Program-made: the position numbers and the translations under genes
Part shown: in pieces, positions 1 through 64,000 of the stretch
How the letters are laid out: every line of letters begins with the position of its first letter
How positions within the stretch are numbered: position 1 is the first letter of the stretch
The notes under the pieces: generated by a model
What the model saw: the letters and a program-made list of their open reading frames with translations, nothing else
What the model was told of the DNA's origin: nothing
The model's database searches: none
Source: Aureococcus anophagefferens
Taxonomy: Eukaryota > Sar > Pelagophyceae > Pelagomonadales > Pelagomonadaceae
DNA length: 64,000 nucleotides
Direction: 5' to 3'
Assembly: GCF_000186865.1 (NCBI RefSeq)
Contig: NW_008705564.1
Location: 1,965,494-2,029,493, forward strand

Positions 1-705
1 CGGGGTGCGGGGGGCCGCATCCTCTCTCGGCCCGAAGGCGCGGTGGTGGTCCAGGATTGTTGGCACAGCAAGGCCGAGAAGGCGCTGGCGCCGGCCAAGC
101 GAAAGATGGTGTGGCGCGAGCGAGACCTGCCGGTGCAATGCTGCGGCCAGAGCTTCGCGAGCCGCGCCGAGCTCGACGCTCACCTGCACACGTGGTCACA
201 CGTTCGTTGCCATACGCCGCCCGATCGCCTCCTCCCCGACGAGTACGTCGATCCGCGCGTCCTGGACCCGGAGGCCTACGCGTCGCGGTCGGCGTACGAG
301 GCCTACCGGGAGCTCCGCGTCTTCTACGACCGAGTCCGCGCCAAGCTGCTCTCCTTCCTCGATTTCGCCTCGTGTTCCTCTGCAGACCTGTGTCACATTG
401 CAGATCTCGCGAATTTCGCGGGAGAGGCCGTCCAAGACGCCGAGGATCGCGCGATCATGGACGGACAAAACGACCCGAGCTACGACTGGGACCTCGCGTT
501 GGCGAACTGCACCCCCGAGAAGTGCGCGGAGGTCGCCGTCCGGGAAATCGCGCTCAAGGAATTCCATCGCCAAGGCCTCGTCCGTAGCAACGCACGCGAC
601 CTCCTCCTCGGTGGCTGGCCCAAGTGCCAGCCGTGCGCCGGCTCCTGCAGCACGACCGTCTTCCTGGAGTACCTCACCGGGTGCGGCTACTTCCACTACA
701 TCTAA
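1..705 (+). CDS. unknown protein, 3' part (5' end outside window)
   Basis: The frame is open from the first base of the window to the TAA at 703-705, so the true start is probably upstream; an internal ATG at 43 is the first in view. I do not recognise the family. The product has about 234 residues in view. A short stretch, CCGQSFASRAELDAHLHTWSH split over its first third, resembles the second half of a C2H2 zinc finger (the spacing L-x2-H-x4-H is right) but the first cysteine pair is compressed to CC, so zinc binding is doubtful. The C-terminal part is cysteine-rich (CTPEKC, CQPCAGSC). It converges on the AP-3 sigma gene, whose stop ends two bases further on, so the two 3' ends must share untranslated sequence. 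Confidence 0.55.
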   Translation, partial: RGAGGRILSRPEGAVVVQDCWHSKAEKALAPAKRKMVWRERDLPVQCCGQSFASRAELDAHLHTWSHVRCHTPPDRLLPDEYVDPRVLDPEAYASRSAYEAYRELRVFYDRVRAKLLSFLDFASCSSADLCHIADLANFAGEAVQDAEDRAIMDGQNDPSYDWDLALANCTPEKCAEVAVREIALKEFHRQGLVRSNARDLLLGGWPKCQPCAGSCSTTVFLEYLTGCGYFHYI

Positions 706-706
706 T

Positions 707-1389
707 TTAGAACGGGCTCCCGCCCTGGTGCCCCGCGGCGCGCTGGCTCGGCGAGAGGCGCGACGGGCTCGACTGGACGAGGTCGTTGAGCTTCGAGAGC
801 GACTTCTGGTGGAGCTTCGTCATGTCGCGTGTGGCCTTGAGGACGTTGTTGATGTTCGTGTCGAGGACCATGCCGGCCATGACGATCTCGTCGAGGATGT
901 AGTGGACGCGGTCGCTGTGGAAGATGAGGTCGAGCTCGCAGACGTTCTCGAAGCACTTGTCGAGCCTGCGGGCGCCGCGTCGGCGCGCGCGCGCGGCGGG
1001 GGAGAAGGCGGGCGCGGCGTACGCGCGCTTCGACGAAGACCTGGATGAGGTCGAGGATGCCGAGGTCGCTCTCGAGGTGGGAGACGGCGAAGACGAAGTA
1101 GAGCGTCGCGTAGTGGCGGTAGATGAGCTTCGTGTCGGCGCCCCACTGGGGGATCGCGCCCTCGAGGTAGTTGCAGAAGGAGTCGGGCCGGCTGCAGATC
1201 TGGTTGTAGATCTTGCGCACGACGAGCTGCTGGATGACCTCGGGCTGCTCCTCGCCCTCGGTGTGCACGGGCTCGTAGAACTTCGCGATGCGGCACCTGT
1301 CGACGGGCGCGTGAGCGGGGGCGGTGGTGGGGGACGCGGCGCGACGACGTGCCCATGTTGTTCACGATCACGATCCCCTTGACGACCAT
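707..1389 (-). CDS. AP3S: AP-3 adaptor complex sigma subunit (three exons)
   Basis: Small (sigma) chain of the AP-3 clathrin-type adaptor, which sorts cargo from Golgi or endosomes to lysosome- or vacuole-related organelles. Exons on the minus strand are 1389-1349, 1296-1027 and 965-707, giving 189 residues, close to the usual 190-195. Seen in the translation: start MVVKGIVIVNN, then KFYEPV, the family signature KLIYRHYATLYFVF, GILDLIQVFVEALDKCFENV, and ELDLIFHSDRVHYIL. Intron 1 (1297-1348, 52 bp) is GT-AG. Intron 2 (966-1026, 61 bp) only keeps the frame if a GC donor is used (GC-AG). Neither looks like an introner. Exon joins were chosen because they restore the family sequence without gaps. 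Confidence 0.93.
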
Positions 1390-1569
1390 GGCGCCCCGGT
1401 CGACCGCCGCGAGGCGTCGAGAAACCGTGAGGCGAGGCGTCGCGATGAGCGCTCGACTGTGGAGGTCAATGTCGTCCGGCGACGGCAAGCTTGCAAGTTG
1501 AACGCGCTGCCCAGCAGAGCGCATGGTCGGAGGAACAACACGCGCTCGAGCGGCGCCGCGCCTTGCGCC

Positions 1570-4500
1570 ATGACCATGGACGCGTCCCCGAAGACCCCGA
1601 AGCGGGGCTCGCGGCGCTGGTCGCTGCTGAGCCTCACGCCGCTGCGGTCGTCGCTGAAGCACGCGCCCATCTCGCCCGTCGAGGAGGCGGCGGCGACGCC
1701 GGAGCCCGCGCCCGTCGCGGCGGCGGCGGCGGCGCTCCCGCCCGTCGTCCTCGAGGATTCGGCGTCCGAGGGCGAGGACGACGCGCTCGACTCCTTCGTG
1801 CGGGGCCTGCGCACTTCCACGACGTGCTGGGACTCGCCGCGGCCCTCCGGCCCCCGGGGCCCCGTCGCGAGCCTCGCGCCGGAGAGCAAGCGCGTCCTCG
1901 CCAACGTCGTCGCCCTCGTCTGGCAGCGGCGCACGCTCGCCGACCTCCACGGCGGCTGCTGCGACGGGCACCTCGCGGCCGCGGAGCGGCTGCTGCCGGA
2001 CATGGACCTGCCCGGGCTCAACTTCGACCCGCCGCGGCAGCAGTGCGGCGACGGCTGCATCGTCGGCTGCGTCGAGGAGCTGCTCGAGACGGCCCACGGC
2101 GTGTCGAAGCGCTTCGAGCTCGCCTGCGTCGCGGCGCTCCACGTCGTGGACCTCGACCCTTCTCGGTTCGAGATGCGCGTCAAGTCCGCCGAGCGCGCGT
2201 CGGAGAAGGCCGAGTTCGACTACGGCGCCAAGTCGCCGGGGCCGGGCTGCTCCTGGGTCTTCGACGCGCTGGCGGGGCGCGTGTCCGTCGACGACGAGGG
2301 CGCGCTGCTGCGCGTGCTCGCCGCGGTCGCGGCGACGCCGGGCGTCGCCGTCGTCGGGCTCAAGAACCGGTTCCGGTCTCCGACGTTCCTCGGGTACCGC
2401 GACGTGCTGGCGCTGCTGCGCTTCGAGCACGGCGCGGGGAGCTTCGTCTGCGAGCTGGGCCTCCACCTGCGGCCGCTCCTCGACTTCGACCGGCGCCACG
2501 GCTGCCGGGATTTGTACGCGGCTGTGTGGAAATCAACCACTCGTTTGGGTGGTCCTGACCAAACTTCAGACTTCTCTAGCTCGGTCAAATCGAAGTCGAT
2601 TCGGCTGATCTTTGGACGAATCGATTGCTCTGGTTGAGTTCTCGAAGCACAGCAGAAAACCTCGCGTCGAAACTGTCGCATGCGCTCACATTGAAGTCTG
2701 GTTGAAGATTTGAATTCCACACAGGTACGCGGAGTTCGAGCCGCTGCTCCGCGGCAAGGCGCCGGACGCGGCCGCGGCGACCGTGGGCGCGCTCCGGCGC
2801 CTGGGCGCGGACGTCCTCGCCAACGCCATGGCGGAGAACGAGCTCGAGGCCATTGTCGAGTCCGTGCGCGCGGGCGACGACGCCGCGCTCATCGGCGTCG
2901 TCGCCGACTTGGCGGAGCTCGGCTCCGACTTCGCGGCGTCGCTGCCGCTTCGGGAGCGGCTGCGGCACCTGGCGCCGGGCGACGCGGCGCTGAACCGGGC
3001 CTACGGGGTCGCGTGCCTCGAGGCGGGGGACGTGGACGTCGGCGTCGACGTGCTGAAGCGCGCCGCGGCGGAGATCGCCGACGACGACGCGACGGGCGGC
3101 GCCGCGGACACGATCGAGACCTACGGCGTCGTGCTGCTGGAGAAGGGCGAGCTCGAGGTCGCCATCAAGCAGCTGAAGCGCGCCGTCGACCTGCACCGGG
3201 CCGCGGGCCGCGCGGGCACGCTCGTCGAGGCGCGGTCGCTCCCAGGGCAGGAAAAGAGAGCGACATGCCCAACTTCTCCTCTCTCGGCTGTTTTCCACTC
3301 GTTTCGGCTGATTTTTGGACGAGCGATCATCTCTCGGAACGGTCTCGGAGCACGAATGCTGTTTACGGAACGCGCGCGCGCGGCACACTCACGTTGAAGC
3401 GACGTTGAATCACTCGTTTCCTGCCCAGGTCGCTCCACAACGTCGGCGTCGCGCTCCGGCGGAAGAAGGAGCCGCGCCTCGCGAAGCACGCGCTCAAGCG
3501 CGCGCTCGCCATCCGCGAGGCGAACCTCTGCGACGCCTGCGACGCCGTCAACAGCTCGCGCTTCAGCCTCGCGAACGTCCTCGACGACCTGGGGAAGCGG
3601 GACCGCGCCAAGGCCTTGTACGCCAAAATCCGCGAGGTCCACGCGGGGCTCCGCGACGACTGCGCGCGCACGCTCGAGCGCCTCGGCCAGCGCGCGACGA
3701 AGGTGCCCCTGGGGCGCGACTCCCAGAAGGACCGCGAGTCCGTGCCCCTCGGGCGGGGCGGCCACGGCGTCGCGGCGGCCGCGGGCGGCGACCGCGTGTC
3801 GCGCGGCGGCCTCCGGGGCAGCCGCCGCGGCGGCTCCGGGTCCTTCGGCGCGCAGCGGTCCGGGTCCGGCGCGGCGCCGCCGAATTCGGCGCGGGGCCAG
3901 GGCAGTCCCCAGCGGCCCTTCCGCGGCGCCGTGTCGCCCGACGACATGCGGTCGCTCAAGGTCGTCGCGACGGGCAGAGGACACGGGCTCGAGGTCCTCG
4001 ACGGCGGCCTGTTGGGCGTCAAGAACGACGAGGCGTTGAAGGACGGCGACGAGTACGCCCCCGGGTCCGTGCTGCTCTACGACGGCCGCTACGTCGGCGT
4101 CGTCGAGCGGGTCCTGGGGCGCGGCGCGTTCGGGACCGTGTGCGAATCAACCGCTGGTTTGGGACGTCCCGACCGAACTTTGAAATTCTCTCGCTCGGTC
4201 AAATCGAAGGCGATTCGGCTGATTTTTAGAGAGATCGATTTTTCTCATTGAGTTCTCGAAGCACAGCCGAAGCGTTTGTGTCGAACCGTTCGATCACGCG
4301 CACATTGAAGTCGGGTTGAAGATTTGACACAGGTTCGGGACCGTGCACCGCTTCGACGACGAGGAGACGGGCGAGTCGCTCGCCATGAAGTCGCTGAGCG
4401 GGCGCGACGGCCGCGCCTCCGGCGCGAAGCTGGAGGAGATGCTCTGCCAGGAGGCGGGGTTCTCCTTCGCCGTGGGCACGCACGCGAACCTCGTGTCCAT

Positions 4501-6472
4501 CCGGAAGGTCTTAGTCCCGCTCCCGGGCCTCCGCGAGTCGAACATCCGCTCCGGCAGCCTCATCTTCAGCGACGTCGTCGAGGGCCGGTCCCTGGACACG
4601 TGGATGGGCGTCACGACGACGGGCGCGGGCTTCGACGGCCCGCTCTACGACCCCTTCCCGGGCCCGCGGACCTACAACGGCCTCACGCTGCCGCCCAAGG
4701 ACGTCGACGGGCGCCTCGCGGGGCTCGCCGCGCAGCTCTACCTCGGCATCGAGCACATGCACGCCCGGGGCGTCATGCACCAAGATTTGAAACCTGGGAA
4801 CTTGATCGTCACGTCGGACTGGTGGCTGAAGATCACGGACTACGGTTTGGCGGGCTACTCGTCGCTCCGCGACAAGGACCCGTGGGTGAACTCGCACCAG
4901 AACGCGAAGCTGTTGGAGCGCAAGACGAAGACGCTCTGCGCGACGCTCATGGGCGGCACGCCGGCCTACTGCTCGCCCGAGGCGCTGCGCGCGCTCCACG
5001 AGAAGACGAACGCGGCGTGCGCGCGCGCGCCGCGGCTCGCGGCGGCGACGTGCGAGCTCCGCCACTCCGCGGACGCGGACCGCGAGGATTTGGACGACGA
5101 CGACGAGTGCCGGGGCCGGGGGCCGTCGGGCACGGTGATCACGCCGGCGACGGGCGACCTCTGGGCCGCGGGCGTCGTCATCCTGGAGCTCTTCGCGCGG
5201 TGCCCCTTCTCGCGGTCGCGGACGACGGCGCTCGCGGCGCTCGAGGCCTACGGCGACCTCCCGGATGGCGCGGCGGCGCGGGCCTGGGACGCGCCGGCCT
5301 GGGCGGGCTGGGCGCGGCGCGAGGGGCTGCCGGGCGAGGCCTGCGAACTCATCGAGAAGAAGCGGCTCGACCTCGGCGACGCGGACTGCGACCTCCGGCG
5401 CCACTTCAAGCTCGCGCACCGCGTCAAGCTCGCGGGCCTCCTGCGGTGCCGCGTGCGCTGGCACCCCATGCCCGAGGCGCTGGCGAAGATCTTGGAGGCG
5501 ACGTTCGCGCCGGCGGTGGCGGACCGGCCGCGCGACGCGGGATGGGTCGTGTCGCAGCTCCGGGACCGCGGCGTCGGCGTCGACGACATCCCGCTGGACG
5601 CGCGGCGGGCGCCGCCGCCCCACAGCGACCGCGACATCCGGGGCACGCTGGGCTCCATCGCCGCGGCCTTCGAGCTCCGCGGCGCGGCGACGTTGGCGAC
5701 GCGCGTCTACTGCGAGTGGCTCGGCGCGTCCGAGGGCGCGCTGCGGCGCGAGGCCGCGGACCGCTTCGCCGCGGCGGCGCGGGACTTGGCGGGCGTGCCG
5801 GCCGTGGATTTGAGTCGGGAGGGGCGGCTCCACTGGCGCCGACTGGACAACGCGTCGTTCCTGAAGATCGCCGCGGCGCTCTCCGAGCGCGCGCCGCAGG
5901 TGCTCGACGCGCTCTACCTCCGCCGCCAGGATCTGCTCGACTGCAGCCTCGCGCCGCTCGCCGGCCTGAGCTCGCTCGTGACGCTGGATTTGGCGTGGTG
6001 CGACCGGCTCCAGGGCACGCTCGAGCCGCTCGGCGGTCTGGGGAATTTGGAGGCGCTGTGCCTCCACTTCTGCGTGGGGCTGCGGGGGCGCCTCGAGCCC
6101 CTCGCGAACCTGACGAAGTTGAGGGACCTGGACCTGGGCTGCTGCATGGACCTCGACGGGTCCCTGGACCCCCTCGGCGACCTCGTGAGCCTCCAGCGGC
6201 TGAACCTCCGCGCGTGCGCCAAGCTCCGGGGCACGCTCGGGCCGTTGAGCGCGTGCGAGAACCTCAAGTCCCTCGACATCCGCGACACCTTCGTCACGGG
6301 CTCCATCGCGCGCCTCTTCCGCCCGCTCCACAACCTCGAGGTCCTCGACCTCAAGGGCACGGCCGTCGAGGACATCGGCGAGTTCAAGCGCGCGCACCCG
6401 AACTGCCGCATCACGGGCTTCTCCCTCAGCCGCCGGCGCTACCGCGCGACGGGCGAGTCGACGGCGTGGTAG
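1570..6472 (+). CDS. RelA/SpoT-like, TPR, protein kinase and LRR multidomain protein (four exons)
   Basis: Exons 1570-2513, 2725-3234, 3429-4127 and 4333-6472 join in frame to 1430 residues. The N-terminal third ends in a block (KNRFRSPT, GYRDVL, CELGLHLRP, residues about 264-315) resembling the degraded RelA/SpoT-like domain found in front of TPR repeats in stramenopile proteins. TPR units follow (about 400-550, e.g. GELEVAIKQLKRAVDLH). A low-complexity linker leads to a kinase domain: glycine loop GRGAFGTV (about 711-718), lysine in AMKSL (about 735), catalytic HQDLKPGN (about 866) and DYG in place of DFG (about 885). Leucine-rich repeats fill about 1240-1400. It is probably a cytosolic Ser/Thr kinase with two protein-interaction modules; the ligand is unknown. 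The start is the first ATG in frame before MDASPKTPKRGS. All three introns are introners; the third interrupts the glycine loop. Confidence 0.85.
2522..2724 (+). mobile_element. introner element, family A (intron 1 of the kinase gene)
   Basis: 203-bp element with terminal inverted repeats CTGTGTGGAA / TTCCACACAG and an exact 8-bp target-site duplication GTACGCGG at 2514-2521 and 2725-2732. The intron is 2514-2724: the GT of the left duplication is the donor and the CAG at the element's right end is the acceptor, so splicing restores the pre-insertion exon (codons for DLYAEF). Closely related copies are at 4136 and 18330. Confidence 0.93.
3243..3428 (+). mobile_element. introner element, family B (intron 2 of the kinase gene)
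   Basis: 186-bp element with ends CAGGGCAGGAAA / TTTCCTGCCCAG and target-site duplication GTCGCTCC at 3235-3242 and 3429-3436. The intron is 3235-3428, GT-AG, with the GT supplied by the duplication. It contains the family-B core (TTTTCCACTCGTTTCGGCTG, GGACGAGCGATCATCTC) and a run of CG dinucleotides. Related copies are at 6978, 36022, 50004 and 50568. Confidence 0.93.
4136..4332 (+). mobile_element. introner element, family A (intron 3 of the kinase gene)
   Basis: 197-bp element with slightly eroded ends (CCGTGTGCGAA / TTTGACACAG) and target-site duplication GTTCGGGA at 4128-4135 and 4333-4340. The intron is 4128-4332, GT-AG, donor from the duplication. The insertion splits the kinase glycine loop between GRGA and FGTV, and splicing restores it exactly. 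Confidence 0.92.
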
Positions 6473-6633
6473 GTTGTACTAGGGCGCTTGTGTGGTGCCC
6501 GTCCCGGCGGCGGCTCGCGGCCGCGCGCGGCCTCCTCGGCGCGGCCGCCCCGCGGCGCGCCTCCCAGTGACGTCGCTCACCCGCCGGCGAGGGCCCCCGG
6601 CGCCGCGCCGCGCGCTCCGGACGCCCCAGCCTC

Positions 6634-7820
6634 TTAGAGCAGCGGCCGCGCGAGTGCGGCGGCGACGACGGCGCCGATGAGCGTGTTGATGAAGTTGATG
6701 ACCTCGTTGGTGAAGATGCCGCCCTGGAGCGTCGCGCCGAGCCAGGACTCGCAGGTCGTCGCGACGAAGGCCGCGACCGCGGCGACGGGCACCATGGCGG
6801 GCGCCACGAGGCCCACGGCCGTCGCGTAGCCCGCGATGACGAGGCTCCCCGCGACGCCCGCGAGCGTGCCCTCGAGGGACACGGCGCCCTCCGTGCCCGG
6901 GGGCACGCGCTTCAGGGTCGTCGACAGGTAGCAGGTCTTGCCGTAGGCCTTGCCGATCTCCGACGCGAGCGTGTCGCCTGGGCAAGAAAAGAGTGCGAAA
7001 TTTCCAACTTTGCGTGGCGACGAACGACGGCGGCGACGTCGTCTTCGGGGCCGTGACCGTCGGCGCCGACGCGTTCGTCGGGCCCGCGGCGACGCTGCTG
7101 CCGGGCGCGCACGTGCGCGCCGGCGCCGCCGTCGGGGCCCACGCCGTCGTCGGGCCCACGTGGAGGCTCATGTCTCGGTCGTTTTCCACTCGTTTCGGCT
7201 AATTTTTGAACGAGCGATCATCTCTCGGAGCGCTCTCGACGCGTGGATGCTTTTTTTTCCGGAACGCGCGCGCGCGGAACACTCATGTTGAAGCGAACTT
7301 GAATCACTCTTTTCCTGCCCCGCGTGTCGCTGAGCTTCGTCGCCAGGGACGCGACGTACGCGACGGCGAGCAGGGGCCGCTGCGCCGGGTAGGCCTGGCC
7401 CAACAGCGCGCAGGCCGCGCCCGTCGCCGCCGAGCCCCAGACGTTCTCGGGCCCGCGGCGGCCGCCGCGGCCCTCGCCGATGCCCGCGGCGTCCTTCTCC
7501 GCCTGCTTTACCTTCGTCGCCGCGGACCCGGCGACGAGGTAGAGCACGCAGAGGCTGTAGCCCCGCCAGCCGACGAAGGAGCTGAGCAGGATCACGCCGA
7601 GCGCCCAGGCGTGCGCGAGGCCCGACGGCGTGAGCGACTTTTGCCGCGTGCCGATGCCGAAGGCCGCGAGGGCCGTGTTGACGGTGATGGCGTTCTCGAA
7701 GGGCGTGAGCTGCTGCGTCGTCGTTTTGGTGATTTTGAGAGGCTTGATTCTCGGGTGCGGCGCGATGAGGGCTGTGGTGGCGGCGCAGAGGCTCAGAAGT
7801 TGCAGCGCGCGTCGGGCCAT
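6634..7820 (-). CDS. VTE6: TMEM19/DUF92 family membrane protein, VTE6-like phytyl-phosphate kinase
   Basis: Exons 7820-7331 and 6977-6634 on the minus strand encode 277 residues. The family (DUF92) includes plant VTE6, which phosphorylates phytyl phosphate for tocopherol synthesis in the plastid envelope; VTE6 is the best guess here because the host is photosynthetic, but animal TMEM19 has no proven activity. Visible signatures are the conserved KLSDT-x-ASEIGKAYGKTCYL block, spanning the exon junction, and RVPPGTEGAVSLEGT, followed by hydrophobic helices and FTNEVINFINT. The N-terminus (MARRALQLLSLCAATTALIA) looks like a signal peptide, as expected for a plastid surrounded by four membranes. 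The single intron (6978-7330) is an introner with a GC donor and captured coding sequence. Confidence 0.82.
6978..7322 (+). mobile_element. family-B introner carrying a captured hexapeptide-repeat fragment
   Basis: 345-bp element with ends CTGGGCAAGAAAAG / CTTTTCCTGCCCCG and target-site duplication CGTGTCGC at 6970-6977 and 7323-7330. It is antisense to its host gene; on the host strand the duplication reads GCGACACG, so the intron 7330-6978 is GC-AG. Family-B sequence flanks an extra stretch of about 160 bp (about 7013-7172) absent from other copies. On the plus strand this insert reads as a run of isoleucine-patch hexapeptides (VVFGAV, TVGADA, FVGPAA, TLLPGA, HVRAGA, AVGAHA), typical of left-handed beta-helix acyltransferases. 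It cannot be a complete gene and lies antisense in the transcript. Confidence 0.88.
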
Positions 7821-8418
7821 TGCGCGTCGACCGATCGTGAGGCGCGCTCTCGAGAAAAAAAAATTAAAAGGGGTTGGGTTGTGGCGCGGGCGCGGCGGAT
7901 GGGGGTTTGGCAAAAAAAAAAAAAAAGGTACCCGCAAGCGGGCTTCAAAGATTGAGGGTGTCCGAGAGGCGATCACTCAGCTATCATGTCCCGTAGACCA
8001 AGGCATCCTCGGATCTACTCTAGTAAAAGGCGAGGGATAGATGTGCTCCAAAGATCGCCCCAGGACTTCGTTCCCCCGGGATTGCACCGGGCTACTGGCG
8101 CGGTTCGAACCATCGACCACGTAGGGGCTTCTCCGAACGTTCGGCGAAATTTTGTGCGGGAGCTAGCCCGCAAGTCGGTGAAATACCCGCCCGACGGAGC
8201 CTCGCGATGGCTAGATTGCGCGATTGCGGAGCGATTGAGGTGATGGGACATGATCTCGAGTGACGAGACCTGGAAAACATCGACACGCTCGCCGTGCAAA
8301 CCTGCAGACGGTCGTCGGTCGCTCTCGCACATCGCGGTGCTCGGATTCGCGCGTGACGCGACCGCATCGCTGCGAACCTCTCATCTCGCCGTCGTGCGAC
8401 GATAAGCTGCGCGCCGCC
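7821..8418. other. intergenic region between divergent VTE6-like and ADAT2 genes
   Basis: Presumably holds both promoters. I see a short A-rich tract next to the VTE6-like start (7914-7926), a small hairpin (GCGGGAGCTAGCCCGC near 8157) and no convincing RNA gene or coding region. Confidence 0.4.
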
Positions 8419-8979
8419 ATGACCGCATCATCTACGACCACCCCGACCGACGACATGTGGATGCGCCGCGCGCTCGAGCTCGCGGAAGACGCCGTCGCCG
8501 AGCAGGGCGAGGTGCCCGTCGGGTGCGTGTTCGTGAACGACAACAACGTCGAGATCGCGAGCGCCGCCAATGAAACGAACGAGGCCATGTGCGCCACGCG
8601 CCACGCGGAGCTCGTCGCCATCGACGGCGCACTCAAGCATTCAGCCGCGCGCGGCCAGCCGCTCGACTGGACGCGCTGCGCGCTCTACGTGACGTGCGAG
8701 CCCTGCATCATGTGCGCGTCCGCGCTCTCGCAGCTCGGCATCGCCAAGTGCTACTTCGGCTGCCGCAACGACAAGTTCGGCGGCTGCGGGTCCATCCTCA
8801 GCCTCCACGAGGGCAACTTCGACATCGTTGAGGGCCTGCGCGAGGCCGAGGCCGTGGACCTCTTCCGCCGCTTCTACGACCGCGAGAACAGCCGGACGCT
8901 GGGCAGCGACGCCCACGGCGACAAGCGCACGCGACGACGGACGGCGGCCCGCGACAGCGGCGTCGACGGCGCGACGTAA
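8419..8979 (+). CDS. ADAT2: tRNA-specific adenosine deaminase, ADAT2/Tad2 type
   Basis: Catalytic subunit of the heterodimer that deaminates adenosine 34 to inosine in eukaryotic tRNA anticodons. The 186-residue product carries the cytidine/deoxycytidylate deaminase zinc motifs: RHAELVAID (the HAE catalytic pair, about residue 60) and CEPCIMCASAL (PCxxC, about residue 95), plus the family's GEVPVGCVFV near the N-terminus and YFGCRNDKFGGCGS after the zinc site. Length and order match ADAT2 better than ADAT3, which lacks the glutamate. The start at 8419 is the ATG closest to the conserved MRRALELAEDA segment; upstream in-frame sequence looks non-coding. The basic tail (KRTRRRTA) may help tRNA binding. 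No intron. Confidence 0.9.
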   Translation: MTASSTTTPTDDMWMRRALELAEDAVAEQGEVPVGCVFVNDNNVEIASAANETNEAMCATRHAELVAIDGALKHSAARGQPLDWTRCALYVTCEPCIMCASALSQLGIAKCYFGCRNDKFGGCGSILSLHEGNFDIVEGLREAEAVDLFRRFYDRENSRTLGSDAHGDKRTRRRTAARDSGVDGAT

Positions 8980-9244
8980 CGCCGCTACTACTCGACGGCT
9001 CCGCGGACACGATCTCGAAGTGCGCCGCGGCGCGCCGCGTCACTGGCAGCATATAATTTCAGCATCTCGCGGAATTAGAAACGCTAGTGCCCTTGGCACG
9101 TGGACCCGGTGGGCGGGCTTTACGGGTGGCGGCCGTTGTCGCCGAGCACAGCGCATGAGAGAGACGATCGTATTGTACAAATTTTGGCGATGCCATGGTG
9201 CAAAACCTGTGGCAAGTGGTCCGGGTGGCGCAGCAACACTAGAT

Positions 9245-9612
9245 TCGCGCGGGCGCGACGAGGACTGCGTCGCGTGCTGCTTCAGCGACACGTCCTACGG
9301 CGGCGACGACTACTCCATCGACGACTACTCCATCGACGACTACTCCATCGGCGACTACTCCATGGACGACTACTCCATCGACGACTTCTCCAACGACGAC
9401 TACTCCGACGACGACTACTCCAACGACTACCCCATGGACGACGACGACTCCAAGGACCCGGGTCCGAAGACGCCCTCGCGGCGCCGTCGGGAGAGGGGGT
9501 CCGCGCGGCGGCCGGCGGCGGAACGCGCGCGCCGTCGGCCTCGAACTTTCCCGGCGCGGCCCGCGCGGTCTCGTCGCTACTCGGCGTCCCGCGCGGCGGC
9601 CGGCGGCAGCCT
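9245..9612 (+). CDS. Asp-Tyr-Ser repeat segment of an unknown protein, cut by a gap
   Basis: An open frame runs into the run of Ns. Its notable part is a tandem 15-bp repeat (unit GACGACTACTCCATC, about 9305-9438) coding for about eight copies of DDYSI with variants DDYSN, DDFSN and DDYSD. Such DDYS-rich linkers occur in stramenopile surface proteins beside DUF285 repeats, and a DUF285 segment lies just beyond the gap, so both may belong to one gene. The start is not resolved and no domain can be assigned to the repeat itself. Confidence 0.4.
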
Positions 9613-9662
9613 NNNNNNNNNNNNNNNNNNNNNNNNNNNNNNNNNNNNNNNNNNNNNNNNNN
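9613..9662. other. assembly gap (50 Ns)
   Basis: Fifty undetermined bases; the round number suggests a scaffolding placeholder rather than a measured distance. Confidence 0.99.
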
Positions 9663-10078
9663 GCCGCGAGGCCGCGGCGAGGCCGCGAGGCCGACGTCCG
9701 CGCCTTCGGCGCGTCGCCGTCGAGCATCTCCTCGACGCCCGTCAGCGTCGACGCGTCCCAGGCATCGACGCTCTCGTTGAAGGCGGCGTTGGCGTCGAAC
9801 AGCTCCTCCATCGTCGTCACCTTGGGCACGTTCCAGCCGCCGACGTCCTCGCGCCGGAGCGCGGCGACGGCTCGCGCGCGCCCGGGCCGCGAGGACGTCG
9901 GCGGCTGGAACGTGCCCAAGGTGACGACGATGGAGGAGCTGTTCGACGCCAACGCCGCCTTCAACGAGAGCGTCGATGCCTGGGACGCGTCGACGCTGAC
10001 GGGCGTCGAGGAGATGCTCGACGGCGACGCGCCGAAGGCGCGGACGTCGGCCTCGCGGCCTCGCCGCGGCCTCGCGGC
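9663..10078. repeat. perfect 191-bp inverted repeat containing DUF285 coding sequence
   Basis: Arms 9663-9853 and 9888-10078 are exact reverse complements around a 34-bp spacer. Each arm codes, read in opposite directions, for one DUF285 (BspA-like) unit: WNVPKVTTMEELFDANAAFN followed by ESVDAWDASTLTGVEEMLDG. DUF285 is a surface-protein repeat family. Because the left arm begins directly at the gap and there is no divergence between arms, a foldback misassembly is at least as likely as a real palindrome, so I do not call a complete gene on either strand. Confidence 0.85.
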
Positions 10079-10415
10079 CCCGCTGCGGACTCGCGCTCGC
10101 CTCCGACCCCGCAGACGCACCCCGCCCCCCCCCCGCCCCCGGCGCGTAAACGACGCGGCGCACCGCGTCACTAGACTGCGCGATCGTCGACGGCGGAGGA
10201 GTCCGCCGCGTGCTGGGACGGCCACGGCGCCTCCGGGACGAGTGAGCGGGACGACAGGGGCGCGTGTCGGTCGCCCGGCGGAGCTGCGAGACGCGCAGCT
10301 CGCGCCGACGACGACACGCGAAGGTCCGCCAGGCGCCTCGAGGTTGAACTTGAGCAATATATTGAAAGGCAATGTGGTTTGTTGAACAAAGGACAAAACA
10401 GATAGGCTGCCGACA

Positions 10416-10790
10416 GTGATTGCGCTCGTGCCGAGTCACGGCCAGTCGTTCTCGCCCGTCGCCGCCGCCGCGTCGACAGTCGCGGCGCCGCGCGCCACTC
10501 GCGCCGCCCGTCGCGGCGGCGGCCGGAGGGCCGTGATGGACGGGCCGATTCGGGAGACGAAAACACTTCAGCAAATCGCCCAGACCGGCTTTGAAAAGGA
10601 GCGCCAAAATTCCATCATGGACGTGCTAGACGACCAGAATGTCTCCTCCAAGCGCGCGAACGCCGAGCTCGAGCACCTGCGCAAGGCGTTCAACAAGGAC
10701 AAGAAGGCCCAGCGGCCCAGCCGCTGGACGCCGCCGCTCAACACGCTCCGCGAGAAGTTGGTTTCCGCGTTACCCCCCCCCCCGGCCCTT
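10416..10790 (+). CDS. possible small protein or exon, unknown function
   Basis: An open frame with charged, helix-like sequence (KTLQQIAQTGFEKERQ, then SSKRANAELEHLRKAF) after an alanine/arginine-rich lead. A likelier start is the internal ATG at 10536 (MDGPIRETK). I recognise no family. The frame continues past a ten-C run at about 10772 into sequence that is coding on the opposite strand, so the real 3' end is probably near there; an exon-intron boundary or an assembly join at the C run would both explain it. Confidence 0.3.
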
Positions 10791-13700
10791 ATAATCTGGA
10801 GCCGCGGGAACGTCGGCGCGCGCAGCGCCACGCGGACGTCGACGGCGAGGCCCTCGGCGACCGAGCAAACAGCAACGGCAGAGGCGGACGCCGTCGACGG
10901 AGGTCGTACTCCGGGCCCTTCGTGGGGGGGAGGGCCATCGCTCACGGTGACGCTCTCCGTCGACGGGATGGCCGCGTCCGTCGCGTACTCGACGAGGTAG
11001 GACATGATCTCGTCGCCGCCGTCCCACGTCGGGCCGCTGAACTGGACCGGGGGGTTCGGGGTCGACACGGTCGACAGGACGACGAACGTCGGCGCGCCGG
11101 GCGTCGTCGTGGGCCTCATGGCCGAGTCCGTCGCCTGGGGCAGCGAGTATCCGACGCTGTTGATCGCCGTGTGGTAGTAGAGCAGGCCGTCCTGGAGGCC
11201 GCTGCCGTCGGACGGCGCGACGCGGGACGCGCCCACCGCGGGCGACTCGTAGTCGTCGACGAGCGCCGACGGGATGCGGTCCGTGTCGATGGTGTAGGTC
11301 GTGACGCCCGTGCCCTCGAAGGAGGAGCTCGTCTGGAGCTCGTAGTGCGTGGCCTCCTGGAGGCCGCTGCCGTCGGACGGCGCGACGCGGGACGCGCCCA
11401 CCGCGGGCGACTCGTAGTCGTCGTCGCGGCCCTGTCGAGCTTCTCGATGACGTACTCGCGCGCGTTCCACGGGAGGTTCGACGCGCCGAGCGGGTCGCCC
11501 TCGACCTGGAAGAGCGTGAGGTTGCCGCGCTGGATGACGCCGTCGAGGCAGCCGCTGTAGGTGCAGTTGTTCTTGTTGACCAGGCCGTTCTGGGCCGTGA
11601 AGGCCGTCACGTTCTGGTACTCGGTCTCGAACGGGTTGCAGCCGCCGTCCATGAAGCCGTCGCGGCCGACGCGGCCCTTGCTCGTGTAGTTGAACACGAG
11701 GCCGTGGTTCGACTCGGGCGCGTCGACGTCGCCGGCGCCCACGAAGGACACGCGGTAGAGGTAGGCGTTGGGCGCCAGGTCCGGGCCCGTCGTGAGCGGG
11801 CCGCTCCGCGAGACCGTGACCTTGGACGGCGAGATGCTCTGGAGCGCGTTGAGCTGCGCCTCGACGTCCTCGGCGCTCGCGTCGTAGGAGACGACGCCCG
11901 TCGTGTAGCCGTTGAAGCGGAGCTGGAAGGAGCCGTAGATCTGCGCGCCCTCCTCCTCGACGCTCACGGAGACGGACGCGCCCGTGCCCGAGAGCTGGGT
12001 GGCGTCCGTGCCGAGCAGGGCGACGTCGCCGCCGACCTCCGCGGAGCGGTAGGTGATCGTGTACGTGTACGCGGCGGCGCGGTTCGGGCTCGAGCTGCGA
12101 GAGACGTCGACGACGTCGCGGCCCGCGAAGAGCGCGGCCTGGAACTGGGCCTTGAAGGCGGCGTCGGAGATGGCCTTGTAGGACGTCGCGTTGGCGACGC
12201 TACAGGCCGTGTCCGCGGACGTCGTGTCCCCGAAGGTGAGGCCGTAGCTGCCGGAGACCTGGCCGCCGTCCGCGGCGACGCCCGTCGAGTCGAGGCCGAA
12301 GGTGTAGGAGTTCGCGTCGCCCTGGTACGTGTCCTCGGAGCCGCTCGACTCGTCCTCGACCTCGAGCGTCACCGCGGAGTGGCCCCAGTAGGAGCTCGCG
12401 AGGCTCTTGGTCTTGGCCGCGTAGGACACGGTCACGTTCGACTCGACCTTCATCTGCGGCACGTTGCCGATGGCGCTGAGGAAGGTGACCGTCCAGGCGT
12501 AGCCGCCGGACCAGCGCGCGTCCGTCGACGGCGTGTAGGCGGAGCGCGAGACGTCGACGAGGCCGAAGGCGAGGCTGACGCCGTCGCCCGCGCCGACGCG
12601 CTCCATGACCGCGTCCATCGTGTCCGACGGCGAGTTCCAGCGGAGGCCCGTCGCGTTGAAGGGGCTCGGCTTGGCGACGCGCTCGTTGGGCCAGTAGGTC
12701 GTGAGCGAGAAGTCGCCGTCGGCGAGGGAGCCGTCCTGGAGCGTCGTGACGTTGCAGTACGCGCTGGTCGCGTCGGACGACGCCGTCAGGTAGGACGTGT
12801 CGCAGACCATGGGCTTGAGGTCGCCGTGCAGCGCGAGGAACTCGACGTCGACGTAGAGGCCGACGTAGCTGCCGTTGCCCGGGAGGGGCTTGGCCGCGGT
12901 GACGACGAGGTAGTCCGACGCGGACTCGATCGTCGCGACGGAGCGGAGCGTCGAGGACCACGTCGCCGCGGACGCGTCGACGTTGATGACGTCCGTGGAC
13001 CGCACGCGCGACGTCGCGCAGGCCGAGGAGACGCCGTCGTCGGACGAGGGGTCGCTGTAGAAGACGCCGACCTCGGCGTCCGTGAGCACGGCCGTGGACC
13101 CGGCGTACGCCGTCGCGAAGGAGACGTTCGCCTGGTACGAGCCGTCGCCGTAGACCTTGTCGACCTCGTAGTAGGAGTCGGACGTCGTGCCGAGGCGGAC
13201 CCAGTCGCCCTTTTTGACGGTGACCTGGGCGCCGTTGAGGAGCGCGGACGTGGACCCGTAGGTCACGGCCGCGCTGTCGAGCGGCGACGTGCGCGCCTCG
13301 CACTCGTACTCGAGCTTGATGGAGCCGTCGGGCTGGTTGCCCTCGAGGATCGAGTAGGCGACCTGGTCATCCAGGTACGCGAAGCCGAGCTCGTCGGGGC
13401 AGCTCGAGGAGCACGTGGAATCGCAGCAGGAGCTGAGGTAGCCGATCGTGTCCGAGCCCGAGACGGCCGTGTAGCCGCCGTACGTCGACGAGTACGTCGA
13501 GAGCGCGGAGGACGTCGTGAGCGCGATCGACGGCACGTTGTCGCGGTGGTGGCGGCCCGTGAAGGTGACGCGGTACTCGACGTGGTAGACGCCCGTGCAC
13601 GTCGTGCCGGAGCCGCCGCCGGCCTGGACGTCGTCGACGATCGCGAGCGCGCGCGCGCGTCACGTCGCGGCCGACGCCGTCGGCGTCGATGATGATCTGC

Positions 13701-14308
13701 ATGCTCGAGTAGGGCATGGCCTGGAACGCCGTCTCCATGTCGGCCGTCGACAAGAGCACGTTCGACGAGTCGTAGAGGTCGATGGAGGCCGCGGTGCGGT
13801 CGTTCGTCGGCACGCTGTCGCGGGAGGTGGTGCTGTCCTCGTCGACGCCGCGCTGGCAGAAGTCGACGTCCGCGGCAAGGCCACAGTCCGTGATGTCCCA
13901 CGAGATGTCGAACGTCGGGACGACGCTCTCGCGGTCCGCGTCGGGCGCGCCCATCGACGCCTCCAGAGAGCACTGGTTCGTGTCCGCGTTGAGCACGCAG
14001 AAGCCAAAGGCCTGGACCTCGGGCGTGTCGCCGACGGCGGAGGTGACGCACTGCTTCTCGGCGACGCTCTCGACGCCGCGCAGACGGCCAAGGATCTCGT
14101 CGCTGATCGTCGCGGACGCGAGGACCGTCTGGATCTCGTCGACGTCGACGGCGGACGTCGTCAGCGTCTGGACCTCGGGCGTCACCTCGTCGGCGGACGT
14201 CGTGATGGTCTGCACCTCTCGTCGACGCCGTCGACGGACGTGCGCACGGTCTGCTTCGCGCGATCGAGCTACCCGCCATCGGCTGGGCTGCCTTTTTACA
14301 TGCTTCAA
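10785..14308 (-). CDS. large secreted/surface protein with fibronectin-III-like repeats, frames interrupted
   Basis: About 1,150 residues in three overlapping frames on the minus strand. The 5' part (about 14226-13651) has a repeat characteristic of large stramenopile extracellular proteins, EVQTITTSADEVTPEVQTLT and a variant DEIQTVLASA. The middle (about 13640-11424) is serine/threonine-rich with several units of the type GSFQLRFNGYTTG..DASAEDVEAQLNAL. The 3' part (about 11423-10785) has fibronectin III sequence such as GGDEIMSYLVEYATD. Frames switch at about 14222, at a (CG)n run near 13650 and at 11424. These may be short introns, indels or true breaks; the coding character is continuous across all three, so sequence or assembly error is plausible. 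Start codon and signal peptide are not resolved. Probably a cell-surface adhesion protein; no enzyme motif seen. Confidence 0.6.
11191..11423. repeat. 68-bp perfect direct repeat inside the fibronectin-III-like gene
   Basis: Copies at 11191-11258 and 11356-11423 are identical and start 165 bp apart (55 codons, so in register). Each encodes DDYESPAVGASRVAPSDG plus flanking residues. The gene's reading frame breaks at the outer edge of the second copy (11424), which ties the repeat to either a recent duplication or a misassembly. Confidence 0.9.
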
Positions 14309-14365
14309 AGACGCTAGGTTGCCCTGGGAGTTGCATCAATAACTCTGGTCGTCGATGGTCGACAC

Positions 14366-14752
14366 ATGCGGCGATTGATGCCGCTGTCGCAGCTTCCCCT
14401 CTTTCCGACCGCCAATGAGCACGAGCGCACTCCCACGGCTTTTGCCGTGCAGATCGAGCAGGCGGCGCGCACGGGCAACACACGGTGGCTTCGAAAAACC
14501 GTGTTGTCTTCAGGAGAGAGCGACGGCGGCCCCGACACATTTATCGGCAAACTGCAGTATGCGCTGATGCGCGGATGTGCCAAGACGACTGCGGCGGGTC
14601 CTGGGCTCTTGTCCCTGTTGGAACGGTGTCTGCACCGCGCCACAAAGCCGTGCGAAGCCGGCTGGCGCCGCGCGTGGCGTCACGCGCGCGCGCTGTTCGC
14701 GTGCGTGTGCTTGGAACGCGCCCTTCACTCTTCGACCGCGGCTGCGGCACGT

Positions 14753-14789
<37 letters not shown>

Positions 14790-15595
14790 CGGGAGCTACG
14801 ACGGCGGAGGCCGAGCGCGCGACGGCGGCCGCGCCGGCGCCGCCGCCGAATGCGAGCCTCGTGGCCGGTGTCGAGGCGCCGGTCGCGAGCCCCCTGGCCG
14901 ACGAGGCGCCAGAACCGCGGCGTGGCAGCCGCGTCCGACGGCCACCCGGCGAGCCGCGAGGAACGGTATATCCGAATGGAGGGCTCAAGCCCGCGGCCGC
15001 GCCGGCGTTGCCGTTGAAAAGGAAGTTGCCGAGTCCATCGCCCCTGACGCCGCACGTGACCATGTGGGCGTACAGGATGGAGGTGGACACGACCTACTCG
15101 CCGTGCGACCAGGAGGGCATCCTTTCCCAGTGTCTTTGCTCTACTTCGATCCGGCGAGGCGCGCACAACGGCGACCTCGTCGTGGGCATCGCGGGCGCGA
15201 GGACGGCCGGGAGGAAGCTGCTCGTCGCCTGGGCCGGGACCGTGGCGTGCGTCCTCCCCGTCGCCGACTACCACGGCGGCGTCGACTACCACGGCAGGAA
15301 AGACCAGATCTACTCGGTCGTGTCCGGAGAGCTCCATCTCTCCGCACGCCACGACCTCCACCGCCACCTCCAGGACGCTCAGGCGAACGACAAGAAGCAC
15401 AACGCGCTCATCTTCCTGCACTACTGGAGGGCGTCTTCGATGTACCTCGAGACGCGCGAGGTGCCCGAGGGCATCTGGCCCTCGGAGGTCAGTCTACCGG
15501 GCGTCACCGACGGGGGCTGCATGGGCGCCCGCCGATCGACGATCACCGTCGCCGAGCGCGACGCGTTCGTCGACGCGCTCATAGGAGCAAAGTAA
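14366..15595 (+). CDS. Nmad2-like domain protein
   Basis: 409 residues. The N-terminal half is unrecognised and includes a 12-alanine tract encoded by a GGC-type repeat (about 14752-14790) and a basic/proline linker with GSRVRRPPGEPRG. The C-terminal half (from about residue 228) begins MWAYRMEVDTTYSP and continues with CLCSTSIRRGAHNGDLVVGIAG, then DYHGRKDQIYSV. That order (tyrosine-rich start, C-x-C-x-x-IRR, GD-x-VVG-x-G) is what I recall for Nmad2, a PUA-like domain predicted to act with modified DNA bases in phages and bacteria. The match is by eye and function in a eukaryote is unknown. The first ATG is used; a later start would keep the domain. Confidence 0.6.
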
Positions 15596-15699
15596 TTACC
15601 CTAGTCGAGTCGTGGGCCGGGGAGGTTATCGCCAGGGCGGCCGGGCTACTCGTCTGGGCCTCCTCCGGATCCGGAGCTCGTCTGGCGAGCGCGGAGGTG

Positions 15700-16175
15700 C
15701 CCGCGGTGAAGTAGACGCAGTAGAGGTAGGCGTCGCCGTGCGCGCCGCCGTCGAACACGGCGGGCCAGTTGTGGCCTTCCCCGCCGTCGAACACGCTGTT
15801 GAGGCTGGCCGCGTCGCCGCGGGCGCCGCGCGGGCGCCGCGCGGAGCCGCCGCGCCGTCGTACGCCGACGCGGCGTCGAGCAGAGGTTCGGGCTATCGGA
15901 GCGCCGATGTCCACGGCGAGGCGGCCGCGACCCGGCTGTCGTCGAAGCTGGCCGACGTCGCGGAGGAGGCGTCGGCGAAAGCGTGGACCTCGAGAGCGTC
16001 GCGCTGCATCTCGGCGACGCTCTCGACGGGCACGCTCACGACCTGGACCTCGGCGCGAAGAGGCGTCGTCGACGTCGAACCCGCTGGCGAACGGGTCCCA
16101 CCGTTGCGCCGCCTCGGCGTCGTCGACAAGCGCATCCGGGTCGTGGGCGTCATTGTCTCCCATGGCCATGTCAAA
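15700..16175 (-). pseudogene. possible remnant of a second extracellular repeat protein
   Basis: Minus-strand coding-like fragments in different frames: a start-like MAMGDNDAHDPDALVDDAEA (about 16164), then AEVQVVSVPVESVAEMQRDA in a second frame (about 16060), then NSVFDGGEGHNWPAVFDGG in a third (about 15790). The second fragment resembles the EVQ repeat of the gene at 10.8-14.3 kb. No single frame joins them, so this is called a broken relative, with the caution that short introns could also link them. The neighbouring spacer (16176-16350) holds a run of nine or more Gs and nothing else recognisable. Confidence 0.3.
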
Positions 16176-16350
16176 AACGAGTGTTGATGGGGGGGGGGAA
16201 ACAAGTGGGTAAACATTCGATCCTTGAACTTTGCGAAGCATGCCCCGAGAACCCTCTCCTCGTGACCTCGTCCTCCCCGAGGGCAACAGGCGCCGGCCTA
16301 TCTGGACTTAGCTCGGTCGGCGTTGACTCCTGCGGTCGCCTACGGAGTCT

Positions 16351-17196
16351 CTACCCGCGCGGGCGTTTGCCGCGCGGGGCGTCACGGTTCTGGTGGCCCG
16401 GGACCGCCTGGGTGAGGTTCACCCAGGTCTGGGCCCCTCCGGGGTGCTCGTAGGCGAGGGGCGTCTCGTAGACGACGGCGTCCTTGACGAACCAGCCGTA
16501 GCAGTCGCGGTAGTTGATGCGCGCGCGGAGCGCGTCGGCCGTGTCGGGCTCGCCGTCGTCGCGCGCGCGCACGCGGTGCCGCGGCTGGAGCTCGAGGAGC
16601 TCGTCGTCGGTGAGCGGGCCCCGGCACTCGACGAAGGTGCACTCGCCGTAGACCCGGCTCGTGCCACAACAGATCAATCCCAACCTCGTGCCGACCTCCT
16701 TCTTCGAGACCGTGCCACGGAGCTCGACGGTCTTCACGCCCCGCAGGATCTTCTCGAGCCACTCGGGATGGACACACAGGGCCGTATCCGGCCAGGAACC
16801 GGGGACGACGCGCTCCGTCGACGCCAGCGCCGCGTCCATCTTCACCGTGGCGGCCGGCGCGCGCGCGGGCGCGCGCCGGCCGGGCGCGGGCGCGCGCCGC
16901 CCGGGCGCCGGCCCTCGCCCCCCCGCCCCCGCCGCGGGCGGCGCCCGGCCCGTCGCCACCGCCGGTCGAGGCGCCGGCGGCGTCATCCATAGCCCCAGGA
17001 TTTCCTTCGTCGCCTGGGCTACCTCTCGATCGCCACTCAATGTCACCAAAATCGCCACCCAATCTCTCGCATCGTCGCGCTCGTCGGCCCCCAGCGCCCC
17101 GAGCTCGAGGAGCCGCGCGAGGACGGGGCGCATGGCGGCGCCGGGCGCCATGGCCCCGAGCCGCCGAAACAGCTGCCTGCGCTCGGAGCGGCTCAT
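16351..17196 (-). CDS. ASCH (PUA-like) domain protein
   Basis: 281 residues. The C-terminal half is an ASCH-type beta-barrel, a fold related to PUA and thought to bind RNA or act in RNA-linked processes: ALCVHPEWLEKILRGVKTVE, LRGTVSKKEVGTRLGLICCG, and the closing YGWFVKDAVVYETPLAYEHP then AQTWVNL. The conserved HP..L..I..G.K..E.R segment is intact. The N-terminal half is a predicted helical region (SERRQLFRRLGAM) and an alanine/proline/arginine linker with two near-identical APGRRAPA units. The start ATG at 17196 is the first in-frame Met before the helical region; sequence upstream is not protein-like. No intron. Target unknown. Confidence 0.75.
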   Translation of the reverse strand: MSRSERRQLFRRLGAMAPGAAMRPVLARLLELGALGADERDDARDWVAILVTLSGDREVAQATKEILGLWMTPPAPRPAVATGRAPPAAGAGGRGPAPGRRAPAPGRRAPARAPAATVKMDAALASTERVVPGSWPDTALCVHPEWLEKILRGVKTVELRGTVSKKEVGTRLGLICCGTSRVYGECTFVECRGPLTDDELLELQPRHRVRARDDGEPDTADALRARINYRDCYGWFVKDAVVYETPLAYEHPGGAQTWVNLTQAVPGHQNRDAPRGKRPRG

Positions 17197-17337
17197 GGGG
17201 CTGCTCACATTCGATGCGGGCGACTCAACATTGCATGCAAACTTTGTCCAACAACCTAAGTTGAACAACTGACGCGACACACGAGTCGACTCGGCGAGGC
17301 CCGACCTACCTGCGCCGTCGGCGTGGCCGTCGGCGCA

Positions 17338-19261
17338 ATGGTGTTCCTCCTGCAGCGCATGCCGCTGCTGTGCTTCCTCGTCGTCATCAATTCCGAACTC
17401 ACTCGCAACCACGCCGACTACACGTGCTGGACGAGCAAGCTCTGCGGCGGCGAGGAGAGCAAGCCCTGGCGCAAGGTCATCTGCCTGATCGTCGCCGTGT
17501 ACGCGTCCAAGGACCTGTTCAGCGACCTCGTGCGCGTGGGCGTCCAAGGGCCGGTGAGCGCCATGGAGGCGGTTCGCGCCGTCGGCTTCCTCTTCACGCC
17601 CGAGGCGCACGCGGCGCGTCTCGTCGCGGGCCTTGTCGTGCCGCAGCGCCACTGGTCCTTCAGCTGGAACCAGCTAGAGGACTTCGTGTACGCCTGCGGC
17701 CACGCGCTCTGCGCGCGCGAGCTGGGCATGCCGTGCGGCCACGGCGATCTCGCGGCGTACGGCGACCTCCTCGTGGGCCTCGGCCTCATCCAGGTCGTGA
17801 TCCACGTCGCGGAGAACGGCACGCCGACGCTGTTCCTCTGCGACGGCAACGTCGTCCTCTTCGTCAACAAGATCTTGTCCCTGGGTGGGCACGAGCAGTG
17901 CAAGGCCACGCCCACCCTCGTCCTGCTCATCTTCTTCTTCTTCGGCATCGGCGACGACGACATGCGGCAGTCGGCGCGCGCCTTCATTTACGCAGCCTGC
18001 CACTTTGGGGCAATGTCGATGTCCGGGGTCCACCTCCTGAACCAGTTCTTCACGGCCTACGACGCCACCGCCCACTTCCTCGCGATCGGACCGATCGCGA
18101 AGATCGTCGAAGCGGCCGGGAACCGCTTCCACTTCAGCGAGACGGCCTTCCTCGACGACGGCGCGGCCCGCGCGATCCTCGGGAACCAGATCAAGATCTC
18201 GACGTTCCTCCTCAAGATCCTCGGCGGCGAGCTCGCGACGCGCATGCTCGACGTGGGCTTCCCGTCGGAAGCCTGGGCCGCCAACATCGCGTCGTGCTGG
18301 GCCGCCCTCGAGGACCAGAAGGCCTCGACCTGTGTGCAAATCGACCACCGGTTTCGGACGTCCCGACCAAACTTCAGAATTCTCTAGCTCGGTCAAATCG
18401 AAGTCGATTCGGCTGATTTTTGGACGAATCGATTGCTCTCGTCGAGCTCTCGAAGCACGGCCGAACATCTCGCGTCAAAACGGTCAAATACGCTCACATT
18501 GAAGTCGGGTTGAAGATTTGAGTTCCACACAGGCCTCGACGGACCGTTTGAAAACAGCCTGGGGCGTGCCGGGCTTCGCCTGGCGCGCCGTCTTCATCTT
18601 CGGCGGCTCGCTGGGGCCGCAGTCGAGCCGCAGCGTGCTCCGTATCAAGGTCTCCTTCGCGTCCGGTGACGACGCGGCCCTGCGCCAGGCGCTCTTCGGC
18701 GTGATCGCCGTCGCGTTCGCGTTCGGCGAGCAAGTGTCCGGCCGCCCGCTCCGGCTTCCATCGTGGGTCAGCGACGACGTCATCAGCAACGCCGTCAAGA
18801 ACTTCCTCAAAGCCGGCACGCCCTGCATCCTCGCCCGGCTCGCGGTCACCATCGCCGCCGAATCAGCCGAGACCGCGACGCCCGCGGAGCCCTTCGGCCC
18901 CAGGCGCCGCCAGCTCTGCTCCGAGAGGTCTAGGGGCGTCGGCATCCCGGTGACGCTCGAGGAGGAGCTGCGCGGCGGCTTCGACGACCTCTTCGCGCGC
19001 GCCTCCTGGCCCGAGACCTTCACCTCCGTCTTCGCGGACTGCGCCTCCAACGGCCCCGCGGAGCGCCGGACCCGCCGCATCGAGGAGCTGCGCCGCCGGT
19101 TCGCGGCCGGGGACGACGCCGAGCGCCGCTACGACGTCGAGATCGAGGAGCGCGAGCTCCGCAATCGCGTGCTGTTGTGGCTGCGCGCGAGCCGCGCGGC
19201 GTCCGAGGAGCGGCGAGTGGAGCGGCGCGCGCGGCTCCTGCAGCGCCGCCACGAGACCTGA
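17338..19261 (+). CDS. lineage-specific membrane-associated protein, unknown function
   Basis: Exons 17338-18321 and 18533-19261 encode 570 residues. The N-terminus is hydrophobic (MVFLLQRMPLLCFLVVI) and a second hydrophobic stretch, LVLLIFFFFGIG, lies near residue 200, followed by the best-conserved part, MRQSARAFIYAACHFGAMSM then VHLLNQFFTAYDA. A damaged paralogue of exactly that part is at 25 kb, so this is a multi-copy family. The second exon is more soluble and ends in a charged helix (RRTRRIEELRRRFAAGDD). I recognise no known domain. The start is the first ATG of the open frame; an earlier exon cannot be excluded. The intron is a family-A introner with a GC donor. Confidence 0.65.
18330..18532 (+). 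mobile_element. introner element, family A, GC donor
   Basis: 203-bp element with ends CTGTGTGCAAA / GAGTTCCACACAG and target-site duplication GCCTCGAC at 18322-18329 and 18533-18540. The intron is 18322-18532. Using the GT within the element's own terminal repeat instead would add ten bases and break the frame, so the GC of the duplication must be the donor. Confidence 0.92.
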
Positions 19262-19328
19262 GGGCGCAGCCGCCCTCGTCGCGCGCGCCCCCGCGTCGCG
19301 GCGCGCGTCTATAAGAGGGCCGTCTGCG

Positions 19329-20969
19329 GTGGCAGGACCCCTGCCTCCGCGGCCAAGCCCAGCAGCCCAGCGAAGTCTCAGGGAAGTGCAAGGTGAGCTT
19401 CAACGTCTCTTCAAGGCTCGTCTGTCGTGGCACGATCGCCGACCGCTTCGAGATCGAGGTCACGGCAACGCGCGTGCTCTCCGACGCCTCGTCGACGCGA
19501 GCCCGCGTGCGATGGACGTCGAAGGCGCCCTCGACCGCAAAGGATGCTCCATAATCATGCATAACCTCGATGGGTGGCCCTTACCTAATTACGGTCAAGG
19601 CCCAGAAGTCGGCCCCGACACCATCATGCCTCTTCGGATGTTCGACCCGAGCAAGAGCCCGGGGACCGACCGCAACCTGTTCCGCGACGCCGTGCCCCCC
19701 GGCGGCGAGGAGCTCATGCCTGGCAACGCGGCCGGCGGCGACGACTCGCGGTACTACGACCTGAGCGACACGCTGTGGAACAATGGCAAGGGCATCCGCG
19801 TCGACTACCCGGTGTCGACGGAGGCGCTGGACGACAGGGCATGGACCAGGGATGACTTCGTGCGCCGCATCTTCACAGGCTCTCCCCCCGCCCTCGAGCT
19901 CCCGCCGCCGCCCGCGGACGACAGCGACGACGACGGCCGTCACGACGGCGGCGCGGGCGGCGGCGCGCACGACCCCGTCGAGTCGCACCAGGCCCGGGAA
20001 AGGCGGCTGGGGGTCCTCGGGGCGTGCTGCTTGTCGTGCCTGAACCCCGTGACGGATACGGGGACCTACTCGACGCTGAAGCGGTGCGCGGTGTGCGCGG
20101 GCCTCATGGCCGACGCGCTGCGCGAGGCCGAGGCCCTCATTGCCCAAAATGGCGGCGGCGCGGACGGCGAGCGCGCGGCGATCAAGAAGTTCTTCCGTTT
20201 CGACCCGTTGGGGGAACTCCCCTACGACGAGAGGAGCTTAAACGACAACTCGATGAACCAGAAGCTCGAAGATTTTATCGACGACCCGGCGCCGTTCCGC
20301 TGTTCCGTTGGCAACCATGAATGTTTCTCAAGAAAGGAAGCAAATGAATATGTCCAGGGAAAACACATTGTTGCGCCAGATGGTGAATTTGAAATAAACC
20401 ACGTTGTCTTCAGTGCCGTTGGAAAAGCCAAGGGCCTACCCGTCTATTTCACGGCGACGCGCGAAGGCGAGTGTCGGAAATTTGGTTTTCATCAGCCTGG
20501 TGGTTATTTACGACGAGTCGGAGCCCGAGCCGAAGACGGAGCCCGAGGCCGACGAGCCCGAGCCGAAGGCGTAGCTTACATTCCGGAGATTGAAGGTCTA
20601 AAAAAAGGCCAAAAAGTTAAAGATGAAATTTTAAATCGTTATTTCAATCCGGATGACCCATCCTATCAAAGGTATATGCCCCAGGGCGCCGGACGGAAGC
20701 CTGGCCGGAAGTTTTACCTTAGGCGGCGGCCCGTCGTCCCGCCGCCACCCGCGGAGGCCGTCGCCGCGCTGCCACCGGCGGAGGCCTTCGCGTCGCCGGC
20801 GCGCGCGGCGGTCGTCGTCCCGCCGCGGCCTGCGGAGCCCGTCGTCCCGCCGCGGCCCGCGGCGGTCGTCGTCCCGCCGCCGCCCGCCCGTTGCACGTGC
20901 ACGCTCGTACCCTGCCTCTGCGGGTACTACCCTTCTCCCCCAGGAGGCTTCCACGCCAGAACCTCCTGA
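19329..20969 (+). CDS. unknown protein with an AT-rich internal patch
   Basis: Open frame of 546 codons; I recognise no family. Features in order: a basic N-terminus, a segment MFDPSKSPGTDRN, an acidic/glycine linker, a cysteine cluster (CCLSCLNPV, then CAVCAGL at about residues 235-260) that could bind zinc, a helical region, an AT-rich stretch (about 20230-20505 and 20576-20680) and a proline/valine-rich repeat tail (VVPPRPAEPVVPPRPAAVVV). A short GC-rich piece at 20506-20575 reads better in another frame as a glutamate/proline repeat ending in a stop. The C-terminal half may therefore be a patchwork, and the true gene could end near 20573. The start is uncertain: 19329 or the internal ATG at 19512. 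Confidence 0.4.
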   Translation: MAGPLPPRPSPAAQRSLREVQGELQRLFKARLSWHDRRPLRDRGHGNARALRRLVDASPRAMDVEGALDRKGCSIIMHNLDGWPLPNYGQGPEVGPDTIMPLRMFDPSKSPGTDRNLFRDAVPPGGEELMPGNAAGGDDSRYYDLSDTLWNNGKGIRVDYPVSTEALDDRAWTRDDFVRRIFTGSPPALELPPPPADDSDDDGRHDGGAGGGAHDPVESHQARERRLGVLGACCLSCLNPVTDTGTYSTLKRCAVCAGLMADALREAEALIAQNGGGADGERAAIKKFFRFDPLGELPYDERSLNDNSMNQKLEDFIDDPAPFRCSVGNHECFSRKEANEYVQGKHIVAPDGEFEINHVVFSAVGKAKGLPVYFTATREGECRKFGFHQPGGYLRRVGARAEDGARGRRARAEGVAYIPEIEGLKKGQKVKDEILNRYFNPDDPSYQRYMPQGAGRKPGRKFYLRRRPVVPPPPAEAVAALPPAEAFASPARAAVVVPPRPAEPVVPPRPAAVVVPPPPARCTCTLVPCLCGYYPSPPGGFHARTS

Positions 20970-21149
20970 CCCCCAAACTGACCCCCCCCCACGCACACGC
21001 ACACACACACGCACCGGCGCGCTCTCCTCTGCTGCACTGAGCTTCGTTCTGGCGAGCTCAAAGCAAGACAGCGCGTCCTTTTTTTAGCATTTATAAGTGC
21101 CAGTGGGCTTTCTAGTGAGACTTTGCTTAAGACTCCCGCCGGCGAGAAA

Positions 21150-24100
21150 TCACCACTCGTCCAACCGCGCGCGCTTGGGATCCGGGCAGCCCCCGGACTC
21201 AGCATCATCGTCATCGGACACCGCCCGCTTCACGCCGCCGCCGAACGCCCGCAGGTCGCCCAGCAGCCCGTCGCCGCCGCTCTCGAGCGCCGGCGACCGC
21301 GCGGCCGACCGCCCGTTGAGCGCGTCCGCGAGCGTCGGCGCGCAGACCTCGAGCTCCTCGCGGTCCTCGCGGTCGAGCAGCGCGAGGAGCGGGTCCACGG
21401 CGGCGCCGGGCGCGCCGTCGGGCGCCGCGACGGCGCGCGACAGCGCGCGGCGGACGCCGTTGAGCAGGTCCACGTCCGTCGCGTCGAGGACGAGCGGCAA
21501 AGCGACGCGCAGCTCGTCCGGCGAGCCCGGCGCGAAGAGCTCGGCGCCGACCAGCGCCGAGTCCGCCGCGACCCAGCGCGCGTCGCGCGCCGCCGCCAGC
21601 AGCAGCAGCTCCGCGGCGCCCTTGGGCTCCGCGGGGAGCAGCGTCGGCTGGTGCGCGAGCTGCCGCGACTTGGACGCGCCGCGCGCGCTGTAGAAGGGCG
21701 CCACGAGGTAGCGCGCCTTCGTAGCCGCGGACTCGTAGGGGTCGACGAAGTGGCGCGCCGACGGCGACGACCAGGTCGCCTCGACGCACGCGCGCGCGCC
21801 GGGCCGCTCGAACGCGAGCGTCGGCGCCGAGAGCCGCGGGTCCCGGAGGTGGAGGTGCGACCCGTCGCCGAGGGGCAGCTTGACCGACGCGCGCACGCCC
21901 GCGGACCGCGCGACGGCCGCCGCGTCCTTGGCGGACCGCGTCGTCACCTCGAGGCGCCACTCGGAGTCGCCCGCCGCCGCGCCGTCGTCGTCGGGCTTCG
22001 CGTCGAGTCCTTCGTAGACCTGGGGGCGAGAAACGTGCCAACTTCCGAGAACGAGCGATCTCTCCAAGTCCGGATGCCTTTCTGTCGACGATTGGTTGCG
22101 AAACACTCACGATCTTCTCTCGACGCATTCTCAAGGGTGAACAACTTCTCTCGACGCAAAAAAACACTCGATGCCCGCCCTGTCGTACGCACGGCGTCGA
22201 AGTCGCGCTCCCGCTCGTCGCGCTCCTCGTGCTCGTCGCGCTCCTCCTTGTCGCCGTCCTCGGAGAGGCCGTCGACGTCGAGCAGCGCGACGGGCGCGTC
22301 CGCGGCCGGCGGCGGCGCGGCGGCCGGCGCGGGCGGCGCCGGGGGCGGCGCCGGCGCCTTCTGCTCGACGTCCATGGCGTCGCCCTCCCTGTAGACGCGG
22401 CAGGCCGTCGCGCCCCAGGCGCCAAAGGCCTCGAGCGCCGCCGCCTCGCCCGCCTCGCGGTCGTCGTCCGCCGGCGGCGGGTCCAGCCGGAACACGACGA
22501 CGCCGCGCGTCTCCGGGTCCGACGCGCGCGCCACGGCCGACGACACGCAGGGCGCGAAGCAGCAGAGCAGCGCGAACTTGCGCACCGTCGTCGCCAGGGC
22601 CGGCCGGTCCGAGAGGCGCCGCGCGAGGTCGCCGCGGCGCGCGCGCGACCGGCCGAGGGCCTTGCGCTCCTCGGGCGCGACGCGGAGCCCGACGACGCGG
22701 TCGTAGGTCGACGCGAGGCGCCGCGCGAGCGCGTCGACCTCGACGAGGCGCTTGAAGGACGCGTGGTTCGACCGCGCGTAGCGCGCCGCGTCGTCGCGGC
22801 TCCCGTGGTCCAACTTGCGCTTGAACTCGCGGAGGATCGCCACCGTCGCGAGCGCGTCCGAGTACTGGGCGCGCTCCCAGACGTTGCGCCGCGGCGCGAA
22901 GTGGGCGACCTCCTTTTTCGCCTGGTCGAGGCTCAGCGCCTTGGCGTCGCCGACGTCCGAGATCTCCTCCTCCTCGCCGTCCTTCCTCGGGGGCCGCGCC
23001 TCGAAGGGCTGCAGGAAGACGTCGCGCAGGCTCACGCTCGCGGCGACGACGGCCATGTCGTCGACGCAGCCCAGCGCGGCGCCGAAGGCCAGCAGCCGCC
23101 CGACGTTCGCGTCGATGTCCAGGCGGGCGACGAGCTCGCCGAGCGGCTCGACGGCGAAGCCCGCGTCGGGCGACCCGCGGACGCAGCCGATGCGCACGAG
23201 GCTCATCAAAGCCTCAATGACCTCGCGCGGGTCCGGCGCGTCGAGCGCCTCCGACAACAACCGCGCGGGCTCGGAGTCGAGGAGCAGGGCTTTGAGCGCG
23301 ACCGTCGGGAGCGGCGCGCGGACGATCTCCGGCGCGATGTAGGGCGGCATGTGGGCGTCGTGCGTCTCCTTGGAATATAACCGCACGCAGGCGCCCGAGG
23401 CGACGCGGCCGCAGCGGCCCGCGCGCTGCGCCGCGGACGCGCGCGAGCAGTGGCGCGTGAGCAAAGCCTGCGTCCGCGTCCGCGGGTCGTAGACCGGCAG
23501 CTTCTCGAGCCCGAAATCAACGACGACGCGCACGCCGGGCACGGTCACGGACGACTCGGCGATGTTCGTCGTGATGACGACGCGCGGCTTCGCGCGGCCG
23601 TCGTCGGGCGACGACAGCGCGGCGCGCTGCGCCTCGTCGTCGAGCGCGCCGTGGAGGGGCAGCACCTCGTAGCTCCGGCCCAGCCCCTCGCGGCGGCACA
23701 AGGCTTCCAGCTCCTCGATCTCCGCGACGCCGGGCACGAAGACGAGCACGTCGCGGCGCTTCGCGTCGTCGCCCGGCGGCAGCAGGGCCTCGCCGAGCTC
23801 CGGCGCGGCCGCGAGCGCCTTCAAGAAGGCGACGCAGCCCCGGCAGGCCGCGGGCTCGAAGCGCGCGTTCTTCGACCGCCCCGTCGGCCGCGTCTCGTCC
23901 CATGGTTCCACCGCCTCCTCGCCGTCCTTCGTCGCGGCGACGACGTCCTCGAGGTGGTGGATGCGGACCTCGTGCGGCCGCGTGCCCACCCTGAGGTGGG
24001 GCGCGGGGCCGTCCGCGCCGCCGAAGAACTGGGCCAACCGCGCGGCGTCGACCGTCGCCGACATGATGACGATCGTCGGCCGCGGGCCCTCCACACCTCC

Positions 24101-24742
24101 CTCCCCGCGCGCGAGGCGCCGCAGCGTCACGAGCACGAGATCCATGTCGACGTCGCGCTCGTGCGCCTCGTCGACGACGACGTGCGTGTAGCTCTCGGCG
24201 ACGGCCGCGCGGTGGTGCGTCAGCAGCTGGAGCAGCACGCCCGTCGTCATGTAGACGCACTTGGCCTTGGAGCCGTCGTCGCCGTCGTCGACGCCCGCTT
24301 TTTCTCCGGACACGTGGTAGCCGACGCTCGCGCCGACGGCCTCGCCGCGCTCCGCGGCGACGCGCCGCGCGACGGCGACGGCCGCGCAGCGCCGGGGCTG
24401 CGTCACCAAAACCCGCGGCTTGCGGCCCCAGGCGTCCTCGCCGACGCCGTCCATGACGTACTGGGGGACTTGCGTCGATTTCCCGCAGCCCGCGTCGCCC
24501 GTGATGACGACGGCGCCGCGGGCCCCGCAGAGGGCGACGACCTCGGCCTTGTAGGCCGCGACGGGCAACTCCGCGCGCTTGTCCGCGGCGGCCTTGTCGC
24601 GCGTCCACGTCATGCGCGGCGCGGCGCGGCCCTTGCCCTTGCCGCGCGACGACCCGCGGCCGCGCGAGCTCCGCCCGCCGCCGCCGCGCGACCACGACCG
24701 CCCGCCGCCGCCGCGCGACCACGACGACGACGGGCGGCCCAT
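21150..24742 (-). CDS. DEAH-box RNA helicase
   Basis: Exons 24742-22193 and 22019-21150 encode 1,139 residues. An arginine/glycine/serine-rich N-terminus (SRGGGGRSWSRGGGGRS) precedes the helicase core: motif I GDAGCGKST, motif II DEAH, motif III SAT, the TNIAESSVTVPG segment and motif VI QRAGRCGRV, then a winged-helix/HA2-type region. An acidic linker and a C-terminal region of about 300 residues follow, the latter resembling the OB/C-terminal domain of DHX proteins with hydrophobic TLLPAEPKGAAELLLLAA. Such enzymes unwind or remodel RNA in splicing, ribosome assembly or decay; the exact orthologue cannot be named. The single intron (22020-22192, GT-AG) looks like an eroded introner. Confidence 0.88.
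22020..22192 (-). mobile_element. eroded family-B introner (helicase intron)
   Basis: 173-bp GT-AG intron on the minus strand. It shares ordered blocks with reverse-orientation family B: GTGAGTGTTTCGC, GGCATCCG, GAGATCGCTCGT, GAAGTTGG. The ends are degraded (ACAGGGCGGGC / CTCGCCCCCAG). The presumed duplication is GTCTACGA on the acceptor side against GTGCGTACGA on the donor side, i.e. a substitution and a two-base insertion. It is read as an old copy. Confidence 0.6.
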
Positions 24743-24969
24743 GGCTGTTGTTGCTTGCTTACTGCGACGAATGTGTAGAGCTTAATGGCTTCCCATGCGC
24801 TCGCCGCTTTTGCGGCTTCGTGCCCTCATCCTGAAGGAAGCTTCTTCGCGCGCGCGCGCGTCCGCAGCCGTCGAACGGAGGGCCTTGTCCACAGGCGGCG
24901 CCGAGGCGGGCGGGCCAGACCCGGCGCTCGGCGTCGTGGGACGCCGCTCCCTTCGCAGAAGACCGCAGC

Positions 24970-25148
24970 CTAGGTCGGGACGCGCGCGCGTTCCCGGGAG
25001 ATCGCGAGGACGTGGGCGGCGGCGTCGTAGGCGTTGAAGAAGTCCTTGAGCAGGTGGACGCACGACATGGACATGGCGCCGTAGTGGCACGCGGCGTAGA
25101 TGAACGCGACGGCCGATTGCCGCATGTTGTTGTCGCCGATGCCGCCAC
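24970..25148 (-). pseudogene. fragment of a paralogue of the 17.3-kb membrane protein
   Basis: The minus strand reads GIGDNNMRQSAVAFIYAACH then YGAMSMSCVHLLKDFFNAYD and AAAHVLAIS, closely matching the conserved centre of the protein at 17338-19261 (about 45 aligned residues). It then stops, and no flanking family sequence is present on either side, so it is a truncated copy. It lies in the 780-bp space between the helicase and galactokinase starts. The rest of that space holds a short open frame with CECGRCK (about 25250) and a minisatellite. Confidence 0.75.
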
Positions 25149-25353
25149 CGCGTGACGCCGCGCCGCGGGTCACCGGTACTAGTAGCGATCCCCCGCGTCT
25201 CCGCGGAGGACTACCTCGGGGACAAGCTGGCCCCGGCGTTGTCGGCGGTCCGGTGCGAATGCGGCCGCTGCAAAGCGACGTTGTCGGTCAACATGCTCGT
25301 GCCGCCGCGGAACTGCGCGACGCGGCGCTACGCCTTCGAGGTCGCATCAAGAA

Positions 25354-25435
25354 GCGATCCCGGAGCGATCCCGGCGACCCCAGCGCGATCCCGGAGCGAC
25401 CCCGGCGACCCGGAGCGACCCCGGCGATCCGGAGC
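25354..25435 (+). repeat. minisatellite, 10-12 bp units
   Basis: Imperfect tandem units of GCGATCCCGGA and GCGACCCCGGC, about seven copies, in the spacer upstream of the galactokinase-like gene. Confidence 0.85.
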
Positions 25436-25525
25436 ACAGAGGCGCGGTCATGCATACCGGCGTCCTTGAGCTTCATCGAGCTTAAAATTTTAACTTGCAG
25501 TGGAGAATCGCTCTCTCACACAGCT

Positions 25526-26827
25526 ATGGCAGCCTTCCGCCCCAAGCTCTCCCGCGCGCCGAGCATCTGGGCGGACACGGACGAGAACGTCGCCGGCCGG
25601 CTCAAGGATTACGCCGAGGCCGCGGGCCTCGACATCGCCGGCGGCACCGTGCGCCGGACGTCGAGCCGCTTCTGCCTCGGCGTCGAGCACGGCGACTACA
25701 ACGGCACGGCGCTCTTCGGCGTGGGCACGGACCGCTACATCTGGGTCGCCTACAAGCCGAACGCGAGCGGCCGCTGCCGCCTCTACAGCGCCAACTTCGA
25801 GGCCGCGGGCGTCGTCGACTTCGCGTCCGGCGAGCAGCCGAAGCCGCCGCTCTCCCCCGACGCCGCGGCGTCGTGGGCGCGGTTCCCCCACGGCGTCGAC
25901 GCCGTGCTCCGCGGCGCGGGGCTGTTTGCAACGTCCAAGGGCTTCGACGCCGTCGTCTGGGGCAACATCCCCGGCGGCGGCATGTCGCGGTCCGCGAGCC
26001 TCTGCCTCAACCTCATCGGCGTCTTCCTCGACGTCAACGGGGCCAAACCGCGGGAGACGGGCGGCCTCGCGGCGGCCGTCACGCTGGCCGTCGCCGTCGA
26101 GAACGACTACGTCGGCAGCCCCTGCGGCAACCTCGACCAGATCATGATCCACTACGCCAAGGCCGGCTTCGGAACGTACTACGACCCCGCGACCGACGCG
26201 ATCGACTACGTGCCCCTCGGCGAGGACCACGAGGACTACGCCATCGTCGCGCTGGACACGGGCACGGACCGGCCGGGCCTCGACAAGTCGACCTACAAGG
26301 TGCGGCGCGCGCAGTGCGACGGCTTCGCGAAGGAGCTCTTCACCTCCAACTTTATCGCGACGCCGAAGCTCGGCGCCGTCAAGGACGACGCCGTCTACGA
26401 CCAGGTGCGCGCGGCCTACGCGTCCGGCGCCTTCCAGCAGCACTTCAAATGCTTCGACTACATCTACCGGGCGCAGCGGCGCTTCGACGCGATGATGGAC
26501 GCGTGGCGGCGGGGCGACGTCGCGACCGTCGGCGCCCTGTTCCGCGAGGACGGCCTGGGCCTCCGCGACGACTACGCCATCTCGGGGCCCGAGCTCGAGA
26601 CCATGTGCGACATCGCGCGCACCGTCGACGGCGTCTACGGCGAGCGCATGCTCGGCGGCGGCGACAAGGGCGCCGCGGGCGCGATCGTCGCGGCGGCGGC
26701 CGTCGACGCGCTCGTCTCCGCGGTGCGCCGCGCCTACCCCAAGGCCCACCCGGCCTACAAGGACAAGTTCGCCACGCACGTCGTCCACCCCTGCGACGGC
26801 GTCGCCGTCCTCCCCGGGCTGCTCTAG
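25526..26827 (+). CDS. galactokinase-like GHMP kinase
   Basis: 433 residues, no intron. GHMP sugar kinases transfer phosphate from ATP to C1 of galactose or related sugars. All three family motifs are visible: SRFCLGVEHGDYNG (galactokinase signature, usually GRVNLIGEHTDYNG; here L and I are replaced), the ATP loop GGGMSRSASL (usually GLSSSAS; the serines are partly changed) and the C-terminal GGGDKGAAGAIV (usually GGGFGGC). The middle segment GNLDQIMIHYAKAG corresponds to the active-site GIMDQ. The fit is to galactokinase or a sister sugar-1-kinase such as galacturonate kinase. Motif changes make substrate uncertain. The start at 25526 is the ATG directly before the conserved RPKLSRAPSIW lead. 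Confidence 0.82.
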   Translation: MAAFRPKLSRAPSIWADTDENVAGRLKDYAEAAGLDIAGGTVRRTSSRFCLGVEHGDYNGTALFGVGTDRYIWVAYKPNASGRCRLYSANFEAAGVVDFASGEQPKPPLSPDAAASWARFPHGVDAVLRGAGLFATSKGFDAVVWGNIPGGGMSRSASLCLNLIGVFLDVNGAKPRETGGLAAAVTLAVAVENDYVGSPCGNLDQIMIHYAKAGFGTYYDPATDAIDYVPLGEDHEDYAIVALDTGTDRPGLDKSTYKVRRAQCDGFAKELFTSNFIATPKLGAVKDDAVYDQVRAAYASGAFQQHFKCFDYIYRAQRRFDAMMDAWRRGDVATVGALFREDGLGLRDDYAISGPELETMCDIARTVDGVYGERMLGGGDKGAAGAIVAAAAVDALVSAVRRAYPKAHPAYKDKFATHVVHPCDGVAVLPGLL

Positions 26828-26945
26828 TAGGCGCTCTTTTTAAGACGACGGCAAGTACGACGGCGCCCCCTTGTGGCTCCACAACGCCGGCGGCACGCCC
26901 TCGCTCTTTTTACGACGATGGCGTCTACTTGGTCCGCGTGTGGCT

Positions 26946-27512
26946 CTACATCATCAGGCCCGTGAACGTCGGCGGCGTGCCCTCGACGAACATGACGGAC
27001 ACGTCGGCGCCGCCGTCGCCGCGGATCTCCTTGGCCTTCTGGTACGACTCGGAGTAGTAGAACTCCTTGGCCTGGGCGATGCTCGCGAACTCGAGTAGGA
27101 TCGCCGCGCTCCCTTCGGCGCCGCCGTTCGCGGTCTCGACGAGGTCGCCGGGGCCCTTGGCGAGGATCGTTCCTCCGTACTCTTCGATCGCCGTCTTCGC
27201 GGCGGCGCCGAACCTGCGGAGGAATAGATACAAGCGCCTGGAGACAGCGACGCGGTCGGCGGATATCGCGACGATAAGCCCCTGGAGGCGGCGAAGCGAT
27301 CGGCGGATAACGCGCGCGGAAATAAACGGGTCGGCGCGGTCCGCGGATACGCGCGGTGATTGATTGAGTTCTGAAGTTTATGGCGCGATCGAACGACGGT
27401 ATCGCGCGCCAATAGTGTTGACGCCGGCAGCGGACGCCCCGAACTTCTCCTTGTCCTTGACCTTGATGAAAGCGATCAAATATCCTTTCGGCGCCGATGC
27501 CGAAACTCCCAT
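26946..27512 (-). CDS. DUF1330 (dimeric alpha/beta barrel) small protein, two exons
   Basis: Exons 27512-27445 and 27213-26946 encode 111 residues, the normal size for DUF1330. Exon 1 gives MGVSASAPKGYLIAFIKVKD, matching the family start (KGY-x-IA), and exon 2 continues FGAAAKTAIEEYGGTILAKG, ILLEFASIAQAKEFYYSESY, VMFVEG. The family has a ferredoxin-like fold related to antibiotic-biosynthesis monooxygenases; biochemical function is unknown. The join restores EKFGAA across the intron. The intron is flanked by near-identical octamers GTTCGGGG and GTTCGGCG, suggesting an introner origin. The 120-bp spacer 26828-26945 holds two related CTCTTTTTA-ACGACG segments and no gene. Confidence 0.83.
27214..27444 (-). 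mobile_element. introner-like intron without clear terminal repeats (DUF1330 gene)
   Basis: 231-bp GT-AG intron. The donor side starts GTTCGGGG and the exon after the acceptor starts GTTCGGCG (7 of 8 identical), as expected for an aged target-site duplication. Inside are two to three tandem units built on TATCCGCCGA..CGC..CCTCCAGG. Terminal inverted repeats are not visible, so assignment to the introners is tentative. Confidence 0.5.
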
Positions 27513-27724
27513 GATTGATTTGGTGACCTACAGCACACAGGCAGCGTCATCGTGGACCCACACGCGCACGTCGCGTTTGGAGCGCTTGAGACGCCGAGTC
27601 GCGGACGTCGGCGAGAAGAAGTTGCTGTTTCACGAGTGTTTCTCTGAGTCTAATTGAGACGATTTTGTGGCGATCGGCGATCAAAGAAGTGACCATCACT
27701 AGCACCAGTCGAAAGAAACCCAAC

Positions 27725-29538
27725 TTAGTGCGCGAGGTCCGCCCAGTCGACCCAGGCCGAGTGGAGGCCGTAGGGCACGTCGTTGGGCAGGTCGAGCTCG
27801 CAGACCTCCGCCAGCGCGTCCCCGTCGAGGACGACGAGCTTCGAGTCGCGCGTTTCGCCGTCGTCGTGGACGTTCGTCACGAAGACGAGGACGTAGGCGC
27901 CGTCGCCCGGGCGGCCGCCGCGCTTCGGCACGACGGACGGCTCCGACACGACAAAGTAGCCCGCCGGCGCGACCCACTCCGCGGCGACGCAGTCGGCGTC
28001 GGACGTCGCGGCGTCGTCGTCGTGCAGGTCCGAGAGGTCGAACTTGACCACGGCGTCGATGAGGATGCCCTCCGCGGGCGGGCCGTAGCGATTCGGGCCG
28101 CCGATGGTCCGCGGGCGGATCGCGTAGGCGCAGGGCGCCGCGGACCCGACGCAGCGCGGGTCGATCGCCGGGAACTCCACGGGCACGCTCGACAGGTAGC
28201 GCTCCCGGACGCACGCGTCGCCGTCGACGACCCACTCGTACAGAAAGGCCTACCAAGCATGACGGTGACCATTTCTCATTGTTTCCCACCCAAAATCTCT
28301 CAAAAATCGTCACGGCCACGGGACGCCGAGAAAGGCAGGCGTATAGGCACCGATGAACGACGTCGGCGTGTCCGGGAGGGACCGCAGGGCCCGCAGCACG
28401 GTCGCGCCGTCGTCGTTTTCGTGCGCCGAGACCGTGTGCAACACGACGCCCGGTTCCACGTCGACCCAGCGAGTCTCGCCCGTCTCGCGGGACGTGAGGC
28501 CGAGCCGCGCGCCGAAGTCAGGCTCGTACTCCACGGGAAAGCGATCCAACAGCATCCGCGCCTACCGAGCGCGATGGTCCCCGGCCGACGTCTCTCGAAA
28601 AGTCGTCGGACGCCGACGCGCGCGGGCCGCACCGTCAGCGGCAGGTCGAGGATGATCACGTGCTTCCGAGAAATCGCCGAGTCGTGGAGCATGACCGGCG
28701 ATCGCATGTCGACGCCGATCGTGCGCGTGATCTCGCCCGTGCGAGAGTCGAGGAAGTCGACGCGGCCGTAGGGCGGCGACGTGCTCGAATAGGTGACGCC
28801 GACGAGCTCCTCGGTGACGGGGTCGCCGTGGAAGTGGGCCGTCAGCGCGCCGCCGCTCAGCGGGTGGGGCCCGAACTCGATGCCGCCGCCGAGCGTCGAC
28901 CCCGCCGCGAGCGTCTCGAGCGTGCCGTCCGACGAGATCCGGAACTCGCAGGGCTTGCACTGCTCCATCAGGCCCAGGCACCGCCCGTCGGCCAGCGCGA
29001 CGAGCGCCGTGTTCGCCGTGTCCTTCTGCGGCTGGAGGGCGTTCGCGAAGTTCTTCGCGAGGTTGACGAGTAGCTTGAAGCCCTGCGGCGCGACGAGCGA
29101 GCCGTCGAAGAGCTTCCCGGGCCCCGCGGCCTCCTCCTTGGCGAAGGCCGCCGTGCGCAGCCAGGCGCGGCTGTAGGTCGCGCCCTCGTCGCCCAGCACG
29201 ACGGCGTGGACCATGCCGTCGCCGTCGAGCCAGCCGCCGCCGCTGCCCCACGGCCGCGCGTTCGGCCCGTTGCGCAGGATCGCGCCGCGCAGGTCGCCCG
29301 GCACGGCGCCGCGCGCGACGGTCGCGGGCGCCGGCGCGAGCTGCTCGCGGTCGCAGCCGCGGAAGAGCTCCTCCGTCCGGAAGGCCGCCTTGGCGTCGTG
29401 GGCGCCGCGCAGGGACTGCTCGATGGCGCGGAGCTTCGGCGGGAGCGCCGGGCCGCCGAGCGCGGCGGCGGTGCGCGCGCAGAGCTGCAGAGTTACGAGC
29501 TGCACGAGCATCCGCGTCGGCGGCTGCCGAGCCCGCAT
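27725..29538 (-). CDS. carotenoid cleavage oxygenase (three exons)
   Basis: Exons 29538-28633, 28561-28337 and 28249-27725 encode 551 residues. These non-heme iron enzymes cleave carotenoids or apocarotenoids at double bonds. The seven-bladed propeller family shows in ILRNGPNARPWG, GWLDGDGMVHAV, the iron-ligand regions ALTAHFHGDP, MLHDSAISRKH and LHTVSAHEND, YEWVVDG, PVEFPAIDPR, and the closing VPYGLHSAWVDW. The N-terminus (MLVQLVTLQLCARTAAALGG after ten residues) resembles a signal peptide, consistent with plastid or secretory targeting. It is closer to the plant CCD/RPE65 superfamily than to any one named member. Both introns are short and share sequence. It is divergent from the channel gene, 150 bp away. 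Confidence 0.88.
28250..28336 (-). mobile_element. short introner-like intron, family C, GC donor (intron 2 of the carotenoid oxygenase)
   Basis: 87-bp intron. Exact octamers GCCTTTCT (plus strand AGAAAGGC at 28242-28249 and 28329-28336) flank it, and removing one restores the reading YTPAFLYEW. The donor is then GC. A downstream GT would also keep the frame but add AFLG. The core GACGATTTTTGAGAGATTTT and the end GGTAG resemble the other intron of this gene. Confidence 0.7.
28562..28632 (-). mobile_element. short introner-like intron, family C (intron 1 of the carotenoid oxygenase)
   Basis: 71-bp GT-AG intron. It shares GACGACTTTTCGAGAGA, GGGGACCATCG and the end CTCGGTAG with the second intron of the same gene. 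Flanking octamers GTGCGGCC and GCGCGGAT match at only five positions. It is probably an older member of the same short family. Confidence 0.5.
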
Positions 29539-29688
29539 GGGTCGCGGCGGTCTCACACTCTCTTCGAGGGTGCTTTGCACAGCATCGTTGCCCTCAAGAA
29601 TCACGGCTGGGAAGACACGGCAGCCCCGAGGCAGTGGAAAAAGATGGTGGGTGGTTTATTCCACCGTTCGTAGGCGCCGCAGGAGACC

Positions 29689-32600
29689 ATGGTGGCGGGT
29701 GGTTTAGCCCACCATCATGTCGCCGCGGAGGAGCCGAAGGCGGTGAAGCGCGCGAGCGCGTTCAAGATCGGCAAGCACGGCCGCACGTCGCGCACGGAGC
29801 CGAACGTCGGGTCGCTGCGGCCGGACCAGCAGGGCTTCATGCACCACTTCTCGAGCGAGGCGTCGGAGGTCACGAACCTCCTCGACGACAGCAAGATGGA
29901 GGAGCTGCGCAAGGCCGAGGCCAAGGCGTCGAAGCGGGCCATGGACTGGGCGCGCGCGGGCGCGCAGCGCGAGGGCTTCTCCGAGATCGCGTGGCGCGAG
30001 GGCCTCTACAACTTCCCCATCCCGCTCTGGTACCGCGCCGCCGCGATCTGGTGCCGCCACCTCCTGAGGACGGCGCTCTTCGAGGCGCTCATCAACGGGA
30101 CGATCCTACTGCTGCAGTTCGTGCTCTTCGTGACCATCTGCATGGAGCCCGGCGGCGGCCGGCCGGACCAGCCCGCCCTCTACGCGGCGGGCAAGGCCGT
30201 GGACCACTTCGCCGCGCTCGTCTTCTTCTGCGAGATCGTCATCAGAGGCGTCGCGGAAGGGCCGCGGCCGCTCCACTTTTTTCTCGGGCCCGACCGGCTC
30301 GAGAACGTCTTCGACCTCGGCGTCGCCGTCGCGACGGTCGTCATCGTGCTGGAGGGCCACGGGGCGATGATCGTCGTCCAGATGCTGCGCATCCTGCGGC
30401 TCATGAAGTTCCTGAACAACTACAGCGCGACGCGGGTGATCGTGCGGGGCATGTACTCGGGCCTCCGCGCGACGGGCGCCATCATGACGCTCCTCTTCAT
30501 GATCATGTACGTCTACGCGATCCTGGGCGTGCGCGCCTTCCGCCACAACGACCCCGTCCACTTTGGGACGGTGCAGCAGGCCATGCTCACGCTCTTCGTG
30601 ATCTCGACGTTGAACGACTGGCAGACGATCTATCTCGTCAACTACCACGGCTGCGACAAGATGTACCAGCACGAGCACGACCCCACCCTGGCGGACTTCT
30701 ACGGCAGCGACAGCGACCGCAAGTTCTCGACGAAGCTCGGCACGTTCTACAACGACCGCTGCGACCGGTCCGAGGCGTCGCCGGTGACGGCGCAGATCTA
30801 TTTCTACTCCTTCACGATGCTCACGGCCTTTGTGGTCTTCTCCCTCTTCGTGTCCGTCATCGAGATGGGCATGTTCGAGACCATGGAGGAGCTCGAGGCG
30901 GAGGCGCGCGAGGCCGCCGCGGAGCTCGAGGACGCGCCCGAGTTTGGTCAGGACCACCCAAACCAGTGGTTGGTTTCGGCACAGGCCTCCGGGGCTCCAT
31001 CGAGATGGCCCGGGCCTCCGTGTCGGACCAGGTCGGCTGCGACGACTCGACGGACCACGTGCAGCGCCACCGCGCGAAGCACCGGACCGCGGATTTCGCG
31101 TCGATCACCAAGGGCGCGGGGCTCCAGGTCGACGCGCTCGGCAGCGACGCGCCCGCGGACGCCGGCGGCGACGCGCGGGACACGCGGGACGCCATCGAGC
31201 TGTACCTCGACGGGCCGAGGAGCTTCGAGTTCCGGGCCGCGCTGCGGCGGCTCTACGAGGCGGACCCCGACATGCCCCTCGACGAGGGCGGCGGCGCGCG
31301 CTTCGTCATCGCCGTCAACGCCGTCTGCAGCAGCGCCGCGTTCCAGAACGCGGTGACCTTCGCGATCATCGTCGCCTGCGCGGTCCAGGGCGTCGACGCG
31401 AACCGCGTCGCGGAGGGCGGCGCGACGGGCGCGGCGATCTTCTACACGGAGATCGCGATCTGCGTCGTCTTCGTCGCGGAATGCGCGCTCAAGATCCTGA
31501 GCCACGGCGCGCGGCCCTGGCGCTACCTCTACAGTTCGTGGAACTGCTTCGACTTCGCCGTCGTCGCGTTCACGCTCGTCGCGTACCTGCCGGGCATGAG
31601 CGGCCTGCCCGCGATCTCCATGTTGCGGTTACTACGTTTGCTCAAACTCGTGCGGTCCTACCCGGCGCTCCACGTCGCCGTCCAGTCGCTGCTGCGCGCC
31701 TTCAAGCAGGTCGTCTACGTCGGCGTCGTCATGGCGCTGATCAACTTCAACCTCGCCGTCGTCGGCATGCACCTCTTCCGCGGCAACGACCCGGGCCGCT
31801 TCGGCACGCTCGCGGCGGCGATGGTGTCCATCTGGGGCGTGTCGACGCTCGACGCCTGGGACGCGGCGCTCTACACGAACATGTACGGCTGCGAGCGCTA
31901 CGGCTACCCCCACGGCGGCCGGGCCTGCAACGACGCGACGGCCTACGGCTGGATCGCCGTCGGCTACTTTGTGTTCATCGTCATCATCGGAGGCCTCGTG
32001 CTCCCGACGGTGCTCATCGGCATCATCTCCATCGCCTTCGAGGAGTCGACGGAGGAGATGCGCCTCGAGAGCCTGGCGAACGGCGTCATCGACTCCATGA
32101 AGGCGCGGGTGCTCGACTGGGACGCGGGGCCGCGGATCCTCTCGGAGATGAAGCACCTCGAGGCGGGCTACCGCGCGCTCGCCGCGGAGCAGTCGCGGGC
32201 GCTCGGCTTCGGCGGCGACGACGAGGAGACGGTCGCGGCGAGCGGGCTCGACGAGGAGGTGATCCTGGCGCTCTGCCGGTTCGTGTTGGACCACCACACG
32301 CACTGGCTCGACGAGAAGACGCTGACGATGATGGTCCACGCGCTCGACGAGCAGCACGACAAGCGGTACAAGCTGCCCCAGCTGCTCTGGATCCTCTTTT
32401 TCACGGCGAAGCTCCAGATCGACGCCGAGGAGGGCGCGCTGCTCGAGACGAGCCGCCAGTCCCACGGCTCCAAGCTCGACGTGTCGGCGCTCTCGGGCCT
32501 CGACGACGAGACCGAGGACTCCAAGTGCTCCATGCTCGACGACGTCGTCGCGGGCTTCATGCCCGGCATGTCGAAGCTGCCGTCCCTGCCGCCGTCGCCG

Positions 32601-32885
32601 ACGCTGCCGTCCATGCCGCCCTCGCCGACGCTGCCGTTCGCGCTGCCGTCCCTCCCCGAGGACGCCGTCCCCGCGGCGTTCCGGCTACCGGAGGACCTCG
32701 AGGTCGACGCGCCGCCGCAGCGCACGCACGCGGTCCTCGACGAGGCGAGGAGGCTCGGCTCCTTCTTCCAGATGCTCCTCCGAGCCCGACGCGCGGCCGC
32801 TGTCGCCGTCGCTCTTCTCCGGCGTGCCCACGGAGCTCCCCCCGAAGATGTCCGCGACCATCTGACCCCGCGCGCCGCCGTCTAA
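29689..32885 (+). CDS. two-repeat voltage-gated cation channel
   Basis: Exons 29689-30946 and 30985-32885 encode about 1,052 residues with two six-helix ion-channel repeats, as in two-pore channels or half of a Ca/Na channel alpha subunit. Repeat I: S4 with MLRILRLMKF, pore loop STLNDW, S6 YFYSFTMLTAFVVFSLFVSV. Repeat II: S1-S2 with AECALKIL, S4 SMLRLLRLLKLVRSY, pore loop STLDAW, S6 YFVFIVIIGGLVLPTVLIGI. Pore loops follow the T-x-E-x-W pattern of calcium channels but with Asn and Asp in place of Glu. A cytosolic C-terminus with four PPSPTLP-type units follows. The last 40 codons look less protein-like than another frame (ending SGVPTELPPKM), so the 3' end may be misjoined. The start is the first ATG; an upstream exon is possible. 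Confidence 0.83.
30947..30984 (+). mobile_element. truncated family-A introner forming a 38-nt intron
   Basis: The sequence AGTTTGGTCAGGACCACCC and following bases up to CACAG match the reverse complement of the left end of family A, with about five mismatches. Only GT at 30947 with AG at 30984 joins the two channel halves in frame (EFG then LRGSIEM). No 8-bp duplication is visible, so most of the element and one duplication have been lost, or the assembly has collapsed it. Confidence 0.65.
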
Positions 32886-32904
32886 GTGAATGTAGGAACG
32901 GGCG

Positions 32905-34515
32905 CTACCAGGGCACGGCCATGTTGAAGTCGCAGTGGTTGAGGTCCATGGAGCAGAGCATGCACTCCGGCAGCTCCGACTCCGCGCGGCCCTCGAGGAC
33001 GAAGCCGACGGAGAGGATGAAGTCCTGAAAATCGCGGAAGATGGACTGGAGGCCGCTGCGGGCCATGTAGCCGAAGGCGTGGATGTTGATGTCCATGTTG
33101 TGGTACGCGTTGTCCGGCCCCTTGGTGAGGCAGCCCGTCTTGTTGATGAGCGCGGGCTTGCCGTTGTAGCCCTTGGCGAAGGACGGGATGTTGACCTCGT
33201 CGATGTTGCGGATCTGCGCGAGGACCTTGAAGCGGCCGCGCTCCTTCGCGTCGAGCTGGCCCTCCGTCGGCGCGACGCGGCAGTACATCTTCAGGAGCTC
33301 GAGCGCCGCGCGGCGCTCCGGCGCCACGGCGCGCGCCCCGTCCGCCGGCGGCGCGGCCAGCGCCTCCAGGTCCGCGCACGTCTCCTCCGTGAGCTGCATG
33401 CAGATGACCATCTGGTAGCCGTGGCCGTCGGCGTCGACGCGCACGCGCATGGGCCCCGTCTCCGACGGGATCATCGCGTTGACGACGTAGAGCGCGGGCA
33501 CGTCGGCGTCGGGCGACGGCCGCGCGGGCGCCGGCAGCTCGAGCCGCTCGGCCATGCGGCCGACGCGCGCCTCCGTGTCGAAGAGGTCCACGGCGACGAC
33601 CTCGTAGAAGGCCTCGACGGACGGCGCCTTGCGCTTCGACTTGGCGTAGCCGAGCTGGCGGATCTTGAACGTCGCGCCGGGCGCGGGCGACCAGGTCCCG
33701 CAGGGCACGTCGCCGTCGGGGCTGAAGGGCACGCCCTCGAGGCCGGATCCGCCCGCGTGGAGCTTCCCCGCGCGCGCCTCGGCCTTGGCCGGCGACGGCG
33801 ACGCCGCATCGAGGCTCCGGAACGACGGCAGCGCCGCGGGCGGGATGATGAGCGACACCAGAGTCTCCGACGGCGCCTCGTCGTGCTTCCGGACGAGCAC
33901 CAAGGTCGCGTAGACGTTGAGGAGCGCGAGCGCGCCGAGCGACGCGAAGATGACGCCGCCGCGGCTCACGATGGCGCAGGCCTCGACGACGAACATGATG
34001 CCCAGCACGCCGAGCGTCGACACGGGCGACGACGACAGCCGCGGCCGCGGGCCCCGCCGGCCCGCGCGGTCGAACGCCGCGCGGCGGTCCGCGAGCGCGC
34101 GCCGCGTCTCGCCCTCGGCGCCCTCGGGCGCGGCGGCCGGCGCCGCGGCCTCCTCCTCCTTGGGCGCCGCGCGGCAGAAGGGCTCGAGCTTTTCGCGCCA
34201 CGTCGCGAGGTCGTCGGCCGACTCGGCGCAGAGCTTCCACCGCTGGCCCTGCGCGTGGCTCAGGATGAGCACGCTCCGCGTCGGCGCGTCCTCGATGCTC
34301 TCCGTCGTCGTCAGCGCCGCGCGGCTCTGGACGAGGTTGAGGCTGCCGCGGCACTTCTCCAGGGCCGCGCTCTCGAAGTAGCTCAGCACGCCCTCGGACG
34401 ACAGGGCGAAGGTGCGCGGCTGCCAGGGCTGCTTGCTGTGGCGCCCGAGGCCGCCGCGCTTCTTGTAGAGGGGGCCCGACACCAGGTAGGTCACGGGCGG
34501 CTTCGTCGACGACAT
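32905..34515 (-). CDS. PH domain and EDR2 C-terminal (DUF1336) membrane protein
   Basis: 536 residues, no intron. An N-terminal pleckstrin homology domain (about 10-125: SGPLYKKRGGLGRHSKQPWQ, RTFALSSEGVLSYFE, W in the last helix) is followed by an acidic/alanine linker, two hydrophobic helices (VSTLGVLGIMFVVEACAIVS and IFASLGALALLNVYATLVLV, about 185-235) and a DUF1336 domain (KIRQLGYAKSKRKAPS, FYEVVAVDLF, then INKTGCLTKGPDNAYHNMDI, RDFQDFILSVGFVLEGRAES, LPECMLC). Plant EDR2 also has PH and DUF1336 but with a START domain between them; here transmembrane helices take that place. EDR2 binds phosphoinositides and restrains cell death; the algal role is unknown. The start chosen is MSSTKPP, directly before the PH domain. 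Confidence 0.87.
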   Translation of the reverse strand: MSSTKPPVTYLVSGPLYKKRGGLGRHSKQPWQPRTFALSSEGVLSYFESAALEKCRGSLNLVQSRAALTTTESIEDAPTRSVLILSHAQGQRWKLCAESADDLATWREKLEPFCRAAPKEEEAAAPAAAPEGAEGETRRALADRRAAFDRAGRRGPRPRLSSSPVSTLGVLGIMFVVEACAIVSRGGVIFASLGALALLNVYATLVLVRKHDEAPSETLVSLIIPPAALPSFRSLDAASPSPAKAEARAGKLHAGGSGLEGVPFSPDGDVPCGTWSPAPGATFKIRQLGYAKSKRKAPSVEAFYEVVAVDLFDTEARVGRMAERLELPAPARPSPDADVPALYVVNAMIPSETGPMRVRVDADGHGYQMVICMQLTEETCADLEALAAPPADGARAVAPERRAALELLKMYCRVAPTEGQLDAKERGRFKVLAQIRNIDEVNIPSFAKGYNGKPALINKTGCLTKGPDNAYHNMDINIHAFGYMARSGLQSIFRDFQDFILSVGFVLEGRAESELPECMLCSMDLNHCDFNMAVPW

Positions 34516-34922
34516 GGCGGGCGGCGGCGGCGGTATCGGCGCGGCGCCGCGTCTCCTCACCTCGCGCGATCGGCTCCACACTAAGTCTTGTGGACAAGAC
34601 GCCTACGGCTTACTTGCCCAGGGCTGCCGGGGGGGCTTGCCTGCGGCGCGGCGAGAGCGCGCCCTTCGGGCGCGCTCGCGCGTGCTGAGCCACTCATTCC
34701 CGTGTCAATGCTTCCCTCTGCACCGCTTGCGCGACGACAGCCATTTAATTTTCGTACGGCGGGGGAACCAAACACGCACAACTCACGCATATATATATGG
34801 ACAGTTTTTCACCACAGCGGCTTCATCATCTGTGTGACTTTTTCTTGAAGGCTTTCAAAGTTTCAGAAGGCCCGCGCGCGCCCCCTCCTGCCTGTTGTAA
34901 CCCCCCCACTTGTGCGCGCGTG
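34516..34922. other. intergenic region between EDR2-like and tyrosinase genes
   Basis: Contains the EDR2-like promoter and the tyrosinase 3' flank. I see a short (AT)n tract at 34791-34797 and no coding or RNA feature. Confidence 0.4.
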
Positions 34923-37018
34923 TTACGCCGCGCTCGCGCCGCCGTTGTGGGGCTGGATCTGGCCGCCGGGGCAGGCGGGCCAGGTGGACAGCTTGTCGTA
35001 GACGTAGGGCATGCGCACGTCCCAGGGCGCGATGAGCTCGTAGAACTCCTCGTTCGTGTAGGTGGCCCTCGCGCCCTCGACGTCCGGCGGCACGGGCCAC
35101 TCGAAGGGGAGCACGTCTTTGGCGTGGTGGCCGTCGCAGGTCGTCGGCGACGTGCAGTTGGGCATCTCCTCGCCCGAGACGCCCTGCCAGTCGCAGACGA
35201 GCTCCGTGTCCGACAGCACGCCCTTGGAGTGGACGTAGCCCCAGGTCTCGTTCATGACGAAGGTGCCGTTGCGGTGCCACGTGCGCAGGAGCTGGAGGTA
35301 GCGCTCCGCGAGGCCGTGGAGCGGCCAGAAGAGCGGGTCCTGCGGCGCGGCCGACGTGAACATCTCGCCCGCGTGGCCCACGTGGCAGAGCACGTCCGCG
35401 ACGTTCTCGAAGCCGCGGAGCGCGTCCTCGGACTTTTGCAGGATGTTCGTCCCGACGACGGCGGCGAAGCCCGTGTCCACGAGGAACTGGGACGCGGACG
35501 CCGGCGACCCGTCGGGCCCCGCCGCGCGCCGGCCGCACGCGCACGTGCAGTTCTCCGCGGCGAGCCCCGCGCAGTCCTCGGGGCAGTCGACGTAGCCCGA
35601 CCGCCAGAGGAACTTGGACCCCAGCAACATCTGGTCCGACCGCCAGCCGAGGGCCTTGTAGTGCTTCGACGAGTTCGTCAGCAGCGGGTCGAAGCCCCAG
35701 TGGCCCCCGAGCATGATGTGCACGGAGCCGTGGAGCGCGCTGTTCAGCGCGCTGAAGAGGCGCCCGATGGTCTGGGCGCCCTCGATGGTCTCGGCCTGGA
35801 AGTCCGCGCAGAGCGGCAGGTGGTTCTGGCCGTGGACGACGCCGAGCACGCGGTCGTAGCGCGCCACGTAGGGCACCGGGTTCGTGTTCCAGGGGCTCCG
35901 CAGCAGGCCGTAGGGGTTCGTGATGTTGCTGTAGGACCGCGCCGCCGTCATGAGCGGCGTGTAGGCCCAGCGGCCCGACGCGACGACGTGGTCCGAGTTC
36001 TCCGGGTTCGTCGACCCGAACCTGGGCAGGACGAGGGTGATTCAAGTTCTCTTCAACGTGAGTGTTCCGCGCGCGCGCGTTCCGGAAAAAGCATCCACGC
36101 TTCGAGAGCGTTCCGAGAGATGATCGCTCGTCCAAAAATCAGCCGAAACGAGTGGAAAACGGCCGAGATATGAGCCTTTGAAGTTGGGAATTTCGCTCTC
36201 TTGTCCTGCCCTGACCCGAACCAGCCCTCCCCGAAGATGGACCCGTTGTAGGCCGCCGCGTAGGACTCGCCCGTCGCCTGGGCCCGCGCCGCGTCGAGCG
36301 TGTAGTCCCAGTAGTGGCTCGCGACCGTCGCGTCGACGGCCTGGAGCGACCGCTCGAGGAGCATCGTCACGCCGACGTGGTGCGTGAGGAAGCCCGCGTC
36401 GTCGTGCCAGTGGTCGCAGTCGCGCTGCGCCGCGCCGTACAGGTGCTCCCGCACGAACCAGTGGGCGCTCCGGAAGTCGGACCCGTAGAGGCGCGCGCCG
36501 TCGGCGTCGGAAGTCGCGTAGACCGCGTGGAGCGCGCCGAAGTAGCGCTCCCGGTCGCCCGCGCTGAGGTCCCGGAGCTCGCGGCGCACGTACTTGGCCG
36601 TGACGCCGAAGGAGCCGAGCAGAAAGCCGTCGGACGCCGTCGCCGTCACGGCGTGGGTTCCGGCTTCGACGAACTTTACGGTGAGCACCGCGCCGCCGGG
36701 CGCCGCGCCCTCGCTGCCGTCCGTGCCGCCGACGGTCCACAGGACGTCGTCGCCGTCGTAGTCGATAAGGCGCAGCGTCGTCGTCCGGTGGAGCTCGACG
36801 AGGTGCTCGTAGTCGTAGAGGCCGTCGCCGATGGGCACGCCCAGGCGGTCCTCGTACTCGCTCCTCGCCTTGAGCGTGTGGCCCCCGCGTCTCCGCGACG
36901 CGACGGCGAGGCTCGACGGCGCCGCCGGCGGGCGCGCCGTGCGCAGCGCGGCGAGCAGCGCGAAGAGCGCCAGGGCGCCGGCGGCCGGCAGCCACGACCC
37001 GCCGCCGCCGCCGACCAT
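34923..37018 (-). CDS. tyrosinase-family copper oxidase, membrane-anchored
   Basis: Exons 37018-36222 and 36021-34923 encode 631 residues. The N-terminus has a single hydrophobic anchor or signal (SWLPAAGALALFALLAALRT). The central copper site follows: CuA region AHWFVREHLYG, DCDHWHDDAGFLTHH, VASHYWDYT; CuB region HGSVHIMLGGHWGFDP and QDPLFWPLHGLAERYLQLL, i.e. the DP-x-F-x3-H pattern with the second His of the usual HH replaced by Gly. The spacer between them has a cysteine cluster (CPEDCAGLAAENCTCACG). Family members oxidise phenols or carry oxygen; the topology suggests a lumenal or extracellular enzyme. The intron is a family-B introner, and splicing restores GEGWFGSTNPENSDH. Confidence 0.85.
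36022..36213 (-). mobile_element. introner element, family B (tyrosinase intron)
   Basis: 192-bp element, sense with its host: on the minus strand it begins CAGGGCAGGACAAGAGAGCG and ends CTCGTCCTGCCCAG. Target-site duplication GTTCGGGT (plus-strand ACCCGAAC) at 36014-36021 and 36214-36221. The intron is 36221-36022, GT-AG, GT from the duplication. Confidence 0.93.
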
Positions 37019-37138
37019 CGTGTGTAAGCCAAAAAACAAAGATGTTGCCGTTATGGGGCAGCCGTGCCGCTCGACAAAGCAGCGGGGCAGCCCTCGACCC
37101 GTTGCGGCCGGCGCAGGAATCCACGCGGCGGCCCGCCC

Positions 37139-38236
37139 ATGGTGTCGCTCGTGTCGTCGCTCGGCGACCTCGACGCCAAGCTGCCCGCGGGCGAGCTCGA
37201 CGGCTTCGAGCTCCTGGAGACTCTGGGCAGCGGGGCCTACGGCACGGTCTACAGATGCCGGTGCCTCCGGTCCGTCGGCGGCGCGCTGCGGGACGGCATC
37301 TACGCGGCGAAGCGCATCGCCAAGGACAACGCCGCCGCCCACCGGAGCGGGATCAACGAGCTCGACATCGACGCCCGGCTGCGGCCGCGGCCCGGGGCGC
37401 CGCCGGCGCGCGACCGCTTCTGCGCCGCGGTCCACAGCGCGGACGCGGGCGCGGCCCTGTGGATCGTCTTCGAGTGCGGCGGCCGGGCGCTGTCGAACCT
37501 GATCTGGACGTCCGTCGACGGCGAGTGGACGCGGACCCACGGCGCCGCGGAGCGGACGTACGTCGTCCGCCGGGGCGAAGCGTGGCACGCGCTGCTCGAC
37601 GACGGCTTCGCCCTGCTCCGGGAGCTGCTCGTCCAGCTCGTCGACGCGACGCGGCGCGTCTCCGCGGCGAACGTCGTCCACGGGGACGTGAAGCCGGACA
37701 ACGTGCTGGTGGACTTCACGCCCGCGGGCCTCGACGTGCGGCTCGTCGACTTCGGTTCCGCGTTCGCGTTGGACCCGGAGGCGAAACCGACGCGCGTGTC
37801 GTCGGCGACGCCCGAGTACCTCGCGCCCGAGTGCGTGCTGGGCGACGCGGCCGCGCTGCGGAAGGCGCCCTGCTCGGCGGTCGACATGTTCGCCGTGGGC
37901 ATGATCTTCTTCGAGATCGCCTGCGGCTTCCCGCTCTGGTTCCCCTACAACTCGCGCGTCGCGGACCCGGAGGACCGCGGCCCCGCGCCGCGGCGCAAGG
38001 GCTGGACGCGCGGCGCCGTCGCCGTGCCGCACCGCGAGGGCGCCAAGATCGCGCGGCGCCAGATCGACATCGCCAAGGACATCCCCGGGGCGCTGAAGAA
38101 GATGCCGGGCAAGGGCGTCTCCCGCGACAAGGACGCCATGGACCTCCTCGGCCGCATGCTCTGCGTCAACGCGCACCGCCGCATCAGCCCGGCCGACGCG
38201 CTCGCCCACCCGTTCCTCGCGGGCCACGCCCCGTGA
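37139..38236 (+). CDS. serine/threonine protein kinase
   Basis: 365 residues, essentially a kinase domain. Glycine loop LGSGAYGTVY (about 24-33), lysine in AAKRIAKD (about 58), a long insert between the lobes containing an R-rich ARLRPRPGAPPARD, catalytic HGDVKPDN (about 182), DFG in VDFGSAFAL (about 204), APE in TPEYLAPE (about 225), and a C-lobe ending ISPADALAHPFLAGHA. The activation segment and catalytic Asp are intact, so it should be active. The group is unclear; the sequence between DFG and APE is short, as in some CDK-like and cell-cycle kinases. The start is the ATG before VSLVSSLGDL. It is divergent from the tyrosinase gene, only 120 bp away. Confidence 0.87.
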   Translation: MVSLVSSLGDLDAKLPAGELDGFELLETLGSGAYGTVYRCRCLRSVGGALRDGIYAAKRIAKDNAAAHRSGINELDIDARLRPRPGAPPARDRFCAAVHSADAGAALWIVFECGGRALSNLIWTSVDGEWTRTHGAAERTYVVRRGEAWHALLDDGFALLRELLVQLVDATRRVSAANVVHGDVKPDNVLVDFTPAGLDVRLVDFGSAFALDPEAKPTRVSSATPEYLAPECVLGDAAALRKAPCSAVDMFAVGMIFFEIACGFPLWFPYNSRVADPEDRGPAPRRKGWTRGAVAVPHREGAKIARRQIDIAKDIPGALKKMPGKGVSRDKDAMDLLGRMLCVNAHRRISPADALAHPFLAGHAP

Positions 38237-38326
38237 CCGCCCAACGATCGACCCCGCGCTCGCCTCGACCGCCGCCCGCGCTAACGACCGTCGTCCGAGA
38301 AAATATTAGGGTCCGGGCCGGCGTCT

Positions 38327-38759
38327 TCAGTGCGCGTCCCAGGGGTGGATGATGCCCAGGACCCAGGCGCCGTCCTGCTTGGCGCGGTACATCATCCAGA
38401 GCCACATGACCGTGCAGTAGGCGATGGCCGGGTACTCGTGCCACTTGGAGACGTGGAAGTGGCCGTGGTAGGGGCCGTGCTTGTCGTCGTACGGACCTGC
38501 GGCGGGAGCGCGCGTCGCGCGGGGGGCGCCCGGGGCGTCGCGTCGCGCGGTGGTGGGGCCCGGGAAGCCTCCGGGGGCGCGCGCGGCGACCCCCGCGCAT
38601 AGGTGGACGCCGGGGCGCACGTCCGCCGCCGCCGCCGCCCATCCGTCGTTTGGGGAGCGCCAGGGTCGTCGGCGGCGCGCGGGGCGCCGCGGCGACGCGC
38701 GTCGCGTTCCACGCCGGCACGGCGGCGCGGCGCAGGGCGTTCATGGCGACGAAGGACAT
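38327..38759 (-). CDS. NDUFB2: mitochondrial complex I subunit NDUFB2 (two exons)
   Basis: Exons 38759-38621 and 38496-38327 encode 102 residues. NDUFB2 is an accessory subunit in the membrane arm of NADH:ubiquinone oxidoreductase. Exon 1 supplies a typical mitochondrial presequence (MSFVAMNALRRAAVPAWNAT, arginine-rich, no acids) ending in a glycine run. Exon 2 gives the family core: SKWHEYPAIAYCTVMWLWMM, one transmembrane helix, then YRAKQDG and HPWDAH, which match plant NDUFB2 closely. The intron (38497-38620, 124 bp, GT-AG) is very GC-rich and shows neither duplication nor inverted repeats, so it is a conventional intron. Confidence 0.88.
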
Positions 38760-38874
38760 ACTCGGAGGCTTGTCGGCTCGCGCGTGGCTCGATTTCACGT
38801 CCCACCTCGCAGTCCTCGGACAAAAGTTCACTTTGGGTCGACGGTGCACGTCGACGGTGCACTTGAGCAAAAGA

Positions 38875-40299
38875 ATGATGGAGGCTCTGCCACCCGATGG
38901 CGGGCTGCCCGCAGCCAAGCTCCCGTGGTACGAGCGCGACGCGTGCATGCGCATCGACGGCGACACGGCGACGGTCTACTGCGGCACCACGTCGATCACG
39001 CAGTCCATCGCGGCACTCGACGCGGCGCCGACGTCCGGCGCCGCCGCCGTCGCCGCGGAGCTCGCCGCGGCCCGGCTCGCGCCGCGGCGGCACAAGCACG
39101 CGCGCGCCGCGCGGGACGCCGCGATCCCCGCCGCCGGCCCGGCGCCCGGCGCGTTCCGCCGGAGCCGGGGCGCGGACGCGGCCTGCTGGGACGCGGCGGT
39201 CGCGGGGCCTCCCGACGCGTTCCTCGCGGACTGCGCGGCGCTCCACGGCGCGCTGCGGCGGTCCGCGGCCTACCGGTCCTTCTGGGTCGGGTCCCAGGAC
39301 GCGCCGCGCTGCGCCGCGGAGGCCTTCGCGCAGGGCGTCGCGGCGTTCCACGGCGCGGGCGACCAGGGCGGCGCCGAGCTCTGGGTCCAGCTCCGCGGCG
39401 ACGAGGCGCTGCCGTTCCACTGGGACACGGACCAGCGGCTCCGCGAGGAGACGGGCGCCTGGCGCCACCCGGACGTGTCTACGGTGACCTACGGGACCGG
39501 CGCCGGCGCGCCGACGGTCGTGCTCCCCGGCGCCTACGACGGCGCGAACGTCGTCGCCGTCGACGACGCCGTCGAGCGGGGCCGCGCCTTCGCCTGCGGC
39601 TTCTCGCGGGCCATCGCGGCCTACCCGGCGCCGGGGAGGCACGTGGCCTTCGACGGCGCGCTGCTCCACGGCGTGCCGCCGTGTCGGGGCGGCGACGTCC
39701 GCGCGACGCTCGTCGTCAACGTCTGGCGCGCGTCGCGGCCGCGCGGCGTGCCCCACGCGCCGGGCGACGCGGCGCGCGCCCTCGCGGCCGTCGGCGCCTA
39801 CGCCTTCGACCCGCACCTCCTGGCGGCCGCGGCGCTCGGCTTCGCCGACGCCTACGCGGCGCGCCCGTCCCCCGCGGACGTCGACGGCGGCGAGCGCCAC
39901 TCGGCGCCGCTCCACGACCGCGGCGACGCGGCGGCGCTCGTCGCGCACTTCTTGCTGCCGGCGGCCGCCGCGCCGGCGACGTTCGCGTCGCTCCGCTTCG
40001 GCGACGGCCGCCCCGCGGGCGTGCTCCGCGTCCCGCGGTCGTCGGACGACACGCGGTACCGCGTCTTCGCCGCCGACGGCGCGGCGGCGGCGCCGCCCGT
40101 CGCCGCGCCGTCGTCGAGCTCCGAGGACGAGTCCGAGTCCGCGTCCGACGACTCCGAGGACCCGCGGCCCCGGTCGCCGTCCGCGGACGACACGGAGGAC
40201 CCGCGGCCCCGGTCGCCCCGCCGCCGGCCCATCCGCGAGCCCGCGCCCGTCCCGCGCCGGAGGGACATCCGCCGGCCGGCCCGCGGGCCCGTGAGGTAA
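38875..40299 (+). CDS. 2-oxoglutarate/Fe(II) dioxygenase-like protein
   Basis: 474 residues. The middle third has the double-stranded beta-helix iron motif: PFHWDTDQR (H-x-D, about residues 180-188), later VAFDGALLHGVPP (distal His, about 265) and RATLVVNVW (Arg for 2-oxoglutarate). The fold suggests an oxygenase acting on a protein or small molecule; the substrate is not evident. The C-terminal 70 residues are a low-complexity tail with repeats of DDSEDPRPRSPSA followed by arginine/proline-rich sequence, perhaps for nucleic-acid or protein binding. The first ATG after the divergent NDUFB2 start is used (a second ATG follows directly at 38878); the open frame extends upstream but that part overlaps the NDUFB2 presequence. 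Confidence 0.65.
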   Translation: MMEALPPDGGLPAAKLPWYERDACMRIDGDTATVYCGTTSITQSIAALDAAPTSGAAAVAAELAAARLAPRRHKHARAARDAAIPAAGPAPGAFRRSRGADAACWDAAVAGPPDAFLADCAALHGALRRSAAYRSFWVGSQDAPRCAAEAFAQGVAAFHGAGDQGGAELWVQLRGDEALPFHWDTDQRLREETGAWRHPDVSTVTYGTGAGAPTVVLPGAYDGANVVAVDDAVERGRAFACGFSRAIAAYPAPGRHVAFDGALLHGVPPCRGGDVRATLVVNVWRASRPRGVPHAPGDAARALAAVGAYAFDPHLLAAAALGFADAYAARPSPADVDGGERHSAPLHDRGDAAALVAHFLLPAAAAPATFASLRFGDGRPAGVLRVPRSSDDTRYRVFAADGAAAAPPVAAPSSSSEDESESASDDSEDPRPRSPSADDTEDPRPRSPRRRPIREPAPVPRRRDIRRPARGPVR

Positions 40300-40363
40300 C
40301 GTTTGAAGCGAAACAATTCAATGCAAGAATGACTCGCGCACCCGGGTCCCGCTGAATCCCGCG

Positions 40364-41675
40364 ATGATGGCATCCAGCCCGACGAGGCGGCGATGCGCGC
40401 TGCCCACATTCCAGGGCTGGGCCATGCTCGGTTACTCCGCCGTCGGCGCCCTGTCGGCGTCGAGCGGCCACTCGTTCATGATCGGGGTCTACATCGAACC
40501 GATCATGGCGGATCTGTCCCTGTCGCGGAGCACGGTGTCGGCGCTGTGGTCCCTCGTGCTCACGCTGTCCAGCGTGTACGTGAACGTCATCGGCCGCGTC
40601 GTCGACGCGCGCGGCGCGCCCTTCGTCGCGCGCGTCGCCGCGCTGCCCTACGCGGCGGCCGTCGCGAGCCTGTCGCTCGCGCGAGGCCCGGCGTCGCTCG
40701 CGTTGAGCTTCACGCTGATCCGCTGCCTGGGGCCGGAGACGCTGGATTTCTGCTTCCGCAACACGGTGTTCCAGTGGTGGAACCGGAAGCGCGGCCGCGC
40801 GACGGCGATCCTCAACGCGGCGGGCGCGACGATGATGCTGCTGCCCGCCGCGCTCGCGGCCGTCGTCCGGAGGCTCGGCTGGCGCGCCGCCGCGCGGGTC
40901 TGGGGCTGCGGCGCGGGTCTGGCGGCGGCGGCGGCGGCGGCGAAGCTCGTGCGGCGGCCGGAGGACGTCGGCCAGTTGCCCGACGGCGACGCGCCCGCGG
41001 CGGACGCGCGGGCGTCGGAGTCGCTGCTCGAGGGCGGCGGCGACGAGGCCATCGCGGGCGCGACGCTCGGCGAGGCCCTGCGGACCCGGTCCTACTGGAT
41101 GCTCCAGCTCTACAGCGTCTTCGGCTGCCTGCCCTGGCAGGGGCTGAATTTCCACATGGCGGCCGTCGTCGCCGAGCGGGGCTTCGACGACTCGGATCTC
41201 GCGCTCGTCTACACGCCGCTGGCGATCTCGAGCGGGTTGGGGTCCGTCGCCGGCGGCCTCCTGTTGGACGCGCTCAACAAGCGCGGCGCCTACCCGCTCT
41301 TCGCGCTGCTGCTGCCGCTGCTGGCGATCATCGCGACGCTCGTCCTGCACTTCCACCTCGAATCGCGGGGCGGGTCTCGTGCCCTTCGGGTCGCTGCTCG
41401 GCATGTTTCGGGGGTCGAATGTCACCGTGATGACGACCATGCCCGCGACGCTCTTCGGCCGGAAGCACCTCGGGTCGATCGCCGCGTCGATGTACATCTC
41501 GGGGCAGCTCACGTCGGCGGCGGGCTCCGGCGTCTTCGGCGCGGCCAAGGACGCCGCGGGCGCCTTCGGGCCCCTCTTCCAGTTCCTCATCGCCTGCCTC
41601 ACGTTCCAGGCCGCCCTGCTCGCCGCCGAGGGGGGCGTCCAGCACCATCGCAAGGCGGACCCGCCGCGGAAGTAG
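40364..41675 (+). CDS. major facilitator superfamily transporter, interrupted by a frameshift
   Basis: Two open frames, 40364 to about 41370 and about 41370-41675, form one MFS protein of about 436 residues. N-terminal helices appear in GYSAVGALSASSGHSFMIGV; the GRVVDARGAPFVAR loop is the equivalent of the MFS motif between helices 2 and 3. The second half has YWMLQLYSVFGCLPWQ, SGLGSVAGGLLLDALNKRGA, and after the break LVPFGSLLGMFRG, SIAASMYISGQLTSAAGSG. The frame change falls on a GGGG run at 41367-41370, where dropping one G restores ESRAGLVPFG. This is probably a sequencing indel, but a real pseudogene cannot be excluded. Resembles monocarboxylate/oxalate-type transporters; the substrate is unknown. 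Confidence 0.75.
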
Positions 41676-41677
41676 CC

Positions 41678-42325
41678 TTAGGGGGCGTTCCGCTGCGACG
41701 GCGACGCGGTGAACGCGGGCGAGCCCGTCGTCGGGTCGACCTTCGACCGGTGCTCTCGCGCCGCGGTCGCCCACCACTCGAGCTGCGCGACGCCGCGGTC
41801 CGCATACTGGGCCCAGCGGTCCGCGTCCTCGCGCGGAGCGCCGTCCTCGTCGAAGGCCTCGCCCGCCTTGGGCACGTGGATCATCGCGGAAACTGGCAGC
41901 GCGCCGAGCTCCGAGAGGATCGGCCGAAGCGCGTTGGCGGCGCGAACGCCGCCCCACTGGCCCGCCGAGTAGGACACGATGAGCGACGGCTTGAAGGAGA
42001 AGAGCGACGAGCCGAAGTGGTTGAGCACGTGGAGCAGCGCCGGCGACGGCGCGTGATTGTACTCGGGCGTGCAAGCCACCAGCGCGTCGCAGGCCGCGAA
42101 GGTCTCCGCGAGCGCCTGGAGCGGCGCGGGCGGGTCCCTGTAGGTGAAGTGTGGCTGGAAGGGCGTGAGCGGCAGATCCACGACCGCGGGATCGACGACG
42201 TCGACGGCGTGGCCCTTGCGCGCGATGGCCTCCTCGACGTACTTGCCAACTCTTCGGCCGAGCAACGGCCGCGGCGGACCGTCGCGGGTGCTGCCGAGGA
42301 GCAGCGCGACCCGCAGCGGGCGCAT
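41678..42325 (-). CDS. NADPH-dependent FMN reductase (flavodoxin-like)
   Basis: 215 residues, no intron. FMN reductases of this fold reduce FMN or quinones with NAD(P)H. The phosphate-binding loop LLLGSTRDGPPRP is at residues 8-20, GRRVGKYVEEA follows, and the flavin-binding TPEYNHAPSPALLHVLNH (the T-P-E-Y-N motif) is near residue 85. SYSAGQWGG-x-RAANALRP is the usual closing segment. The start at 42325 (MRPLRVALLLG) puts the beta strand at residue 4 as is typical. The stop lies only two bases from the end of the convergent MFS gene. Probably a soluble oxidoreductase in quinone or flavin metabolism. Confidence 0.9.
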   Translation of the reverse strand: MRPLRVALLLGSTRDGPPRPLLGRRVGKYVEEAIARKGHAVDVVDPAVVDLPLTPFQPHFTYRDPPAPLQALAETFAACDALVACTPEYNHAPSPALLHVLNHFGSSLFSFKPSLIVSYSAGQWGGVRAANALRPILSELGALPVSAMIHVPKAGEAFDEDGAPREDADRWAQYADRGVAQLEWWATAAREHRSKVDPTTGSPAFTASPSQRNAP

Positions 42326-42506
42326 CTCGAGGCGCTTGACGACGCGGAGCAGTGCGTTCTTCTCGTTGAGCGCGGTGCGATGGGCAGTGGCAACTCGATC
42401 ACATCGGAAGGCGAGGCACCGTTGACATCGATTTGTATTGCCGTGGTATTGACGCCAGCGCCCGCACGTTGGACGCTGGTGCAGGGGCAGCCCCTCGCCG
42501 CGACGG

Positions 42507-44072
42507 ATGGAGAAGGCCCTGGCCGCTGCGGCGCGCGAGGGCGACCTCGACGAGGTCAAGGCCATCCTGCGGAGCGTGCGCCACACCGTCGACGCGGCGG
42601 TCACCTGGGAGCGCACGCCGCTCTGGCTCGCGGCGTCGCGCGGCCACGCGGCGGTCTGCGAGGTGTTGCTGCGCCACGGCGCCCGGGCGAGCGCGGCGGC
42701 GGCCTGCGGGACGACGCCGCTGGAGGCGGCGGCGCGCGGCGGCCACGCGCGGGCCGTCGCCGCGCTGCTCGGCGGCGGCGCCGCGGCGACGGCGCGAGCG
42801 CTCGAGCTCGCGGCGCGCCGCGACGCGGGCGACGTCGCCGAGGCGCTCGTCGGCGCCGGCGCGCCCGTGTCCGCGCGGGCGCTCGTCCGCGCGAGGGGCG
42901 CGTCGTTCCGCGCCGTCCTCGCCGCCGCGGGCGACGGCGCGCTCGTCGCCGCGCTCCGAAACGGCGGCTGCCGCGCGCGCCTCGCCGCGTTCGCGGCCGC
43001 GCGCTTCCGCGAGCGCCTCGAGGGCGCGGCCATGGCCCGCGCGGAGCTCGACGCCCTGGCCGCGGAGCCCGAGGCGCGCGAGGCCGCGCGCCTCGACGGC
43101 TTCTCGCTGCTCGCCGTCGACGCGCGGGCCCGCGCGGACGCCGACGACCTCAAGGCGGCGCCGGAGCCCGCGAAGGCCGTCGCGCGCGCCCTCCTCGCGC
43201 GCCACGCGGCCGAGGGCGTCCCCGCGGCCGAGCTCTGGGACGTGCTCGCGGCCGTGGGGGACATAGCGAGGACTTCGAAAAACGGCGCGTGCTCGCGGGC
43301 CGACGTCGAGTCGCTCGCGTTCGGGGGCCGAGATTCCTCGAGCGCCGTCGAGGCGCTCCTCGCCGTCGACGAGGAGGAGTCGCCCTTCGAACTGCGGCGC
43401 CGCGTCGACGCGCTCCTCGACGGCGCCGCGCGATCGGCCGGCGAGACCGAGGACCTCGCGCGGAAGCTCGCGGTCGTCCGGCGCCGCGCGACCTTCCGGC
43501 CCTCGAACCGCGGCGAGCTGCTGCTCCGGGCCGTCGTCGCCTGCTTCCGCGGCGACGCGTCGGGACGCCACGTGCTCAGCGGCGGGGTGGTCGTCTTCGC
43601 GACGCGCGAGGACCAGGTCGACGCGCTCGTCGCGCTCGACGCGTGGCGGCGGCTCCCGAACCCGAGGCCGCCGGCCTGGGCCGGCCCGGCGCGGCCCCCG
43701 ACGCGCGATGCCTGGCGCCCCGGCGGCGGCCGGCCGCTGGGAACGGCGAAGACGTACCACGAGGGCGGCCGCGATCCGCGCCGCATCCACGACCACTCGC
43801 CGATGCCGTCCGCGCGCCAGTTCTTCCCCGCCTGGCGCGCCTTCCACGACGCGCCGCGGCGCGCGCCCCGCGCGTCCAAGCCGCCGCGGCCGCCCGCGGC
43901 GCTCGTCGAGTCGGGGCTGCGCTACGACGTCGACGACGCGCGCGACGACGGCTACGGCGCCGTCACGCTCCGCGTCGTGCTCCGCCACCACGCGCGCGAC
44001 GGCCTGGCGCCGCCCATCTGCGAGCTCCGCCTCGAGGGGCCCGAGGCGCGAGCGATCCTAGTTGAGGGGTAA
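42507..44072 (+). CDS. ankyrin-repeat protein
   Basis: 521 residues. Ankyrin repeats occupy the first 110 residues: ERTPLWLAASRGHAAVCEVL, GTTPLEAAARGGHARAVAAL, with the T-P-L and GH signatures. The remaining 400 residues are alanine/arginine-rich and unrecognised, with a histidine/proline-rich stretch (HDHSPMPSARQFFPAWRAFH) and a beta-like C-terminus (AVTLRVVLRHHARDG). No enzyme motif is visible. It probably serves as an interaction scaffold. The start is the first ATG in the frame and lies directly before a typical ankyrin capping helix (EKALAAAAREGDLDEVKAIL). Confidence 0.8.
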   Translation: MEKALAAAAREGDLDEVKAILRSVRHTVDAAVTWERTPLWLAASRGHAAVCEVLLRHGARASAAAACGTTPLEAAARGGHARAVAALLGGGAAATARALELAARRDAGDVAEALVGAGAPVSARALVRARGASFRAVLAAAGDGALVAALRNGGCRARLAAFAAARFRERLEGAAMARAELDALAAEPEAREAARLDGFSLLAVDARARADADDLKAAPEPAKAVARALLARHAAEGVPAAELWDVLAAVGDIARTSKNGACSRADVESLAFGGRDSSSAVEALLAVDEEESPFELRRRVDALLDGAARSAGETEDLARKLAVVRRRATFRPSNRGELLLRAVVACFRGDASGRHVLSGGVVVFATREDQVDALVALDAWRRLPNPRPPAWAGPARPPTRDAWRPGGGRPLGTAKTYHEGGRDPRRIHDHSPMPSARQFFPAWRAFHDAPRRAPRASKPPRPPAALVESGLRYDVDDARDDGYGAVTLRVVLRHHARDGLAPPICELRLEGPEARAILVEG

Positions 44073-44247
44073 AAAGGACGGCATCATCGGTTCTGCGCGC
44101 GCGGGTGTTGATGCATCGGTGACACCGGCGGTGTTGATGCAGTGATCATGCACTGCATCGGCGAGCGCGGGCGCTGGCCGATGTGTCTTGATTGTCACAC
44201 GTAGCGCAACCAGCGTGCATCACGCGAGCGCAACCAACGCGCAAAGA

Positions 44248-46194
44248 ATGCCTCGTCACTCCTTCTCGAAGCGCTTCATGCCGGCGCCGAAGAACGTGGC
44301 GGCCTTCCTCGTGGCCGTGCTGGCGATGCTCGCCTGCGTCGTGTCCGACATCGCGCGGCGCGCGCCGACGCCGCGCCGCGGCAAGGCCATCGGCGTCGTC
44401 GACTACAAGGTCGACGCGGCCTGGCTGCGGGACCGCGGCGACGCCGCGAGCGCGAAGCTCGCGGAGGCCTTCGTGCAGTCGAAGCGCGACGTGACGCTCG
44501 AGGCGTTCCTCGCCGAGAGCCGGCGGGCCGGCGCGACGCGCGTCGGGCGCATCGCGCTCTACGCCGTCGACCACTACCTCTTCTGGGCCCTGCAGCGCTA
44601 CCTCGGCTGGAGTCGGCCCGACGCGTCCGGGTTCCTCCGGAAGGCGTCGCTCTACGTCGCGTCGGAGGCGCAGTTCGCCAGGATCGCCGGCGCCGGCGCG
44701 CCGGCGCTCCTCGACGTCGGCTCCGGCACGGGCACGGAGACGGCGAAGCTCGCGCGGGCTTTAGGCGCGTCGCGCGTCGTCGCCGTCGAGACGTCCGCGC
44801 CGATGCGGCGCCAGCTCGAGGCGCGCGGCTTCGAGGCGGCGGCGGCGATCCCCGCGGGCGTCTTCGGCGCGGCGGCGCTGCTCAACGTCCTCGACCGCTG
44901 CGACGACCCCGGCGGCCTGCTCGACGCCGCCGCCGCCGCCGCGCCCGGCGGGCTCTTGCTCGTCGCGACGGTGCTCCCCTTCAAGGGCTTCGTCCACGAG
45001 GGCAAGCGGTGGAGCGCCTGGGGCAAGGCGAGCACGCGGTCGCCGAGGAAACCGCTCAAGGTCGCGGACCAGGTGCACGTGAAGCCCGAGGGCCGCATGA
45101 TCGACCTCCAGAGCAAGGCGCCGGCCGCGAAGAAGTTCGAGGCGGGCGCCGCGGCGTTCGTCGACGCGCTCGTCGACCGGCGGCCGGACCTCGAGCTCCA
45201 GTCGTGGACGCGGCTGCCCTACGTGTCCTCCGGCGACTCGAAGAAGAGCCACTACACGCTCGACGTCGCCCTCATGGCCTTCCGCGTCGGAACGGCGTTC
45301 GAGGCGGTCCTCGCGGGCGGCGCGGCGCCGGCGGCGACGTCGGCCGCGGCCGCGGCCCCGGACGTCGCGCTCGACGACGCGCCGCCGGCGGCCTGCGAGG
45401 GCAAGGGCGGCGACAAGATCTTCAACTGGCTCGCGAAGCGCGCGCGCGGCGGCGGCGGCCTCTTCGGCACGCGCGCGGAGTCGTGGGGCGACGTCCTCGA
45501 CGCCGGCGCGGGGCTCAGCAGCACGTGCTGGCTCGCGCGCATGCCCTGTTCGACGCTCACGGCCGTGACGGCGCGCGCCGCGGGCACGGATGCCTACGGC
45601 GACCGGCTGCGCGACGCGTTCGCCGGCGCGGCCGTCGACGTCGTCGTGGGCAACTGGCGCGAGGCCGGCTTCCTCGCGGGCGAGCGGTACGACGTCGTCG
45701 TCGCGGACTATTTGCTCGGCGCCGTCGAGCTGCACTGGCCCCACGGCGCCGACGCCGTGCTCGCGCGCCTCCTCGGCGCGCTCAAGCCCGGCGGGACGCT
45801 CCTCTTCGTCGGCGTCGAGCCCTACGAGTCGCTCCTCGACCGCGCCGACGACGCGGATCGCCTCGTGCTCGACGTCGAGTCGCTCGGCGACAGCGCCGCG
45901 GCGCTCGCGGGCGAGGCGACGTACCGCGAGGTGCCCGAGGCGTGGATCACGCGCCAGGTCGACGCGCGCGACGGCTACGCCGTCGTCGCGAGCGAGACCT
46001 TCCCCATGACGCTCAGCGCGGCCTCGCTGCGGAAGCAGGTCACCTACGCGCGGACGACGTCCGCGAAGATCGCCGACGCGGGCCTCCGGAAGGCCTACGA
46101 GCGGCGCGTCGCCGAGCTCACCATCGAGGTCAACGCGTGGAAGGGCACGCACCGCAAGGGGCGCAACTACGCGCTCGTCGTGAAGCGGTCCTAA
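44248..46194 (+). CDS. METTL9/DREV-like methyltransferase fused to a second methyltransferase domain
   Basis: 648 residues, no intron. A basic N-terminus and one transmembrane helix (NVAAFLVAVLAMLACVVSDI) precede two Rossmann methyltransferase domains. Domain 1 (about 60-355) follows METTL9, a protein histidine N-methyltransferase: SAM loop LLDVGSGTGTETAKLA, LLNVLDRCDDPGGLLDAAAA, VLPFKGFVHEGKRW and SWTRLPYVSSGD, all near-exact family landmarks. Domain 2 (about 395-648) has DVLDAGAGLSST as its SAM loop, YDVVVADYLLGAVE, and LGALKPGGTLLFVG, a generic class I pattern that I cannot place. A membrane-anchored double enzyme of this kind is unfamiliar to me. The ATG at 44248 is preferred because the hydrophobic anchor follows closely; an earlier in-frame ATG is absent from the immediate upstream sequence. 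Confidence 0.85.
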   Translation: MPRHSFSKRFMPAPKNVAAFLVAVLAMLACVVSDIARRAPTPRRGKAIGVVDYKVDAAWLRDRGDAASAKLAEAFVQSKRDVTLEAFLAESRRAGATRVGRIALYAVDHYLFWALQRYLGWSRPDASGFLRKASLYVASEAQFARIAGAGAPALLDVGSGTGTETAKLARALGASRVVAVETSAPMRRQLEARGFEAAAAIPAGVFGAAALLNVLDRCDDPGGLLDAAAAAAPGGLLLVATVLPFKGFVHEGKRWSAWGKASTRSPRKPLKVADQVHVKPEGRMIDLQSKAPAAKKFEAGAAAFVDALVDRRPDLELQSWTRLPYVSSGDSKKSHYTLDVALMAFRVGTAFEAVLAGGAAPAATSAAAAAPDVALDDAPPAACEGKGGDKIFNWLAKRARGGGGLFGTRAESWGDVLDAGAGLSSTCWLARMPCSTLTAVTARAAGTDAYGDRLRDAFAGAAVDVVVGNWREAGFLAGERYDVVVADYLLGAVELHWPHGADAVLARLLGALKPGGTLLFVGVEPYESLLDRADDADRLVLDVESLGDSAAALAGEATYREVPEAWITRQVDARDGYAVVASETFPMTLSAASLRKQVTYARTTSAKIADAGLRKAYERRVAELTIEVNAWKGTHRKGRNYALVVKRS

Positions 46195-46406
46195 GGAAGA
46201 AGACTCTCGGAAGCAGGGGGAGACTCGGGGTCCGACTCGTCAACGAGGGCTGTCGATGGCGTCGGCCAGTGTGTAGCGCCTCGGCCTGCGGTGAAAATGG
46301 ACAAGGGCCGCGCCCGGGCCGGTCGCCCTCGGACAGGCTCGGTTCGAGCATCGAGCGGCGACTCACTGCAGTACTGGCGAGACCTGATCGAGTGGACGCG
46401 CGGGCG

Positions 46407-47378
46407 ATGAGCGGAGATATGAATTGGAGGGACAAGAAGCGCGAGTATGAAGAGAGGATGGCCCGAGTGAAGAACGCCAAGCTCCGTACGCTTTGCACAA
46501 TTTGCTCGGCGAAAGCGAAGCTTTTATGCCCCTGTGGAACGACTCAATATTGCTCGGTAGCGTGCCAAAAGGTCGACTGGCGCGAGCGGGGCCACCGCAC
46601 GGCGTGTAAGAAGATCCGTGACGACCGGGCCGCGGAGGCGGCGCGGGCGGAGGCGCCGACGCCCCCGCCGCCGCCGCCGCGGGAGGTCTTCTACGGCCCC
46701 GCGCCGCGGTCGCACGCCGACGAGATCCGCGCGCGCATCGCCGCCGAGCACGAGGCCGCGCGTCTGCGGCGCGAGGCGAACCCGGAGCCGGAACCGATAT
46801 CGGCGCGGTACGGATCGCGGTGCCCAGTCTGCTTGGAGAAGTGGGACGTGAATGAGCGGTTCGTGTTTCAAGCCTGTTGCGCGCGGCTGGTCTGCGAGTC
46901 TTGTGAGGAAAGAAACGGTGAGGCGCCGTGTACTCTCTGTCGGGCGCCGTATCCGAAGTCGCATGCTGAAATGCTGGCCCAGACTCGTCGCCACGTGGAA
47001 AACGACGTGCCTGAGGCGATCACGCATTTGGCGCATGCGTACCGAACGGGTGACCTCGGCCTCCCTCAAAATTTCAAGAAGACCGTGAAAATCTACAAGC
47101 GCGCTATTGAGCTCGGAGACGGGGAGGCCATGACCGCGCTTGGCTATATGTACCAGCACGGCAGAGGCGTCAAGTTGGACCCGAAGAAGGCGGAAACGCT
47201 GTATCGCAAGGGCGCGGCAAGGGGGCACTTCGCGTCTCAGTACAACCTTGGACGACTGGAAAGGGACGCCGGAAACATCGAAGAAGCGCGGCGATGGTAT
47301 GCCCTCTCGGCTGCCCAAGGACTTACTGACGCCAAATCCGCGCTCGCGCGGCTCGACGCCGCGGCCGGTGACTCGTAA
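46407..47378 (+). CDS. MYND finger, RING-like and Sel1-repeat protein
   Basis: 323 residues. N-terminal MYND-type zinc finger (CTICSAKAKLLCPCGTTQYC then CQKVDWRERGHRTAC, about 30-66), a charged proline linker, a RING-like finger (CPVCLEKWDVNER, CCARLVCESCEE, CTLCRAPYP, about 135-185) and Sel1/TPR-like repeats (GEAMTALGYMYQHGRG, HFASQYNLGRLERDAGN, about 215-315). A paralogue with the same order lies at 61395-62696. These multi-finger Sel1 proteins form a large family in this lineage; they may act as ubiquitin ligases or assembly scaffolds, but that is inference. The zinc ligands of both fingers are complete. The start ATG at 46407 gives the same lead (MSGDMNWRDKKREYEE) as the paralogue. Confidence 0.88.
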   Translation: MSGDMNWRDKKREYEERMARVKNAKLRTLCTICSAKAKLLCPCGTTQYCSVACQKVDWRERGHRTACKKIRDDRAAEAARAEAPTPPPPPPREVFYGPAPRSHADEIRARIAAEHEAARLRREANPEPEPISARYGSRCPVCLEKWDVNERFVFQACCARLVCESCEERNGEAPCTLCRAPYPKSHAEMLAQTRRHVENDVPEAITHLAHAYRTGDLGLPQNFKKTVKIYKRAIELGDGEAMTALGYMYQHGRGVKLDPKKAETLYRKGAARGHFASQYNLGRLERDAGNIEEARRWYALSAAQGLTDAKSALARLDAAAGDS

Positions 47379-47394
47379 ATCTGCCTCTTAACCC

Positions 47395-48642
47395 TCAGTA
47401 GCCCGCGCCATCGTCGAGCGCGTCCAGCGCCGTCTCGAGCGCGCCGTCGTGGAGGAGCTCCGCGTCGCGCTCCGGCAGGTTGCAGGGCACGGACGCGTGC
47501 GCGTAGACCTGGGCGAGCGCGGACGCGATCGCCGGGTCCCGCGCGAGGCTCAGCGCCTCGGCGAGGGCGCGCCGGAACTCGCCGTCGTCGGCCGGCGGCG
47601 GCGGCGGCGGCGCGTAGTCCGCGTCCGTGAGCGCGGACGGCGCGGGCTCGCGGCGCGGCGGCGGCGACCGCCTCGGGCTGCAGGCCGCGTAGGCGTCGTA
47701 GATGTCCGCGGGCGGCGGCGGCGGCGCCCGCTGCTTCATCTTCGTCTTCTTCTTCTTCGTCGTCGTCGCCGCGCGGCGCGGCTCGCGGCGCCGGGGCTCG
47801 GGCGCGCGGCGCGGCGGCGCCGCGGACGCGGGCGGCACGTAGGACCGGTGGTTCCGCCGCGTGACCGCCGCCTTCTCGTCGCGGAGCTTGCGCGCGGCGT
47901 CGCGGGCGCGGCCGCGCTGGAGCGCCGCCGGCGACGGCGCCCGGGCCGCGCGGTGGAGCGCGCGCGTCTCCTCCAGGAGCCGCCGGCCGATGCGGTCGGG
48001 CGAGCCGCGCGACTCGAGCGGCGGCTCGCGGTCGCGGGGCTCCGCGGCGATCTGCAGGCGCAGCTCCTGGCGCCGCGCCGCCGACGCGTCGGCGCGGGCG
48101 ATGTCCGCCTCGGCCGTCGCGAGCAGGTCCTCCGCCGCGGCCGCCTGCTCGTCCAGCACCGAGGCGGCGTTCCGCGCGTCCGCGAGCTCGAGCGCGAGCT
48201 CGTGCCGGACGGCGCCGAGGTCCGCCTGGCGCGCGAGGGCCTCCTTGAGGCGCCGGTCGTGCTCCGCGCGCTCGAAGCGGATCGTCGCGTCGACGACGGC
48301 CGCGTCGCGGTCGTAGCGCCGGTCGCGGTCCGCGGCGCTCCGCCGCTGCTCGTCGACGCTCGCGCTGAGGGCGTCGAACTGGCGCTGGAGCTGCTCGCGC
48401 TCGTCGATGGCCTCGCGCCGCGCCGCGTCGAGGCGCTTGACCTTCGTCTCGAGCGCCTCGAGGGCGCTCAGCATCTGGCGCTGGTGGTGGGCGTCGCCGC
48501 CGAGGCCGCTCAGGGACGCGGAGACGAGGACGCGGTGGCCGTTGACCGTGAGCGACGCCTCGCCCGCGGCCGGGGCGGGCTGCGCGGCGAGCGCCGACGC
48601 GTCGTCCATGAGCGCGGGGCTCGCCTCGGCCGGGCTGCCCAT
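47395..48642 (-). CDS. coiled-coil protein, unknown function
   Basis: 415 residues. About 55-215 is a long heptad-patterned coiled coil (ALEALETKVKRLDAARREAI, EQLQRQFDALSASVDEQ, DLLATAEADIARADASAARR). A basic, proline-rich central part with a KKKKTKMKQR cluster follows, then APPPPPPADD and a helical end (FRRALAEALSLARDPAIASA). I recognise no family; sequence composition suggests a structural or cytoskeleton-linked protein. The start at 48642 is the first ATG of the frame. The gene sits head to head with the LRR gene, 116 bp apart, and converges on the MYND-RING gene with only 16 bp between stops. Confidence 0.65.
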   Translation of the reverse strand: MGSPAEASPALMDDASALAAQPAPAAGEASLTVNGHRVLVSASLSGLGGDAHHQRQMLSALEALETKVKRLDAARREAIDEREQLQRQFDALSASVDEQRRSAADRDRRYDRDAAVVDATIRFERAEHDRRLKEALARQADLGAVRHELALELADARNAASVLDEQAAAAEDLLATAEADIARADASAARRQELRLQIAAEPRDREPPLESRGSPDRIGRRLLEETRALHRAARAPSPAALQRGRARDAARKLRDEKAAVTRRNHRSYVPPASAAPPRRAPEPRRREPRRAATTTKKKKTKMKQRAPPPPPADIYDAYAACSPRRSPPPRREPAPSALTDADYAPPPPPPADDGEFRRALAEALSLARDPAIASALAQVYAHASVPCNLPERDAELLHDGALETALDALDDGAGY

Positions 48643-48758
48643 AACAAACAGATTCGGCTCGATCGCAATTTCGGCTCAAGTGGAGGTCAAGTGCCGCGGC
48701 TGTTGCCCCTCGTCGGCGGCGCTGAGCGCCGGGGCTGCCCCCGGCGGGCGCCGGCGCC

Positions 48759-51700
48759 ATGGCCCACAACGCGAGCGTGCTGACGCGCGACGAGCTGCGG
48801 AACCGGCGCGGGAAGCACTGGAACCACGGCTACCGGCTGGGCCTGCGCATCGCGGAGGACGAGGCGAAGCCGAGGCCGGCGAAGCGGAGCCTGCGGGCGT
48901 CGACGCGCCGGATGCTCGCGGACTTCCCGCCGTCGGAGACGACCATCGACCTGCGCGGTCTCCTCCCGTCGCTGAGCGACGCGGCGCTCTGGGAGGGCGC
49001 CTGCTCCCTCGCCGAGGAGTCCGCGTACGTCGCGGCCGCGCGCGGCGCCGCGCGCGACCCGCGGCTCGAGGGCCGGCCGCCGCCGGGCCTGGACCCGACC
49101 CTGTCCCACGCCGCGGCGGCCGACGGCTCCGTCGCCGAGTGGTGCGAGCAGCTCCTCGAGGGGGCGCTCGACGGCGCGCTCGTCGAGGGCTGCGAGTGGC
49201 GGTACCCGAATCCCGCGACGCACGGCAAGACGCTGAACATCTCCGGCTGGGAGAATCTCCAGTTGGAGCCCCTGCGGGCCCTGTCCTTGAGTTTGGGCAC
49301 GGCGCTGACGGCCGTCGACGCGAGCGGCACGACGCTCGGCGACGGCGACGTGCAGTCGTTCTGCGCGCGTTTGTTCGCGTGCCGGTCGCTGCGCCTCGCG
49401 GGCTGCGCGCAGCTGTCGAACCTGGCCATGAAGGCCGTGGCGCTGTGCTGCCACGAGTCCCTCACGCAGCTCGACGTGAGCAGGTGCGCGCGCCTCAACG
49501 CGGAGAGCTGCGGCTGGCTCAGCGGCACCTTGGGCTACGGGCAGCCGTCGTGCCGCAACCTGCAGAGCCTGGACATCAGCGGCTGCGCGCGCATGACCGA
49601 CGACGCGCTGAAGAGTCTGGGCGTGGGCTGCCGGCGCCTGCGGTTCCTGGGCATCGCCGCGTGCAAGGACGTCACGGACAAGGGCGTCGCGCGGCTCGCG
49701 TCGCGGTGCGCGCGGCTCGAGGTGCTGGACGTGAGCGACTGCCACGGCGTCGGCGACCGGAGCTTCCGGGCTCTGGGCCGCCACTGCCACCACCTGACGG
49801 CGCTGCTAGCGCCGCGGTGCGGCGAGCTCACGAACAAGTCCGTGCGCGCGCTCGCGCGGGGCTGCCCCGGGCTGACGACGCTCAACGTCGCCGGCGCCGC
49901 GCCGTTGTCGGAGAGCGTCTTCGGCGAGCTCGCCATGGGCTGCCGCGCGCTCCACACGCTCAACGTGACGGGCTGCGAGGAGGTGACCGCGAACGGCCTG
50001 CGCCAGGGCAGGACAAGAGAGCGAAATTCCCAACTTCAAAGGCTCCTTTCTCGGCCGTTTTCCACTCGTTTCGGCTGACTTTTGGACGAGCGATCATCTC
50101 TTGGAACGGTCTCGAAGCGTGGATGCTTTTCCCGGAACGCGCGCGCGCGGAACACTCACGTTGAAGCGACGTTGAATCACCCTTGTCCTGCCCAGGCCTG
50201 CGCGCGCTCGTTCGGGGCATCGGCCACGTCGTCGAGGCCAAGGCCTACTTCGGCTTCGCGCCGGCGCCGGGGCTCACGGAGCGGGAGCTCGCCGGGTCGC
50301 AGAAGGATCTGGAGAACCGGAGCGCCCTGGAGATCAGCGGCCTCTTCCGGCGGTTCCTGCGGCGGCGCGCGGCGCGCGCGAAGCTGCGGGAGCTCCGGCA
50401 GCACGGCGCGTCGCGCCACATCGCGCGCTGCGCGTTGCGCTGGCTCGGCCGCTGCCGCCAGCGGGACCACGACTGGCGCAAGAAGCGCGCCGTGACGGCC
50501 CAGGAGCTCCAGCGCTTCTACCGGGGCTACCGCGGCCGCTTGGAGGTCTGGCAGGAGAAGCACGACCGCGGGGCAGGACAAGGGTGATTCAACGTCGCTT
50601 CAACGTGAGTGTTCCGCGCGCGCGCGTTTCGGAAAAAGCATCCGCGCTTCGAGAACGCTCCGAGAGATGATCGCTCGTCCAAAAATTAGCCGAAACGAGT
50701 GGAAAATGACCGAGATGGGAGCCTTTGAAGTTGGGAATTTCGCACCCTCGTCCTGCCAGGCACGACCGCGCGGTGCTCCGGTCCAAGACGAAGCAGGTCA
50801 TCAAGTGGCAGGCGGCCTACCGGGGCTGGATCGCGCGCAAGCACGACCCCAACTCCGTGCTGCCGGCGCTGCGACGATTGCGCGCGCACCACGCGCGCGA
50901 GCGGCGGCGGAAGGGCGCGGCGCGGATCCAGGCGCTGGGCCGGCGCTACTTCGCGCGGCGGCGGACGGCGGTGCTGCGCCAGGTGCGGTCCCGCGTGCGC
51001 AACGACGAGCTCGTGGCCGCCTTCCACATGCAGAACGTGCTGCGGATCCTGCTGGCGCGGCGCGCGGTCACGCGGAAGCGCGTCGCGCGCGACCGCCTCG
51101 AGGAGCTCATGGAGCACGCGGCGCGGCGCATCGTGTCCTTCTTCCGCATGGTCTTCGGCAAGTCGCTGGCGGACCGCCTCCGCGCGGAGCTCGCGCGGCT
51201 CCGGTCCATCCGCGAGAAGTCGGCGGTCGTCGTCGAGCGGTGCACGCGGGGCCTCTTCGGCCGCCAGCGCGCGCGGCGGCGCAAGGTCTACGTGGCGCTG
51301 CTCAACTTCAGGGCCACGGAGATCGAGCGCGTCTGGCGCGGGAGCCGCATCATGCACTGGAAGCACCTCCGCATGAACCGCGTCGCGGGCGCGGTCTTCG
51401 GCCGCCAAGACTTCGAGCGGAGCCTCCGGTCCGCGGGCGTCGAGGAGCGCTACGCGGCGTGGATGCGGGCGCTGACGAAGGACTCCTGCAGCGACAGCGA
51501 CGGCGGCTTCGGGGACCTGGACCACGCGTGGGTCGAGCGGATCACGCACGGCGAGTCGACGTGGTACAACACGAAGAGCGGCGAATCGGCCGACGACGAC
51601 CCGCGCAACGACCCCGTCATCAACGAGCTGCTGGGCTGCAGCGTGCGCGTCTACTGGCCCATGATGGACGAGTGGTACGAGGGCACGCTCGCGAAATACC

Positions 51701-53136
51701 ACCGGCGGAAGAAGCGGTTCCGCGTCGAATACCACGACGGCGACCACGAGTGGCTGAACTTGGACGCGAACATGGAGCGGCTGCAGCTGTTCGACGCCAA
51801 CGGCGACTGGGCGGAGATGCAGTACGCGCGGCGGCCCGCGCTCGACGCGCGGCTCGCGCGCAGGCAGGACCGGTTGGACCTGAAGCGGAAGGCCGCGGAG
51901 CTCGAGGAGGAGACGCGCGCGTGGGAGATCATCGCCGAGCCGGAGAAGGACGACATGGAGTCCTACGACGAGGAGGCCGAGGTCGCGAAGCCGCTCACGG
52001 AGCGCTTCGGCGACGCGCCCAAAAAGGAGAAGTGGCTCAACCGGTTGACGGGCGAGGTCAAGTTCCTCAAGGAGGACGCGATCTGGTGGATGGAGGCGCG
52101 CGACGAGCACAAGAACTTCTGCTTCGAGCACGGCGAGACGGGCGAGCGCGTCTACCACGACCCGCGCTTCGAGAAGGACGTCGACGCGCCGAACATGCGG
52201 GCCTGGAAGGCCGAGTGCCTCGCGGAGATGCGCCACAGCGTCTACCTGGGCTCGGCGCTCGTCGAGGACTGGGACCGCGACGCGGGCAAGAAGAACCGCC
52301 AGGACATCCTGAAGAAGGTGCTGCGGAACGCGAAGCTGTTCGTGCGCGCGCTGACGACGTCGGTGACGCAGGCGCGCGAGCTCTGGACGCCCGAGGAGTT
52401 CGCCGAGGACCAGGAGCTGACCTACTCCGCCTACGTGCTGCGGCGCGTCAACGAGATGCGCGACGCGGCCGAGGCCATGGTCTTCGAGCACCGGCAGAAG
52501 AAGCTGGAGATCCTCAACAACTCGCGGCGCTGGAAGGGCCTCGTGTGCAAGTCGTGCAAGCACACGTGCACGGACCAGGCGGCGACGCACTGCCCGACCT
52601 GCGGCGTGCGCCTCGACTCGAGGGTCACCATCGCGCTCCGCAGCGGCGAGCCGAGCCCCTTCGCGTCGAAGCCGCCCTCGGGCAAGGCGACGCCCGTCGC
52701 GGGCAGCCGGCCGGGCACGGCGGACCGCAAGAAGAAGGCGCTCCTCGAGTCGGACTCGTCGTCGGTGTCGTCGTCCTTCGTCGGCGACTCGTTGAGCGGC
52801 ATCGTCTCCAACGATCTCGAGTCGCTGGCGTCGAAGTCGCACGCCGAGGAGAGCAAGGGCGCGGACAGCGCGCTCGACGAGGACGCGCCGTCGTGGATGA
52901 AGCTCGAGGAGAAGGAGGCCGAGGACGAGGACCTCGGCGAGTCCGACGACGACCTGGCCGAGGGGTCGCTGACGACGGGCGAGGCCGCGAGCCGGCTCTC
53001 GGCGTCGCGCGCGTCGTCGTCGAAGCGGTCCTCGTCGCGCGCCGCGGCCTCGTCGTCCGCGGCGTCGCGCAGCTCCGCCCGGAGCTCCGCCGAGTCCTCG
53101 TCGGGCGTATCCGGCGACGGGAGCGAGGGGACGTAA
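48759..53136 (+). CDS. large LRR, IQ-like, WW-like and Tudor/Agenet-like protein (three exons)
   Basis: Exons 48759-49995, 50196-50559 and 50760-53136 encode 1,325 residues. Residues about 160-415 are cysteine-containing leucine-rich repeats of the AMN1/FBXL kind (SLDISGCARMTDDALKSLGV, LDVSDCHGVGDRSFRALGRH) but with no F-box visible. About 460-680 is arginine-rich with IQ-like helices (WQAAYRGWIARK, AARIQALGRRYFARRR), possibly calmodulin-binding. A WW-like strand (WVERITHGESTWYNTKSG, about 790) precedes a Tudor/Agenet-like barrel (VYWPMMDEWYEGTLAKYHRR, RVEYHDGDHEWLNL, about 828-875). A CxxC pair (CKSC, CPTC) is near 1130, and the last 150 residues are serine-rich. It is probably a scaffold, perhaps flagellar or chromatin-linked. 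Both introns are family-B introners with GC donors in opposite orientations. Confidence 0.85.
50004..50195 (+). mobile_element. introner element, family B, GC donor
   Basis: 192-bp element sense with its host: ends CAGGGCAGGACAAG / CCTTGTCCTGCCCAG. Target-site duplication GCCTGCGC at 49996-50003 and 50196-50203. The intron is 49996-50195, GC-AG. There is no GT near the left end, so the GC is required. Splicing restores NGLRALVRG. Confidence 0.93.
50568..50759 (-). mobile_element. introner element, family B, antisense to its host
   Basis: 192-bp copy in the opposite orientation to the one 560 bp upstream: it begins GCGGGGCAGGACAAGGGTG and ends CTCGTCCTGCCAG. Target-site duplication GCACGACC at 50560-50567 and 50760-50767. 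The intron 50560-50759 is GC-AG and restores EKHDRAVLRSK. A GT 24 bases in would also keep the frame, adding eight residues, so donor choice here needs transcripts. The acceptor end has mutated to give AG. Confidence 0.9.
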
Positions 53137-53292
53137 GCGGCGTTTGGAGGCGTCGGAGCCGTACTTGAGGGGCATGTTGAGCCGCCGCGGCACGTGTTCG
53201 AACAAACTTTGCAAAAGATCGAGCTTCGACTGCTCAAGCGCCTCGACCGCCGCTGCTGGCTCCTCCAGGCACCTCTAGCTTGCGATCAAACC

Positions 53293-54159
53293 ATGGCTCG
53301 CACGACCGCTCTCATCTGTTGCATCGTTGGCAGCATCAGCGCGTTGCAACCCGCGCCCAAGGCGGCGAGCAAAGCGGCGGCGCCCAAGGCCTTGAGCAAG
53401 GTCGCCGGCGCCGCGGCGCTCGCCGCGGCGCTGACGGTCGCGCCCGGCGCGGCGCTCGCCGGCCCGCTCACCGTCGAGGTCGGCGACCTCGCCGGCGCGT
53501 CGAAGACGGGCCTGACCGTGGACCTGCCCGTGCTCGGCCGCTTCGCGGTCGCGCCGGCGGCGAAGACGGGCAAGGCGACGATCGCCGTCGGCGGCGACCT
53601 CTTCGGCGCGGCGCAGAACGCGCTCGGCGGCAAGGCCGCCGTCACCGTGACGACGCCGCCCCTCGGCCCGCTGCCGGCGCTCGACGGCGAGGTCCTCGAC
53701 ATCCGCATCGCGAGCCAGCCCGGCTCGCTCGGCGTCACGATCACGAGCCCGGGCCTGCCCAAGCTGCCCATCGGCGGCGGCACGAGCGACTGGCAGGCCA
53801 TCACCAACGTCGGCTCGGGCGCGACCTACTACTACAACACGAAGACCGGCGTCACGACCTACGACTCGCCGATCAAGGCGACGCCCAAGGCCGCGAAGAA
53901 GGCCGCCAAGGCCGCCGCGCCCGCCGCCGCCAAGGCCGCGCCGGCCAAGGCCGCGCCGGCCAAGAAAGCGGAGCCGAAGGCCGCGCCGGCCAAGGCCGAA
54001 AAGAAGGCGCCCGCCGGGGAGGCCGCGCCGGCGAAGGCGGAAAAGGCCAAGCCCGCCGCCAAGGCTGCGCCCGCCCCGAAGAAGGAGGAGCCCGCGCCCG
54101 CGCCCGCCAAGAAGGAGAAGGTCAAGGGCGAGGCGCTCTTCGGCGGCTCGAAGAAGTAG
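53293..54159 (+). CDS. plastid-targeted WW-domain protein with alanine/lysine repeat tail
   Basis: 288 residues. The N-terminus is a short signal peptide (TALICCIVGSISALQPAPKA) followed by an alanine/lysine transit-like region, the bipartite form used by algae with secondary plastids, though with no classical ASAFAP phenylalanine. A second hydrophobic stretch (LAAALTVAPGAALAGP, about 48-62) resembles a thylakoid lumen signal with an AxA-type end. About 60-165 is a glycine/valine beta-like region. One WW domain (SDWQAITNVGSGATYYYNTK then TGVTTYDSP, about 176-205) is followed by 85 residues of repeated KAAPAKA units. No enzyme signature. The ATG at 53293 is the first Met before the signal. Confidence 0.72.
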   Translation: MARTTALICCIVGSISALQPAPKAASKAAAPKALSKVAGAAALAAALTVAPGAALAGPLTVEVGDLAGASKTGLTVDLPVLGRFAVAPAAKTGKATIAVGGDLFGAAQNALGGKAAVTVTTPPLGPLPALDGEVLDIRIASQPGSLGVTITSPGLPKLPIGGGTSDWQAITNVGSGATYYYNTKTGVTTYDSPIKATPKAAKKAAKAAAPAAAKAAPAKAAPAKKAEPKAAPAKAEKKAPAGEAAPAKAEKAKPAAKAAPAPKKEEPAPAPAKKEKVKGEALFGGSKK

Positions 54160-54174
54160 GCGCCTAAGCAAGAC

Positions 54175-55881
54175 TCACGTTAGGTCGACGCCGAGCTCCG
54201 AGAGCATGAGCGCCGCCGCGCCGGGCGATCCGTGCTGGGCCCCGACGGAGTCGAGGAGGTTCTTGACGAGGTTGAAGTCGACGTCGACGGGCGCGAGCGG
54301 GTCCCGGCTGTCCTCCTCGTCGCCGGGCGCGCGGTCGAAGGACTCGGCCATCTCCGTCGCCGCGAGCTCCGCCTCGAGGGCCGCGCCGTAGGCGTCGTCC
54401 GCGTCGTCGTCGTCCTCGTCCTTCGGCGCGGCCCCCGCCTCCGCCGCGCCCGCGGCGTCGTCGGCCTCGTCGTCCGAGTCGGCGCCGAGGTCCTCGGACA
54501 CGTCGGGCCGCCGGCCGTCGGCGCCCAGCGCGTCGCCGCGGCGCCCCGCGAGGAGGTCGAGCACGGCGCCCTCGTCGAGGTCGACGGGCGCCGACGGCGG
54601 CGCGTCGTCGCCCTCGTCGTCGTAGACGTACTTGTCGAAGCCGTCGACGACGTCGTCGAGCGCCGACGGGTTCGCCGCGCGGCAGCGGTCCTCGACGGCG
54701 TCGGCGTCGAGCGTGAGCCAGGCGTCGTCGTCGACGTCCGCCTCGGGCGGCGGCCCCGGGCCCGCCGCCGCCGCGGTCTCGAGGAGCGCGGCCGCCGCGG
54801 CGTCGAGGTCCGCGTCGCCGGCGAGGAGCTCGAGGCCCGCGGCGAGCTTCGGGCCCAAGGAGCCGTCGGTCCAGCGCCCCAGGGCCCGCGGCGGCGCGTA
54901 CGGCGTCGCGAGCAGCGCCGCGTAGGCCCGTTTCGAGAACCGGACGACGGCGGCTTCGGGGGGCCCGCCGAAGCGCGCCGCGGCGCGCACGGCGGCGTCG
55001 CGCGCGTTCAGGCGCCGCCGCGCCGCGTCGTCGTCGCGCTTCCGCTTCGAGAGCGCGTTCCGGTCGTCGTCCGCTTTGCTCCCCGCGGCGCGCTTCTCGC
55101 GCGCGTGGCGCTCGAGCGCCGCGGCCGCGACGGCCGCGAGCCGCGGCGCGCGGCGCAGCGCCGCGGCGGCGCGCGCCGGGAGGACGACCCGCGCGTTCAT
55201 GCGCAGGGCCGCGACGGCGGGGTGCTCGGCGCAGCCCCGCGGCGCCGGACCCGCGTGGTCGAAGCGGAGCCGCCGCGCCGCCGCGGCCGACGCCTCCCGC
55301 GCGGCGCCGTTGTCGCGCGCCGCGCGCCGCGCCGCCGGGTCCCGGAGCAGCGCGAGCGCGTCGCCGACGGCCAGGGGCCCGCCGGGCTCGTCCAGCACGA
55401 CGTGCACCGCGCCGTCGACGATCCACGACCGGCCCGCGGCCGACTCGGGCTCGAGCCACTCCGGGAGCTCGTCCGCGGCGTCGATGAGCAGGAACTCGCC
55501 GTCGCCGTCCGTGACGCGCACGGCGACGCCCGCGGACGCCTCGAAGAGCAGCGCGACGAGGAGCCACTCCTCGTCCGAGTCGGCGACGCGGACCGCGCCG
55601 CCGCGGGCCGCCGCGAGGCCGCCGGCCGGGCCCGCGGCGTCGTGCCACGCGTGGCGCCCGCCGAGCGCCTCGAGCGTCGCCGCGACGCGCGCCGCGGCGT
55701 CGCTCGCGCCGTCGAGGGCGTGCGCCTCGAAGCGCACGGTCTCCTCCTCGCTCGCGGCGGCCATGCCTTCGCGGCTGAAGGGCATCATCGATTCCGGGCA
55801 CCGCGACACGAAGGCCTCGAGGTCGGGGCCGGCACCGCCGCGGAGCATCTGTTCCATGGCTGCGGCGATGTCATCTTCCAT
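54175..55881 (-). CDS. ECD: ecdysoneless / SGT1 homologue (ECD)
   Basis: 568 residues, no intron. ECD is a conserved eukaryotic factor that binds spliceosome component PRPF8 and R2TP and supports splicing and cell-cycle progression. The hallmark is in the first 200 residues: EEWLLVALLFEAS, then DGEFLLIDAADELPEWLEPE, SWIVDGAVHVV. A helical alanine-rich middle, the segment AYAALLATPYAPPRALGRWT, a WLTLDADAV strand, and an acidic C-terminal half full of Asp/Glu runs (DEDDDDADDAYGAALEAELA) match the acidic tail of known ECD. The end MLSELGVDL closes the frame. The start at 55881 (MEDDIAAAMEQML) fits a short amphipathic lead. Confidence 0.85.
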   Translation of the reverse strand: MEDDIAAAMEQMLRGGAGPDLEAFVSRCPESMMPFSREGMAAASEEETVRFEAHALDGASDAAARVAATLEALGGRHAWHDAAGPAGGLAAARGGAVRVADSDEEWLLVALLFEASAGVAVRVTDGDGEFLLIDAADELPEWLEPESAAGRSWIVDGAVHVVLDEPGGPLAVGDALALLRDPAARRAARDNGAAREASAAAARRLRFDHAGPAPRGCAEHPAVAALRMNARVVLPARAAAALRRAPRLAAVAAAALERHAREKRAAGSKADDDRNALSKRKRDDDAARRRLNARDAAVRAAARFGGPPEAAVVRFSKRAYAALLATPYAPPRALGRWTDGSLGPKLAAGLELLAGDADLDAAAAALLETAAAAGPGPPPEADVDDDAWLTLDADAVEDRCRAANPSALDDVVDGFDKYVYDDEGDDAPPSAPVDLDEGAVLDLLAGRRGDALGADGRRPDVSEDLGADSDDEADDAAGAAEAGAAPKDEDDDDADDAYGAALEAELAATEMAESFDRAPGDEEDSRDPLAPVDVDFNLVKNLLDSVGAQHGSPGAAALMLSELGVDLT

Positions 55882-55895
55882 TGCGGTCTCAGGCC

Positions 55896-56624
55896 ATGTC
55901 GATTGCTCGCCGGCGTCAACAGTGGCGTCAAGCTCGTCGCTTGAACTTCAAGTTGCAGAAATTGTCGATGTATTCCAGCGCGGTGCTCGTCGCCGCATCC
56001 AACGTAGCCATGGAGACGGAATCGCGGCCGCGTCGCGCGCTTACCGAGGAGACGAATGCGCCGGAGAATCTTCCCGAATTGTTTAAGAGAGCTGCCAAGC
56101 TGCCCGCCGAAGGGCTGCCCGCGAAAGACGAGCTGCCCTCCGCGGACGAGCTGCCCGCCGCGGACGAGTCGCCCGCCGAGGAGGGACTGCCTGCGAAGGA
56201 GGAACTACCCGCAAAGGAGGAGCTGCCCGCCGAGGACGAGCCGCCCGCGGAGGAGGAACGGCCTGCGAAGGAGGAGCCGCCCGTGAATAAGGAGCCGCCC
56301 ACGGAAGACGAGCCGCCTGCGGAGGACGGGCCGCCCGTGGACGCCGCGCTGGTCGCGGACGACGACGCGCTGTCCGACAGCGAGGACAGCGTCGTCGATG
56401 ACGCCGCGGGGTCGAACTGGGCCGTGAAGGCCGACAGGGCCGACCTCGTCGCCGTCGACGTCCTCCCGTCGCCGGAGGTCCGGCGCGCGAAGACGGTCGA
56501 GCCGGAGCCGGCGGCGCCGCCCGCCGCGCCGGAAGCGCCGCCGCAGCCCGCCGCCGCGCCGAAGCCCGCCGCGCTGGACGCTCTGCGACGTGTTCCAGTG
56601 CCGGTGATTGGGGCGTTTGTTTAA
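55896..56624 (+). CDS. low-complexity acidic repeat protein
   Basis: About 242 residues if the ATG at 55896 is used; the ATG at 56010 is a second candidate and would avoid a start almost back to back with ECD. The core (about 56085-56345) is a chain of imperfect five- to ten-residue units of the type LPAKEE, LPAEDE, PPAEEE, PPTEDE. A serine/aspartate cluster (DDALSDSEDSVVDD) and an alanine/proline tail follow. No domain is recognisable; expansion of the 15-bp repeat unit probably built it. Coding status rests on the long clean frame and repeat register. Confidence 0.4.
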   Translation: MSIARRRQQWRQARRLNFKLQKLSMYSSAVLVAASNVAMETESRPRRALTEETNAPENLPELFKRAAKLPAEGLPAKDELPSADELPAADESPAEEGLPAKEELPAKEELPAEDEPPAEEERPAKEEPPVNKEPPTEDEPPAEDGPPVDAALVADDDALSDSEDSVVDDAAGSNWAVKADRADLVAVDVLPSPEVRRAKTVEPEPAAPPAAPEAPPQPAAAPKPAALDALRRVPVPVIGAFV

Positions 56625-56656
56625 CTATTGCTAGCTCTCTTATTGTGTTGGACTCC

Positions 56657-58192
56657 CTAGTAGTCGCCGTACGCGTAGGGGTCCGCCGGCGGCCGGACAT
56701 TGTAGTCAGAGGCGCGCATCTCGCGCTGGTAGTCGCGGTCAGGGTGCTTGTGCACCCCCATATTGCACAGATTGTCGATTCCACCGCATCTCGCGAGCAG
56801 CGCCGCGCGCTCGGCGCGGGCCGCCGCGCGTATGCTGCGGTCATTGCGGAGCCGCGGAGAAACGAGTTCGAGCGCGGCGCCCTCGTTTGTGCACGCGGCG
56901 AGCGCGATGTCGAAGTCGTCCTGCAGTTCCTCGGCCGCAAAAGTGAGAGAGTACCCGACATTCTGGACGGCCGCGAGGACGACGTCCCGGTCCGCTCGGA
57001 GCGCCTCAGATGCGAATTCGAGCAAATCACCTGAAGAGCGAACCGCCAATAAAACCACGTCTCGGTCGTCGCGGAGCCTCTCGGAGGCAATCTCGATACC
57101 GCATGCGTCTCTTCGCACCACTTCTAGGACTAGTTCCTTGTCGTCGCGAAGGGAAACGTCCGCAGCGTGCAGGAAGTGGCTAGCGAAGCTTGGAGGGTTC
57201 TGCAAGTCGTCATACTTGGCCAGAGCCTCCATGAAGAGCGCGCGATCGGACTTCAACCGCGTCGACATTTTATCGAAGCCCATCTCGAGCCCATGCGCGT
57301 GCTTCACGACGTAAGACTGGATGGCCTCCGACGCGAGGGCGCGATCATCCCGCAGCCGCGCCGATGCGTATTGCAGGGAGAGGAAGCCTCCACCGGTCCC
57401 CCGCATCGCCGCCTCGACAATGCGCCGGTCGTCGCGCAGCGCGTCGGGTGCGTGCTGCAAATTTGGGTAGATGTTGTTTCGCTCCTGGGAGACGGCCGCG
57501 AGGACCACGTCGCGGTCGCCTCGAAGGCGCTCGGACGCGTAATTGAGCGGCAGCGTTTCACTCATCGCGTCCAGCATCACCTCCTTTGAGTCGCGGATTT
57601 GGGCCGGAAAGATTTCAGGTTTCCGATGAGATAAATATGCGTCGAGTGTTTGAATATTGCCGAGTGCCGCGCGGGCGACATCGTGGTCGAGGCGGAGCTC
57701 CTCCGAAAGCTCGGCGTAGATCATCTGATTATTTGAGATGCCTGCCAGAATCGTCGACCTCTCGTGTTCTATCGCCGCCACGACGATCTCCTTATCTTCG
57801 AGAAAGCGACTGTCGACGGTGTGAAGCGTGTCCCCATCCAATCTCACGGCGGCCAGGACAACCGCGCGGTCCTCGCGCCACGCGTCCGGCGCTTTCGCGT
57901 ACGCCATTCCACCTTCCCCGCGTTCAACCACTTCCTGCAGCCAGCGATGTATCACACCGCGCGTCTCCCGTCCAGGCGCGACGCAAAGCATCAAGCCCTT
58001 AAACCGCGTGTCGCCATAGATAAGCGTCCGCGCAACACGGCACGTCGACGAGAAGCGGACGAGGCTCTGGAGGCGATCAAACTTAGACGCATCGGATCCC
58101 GGGAAATTGATAATCATCGGGCCGTCGCCGGGCGCCAGCACGTAGCTAAACACAGACCACGCCACGTCCGGCGACATCGATGAGAGGCGCAT
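56657..58192 (-). CDS. DUF4116 repeat protein
   Basis: 511 residues. An F-box-like helical N-terminus (SPDVAWSVFSYVLAPG, then RVARTLIYGDTRFKGLML) precedes at least seven DUF4116 repeats, each about 45 residues: REDRAVVLAAVRLDGDTLH, LRGDRDVVLAAVSQ, LRDDRRIVEAAMR, LRDDKELVLEVVRRDACGIE, RDDRDVVLLAVRSSGDLLEF, RADRDVVLAAVQNVGYSLTF. DUF4116 repeats are common in algae and giant viruses; function is unknown. GC content is lower than in most neighbours, as in other repeat-family genes here. The start at 58192 (MRLSSMSPDVAW) gives the F-box-like region intact. No intron. Confidence 0.85.
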   Translation of the reverse strand: MRLSSMSPDVAWSVFSYVLAPGDGPMIINFPGSDASKFDRLQSLVRFSSTCRVARTLIYGDTRFKGLMLCVAPGRETRGVIHRWLQEVVERGEGGMAYAKAPDAWREDRAVVLAAVRLDGDTLHTVDSRFLEDKEIVVAAIEHERSTILAGISNNQMIYAELSEELRLDHDVARAALGNIQTLDAYLSHRKPEIFPAQIRDSKEVMLDAMSETLPLNYASERLRGDRDVVLAAVSQERNNIYPNLQHAPDALRDDRRIVEAAMRGTGGGFLSLQYASARLRDDRALASEAIQSYVVKHAHGLEMGFDKMSTRLKSDRALFMEALAKYDDLQNPPSFASHFLHAADVSLRDDKELVLEVVRRDACGIEIASERLRDDRDVVLLAVRSSGDLLEFASEALRADRDVVLAAVQNVGYSLTFAAEELQDDFDIALAACTNEGAALELVSPRLRNDRSIRAAARAERAALLARCGGIDNLCNMGVHKHPDRDYQREMRASDYNVRPPADPYAYGDY

Positions 58193-58406
58193 GGTTCTGT
58201 GGCGGTCGCCCTTGATCCCGGGCGCTTCGGGGGGAGAATTTGGGGGCTCGATAGGCGGGCGCGGGCGTCGACGGCGCCCGCGCCGGGTCGCTTTGTGCTC
58301 GCTGTTTTTTGCCAGAGCTTGATGTCAACATCTACGCCGAACCTCGGCCGGCTTGGCCTGGCGCGTCGCGAGGGATCAATGCTCCGGTGGTAGAGGCCGA
58401 TAGGAA

Positions 58407-61310
58407 ATGCACCGCCTCCTCCTCCTCGCCCTCACGGCCTGCGCCACCCAAACATGCGACGAAACGAAACCCATGCTCTGGCTCCACATCCACAACGCCG
58501 GCGGCACCTCGATCCGCACGCTCGCGGAGACCTACGGCGAGCGCCCCCTCGAGCCCGCGACGAAGAACTGGAACCTCTGGCTGCACGCAAAGGAAACCTG
58601 GAGGACCATCTCCTGTCGCGAGAAGGTCGATCTGTTCAAGCGCCAGGCCGCCGCGACGTGGACGATGATCGAGCGGCCGTTCGACGCCGCGGACGCGGCG
58701 TGCGCGGAGCTCGCGTACGGCACGACCCTGCGGAGCCCCGTGTCGACCATGCTCAGCACCATCGTCACGAACAACGTCGACGTCGACGCCCTCTTCGACG
58801 CGTTGGAGCGCCGCGGCTCGCCTTTGAACGCGTCGATCCCGCACGATTACCTGATCGAGGAGGGCGCGCTCCTCGGCCACTTCGACAACTACTTCGTGCG
58901 GTCCTTAAACGGGCGCGACGTGTCGCAGGCCGTCGGCCTGGGGATGCTCACGGAGGCGCACCTCGACACGGCGTTGGAGCGGCTGCGCCGGTTCGACGTC
59001 GTCCTCGTGTTGGAGGACGGCGCGGCGCTCGACGACGCGCCGCTCCGGAGCTTCCGGGGCTGGCCCGCGGCGGAGGGCGATGCCGCGCGGCACAACGCCC
59101 ACTCCGCGGCGAGCAAGGCGCGGGCGCTCGCCGGCGGCCTCGAGGGGGACGCGGGCGTCGCGCTGCGGGAGCGACGGCTCGGGGTCCTCCGAGCGAACGC
59201 GAAATTGGACGAGCGGCTCCTCGTCGCCGCGCGCGACATGGCCCGTTCAGTACGGCCGCCCTGCGCCAGAGCCACCGGCCGCCGCGCCCTCGACGCCGGC
59301 GACGACCCGGACTTGTGGCGCGCGCGCGCGACGAATGTTACCGCGACCGGTCCGACCGCGGACTGCGAGACCTGGTTCGACGGCTGCAACACCTGCGCCG
59401 CGCGCGACGGCCGCGTGACGGGCTGTACGAGGAAGCTTTGCGCGACGCCCGATCCGCCAAAATGTCTGAAAAAAGCACCCGCCACGGGCGGCGTCAAACT
59501 CCTGAACGTCGGCCACGGCACGTCCGGCACGCGGAGCCTCTACGAGGCCCTCTGCGCTGCGGGCTACGTCGCCCTCCATTTCAACCAGGTCTGCAACGTC
59601 AACGAGACCCTGCCGGCGCCCCGCGCGGCGCGGCTCCTCGACGCGCACGCGCGCGCGACCGCGCTCTTCGCGGAGGCGTCGTGGACGCGGGACCACCTCG
59701 ACGGCGTGCGGACGCGCCAGTTCGCCAACTGGTTCGCCCTCGAGAAGCAGAAGCTGCGGGCCCAGGGCCAGTACGTGTCGACCTGGCCCGCGGCCAAGGT
59801 CGCGGCTCTGAAGGCGCGCTACGAGCCGCGCGAGCACGGCGCGTTTTCGCGCGTGCGGGCGCTCTGCCGCGGCGCGGGCGGACCGCACTGCGGCATCGAG
59901 TCCTGGCTCGCGGAGCTGCGGGCCGCCGTCGCCGCGGTGATCGACGGCGGCGCGGAGGCCCTCCTCGACGCGCCCTACGACCGCATGGCGGCCTTCGTCG
60001 CGGCGCGGGCGCCGGACGTCGTCGTCGCCCATACCGTGCGCCCCGCGCAGCCCTGGCTCGCGAGCCGCGTGGCGAAGCACGGCGGCGTCGACGCCCTCTG
60101 CCGGAGTGCCTACGTCGACGAGGGCGGCGACCCCTTCGACGCGTCCGCGTGCGCCGAGAACGCGCTCGCGGCCGGCGTCGCGGACCTCGGCGCCGCGCTC
60201 GGCGACGACATCTCGGCGCAGGACGAGGCCGCGGGCGTGCGCGCCTACGAGGCGTCGGTGGCGCGCAGGCGCACCGACGCGCTCCGGGCCGTGGGACGCG
60301 ACCGCTACCTCGAGATGTCCTGGTGGGACGCCGGCGGCCACTTCGACCGCGTCGTCAAGGCGCTCCGGCCCGCGCGGACGCTGCGACGGCCCCTCGCCGC
60401 GGCGCTCGACGCCGACGGCCGCGTCGCCTGGCATTTCGCGGCCGCGTCGTTCGCCCACGTCGTGGTCACGCGCTTCGACGACGGCGAGGCGACGCTGCCC
60501 GCGTTGCTCGAGGCGCGGCTGCTCGCTTTCGAGGCCGTGACGTACCCCTCGCTGGCGCAGCAGACGACGACGGAGTTCGCGTGGGTCGTGCACGCACGCG
60601 CCTGGCCGAAGCCGCTCGCTCGCCGGCTCCGCGCGCTCTTCGCGCGGAGCCACTTCTTCCTCGTCGACGACCTGCCGGACGGCGCCGACGCCTGCGGCGC
60701 TTTGGCCCGCGTCGGCGTCCCCTGCGGCCGCGAGGTCGACTTCGCTTTGACGACGACGCTCGAGCCCGGCGAGGGCCTCCACGCGGACTTCCTCCGCGCG
60801 GCCCAGGCCGCCGTGGAGAAGGACGCGCCGGCGACGGTCTGCGCCGCGGGCGCCCTCGAGTGGCGGCCGGTGCACTGGGACGCGACCCGCCAGTATACCA
60901 AGGCGACGCTGAAGGCCGCCGACGCCATCCCGGGCCGCGTCTTCGCCGTCGACGAACCGTGCGCGCGACCGGGCGCGACGGCCGTGCGCTCCCGCCGCGA
61001 GGAGACGCTGGGCCCCGCCGTCGCGCTCGCCGGCGTGCGGCCTTTGCGCGAGACGCTCGTCGGCGAGGCCCTCCTCGGCGCCGCGCCGCGCCGCGACGGC
61101 GCGGAGGTGAGCGTCGCGGCGCTCCGGCGCGACGGCTGGCTCAAGACGCCCTTCCGCGCGCGGCACCGCGCCGCCTGGGCCTACGTCGTCGACAACGCGA
61201 AGACGCGCGACGCCCTCGCGGCGCAGCGGGCGTGCGCGGCGTCCGGGGACTGCGGCGCGAGGAAGGCGGGGCGCGGACGCGGGAGGAGGCGGAAGGGGCC
61301 CGGGAAGTGA
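58407..61310 (+). CDS. secreted fusion of two sulfotransferase-like domains and a rhamnosyltransferase-like domain
   Basis: 967 residues, no intron. A signal peptide (MHRLLLLALTACATQTCDET) precedes domain 1 (about 20-260), whose start LWLHIHNAGGTSIRTLAE resembles the PAPS-binding loop of Golgi sulfotransferases (PKTGGTS). Domain 2 (about 355-650) opens with a second such loop, LLNVGHGTSGTRSLYEALCA, and has YDRMAAFVAARAPDVVVAHT. Domain 3 (about 680-930) begins HVVVTRFDDGEATLPALLEA, RLLAFEAVTYPSLAQQTTTE, FAWVVHARAW, the layout of the putative rhamnosyl transferase family. A basic GRGRGRRRKG tail ends it. It is presumably a Golgi or ER enzyme building sulfated surface polysaccharide. The family of each half is inferred from motifs only. 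Confidence 0.75.
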   Translation: MHRLLLLALTACATQTCDETKPMLWLHIHNAGGTSIRTLAETYGERPLEPATKNWNLWLHAKETWRTISCREKVDLFKRQAAATWTMIERPFDAADAACAELAYGTTLRSPVSTMLSTIVTNNVDVDALFDALERRGSPLNASIPHDYLIEEGALLGHFDNYFVRSLNGRDVSQAVGLGMLTEAHLDTALERLRRFDVVLVLEDGAALDDAPLRSFRGWPAAEGDAARHNAHSAASKARALAGGLEGDAGVALRERRLGVLRANAKLDERLLVAARDMARSVRPPCARATGRRALDAGDDPDLWRARATNVTATGPTADCETWFDGCNTCAARDGRVTGCTRKLCATPDPPKCLKKAPATGGVKLLNVGHGTSGTRSLYEALCAAGYVALHFNQVCNVNETLPAPRAARLLDAHARATALFAEASWTRDHLDGVRTRQFANWFALEKQKLRAQGQYVSTWPAAKVAALKARYEPREHGAFSRVRALCRGAGGPHCGIESWLAELRAAVAAVIDGGAEALLDAPYDRMAAFVAARAPDVVVAHTVRPAQPWLASRVAKHGGVDALCRSAYVDEGGDPFDASACAENALAAGVADLGAALGDDISAQDEAAGVRAYEASVARRRTDALRAVGRDRYLEMSWWDAGGHFDRVVKALRPARTLRRPLAAALDADGRVAWHFAAASFAHVVVTRFDDGEATLPALLEARLLAFEAVTYPSLAQQTTTEFAWVVHARAWPKPLARRLRALFARSHFFLVDDLPDGADACGALARVGVPCGREVDFALTTTLEPGEGLHADFLRAAQAAVEKDAPATVCAAGALEWRPVHWDATRQYTKATLKAADAIPGRVFAVDEPCARPGATAVRSRREETLGPAVALAGVRPLRETLVGEALLGAAPRRDGAEVSVAALRRDGWLKTPFRARHRAAWAYVVDNAKTRDALAAQRACAASGDCGARKAGRGRGRRRKGPGK

Positions 61311-61394
61311 GGGTGTTATTAGTAAGTTGAGGATTATGCGGCGACTAGGCTAGCCTGAGGGAGGGGATTATGGCATACTAAGTAATTTATGCAA

Positions 61395-62696
61395 CTACTT
61401 CGTAGTACTACTTTCACCTGTCTCTGCTACTTGTAGTAGTTCGCCGATAGTTCGAAGACGCTCGTTCGCTGGCTCAAATCCCTTGGAGGCCGCGAGAACG
61501 TACAATCGTAAGGCTTCTTCGAGATCGCGCTCCACAAACGTTCCGGTCTCGTATGCTGCTCCGAGATTGTATTCGGCAAATGGCAATCCTAAATTCAAGA
61601 TGGACTTCCAGTACAACACGGACTGCTCGGAAACACACATGCCGTTGTCGTTCTCAAGCGCGGCGATGGATTCCCTGTGTCCTTTGGCGGCCGCTCGCGC
61701 ATACCAGCGTCTGGCATCATCGACACGTCCGAGGTTGTTCTGGTAGTTTCCAAACGCATATTCAGCACAGGTCAAGCCTTGAAGTGCAGCGAGCTCGTAG
61801 TAGTTCATGGCTTCGAGGTAGTGGGGCTCATCAAGACTGAGTAGCAAATGGGCGAGATTGTTTTGCGCTGTTGCAAGGCCCCCGTCCGCAGCCGTGCGAT
61901 ACAGCCGGAGCGCCTTCTGCTTGTCCACCTTGCCTCCCTCGCCGCTCACATACATATACGCAAGCTTTGAAAAGGCATCCAAATCCCCGAGCTCCGCGGC
62001 GCGCTTCCAGATCTTCATGGCTTTCTTCATGTTCTGCTGGACGCCATGCTGACCGTTCGCGTAGAGTACTCCCAGCTCGGTTATAGCTTCCGGCACCTCG
62101 TTCTCCACGTGGCGACGAATCGTCGCGAGATGTTCCGCGTCGTCTTTCGGGCACGGTGCTCGACAGAGAGGACATGGCTTGTTTTGGGTCTTCTTGTTGC
62201 ACGATGCGCAGATCTTCTGCACGCAGCAGGAGCGAAACCAATGCGTTTCATTTATGTCCCAGTCCTCGAGGCAGACCAAGCAACGCGACCCGAACCGCAC
62301 CGACCCGTGGAGTAAAGGCTTTTCTGGCTCCGGGTTCGCCTCTCGCCGCGTGCGAGCGGCCTCGTGCTCCGCGGCGATGCGCGCGCGGACCTCATCCGCG
62401 TGCGACCGCGGCGCGGGGCCGTAGACCGGGGGCGACGGCGGGGGCGTCGGCGCCTCCGCCCGCGCCGCCTCTGCCGCGCGCTCGTTTCGGATCTTCTTGC
62501 ACGCCTTGCGGTGGCCGCGCTCGCGCCAGTCGATGCGTTGACATTCCGTCGAGCAATACTGCGTCGTCCCGCACGGGCAATTGAGTTTCGCTTTTGCGCC
62601 GCAGATGGTACAGGTCAAACGCAGCTTCAGGGCTTTCGCCCGAGCCTTGACCTTCTCGAACTCCTTCTGCTTCTTTTGCCAGTCGGGGACGTCCAT
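61395..62696 (-). CDS. MYND finger, RING-like and Sel1-repeat protein, longer paralogue
   Basis: 433 residues. Same layout as the protein at 46407: MYND finger (CTICGAKAKLNCPCGTTQYC, CQRIDWRERGHRKAC), linker PTPPPSPPVYGPAPRSHADE that is almost identical in both, RING-like finger (CLVCLEDWDINETHW, CCVQKICASC, CPLCRAPCP) and Sel1 repeats, here about seven (LDAFSKLAYMYVSGEGG, GLATAQNNLAHLLLS, PFAEYNLGAAYETGTFVERD). The extra 110 residues are additional Sel1 units. The two genes are 15 kb apart on opposite strands, so they are dispersed duplicates. The Sel1 half is AT-richer than the finger half. The start at 62696 parallels the paralogue's start. Confidence 0.9.
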   Translation of the reverse strand: MDVPDWQKKQKEFEKVKARAKALKLRLTCTICGAKAKLNCPCGTTQYCSTECQRIDWRERGHRKACKKIRNERAAEAARAEAPTPPPSPPVYGPAPRSHADEVRARIAAEHEAARTRREANPEPEKPLLHGSVRFGSRCLVCLEDWDINETHWFRSCCVQKICASCNKKTQNKPCPLCRAPCPKDDAEHLATIRRHVENEVPEAITELGVLYANGQHGVQQNMKKAMKIWKRAAELGDLDAFSKLAYMYVSGEGGKVDKQKALRLYRTAADGGLATAQNNLAHLLLSLDEPHYLEAMNYYELAALQGLTCAEYAFGNYQNNLGRVDDARRWYARAAAKGHRESIAALENDNGMCVSEQSVLYWKSILNLGLPFAEYNLGAAYETGTFVERDLEEALRLYVLAASKGFEPANERLRTIGELLQVAETGESSTTK

Positions 62697-62895
62697 ATTG
62701 AATTTGTGGCGCTTCGGGGAGACTGAGAGGCGGCGTCGGAGGTCGAGAATGTAGCGGGCGCGTGGTCAATCGCGTGCGCGAGCCCCGTACCCAAGTCCTC
62801 TGCTAGAGATTTTCGCCTCAAGGATATTGCCTTTTGCTCGCCGATCTCGCAGGCCTCAGATCCTCAGATCCCTGCGGCAGACCGTGCTCAGAACC

Positions 62896-63303
62896 ATGCC
62901 CGAGCTCACGAAGATCGACAAGTTCGAGAAGCTCGCACAGGGCTTCTATTTGTATTCCATGTTCGTCGCGCCCGCGTGGTTCATGGACGACCAGTTCGTC
63001 GACAAGTCGCTCGCGACGAACCCGGGCGTCCTCTGCCTCTGCTCGATCATCGGGTGCCTCTGCGCGTGCATCACCGCGCTCACGTACGTCGCGCGCACGG
63101 CGGACTGCGCCGACAACACATTCCTCAAGACCATCGACCAGGTCAGCGCGGCGACCTGGGCCCTCGTCGCGGTGAACGACGTCCGCCTCAAGGACCAGTA
63201 CCCGGAGAGCGCGTTCCAGCAGAACATGGTCCTCTACGCGGCTCTCATCGGCGGGTTGTACTACCAGTCGACGACGCGCGGCGAGGCCAAGAAGGCCAAG
63301 TGA
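62896..63303 (+). CDS. small four-helix membrane protein, unknown function
   Basis: 135 residues. Hydrophobic segments are visible at AQGFYLYSMFVAPAWF, PGVLCLCSIIGCLCACITAL, VSAATWALVAVND and NMVLYAALIGGLYY, so it probably crosses a membrane three or four times. The N-terminus is short and soluble (MPELTKIDKFEKL) and the C-terminus basic (RGEAKKAK), consistent with an ER-type KKXX-like retention signal, though not a perfect one. I recognise no family. The ATG at 62896 is preferred over one at 62827 because the upstream codons are arginine-rich and not hydrophobic. Confidence 0.65.
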   Translation: MPELTKIDKFEKLAQGFYLYSMFVAPAWFMDDQFVDKSLATNPGVLCLCSIIGCLCACITALTYVARTADCADNTFLKTIDQVSAATWALVAVNDVRLKDQYPESAFQQNMVLYAALIGGLYYQSTTRGEAKKAK

Positions 63304-63463
63304 GCGGCTGCGCCGGCCCAAGAAGAGGCGGAGCGCCGTCGCGCGCGACCGCGGCCGCGGCCGCTGCTCGAGCCCGGGCGACCGAGTCCCCGAAGCGACC
63401 GGGTGAGACGAGCGACGCCCTCGGAAGATCGAAGGAAGCGCACTAGTAAAGAAAAACACACGA

Positions 63464-64000
63464 CTAAAGAAACCCGACGATCCGGTCCACGATGGGCCCG
63501 TCCGCGTCGCGCTCGAGCGTCGCGGCGAAGCGGACGGCCCCCGCGAAGCGCGCCTTCTCGTGGTGCGCGAGGAAGCGGTCGGCCTGGGCGGCCTGGGCTT
63601 CCCGGAGGCCGAGCTGGTCCCGGCGGAGCGCCGCGAGCTCGCGCGCGGCCCCGAGGCAGCCCGCGGCCGCGCGCGGGAGCAGCGCGGCGGCGCGCGCGTC
63701 CGCCGCGGCGTCGTCGGCGACGGGCGCCGCGCACTGGCGGGCGACGTCGGCGCCCCGGGCCTCGGCGGCGAGCTCCGCCTCCGACTTGGCCGCGAGGGCC
63801 CGGTGCCGCGGCGCGAAGTCCCCGGCGACGCGCGCGGCCTCGCGCGCGGCGTCCGCGACGCGCGTCGTCCCCAGCACGGCCTCCCGCGCGAGGCGCGCGA
63901 GGCCCTTGCGCACGTTCGTCAGCACCGACGAGACGCGCACGTTCCGGACGCCCGCCGCGTCGTGCACGAGCCTCGCGTACGGGAAGAGCACCGGCTCGCC
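63464..64000 (-). CDS. alanine-rich helical protein, C-terminal part (5' end outside window)
   Basis: Open frame on the minus strand from the window edge to the stop at 63464, about 178 residues. The sequence is alpha-helical and alanine/arginine-rich (NVRKGLARLAREAVLGTTRV, ELAALRRDQLGLREAQAAQA). The first residues in view, GEPVLFPYARLVHD, read as the middle of a domain, so much of the gene lies beyond 64000. No family recognised. Confidence 0.5.
   Translation of the reverse strand, partial: GEPVLFPYARLVHDAAGVRNVRVSSVLTNVRKGLARLAREAVLGTTRVADAAREAARVAGDFAPRHRALAAKSEAELAAEARGADVARQCAAPVADDAAADARAAALLPRAAAGCLGAARELAALRRDQLGLREAQAAQADRFLAHHEKARFAGAVRFAATLERDADGPIVDRIVGFL

Follow-up and report, generated by a model that had tools for sequence, protein, structure and literature searches.

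Introners are a leading explanation of bulk intron gain (PMC9860276). According to that paper, an Aureococcus introner adds 12 nt to the mRNA, made up of 4 bp of the element and 8 bp of duplication. The copy described here resembles these elements in its terminal inverted repeats, its 8-bp duplication, the position of both splice sites inside the element, the 12 nt added to the mRNA (predicted in the present case) and its many copies, but, unlike them, it holds a fragment of a host gene. The words 'cargo' and 'gene fragment' are absent from the main text of that paper. In the literature searched, mostly papers available without subscription, introners were found paired with exon shuffling and were not found paired with cargo or gene fragments. 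The Pack-TYPE transposons of plants, as presented in PMC8903248 and PMC13317346, are likewise non-autonomous, have inverted repeats and enclose coding DNA of the host; our introner differs from them in acting as an intron, in its unbroken backbone and in a cargo whose movement is putative. Class 2 templated insertions (PMC5110952) are marked by microhomology, added bases and no target-site duplication. These insertion polymorphisms share with our insert a short overlap at the edges, possible filler and a polymorphic state, and may share with it an origin as a patch from a distant gene. They were described in the human genome, whereas the target here is an introner in an alga and the donor edges were compared as protein only.

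The window, i.e. the whole stretch of 64,000 nucleotides of Aureococcus anophagefferens DNA that was analysed, lies on contig C4 of an assembly of 49.05 Mb and 86 contigs, which was the genome searched. The introner is located in a minus-strand gene assigned to DUF92 (E 2.2e-55), with the following features.

7319..7820, minus strand: exon 1 of the DUF92 host gene (phytol kinase family)
6634..6977, minus strand: exon 2 of the DUF92 host gene (phytol kinase family), including the stop codon
6978..7318, minus strand: predicted GC-AG intron of the DUF92 host gene, 341 nt (GC at 7318-7317, AG at 6979-6978; splicing predicted)
6978..7010, minus strand: final 33 nt of the host intron, insert-free
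6978..7322, no strand: introner of family B, 345 bp including the 150-bp insert; its terminal inverted repeats are imperfect, CTGGGCAAGAAAAGAGTG / CACTCTTTTCCTGCCCCG
6970..6977, no strand: target-site duplication CGTGTCGC, left copy
7323..7330, no strand: target-site duplication CGTGTCGC, right copy
7011..7160, plus strand: captured fragment of a hexapeptide-repeat gene, 150 bp, 50 codons (alignment, frame, Pfam match, donor protein)

The introner thus has the inverted repeats, though imperfect, and the 8-bp target-site duplication (8/8 bases matching) of the Aureococcus type, and many similar copies exist: a pattern with the normal internal spacing had 1,049 exact matches (501 + 548) in the assembly. 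Within a single copy, the two arms of the inverted repeat tended toward the same variants, GCAGCAAAAG with CTTTTGCTGC and GCAGGACAAG with CTTGTCCTGC, an observation on three copies (L055:1482-1831 and L056:1482-1829 on contig C5, and 6978-7322 in the window) rather than a family-wide count. The matched arms look as if they had been made alike at transposition.

Predicted splicing yields KLSDT-RGDT-LASEIGK, a 12-nt addition that restores the reading frame, as judged by sequence only; the intron, if retained, runs into stops. The host protein is near-identical to the A. anophagefferens phytol kinase P0006 across most of exon 1, the later part of P0006 appearing frame-shifted. Protein searches with the host site (P0002-P0021, P0122) covered the best 120 of the 7,998 and 7,995 candidates that were scored, which were those with the most words in common with the query. 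Among the matches listed, P0002-P0004 have the uninterrupted counterpart, KLSDTLASEIGK, and in P0016-P0019 and P0021 exon 1 is followed by introner-like sequence at this position or next to it, indicating that the site exists both empty and filled in nature. The frames of P0016-P0019 and P0021 end before the position of the insert. Since the insert leaves intact both the 5' splice site and the final 33 nt on the 3' side, the introner-derived intron is probably still spliced out, and the additional DNA is probably tolerated by the host gene.

Alignment with 11 family copies placed the extra 150 bases between CCAACTT and GGAGGCTC, and they were missing from all 11. Because TG is present at both edges, the span 7013-7162 is equally possible as 7011-7160. 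The focal copy is 153 bp longer than L002 and L004, owing to the 150-bp block and to three additional T further on. A preliminary description of this DNA had reported an excess of about 150 bp over other family-B copies, with family sequence resuming on both sides and with intact termini and duplication, all of which was confirmed; it had put the excess at about 7013-7172, which overshoots on the right by about 10 bases.

In the plus frame, 7011-7160 comprises 50 codons that are free of stops and all end in G or C. It spells seven hexads (DVVFGA VTVGAD AFVGPA ATLLPG AHVRAG AAVGAH AVVGPT), in agreement with the at least seven uninterrupted plus-strand units antisense to the host gene that had been described. 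The frame scored 30.6 bits (E 2.4e-7) against Pfam Hexapep (PF00132), above the cut-off of 27 bits. A scan of the 49-Mb genome in six frames returned 36 Hexapep matches at E≤1, with the insert among them (24.3 bits; 29.6 with its neighbours), so that its match is more than chance. The GC content by codon position was 0.84/0.58/0.98, the last value leaving out the final codon, which likewise ends in G. This pattern fits best that of the window's long open frames (GC3 near 0.97); one minus frame of the insert also has a high GC3, but its GC1 and GC2 are reversed. The suggested link between intron gain and exon shuffling was not borne out at this locus, where the piece is antisense to DUF92 and intronic, with 33 nt separating it from the 3' end of the intron.

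When the plus frame was compared with a large protein collection, two proteins were found at E≤0.001, P0227 and P0226. The former, A. anophagefferens SO694_00045219, is encoded on a 341-kb contig of a conspecific genome, shares 46/47 residues with the insert and extends past both of its edges. The final two codons of the insert read PT where this protein has NA. P0227 aligns over its length to frames on contigs C2 (residues 7-174, 45%) and C1 (residues 13-170, 37%), and its flanks therefore belong to the same kind of protein. Through this match, the element holds host coding DNA between terminal repeats, as Pack-TYPE elements do. We conclude with high confidence that the introner contains a captured fragment of a host gene whose protein is known in the species. 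The preliminary description had named the lack of a donor gene anywhere, and an assembly error, as what would speak against capture; the first is countered by P0227.

The donor acyltransferase gene that the preliminary description proposed to look for in the genome was not found in this assembly; in the species it is known from the conspecific protein. With the whole donor protein as query, the assembly returned, apart from the insert itself, relatives at 34-45% identity only. Gene loss, strain difference and an assembly gap are all possible explanations, the gene being either missing here or unassembled. As DNA, the insert had no second site in the assembly, and the next-best match, 70% identical and on contig C28, was rejected as donor because it is a GC-rich repetitive stretch. 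As protein, the insert matched itself and six places at 47-58% identity (best tblastn match, 60%). One locus on C8 (L019, C8:1047793) lies in a hexapeptide frame and is 75% identical as DNA across 101 bp, but with 58-60% identity as protein it is a relative and not the donor. A search of viral contigs with 33 bases of the insert found no match. The donor protein resembles the Pls/PosA NRPS terminal domain (TIGR02353) but lies far under the family cut-off of 423 bits, the scores being 17.2 for the insert and 22.1 for the donor, while 702 aa of the C1 relative scored 83.8. Pls/PosA-like hexapeptide domains occur within open frames of 1,529 to 3,437 aa at four loci (L016, L017, L018 and L021, on C1, C2, C8 and C17).

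We considered the possibility that the insert arose by chimeric assembly, or is a GC-rich frame that mimics hexapeptides by chance. The window does contain many long false frames, in a GC-rich genome, yet the agreement with a named conspecific protein in 46/47 residues speaks against this. As for a chimera, P0226 is the window's own frame, starting at GTG within the element, and is found on two contigs of which the longest has 712 bp (the window's contig has 3 Mb). Furthermore, among the matches listed, the JGI protein P0122 is found on two contigs (longest, 1,264 bp) and holds exon 2, the tail of the intron across the same insert edge and a stretch of 38 residues that it shares without change with another antisense frame of the insert. 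An assembly error is therefore unlikely, since database proteins from other, short contigs carry the same insert, and we regard artefact and chance together as extremely improbable. In a comparison at the protein level, P0122 also has about 53 further GC-rich residues in between. These residues, inside the captured piece, are unexplained and may represent an allele with a second, nested insertion or a repeat expansion.

How did the fragment enter the introner? We consider it fairly likely that the 6978-7322 copy is a resident introner that was patched from a conspecific hexapeptide gene at a double-strand break. A non-autonomous DNA-transposon introner would have created the intron in the DUF92 gene; a break would have arisen inside this resident element, and end joining would have closed it with a 150-bp patch templated by a conspecific gene of the hexapeptide-repeat (left-handed beta-helix) kind. 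Capture would then follow transposition, the intron would continue to be spliced and the host gene would tolerate the patch. This reading fits best because the insert is at one site, the backbone is unbroken, the overlap is 2 bp and the codons at one edge are not those of the donor, as expected for filler. In line with Class 2 insertions, comparison with the 11 copies revealed TG as the sole overlap at the edges of an uninterrupted backbone and no target-site duplication of the insert, with a CGTGG repeat near both edges. CGTGG occurs at both 7013-7017 and 7159-7163, and at that point in 0/11 aligned copies; if it were a 5-bp duplication, it would point to another insertion route and count against a break-repair patch. 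No introner-bearing allele of the DUF92 site without the insert was seen, and this order of events is therefore putative.

The alternative is a Pack-type capture, in which uptake of the fragment preceded or accompanied the jump of the introner into the DUF92 gene, and the element brought it there. The preliminary description had drawn this conclusion, that the cargo entered before or during transposition, from the intact ends. Intact ends do not date the capture, because an insertion into a resident introner leaves the termini and the duplication equally intact. Nor did the assembly support it: other introners with this insert were looked for and not found, and the hexapeptide sequence was found at one site only. 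A pattern allowing +135 to +195 bases had 3 matches, which were the focal copy and two introners on C5; +73 to +133 bases gave 0 matches in the assembly and +197 to +257 bases gave 1, whose right end is a normal copy (C1:2490823-2490966) and which probably represents two adjacent elements. All these counts are lower bounds, since the patterns require exact motifs.

The two C5 introners argue for Pack-type capture and count against a break-repair patch, as they demonstrate that an insert can end up in two introners. They lie 12.6 kb apart with different flanks (L055 and L056) and have in common another insert, about 160 bp long and at a different internal position, without a single difference across the 160 bases aligned. 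A variant adjoining this insert is confined to these two among 26 copies compared. In L056 the duplication, GTGCTACC, is perfect, and the GC-AG intron is in frame and adds 12 nt. Against this, the duplication of L055 is imperfect (5/8), and its frame, as read by eye, is not restored. Moreover, the backbones differ at 12/188 positions and the insert at 0/160 (Fisher p 6e-4), so that gene conversion between neighbours is also possible, and the backbones, flanking bases included, are 91% identical, a value not unusual for the family (median 88%, 95th percentile 92%). Either an element already loaded with the insert transposed, after which the many unloaded copies served to rewrite its backbone, or one introner acquired the insert by copying from the other; both histories are possible, and either implies that cargo can spread among introners. 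The nearest other match to the C5 insert (C18:46474-46606; 83% overall, with 3 differences counted by hand within the first 81 bases and gaps beyond them) is GC-rich and repetitive with weak codon-position bias, and the C5 cargo is therefore probably non-coding. Pieces of a GCCTACGTAGGCG-type repeat common to both C5 loci (L065, L066, L067) lie 200-450 bp downstream of the loaded introners. For the focal copy, we regard Pack-type capture as rather unlikely.

A hybrid element, as proposed for Pack-CACTA, would arise when two adjacent introners lose their facing ends and the intervening DNA becomes internal. This route has been described for plant elements (accessible text of PMC13317346), introners are dense here and two copies lie near the C18 stretch. 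Yet independent breakpoints should leave a gap or an overlap in the backbone; the focal copy has neither, and between the C5 copies the difference at the insert edge is about 3 bases, making this origin very improbable.

Introners can take up host DNA, and it is possible that they carry genes about. The earlier proposal that they move host fragments in the manner of Pack-type transposons gains indirect support from the other insert, present in two C5 introners, and not from the focal cargo, found at one site. It would be a tentative and somewhat doubtful extension to view introners as a Pack-type system inside genes, which collects host DNA and carries it to new genes while splicing hides the cargo from selection, forming a moving archive of fragments, including genes since lost by the strain, for later recruitment as exons. 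If coding fragments, too, are acquired and retained by introners, the gain of introns and the supply of exons would be physically linked, and such a link can be tested by comparing strains within one alga.

Other repeats were observed in the window. A perfect inverted repeat has its 191-nt arms at 9663-9853 and 9888-10078, separated by 34 nt. Several long inverted matches (246, 104 and 99 nt; 73-90%) connect 46434-47023 with 62080-62672 in the same order and resemble an inverted duplicated segment. A second repeat family of about 204 nt (76-88% identity; 2522-2725, 4136-4339 and 18330-18533) is perhaps another introner family.
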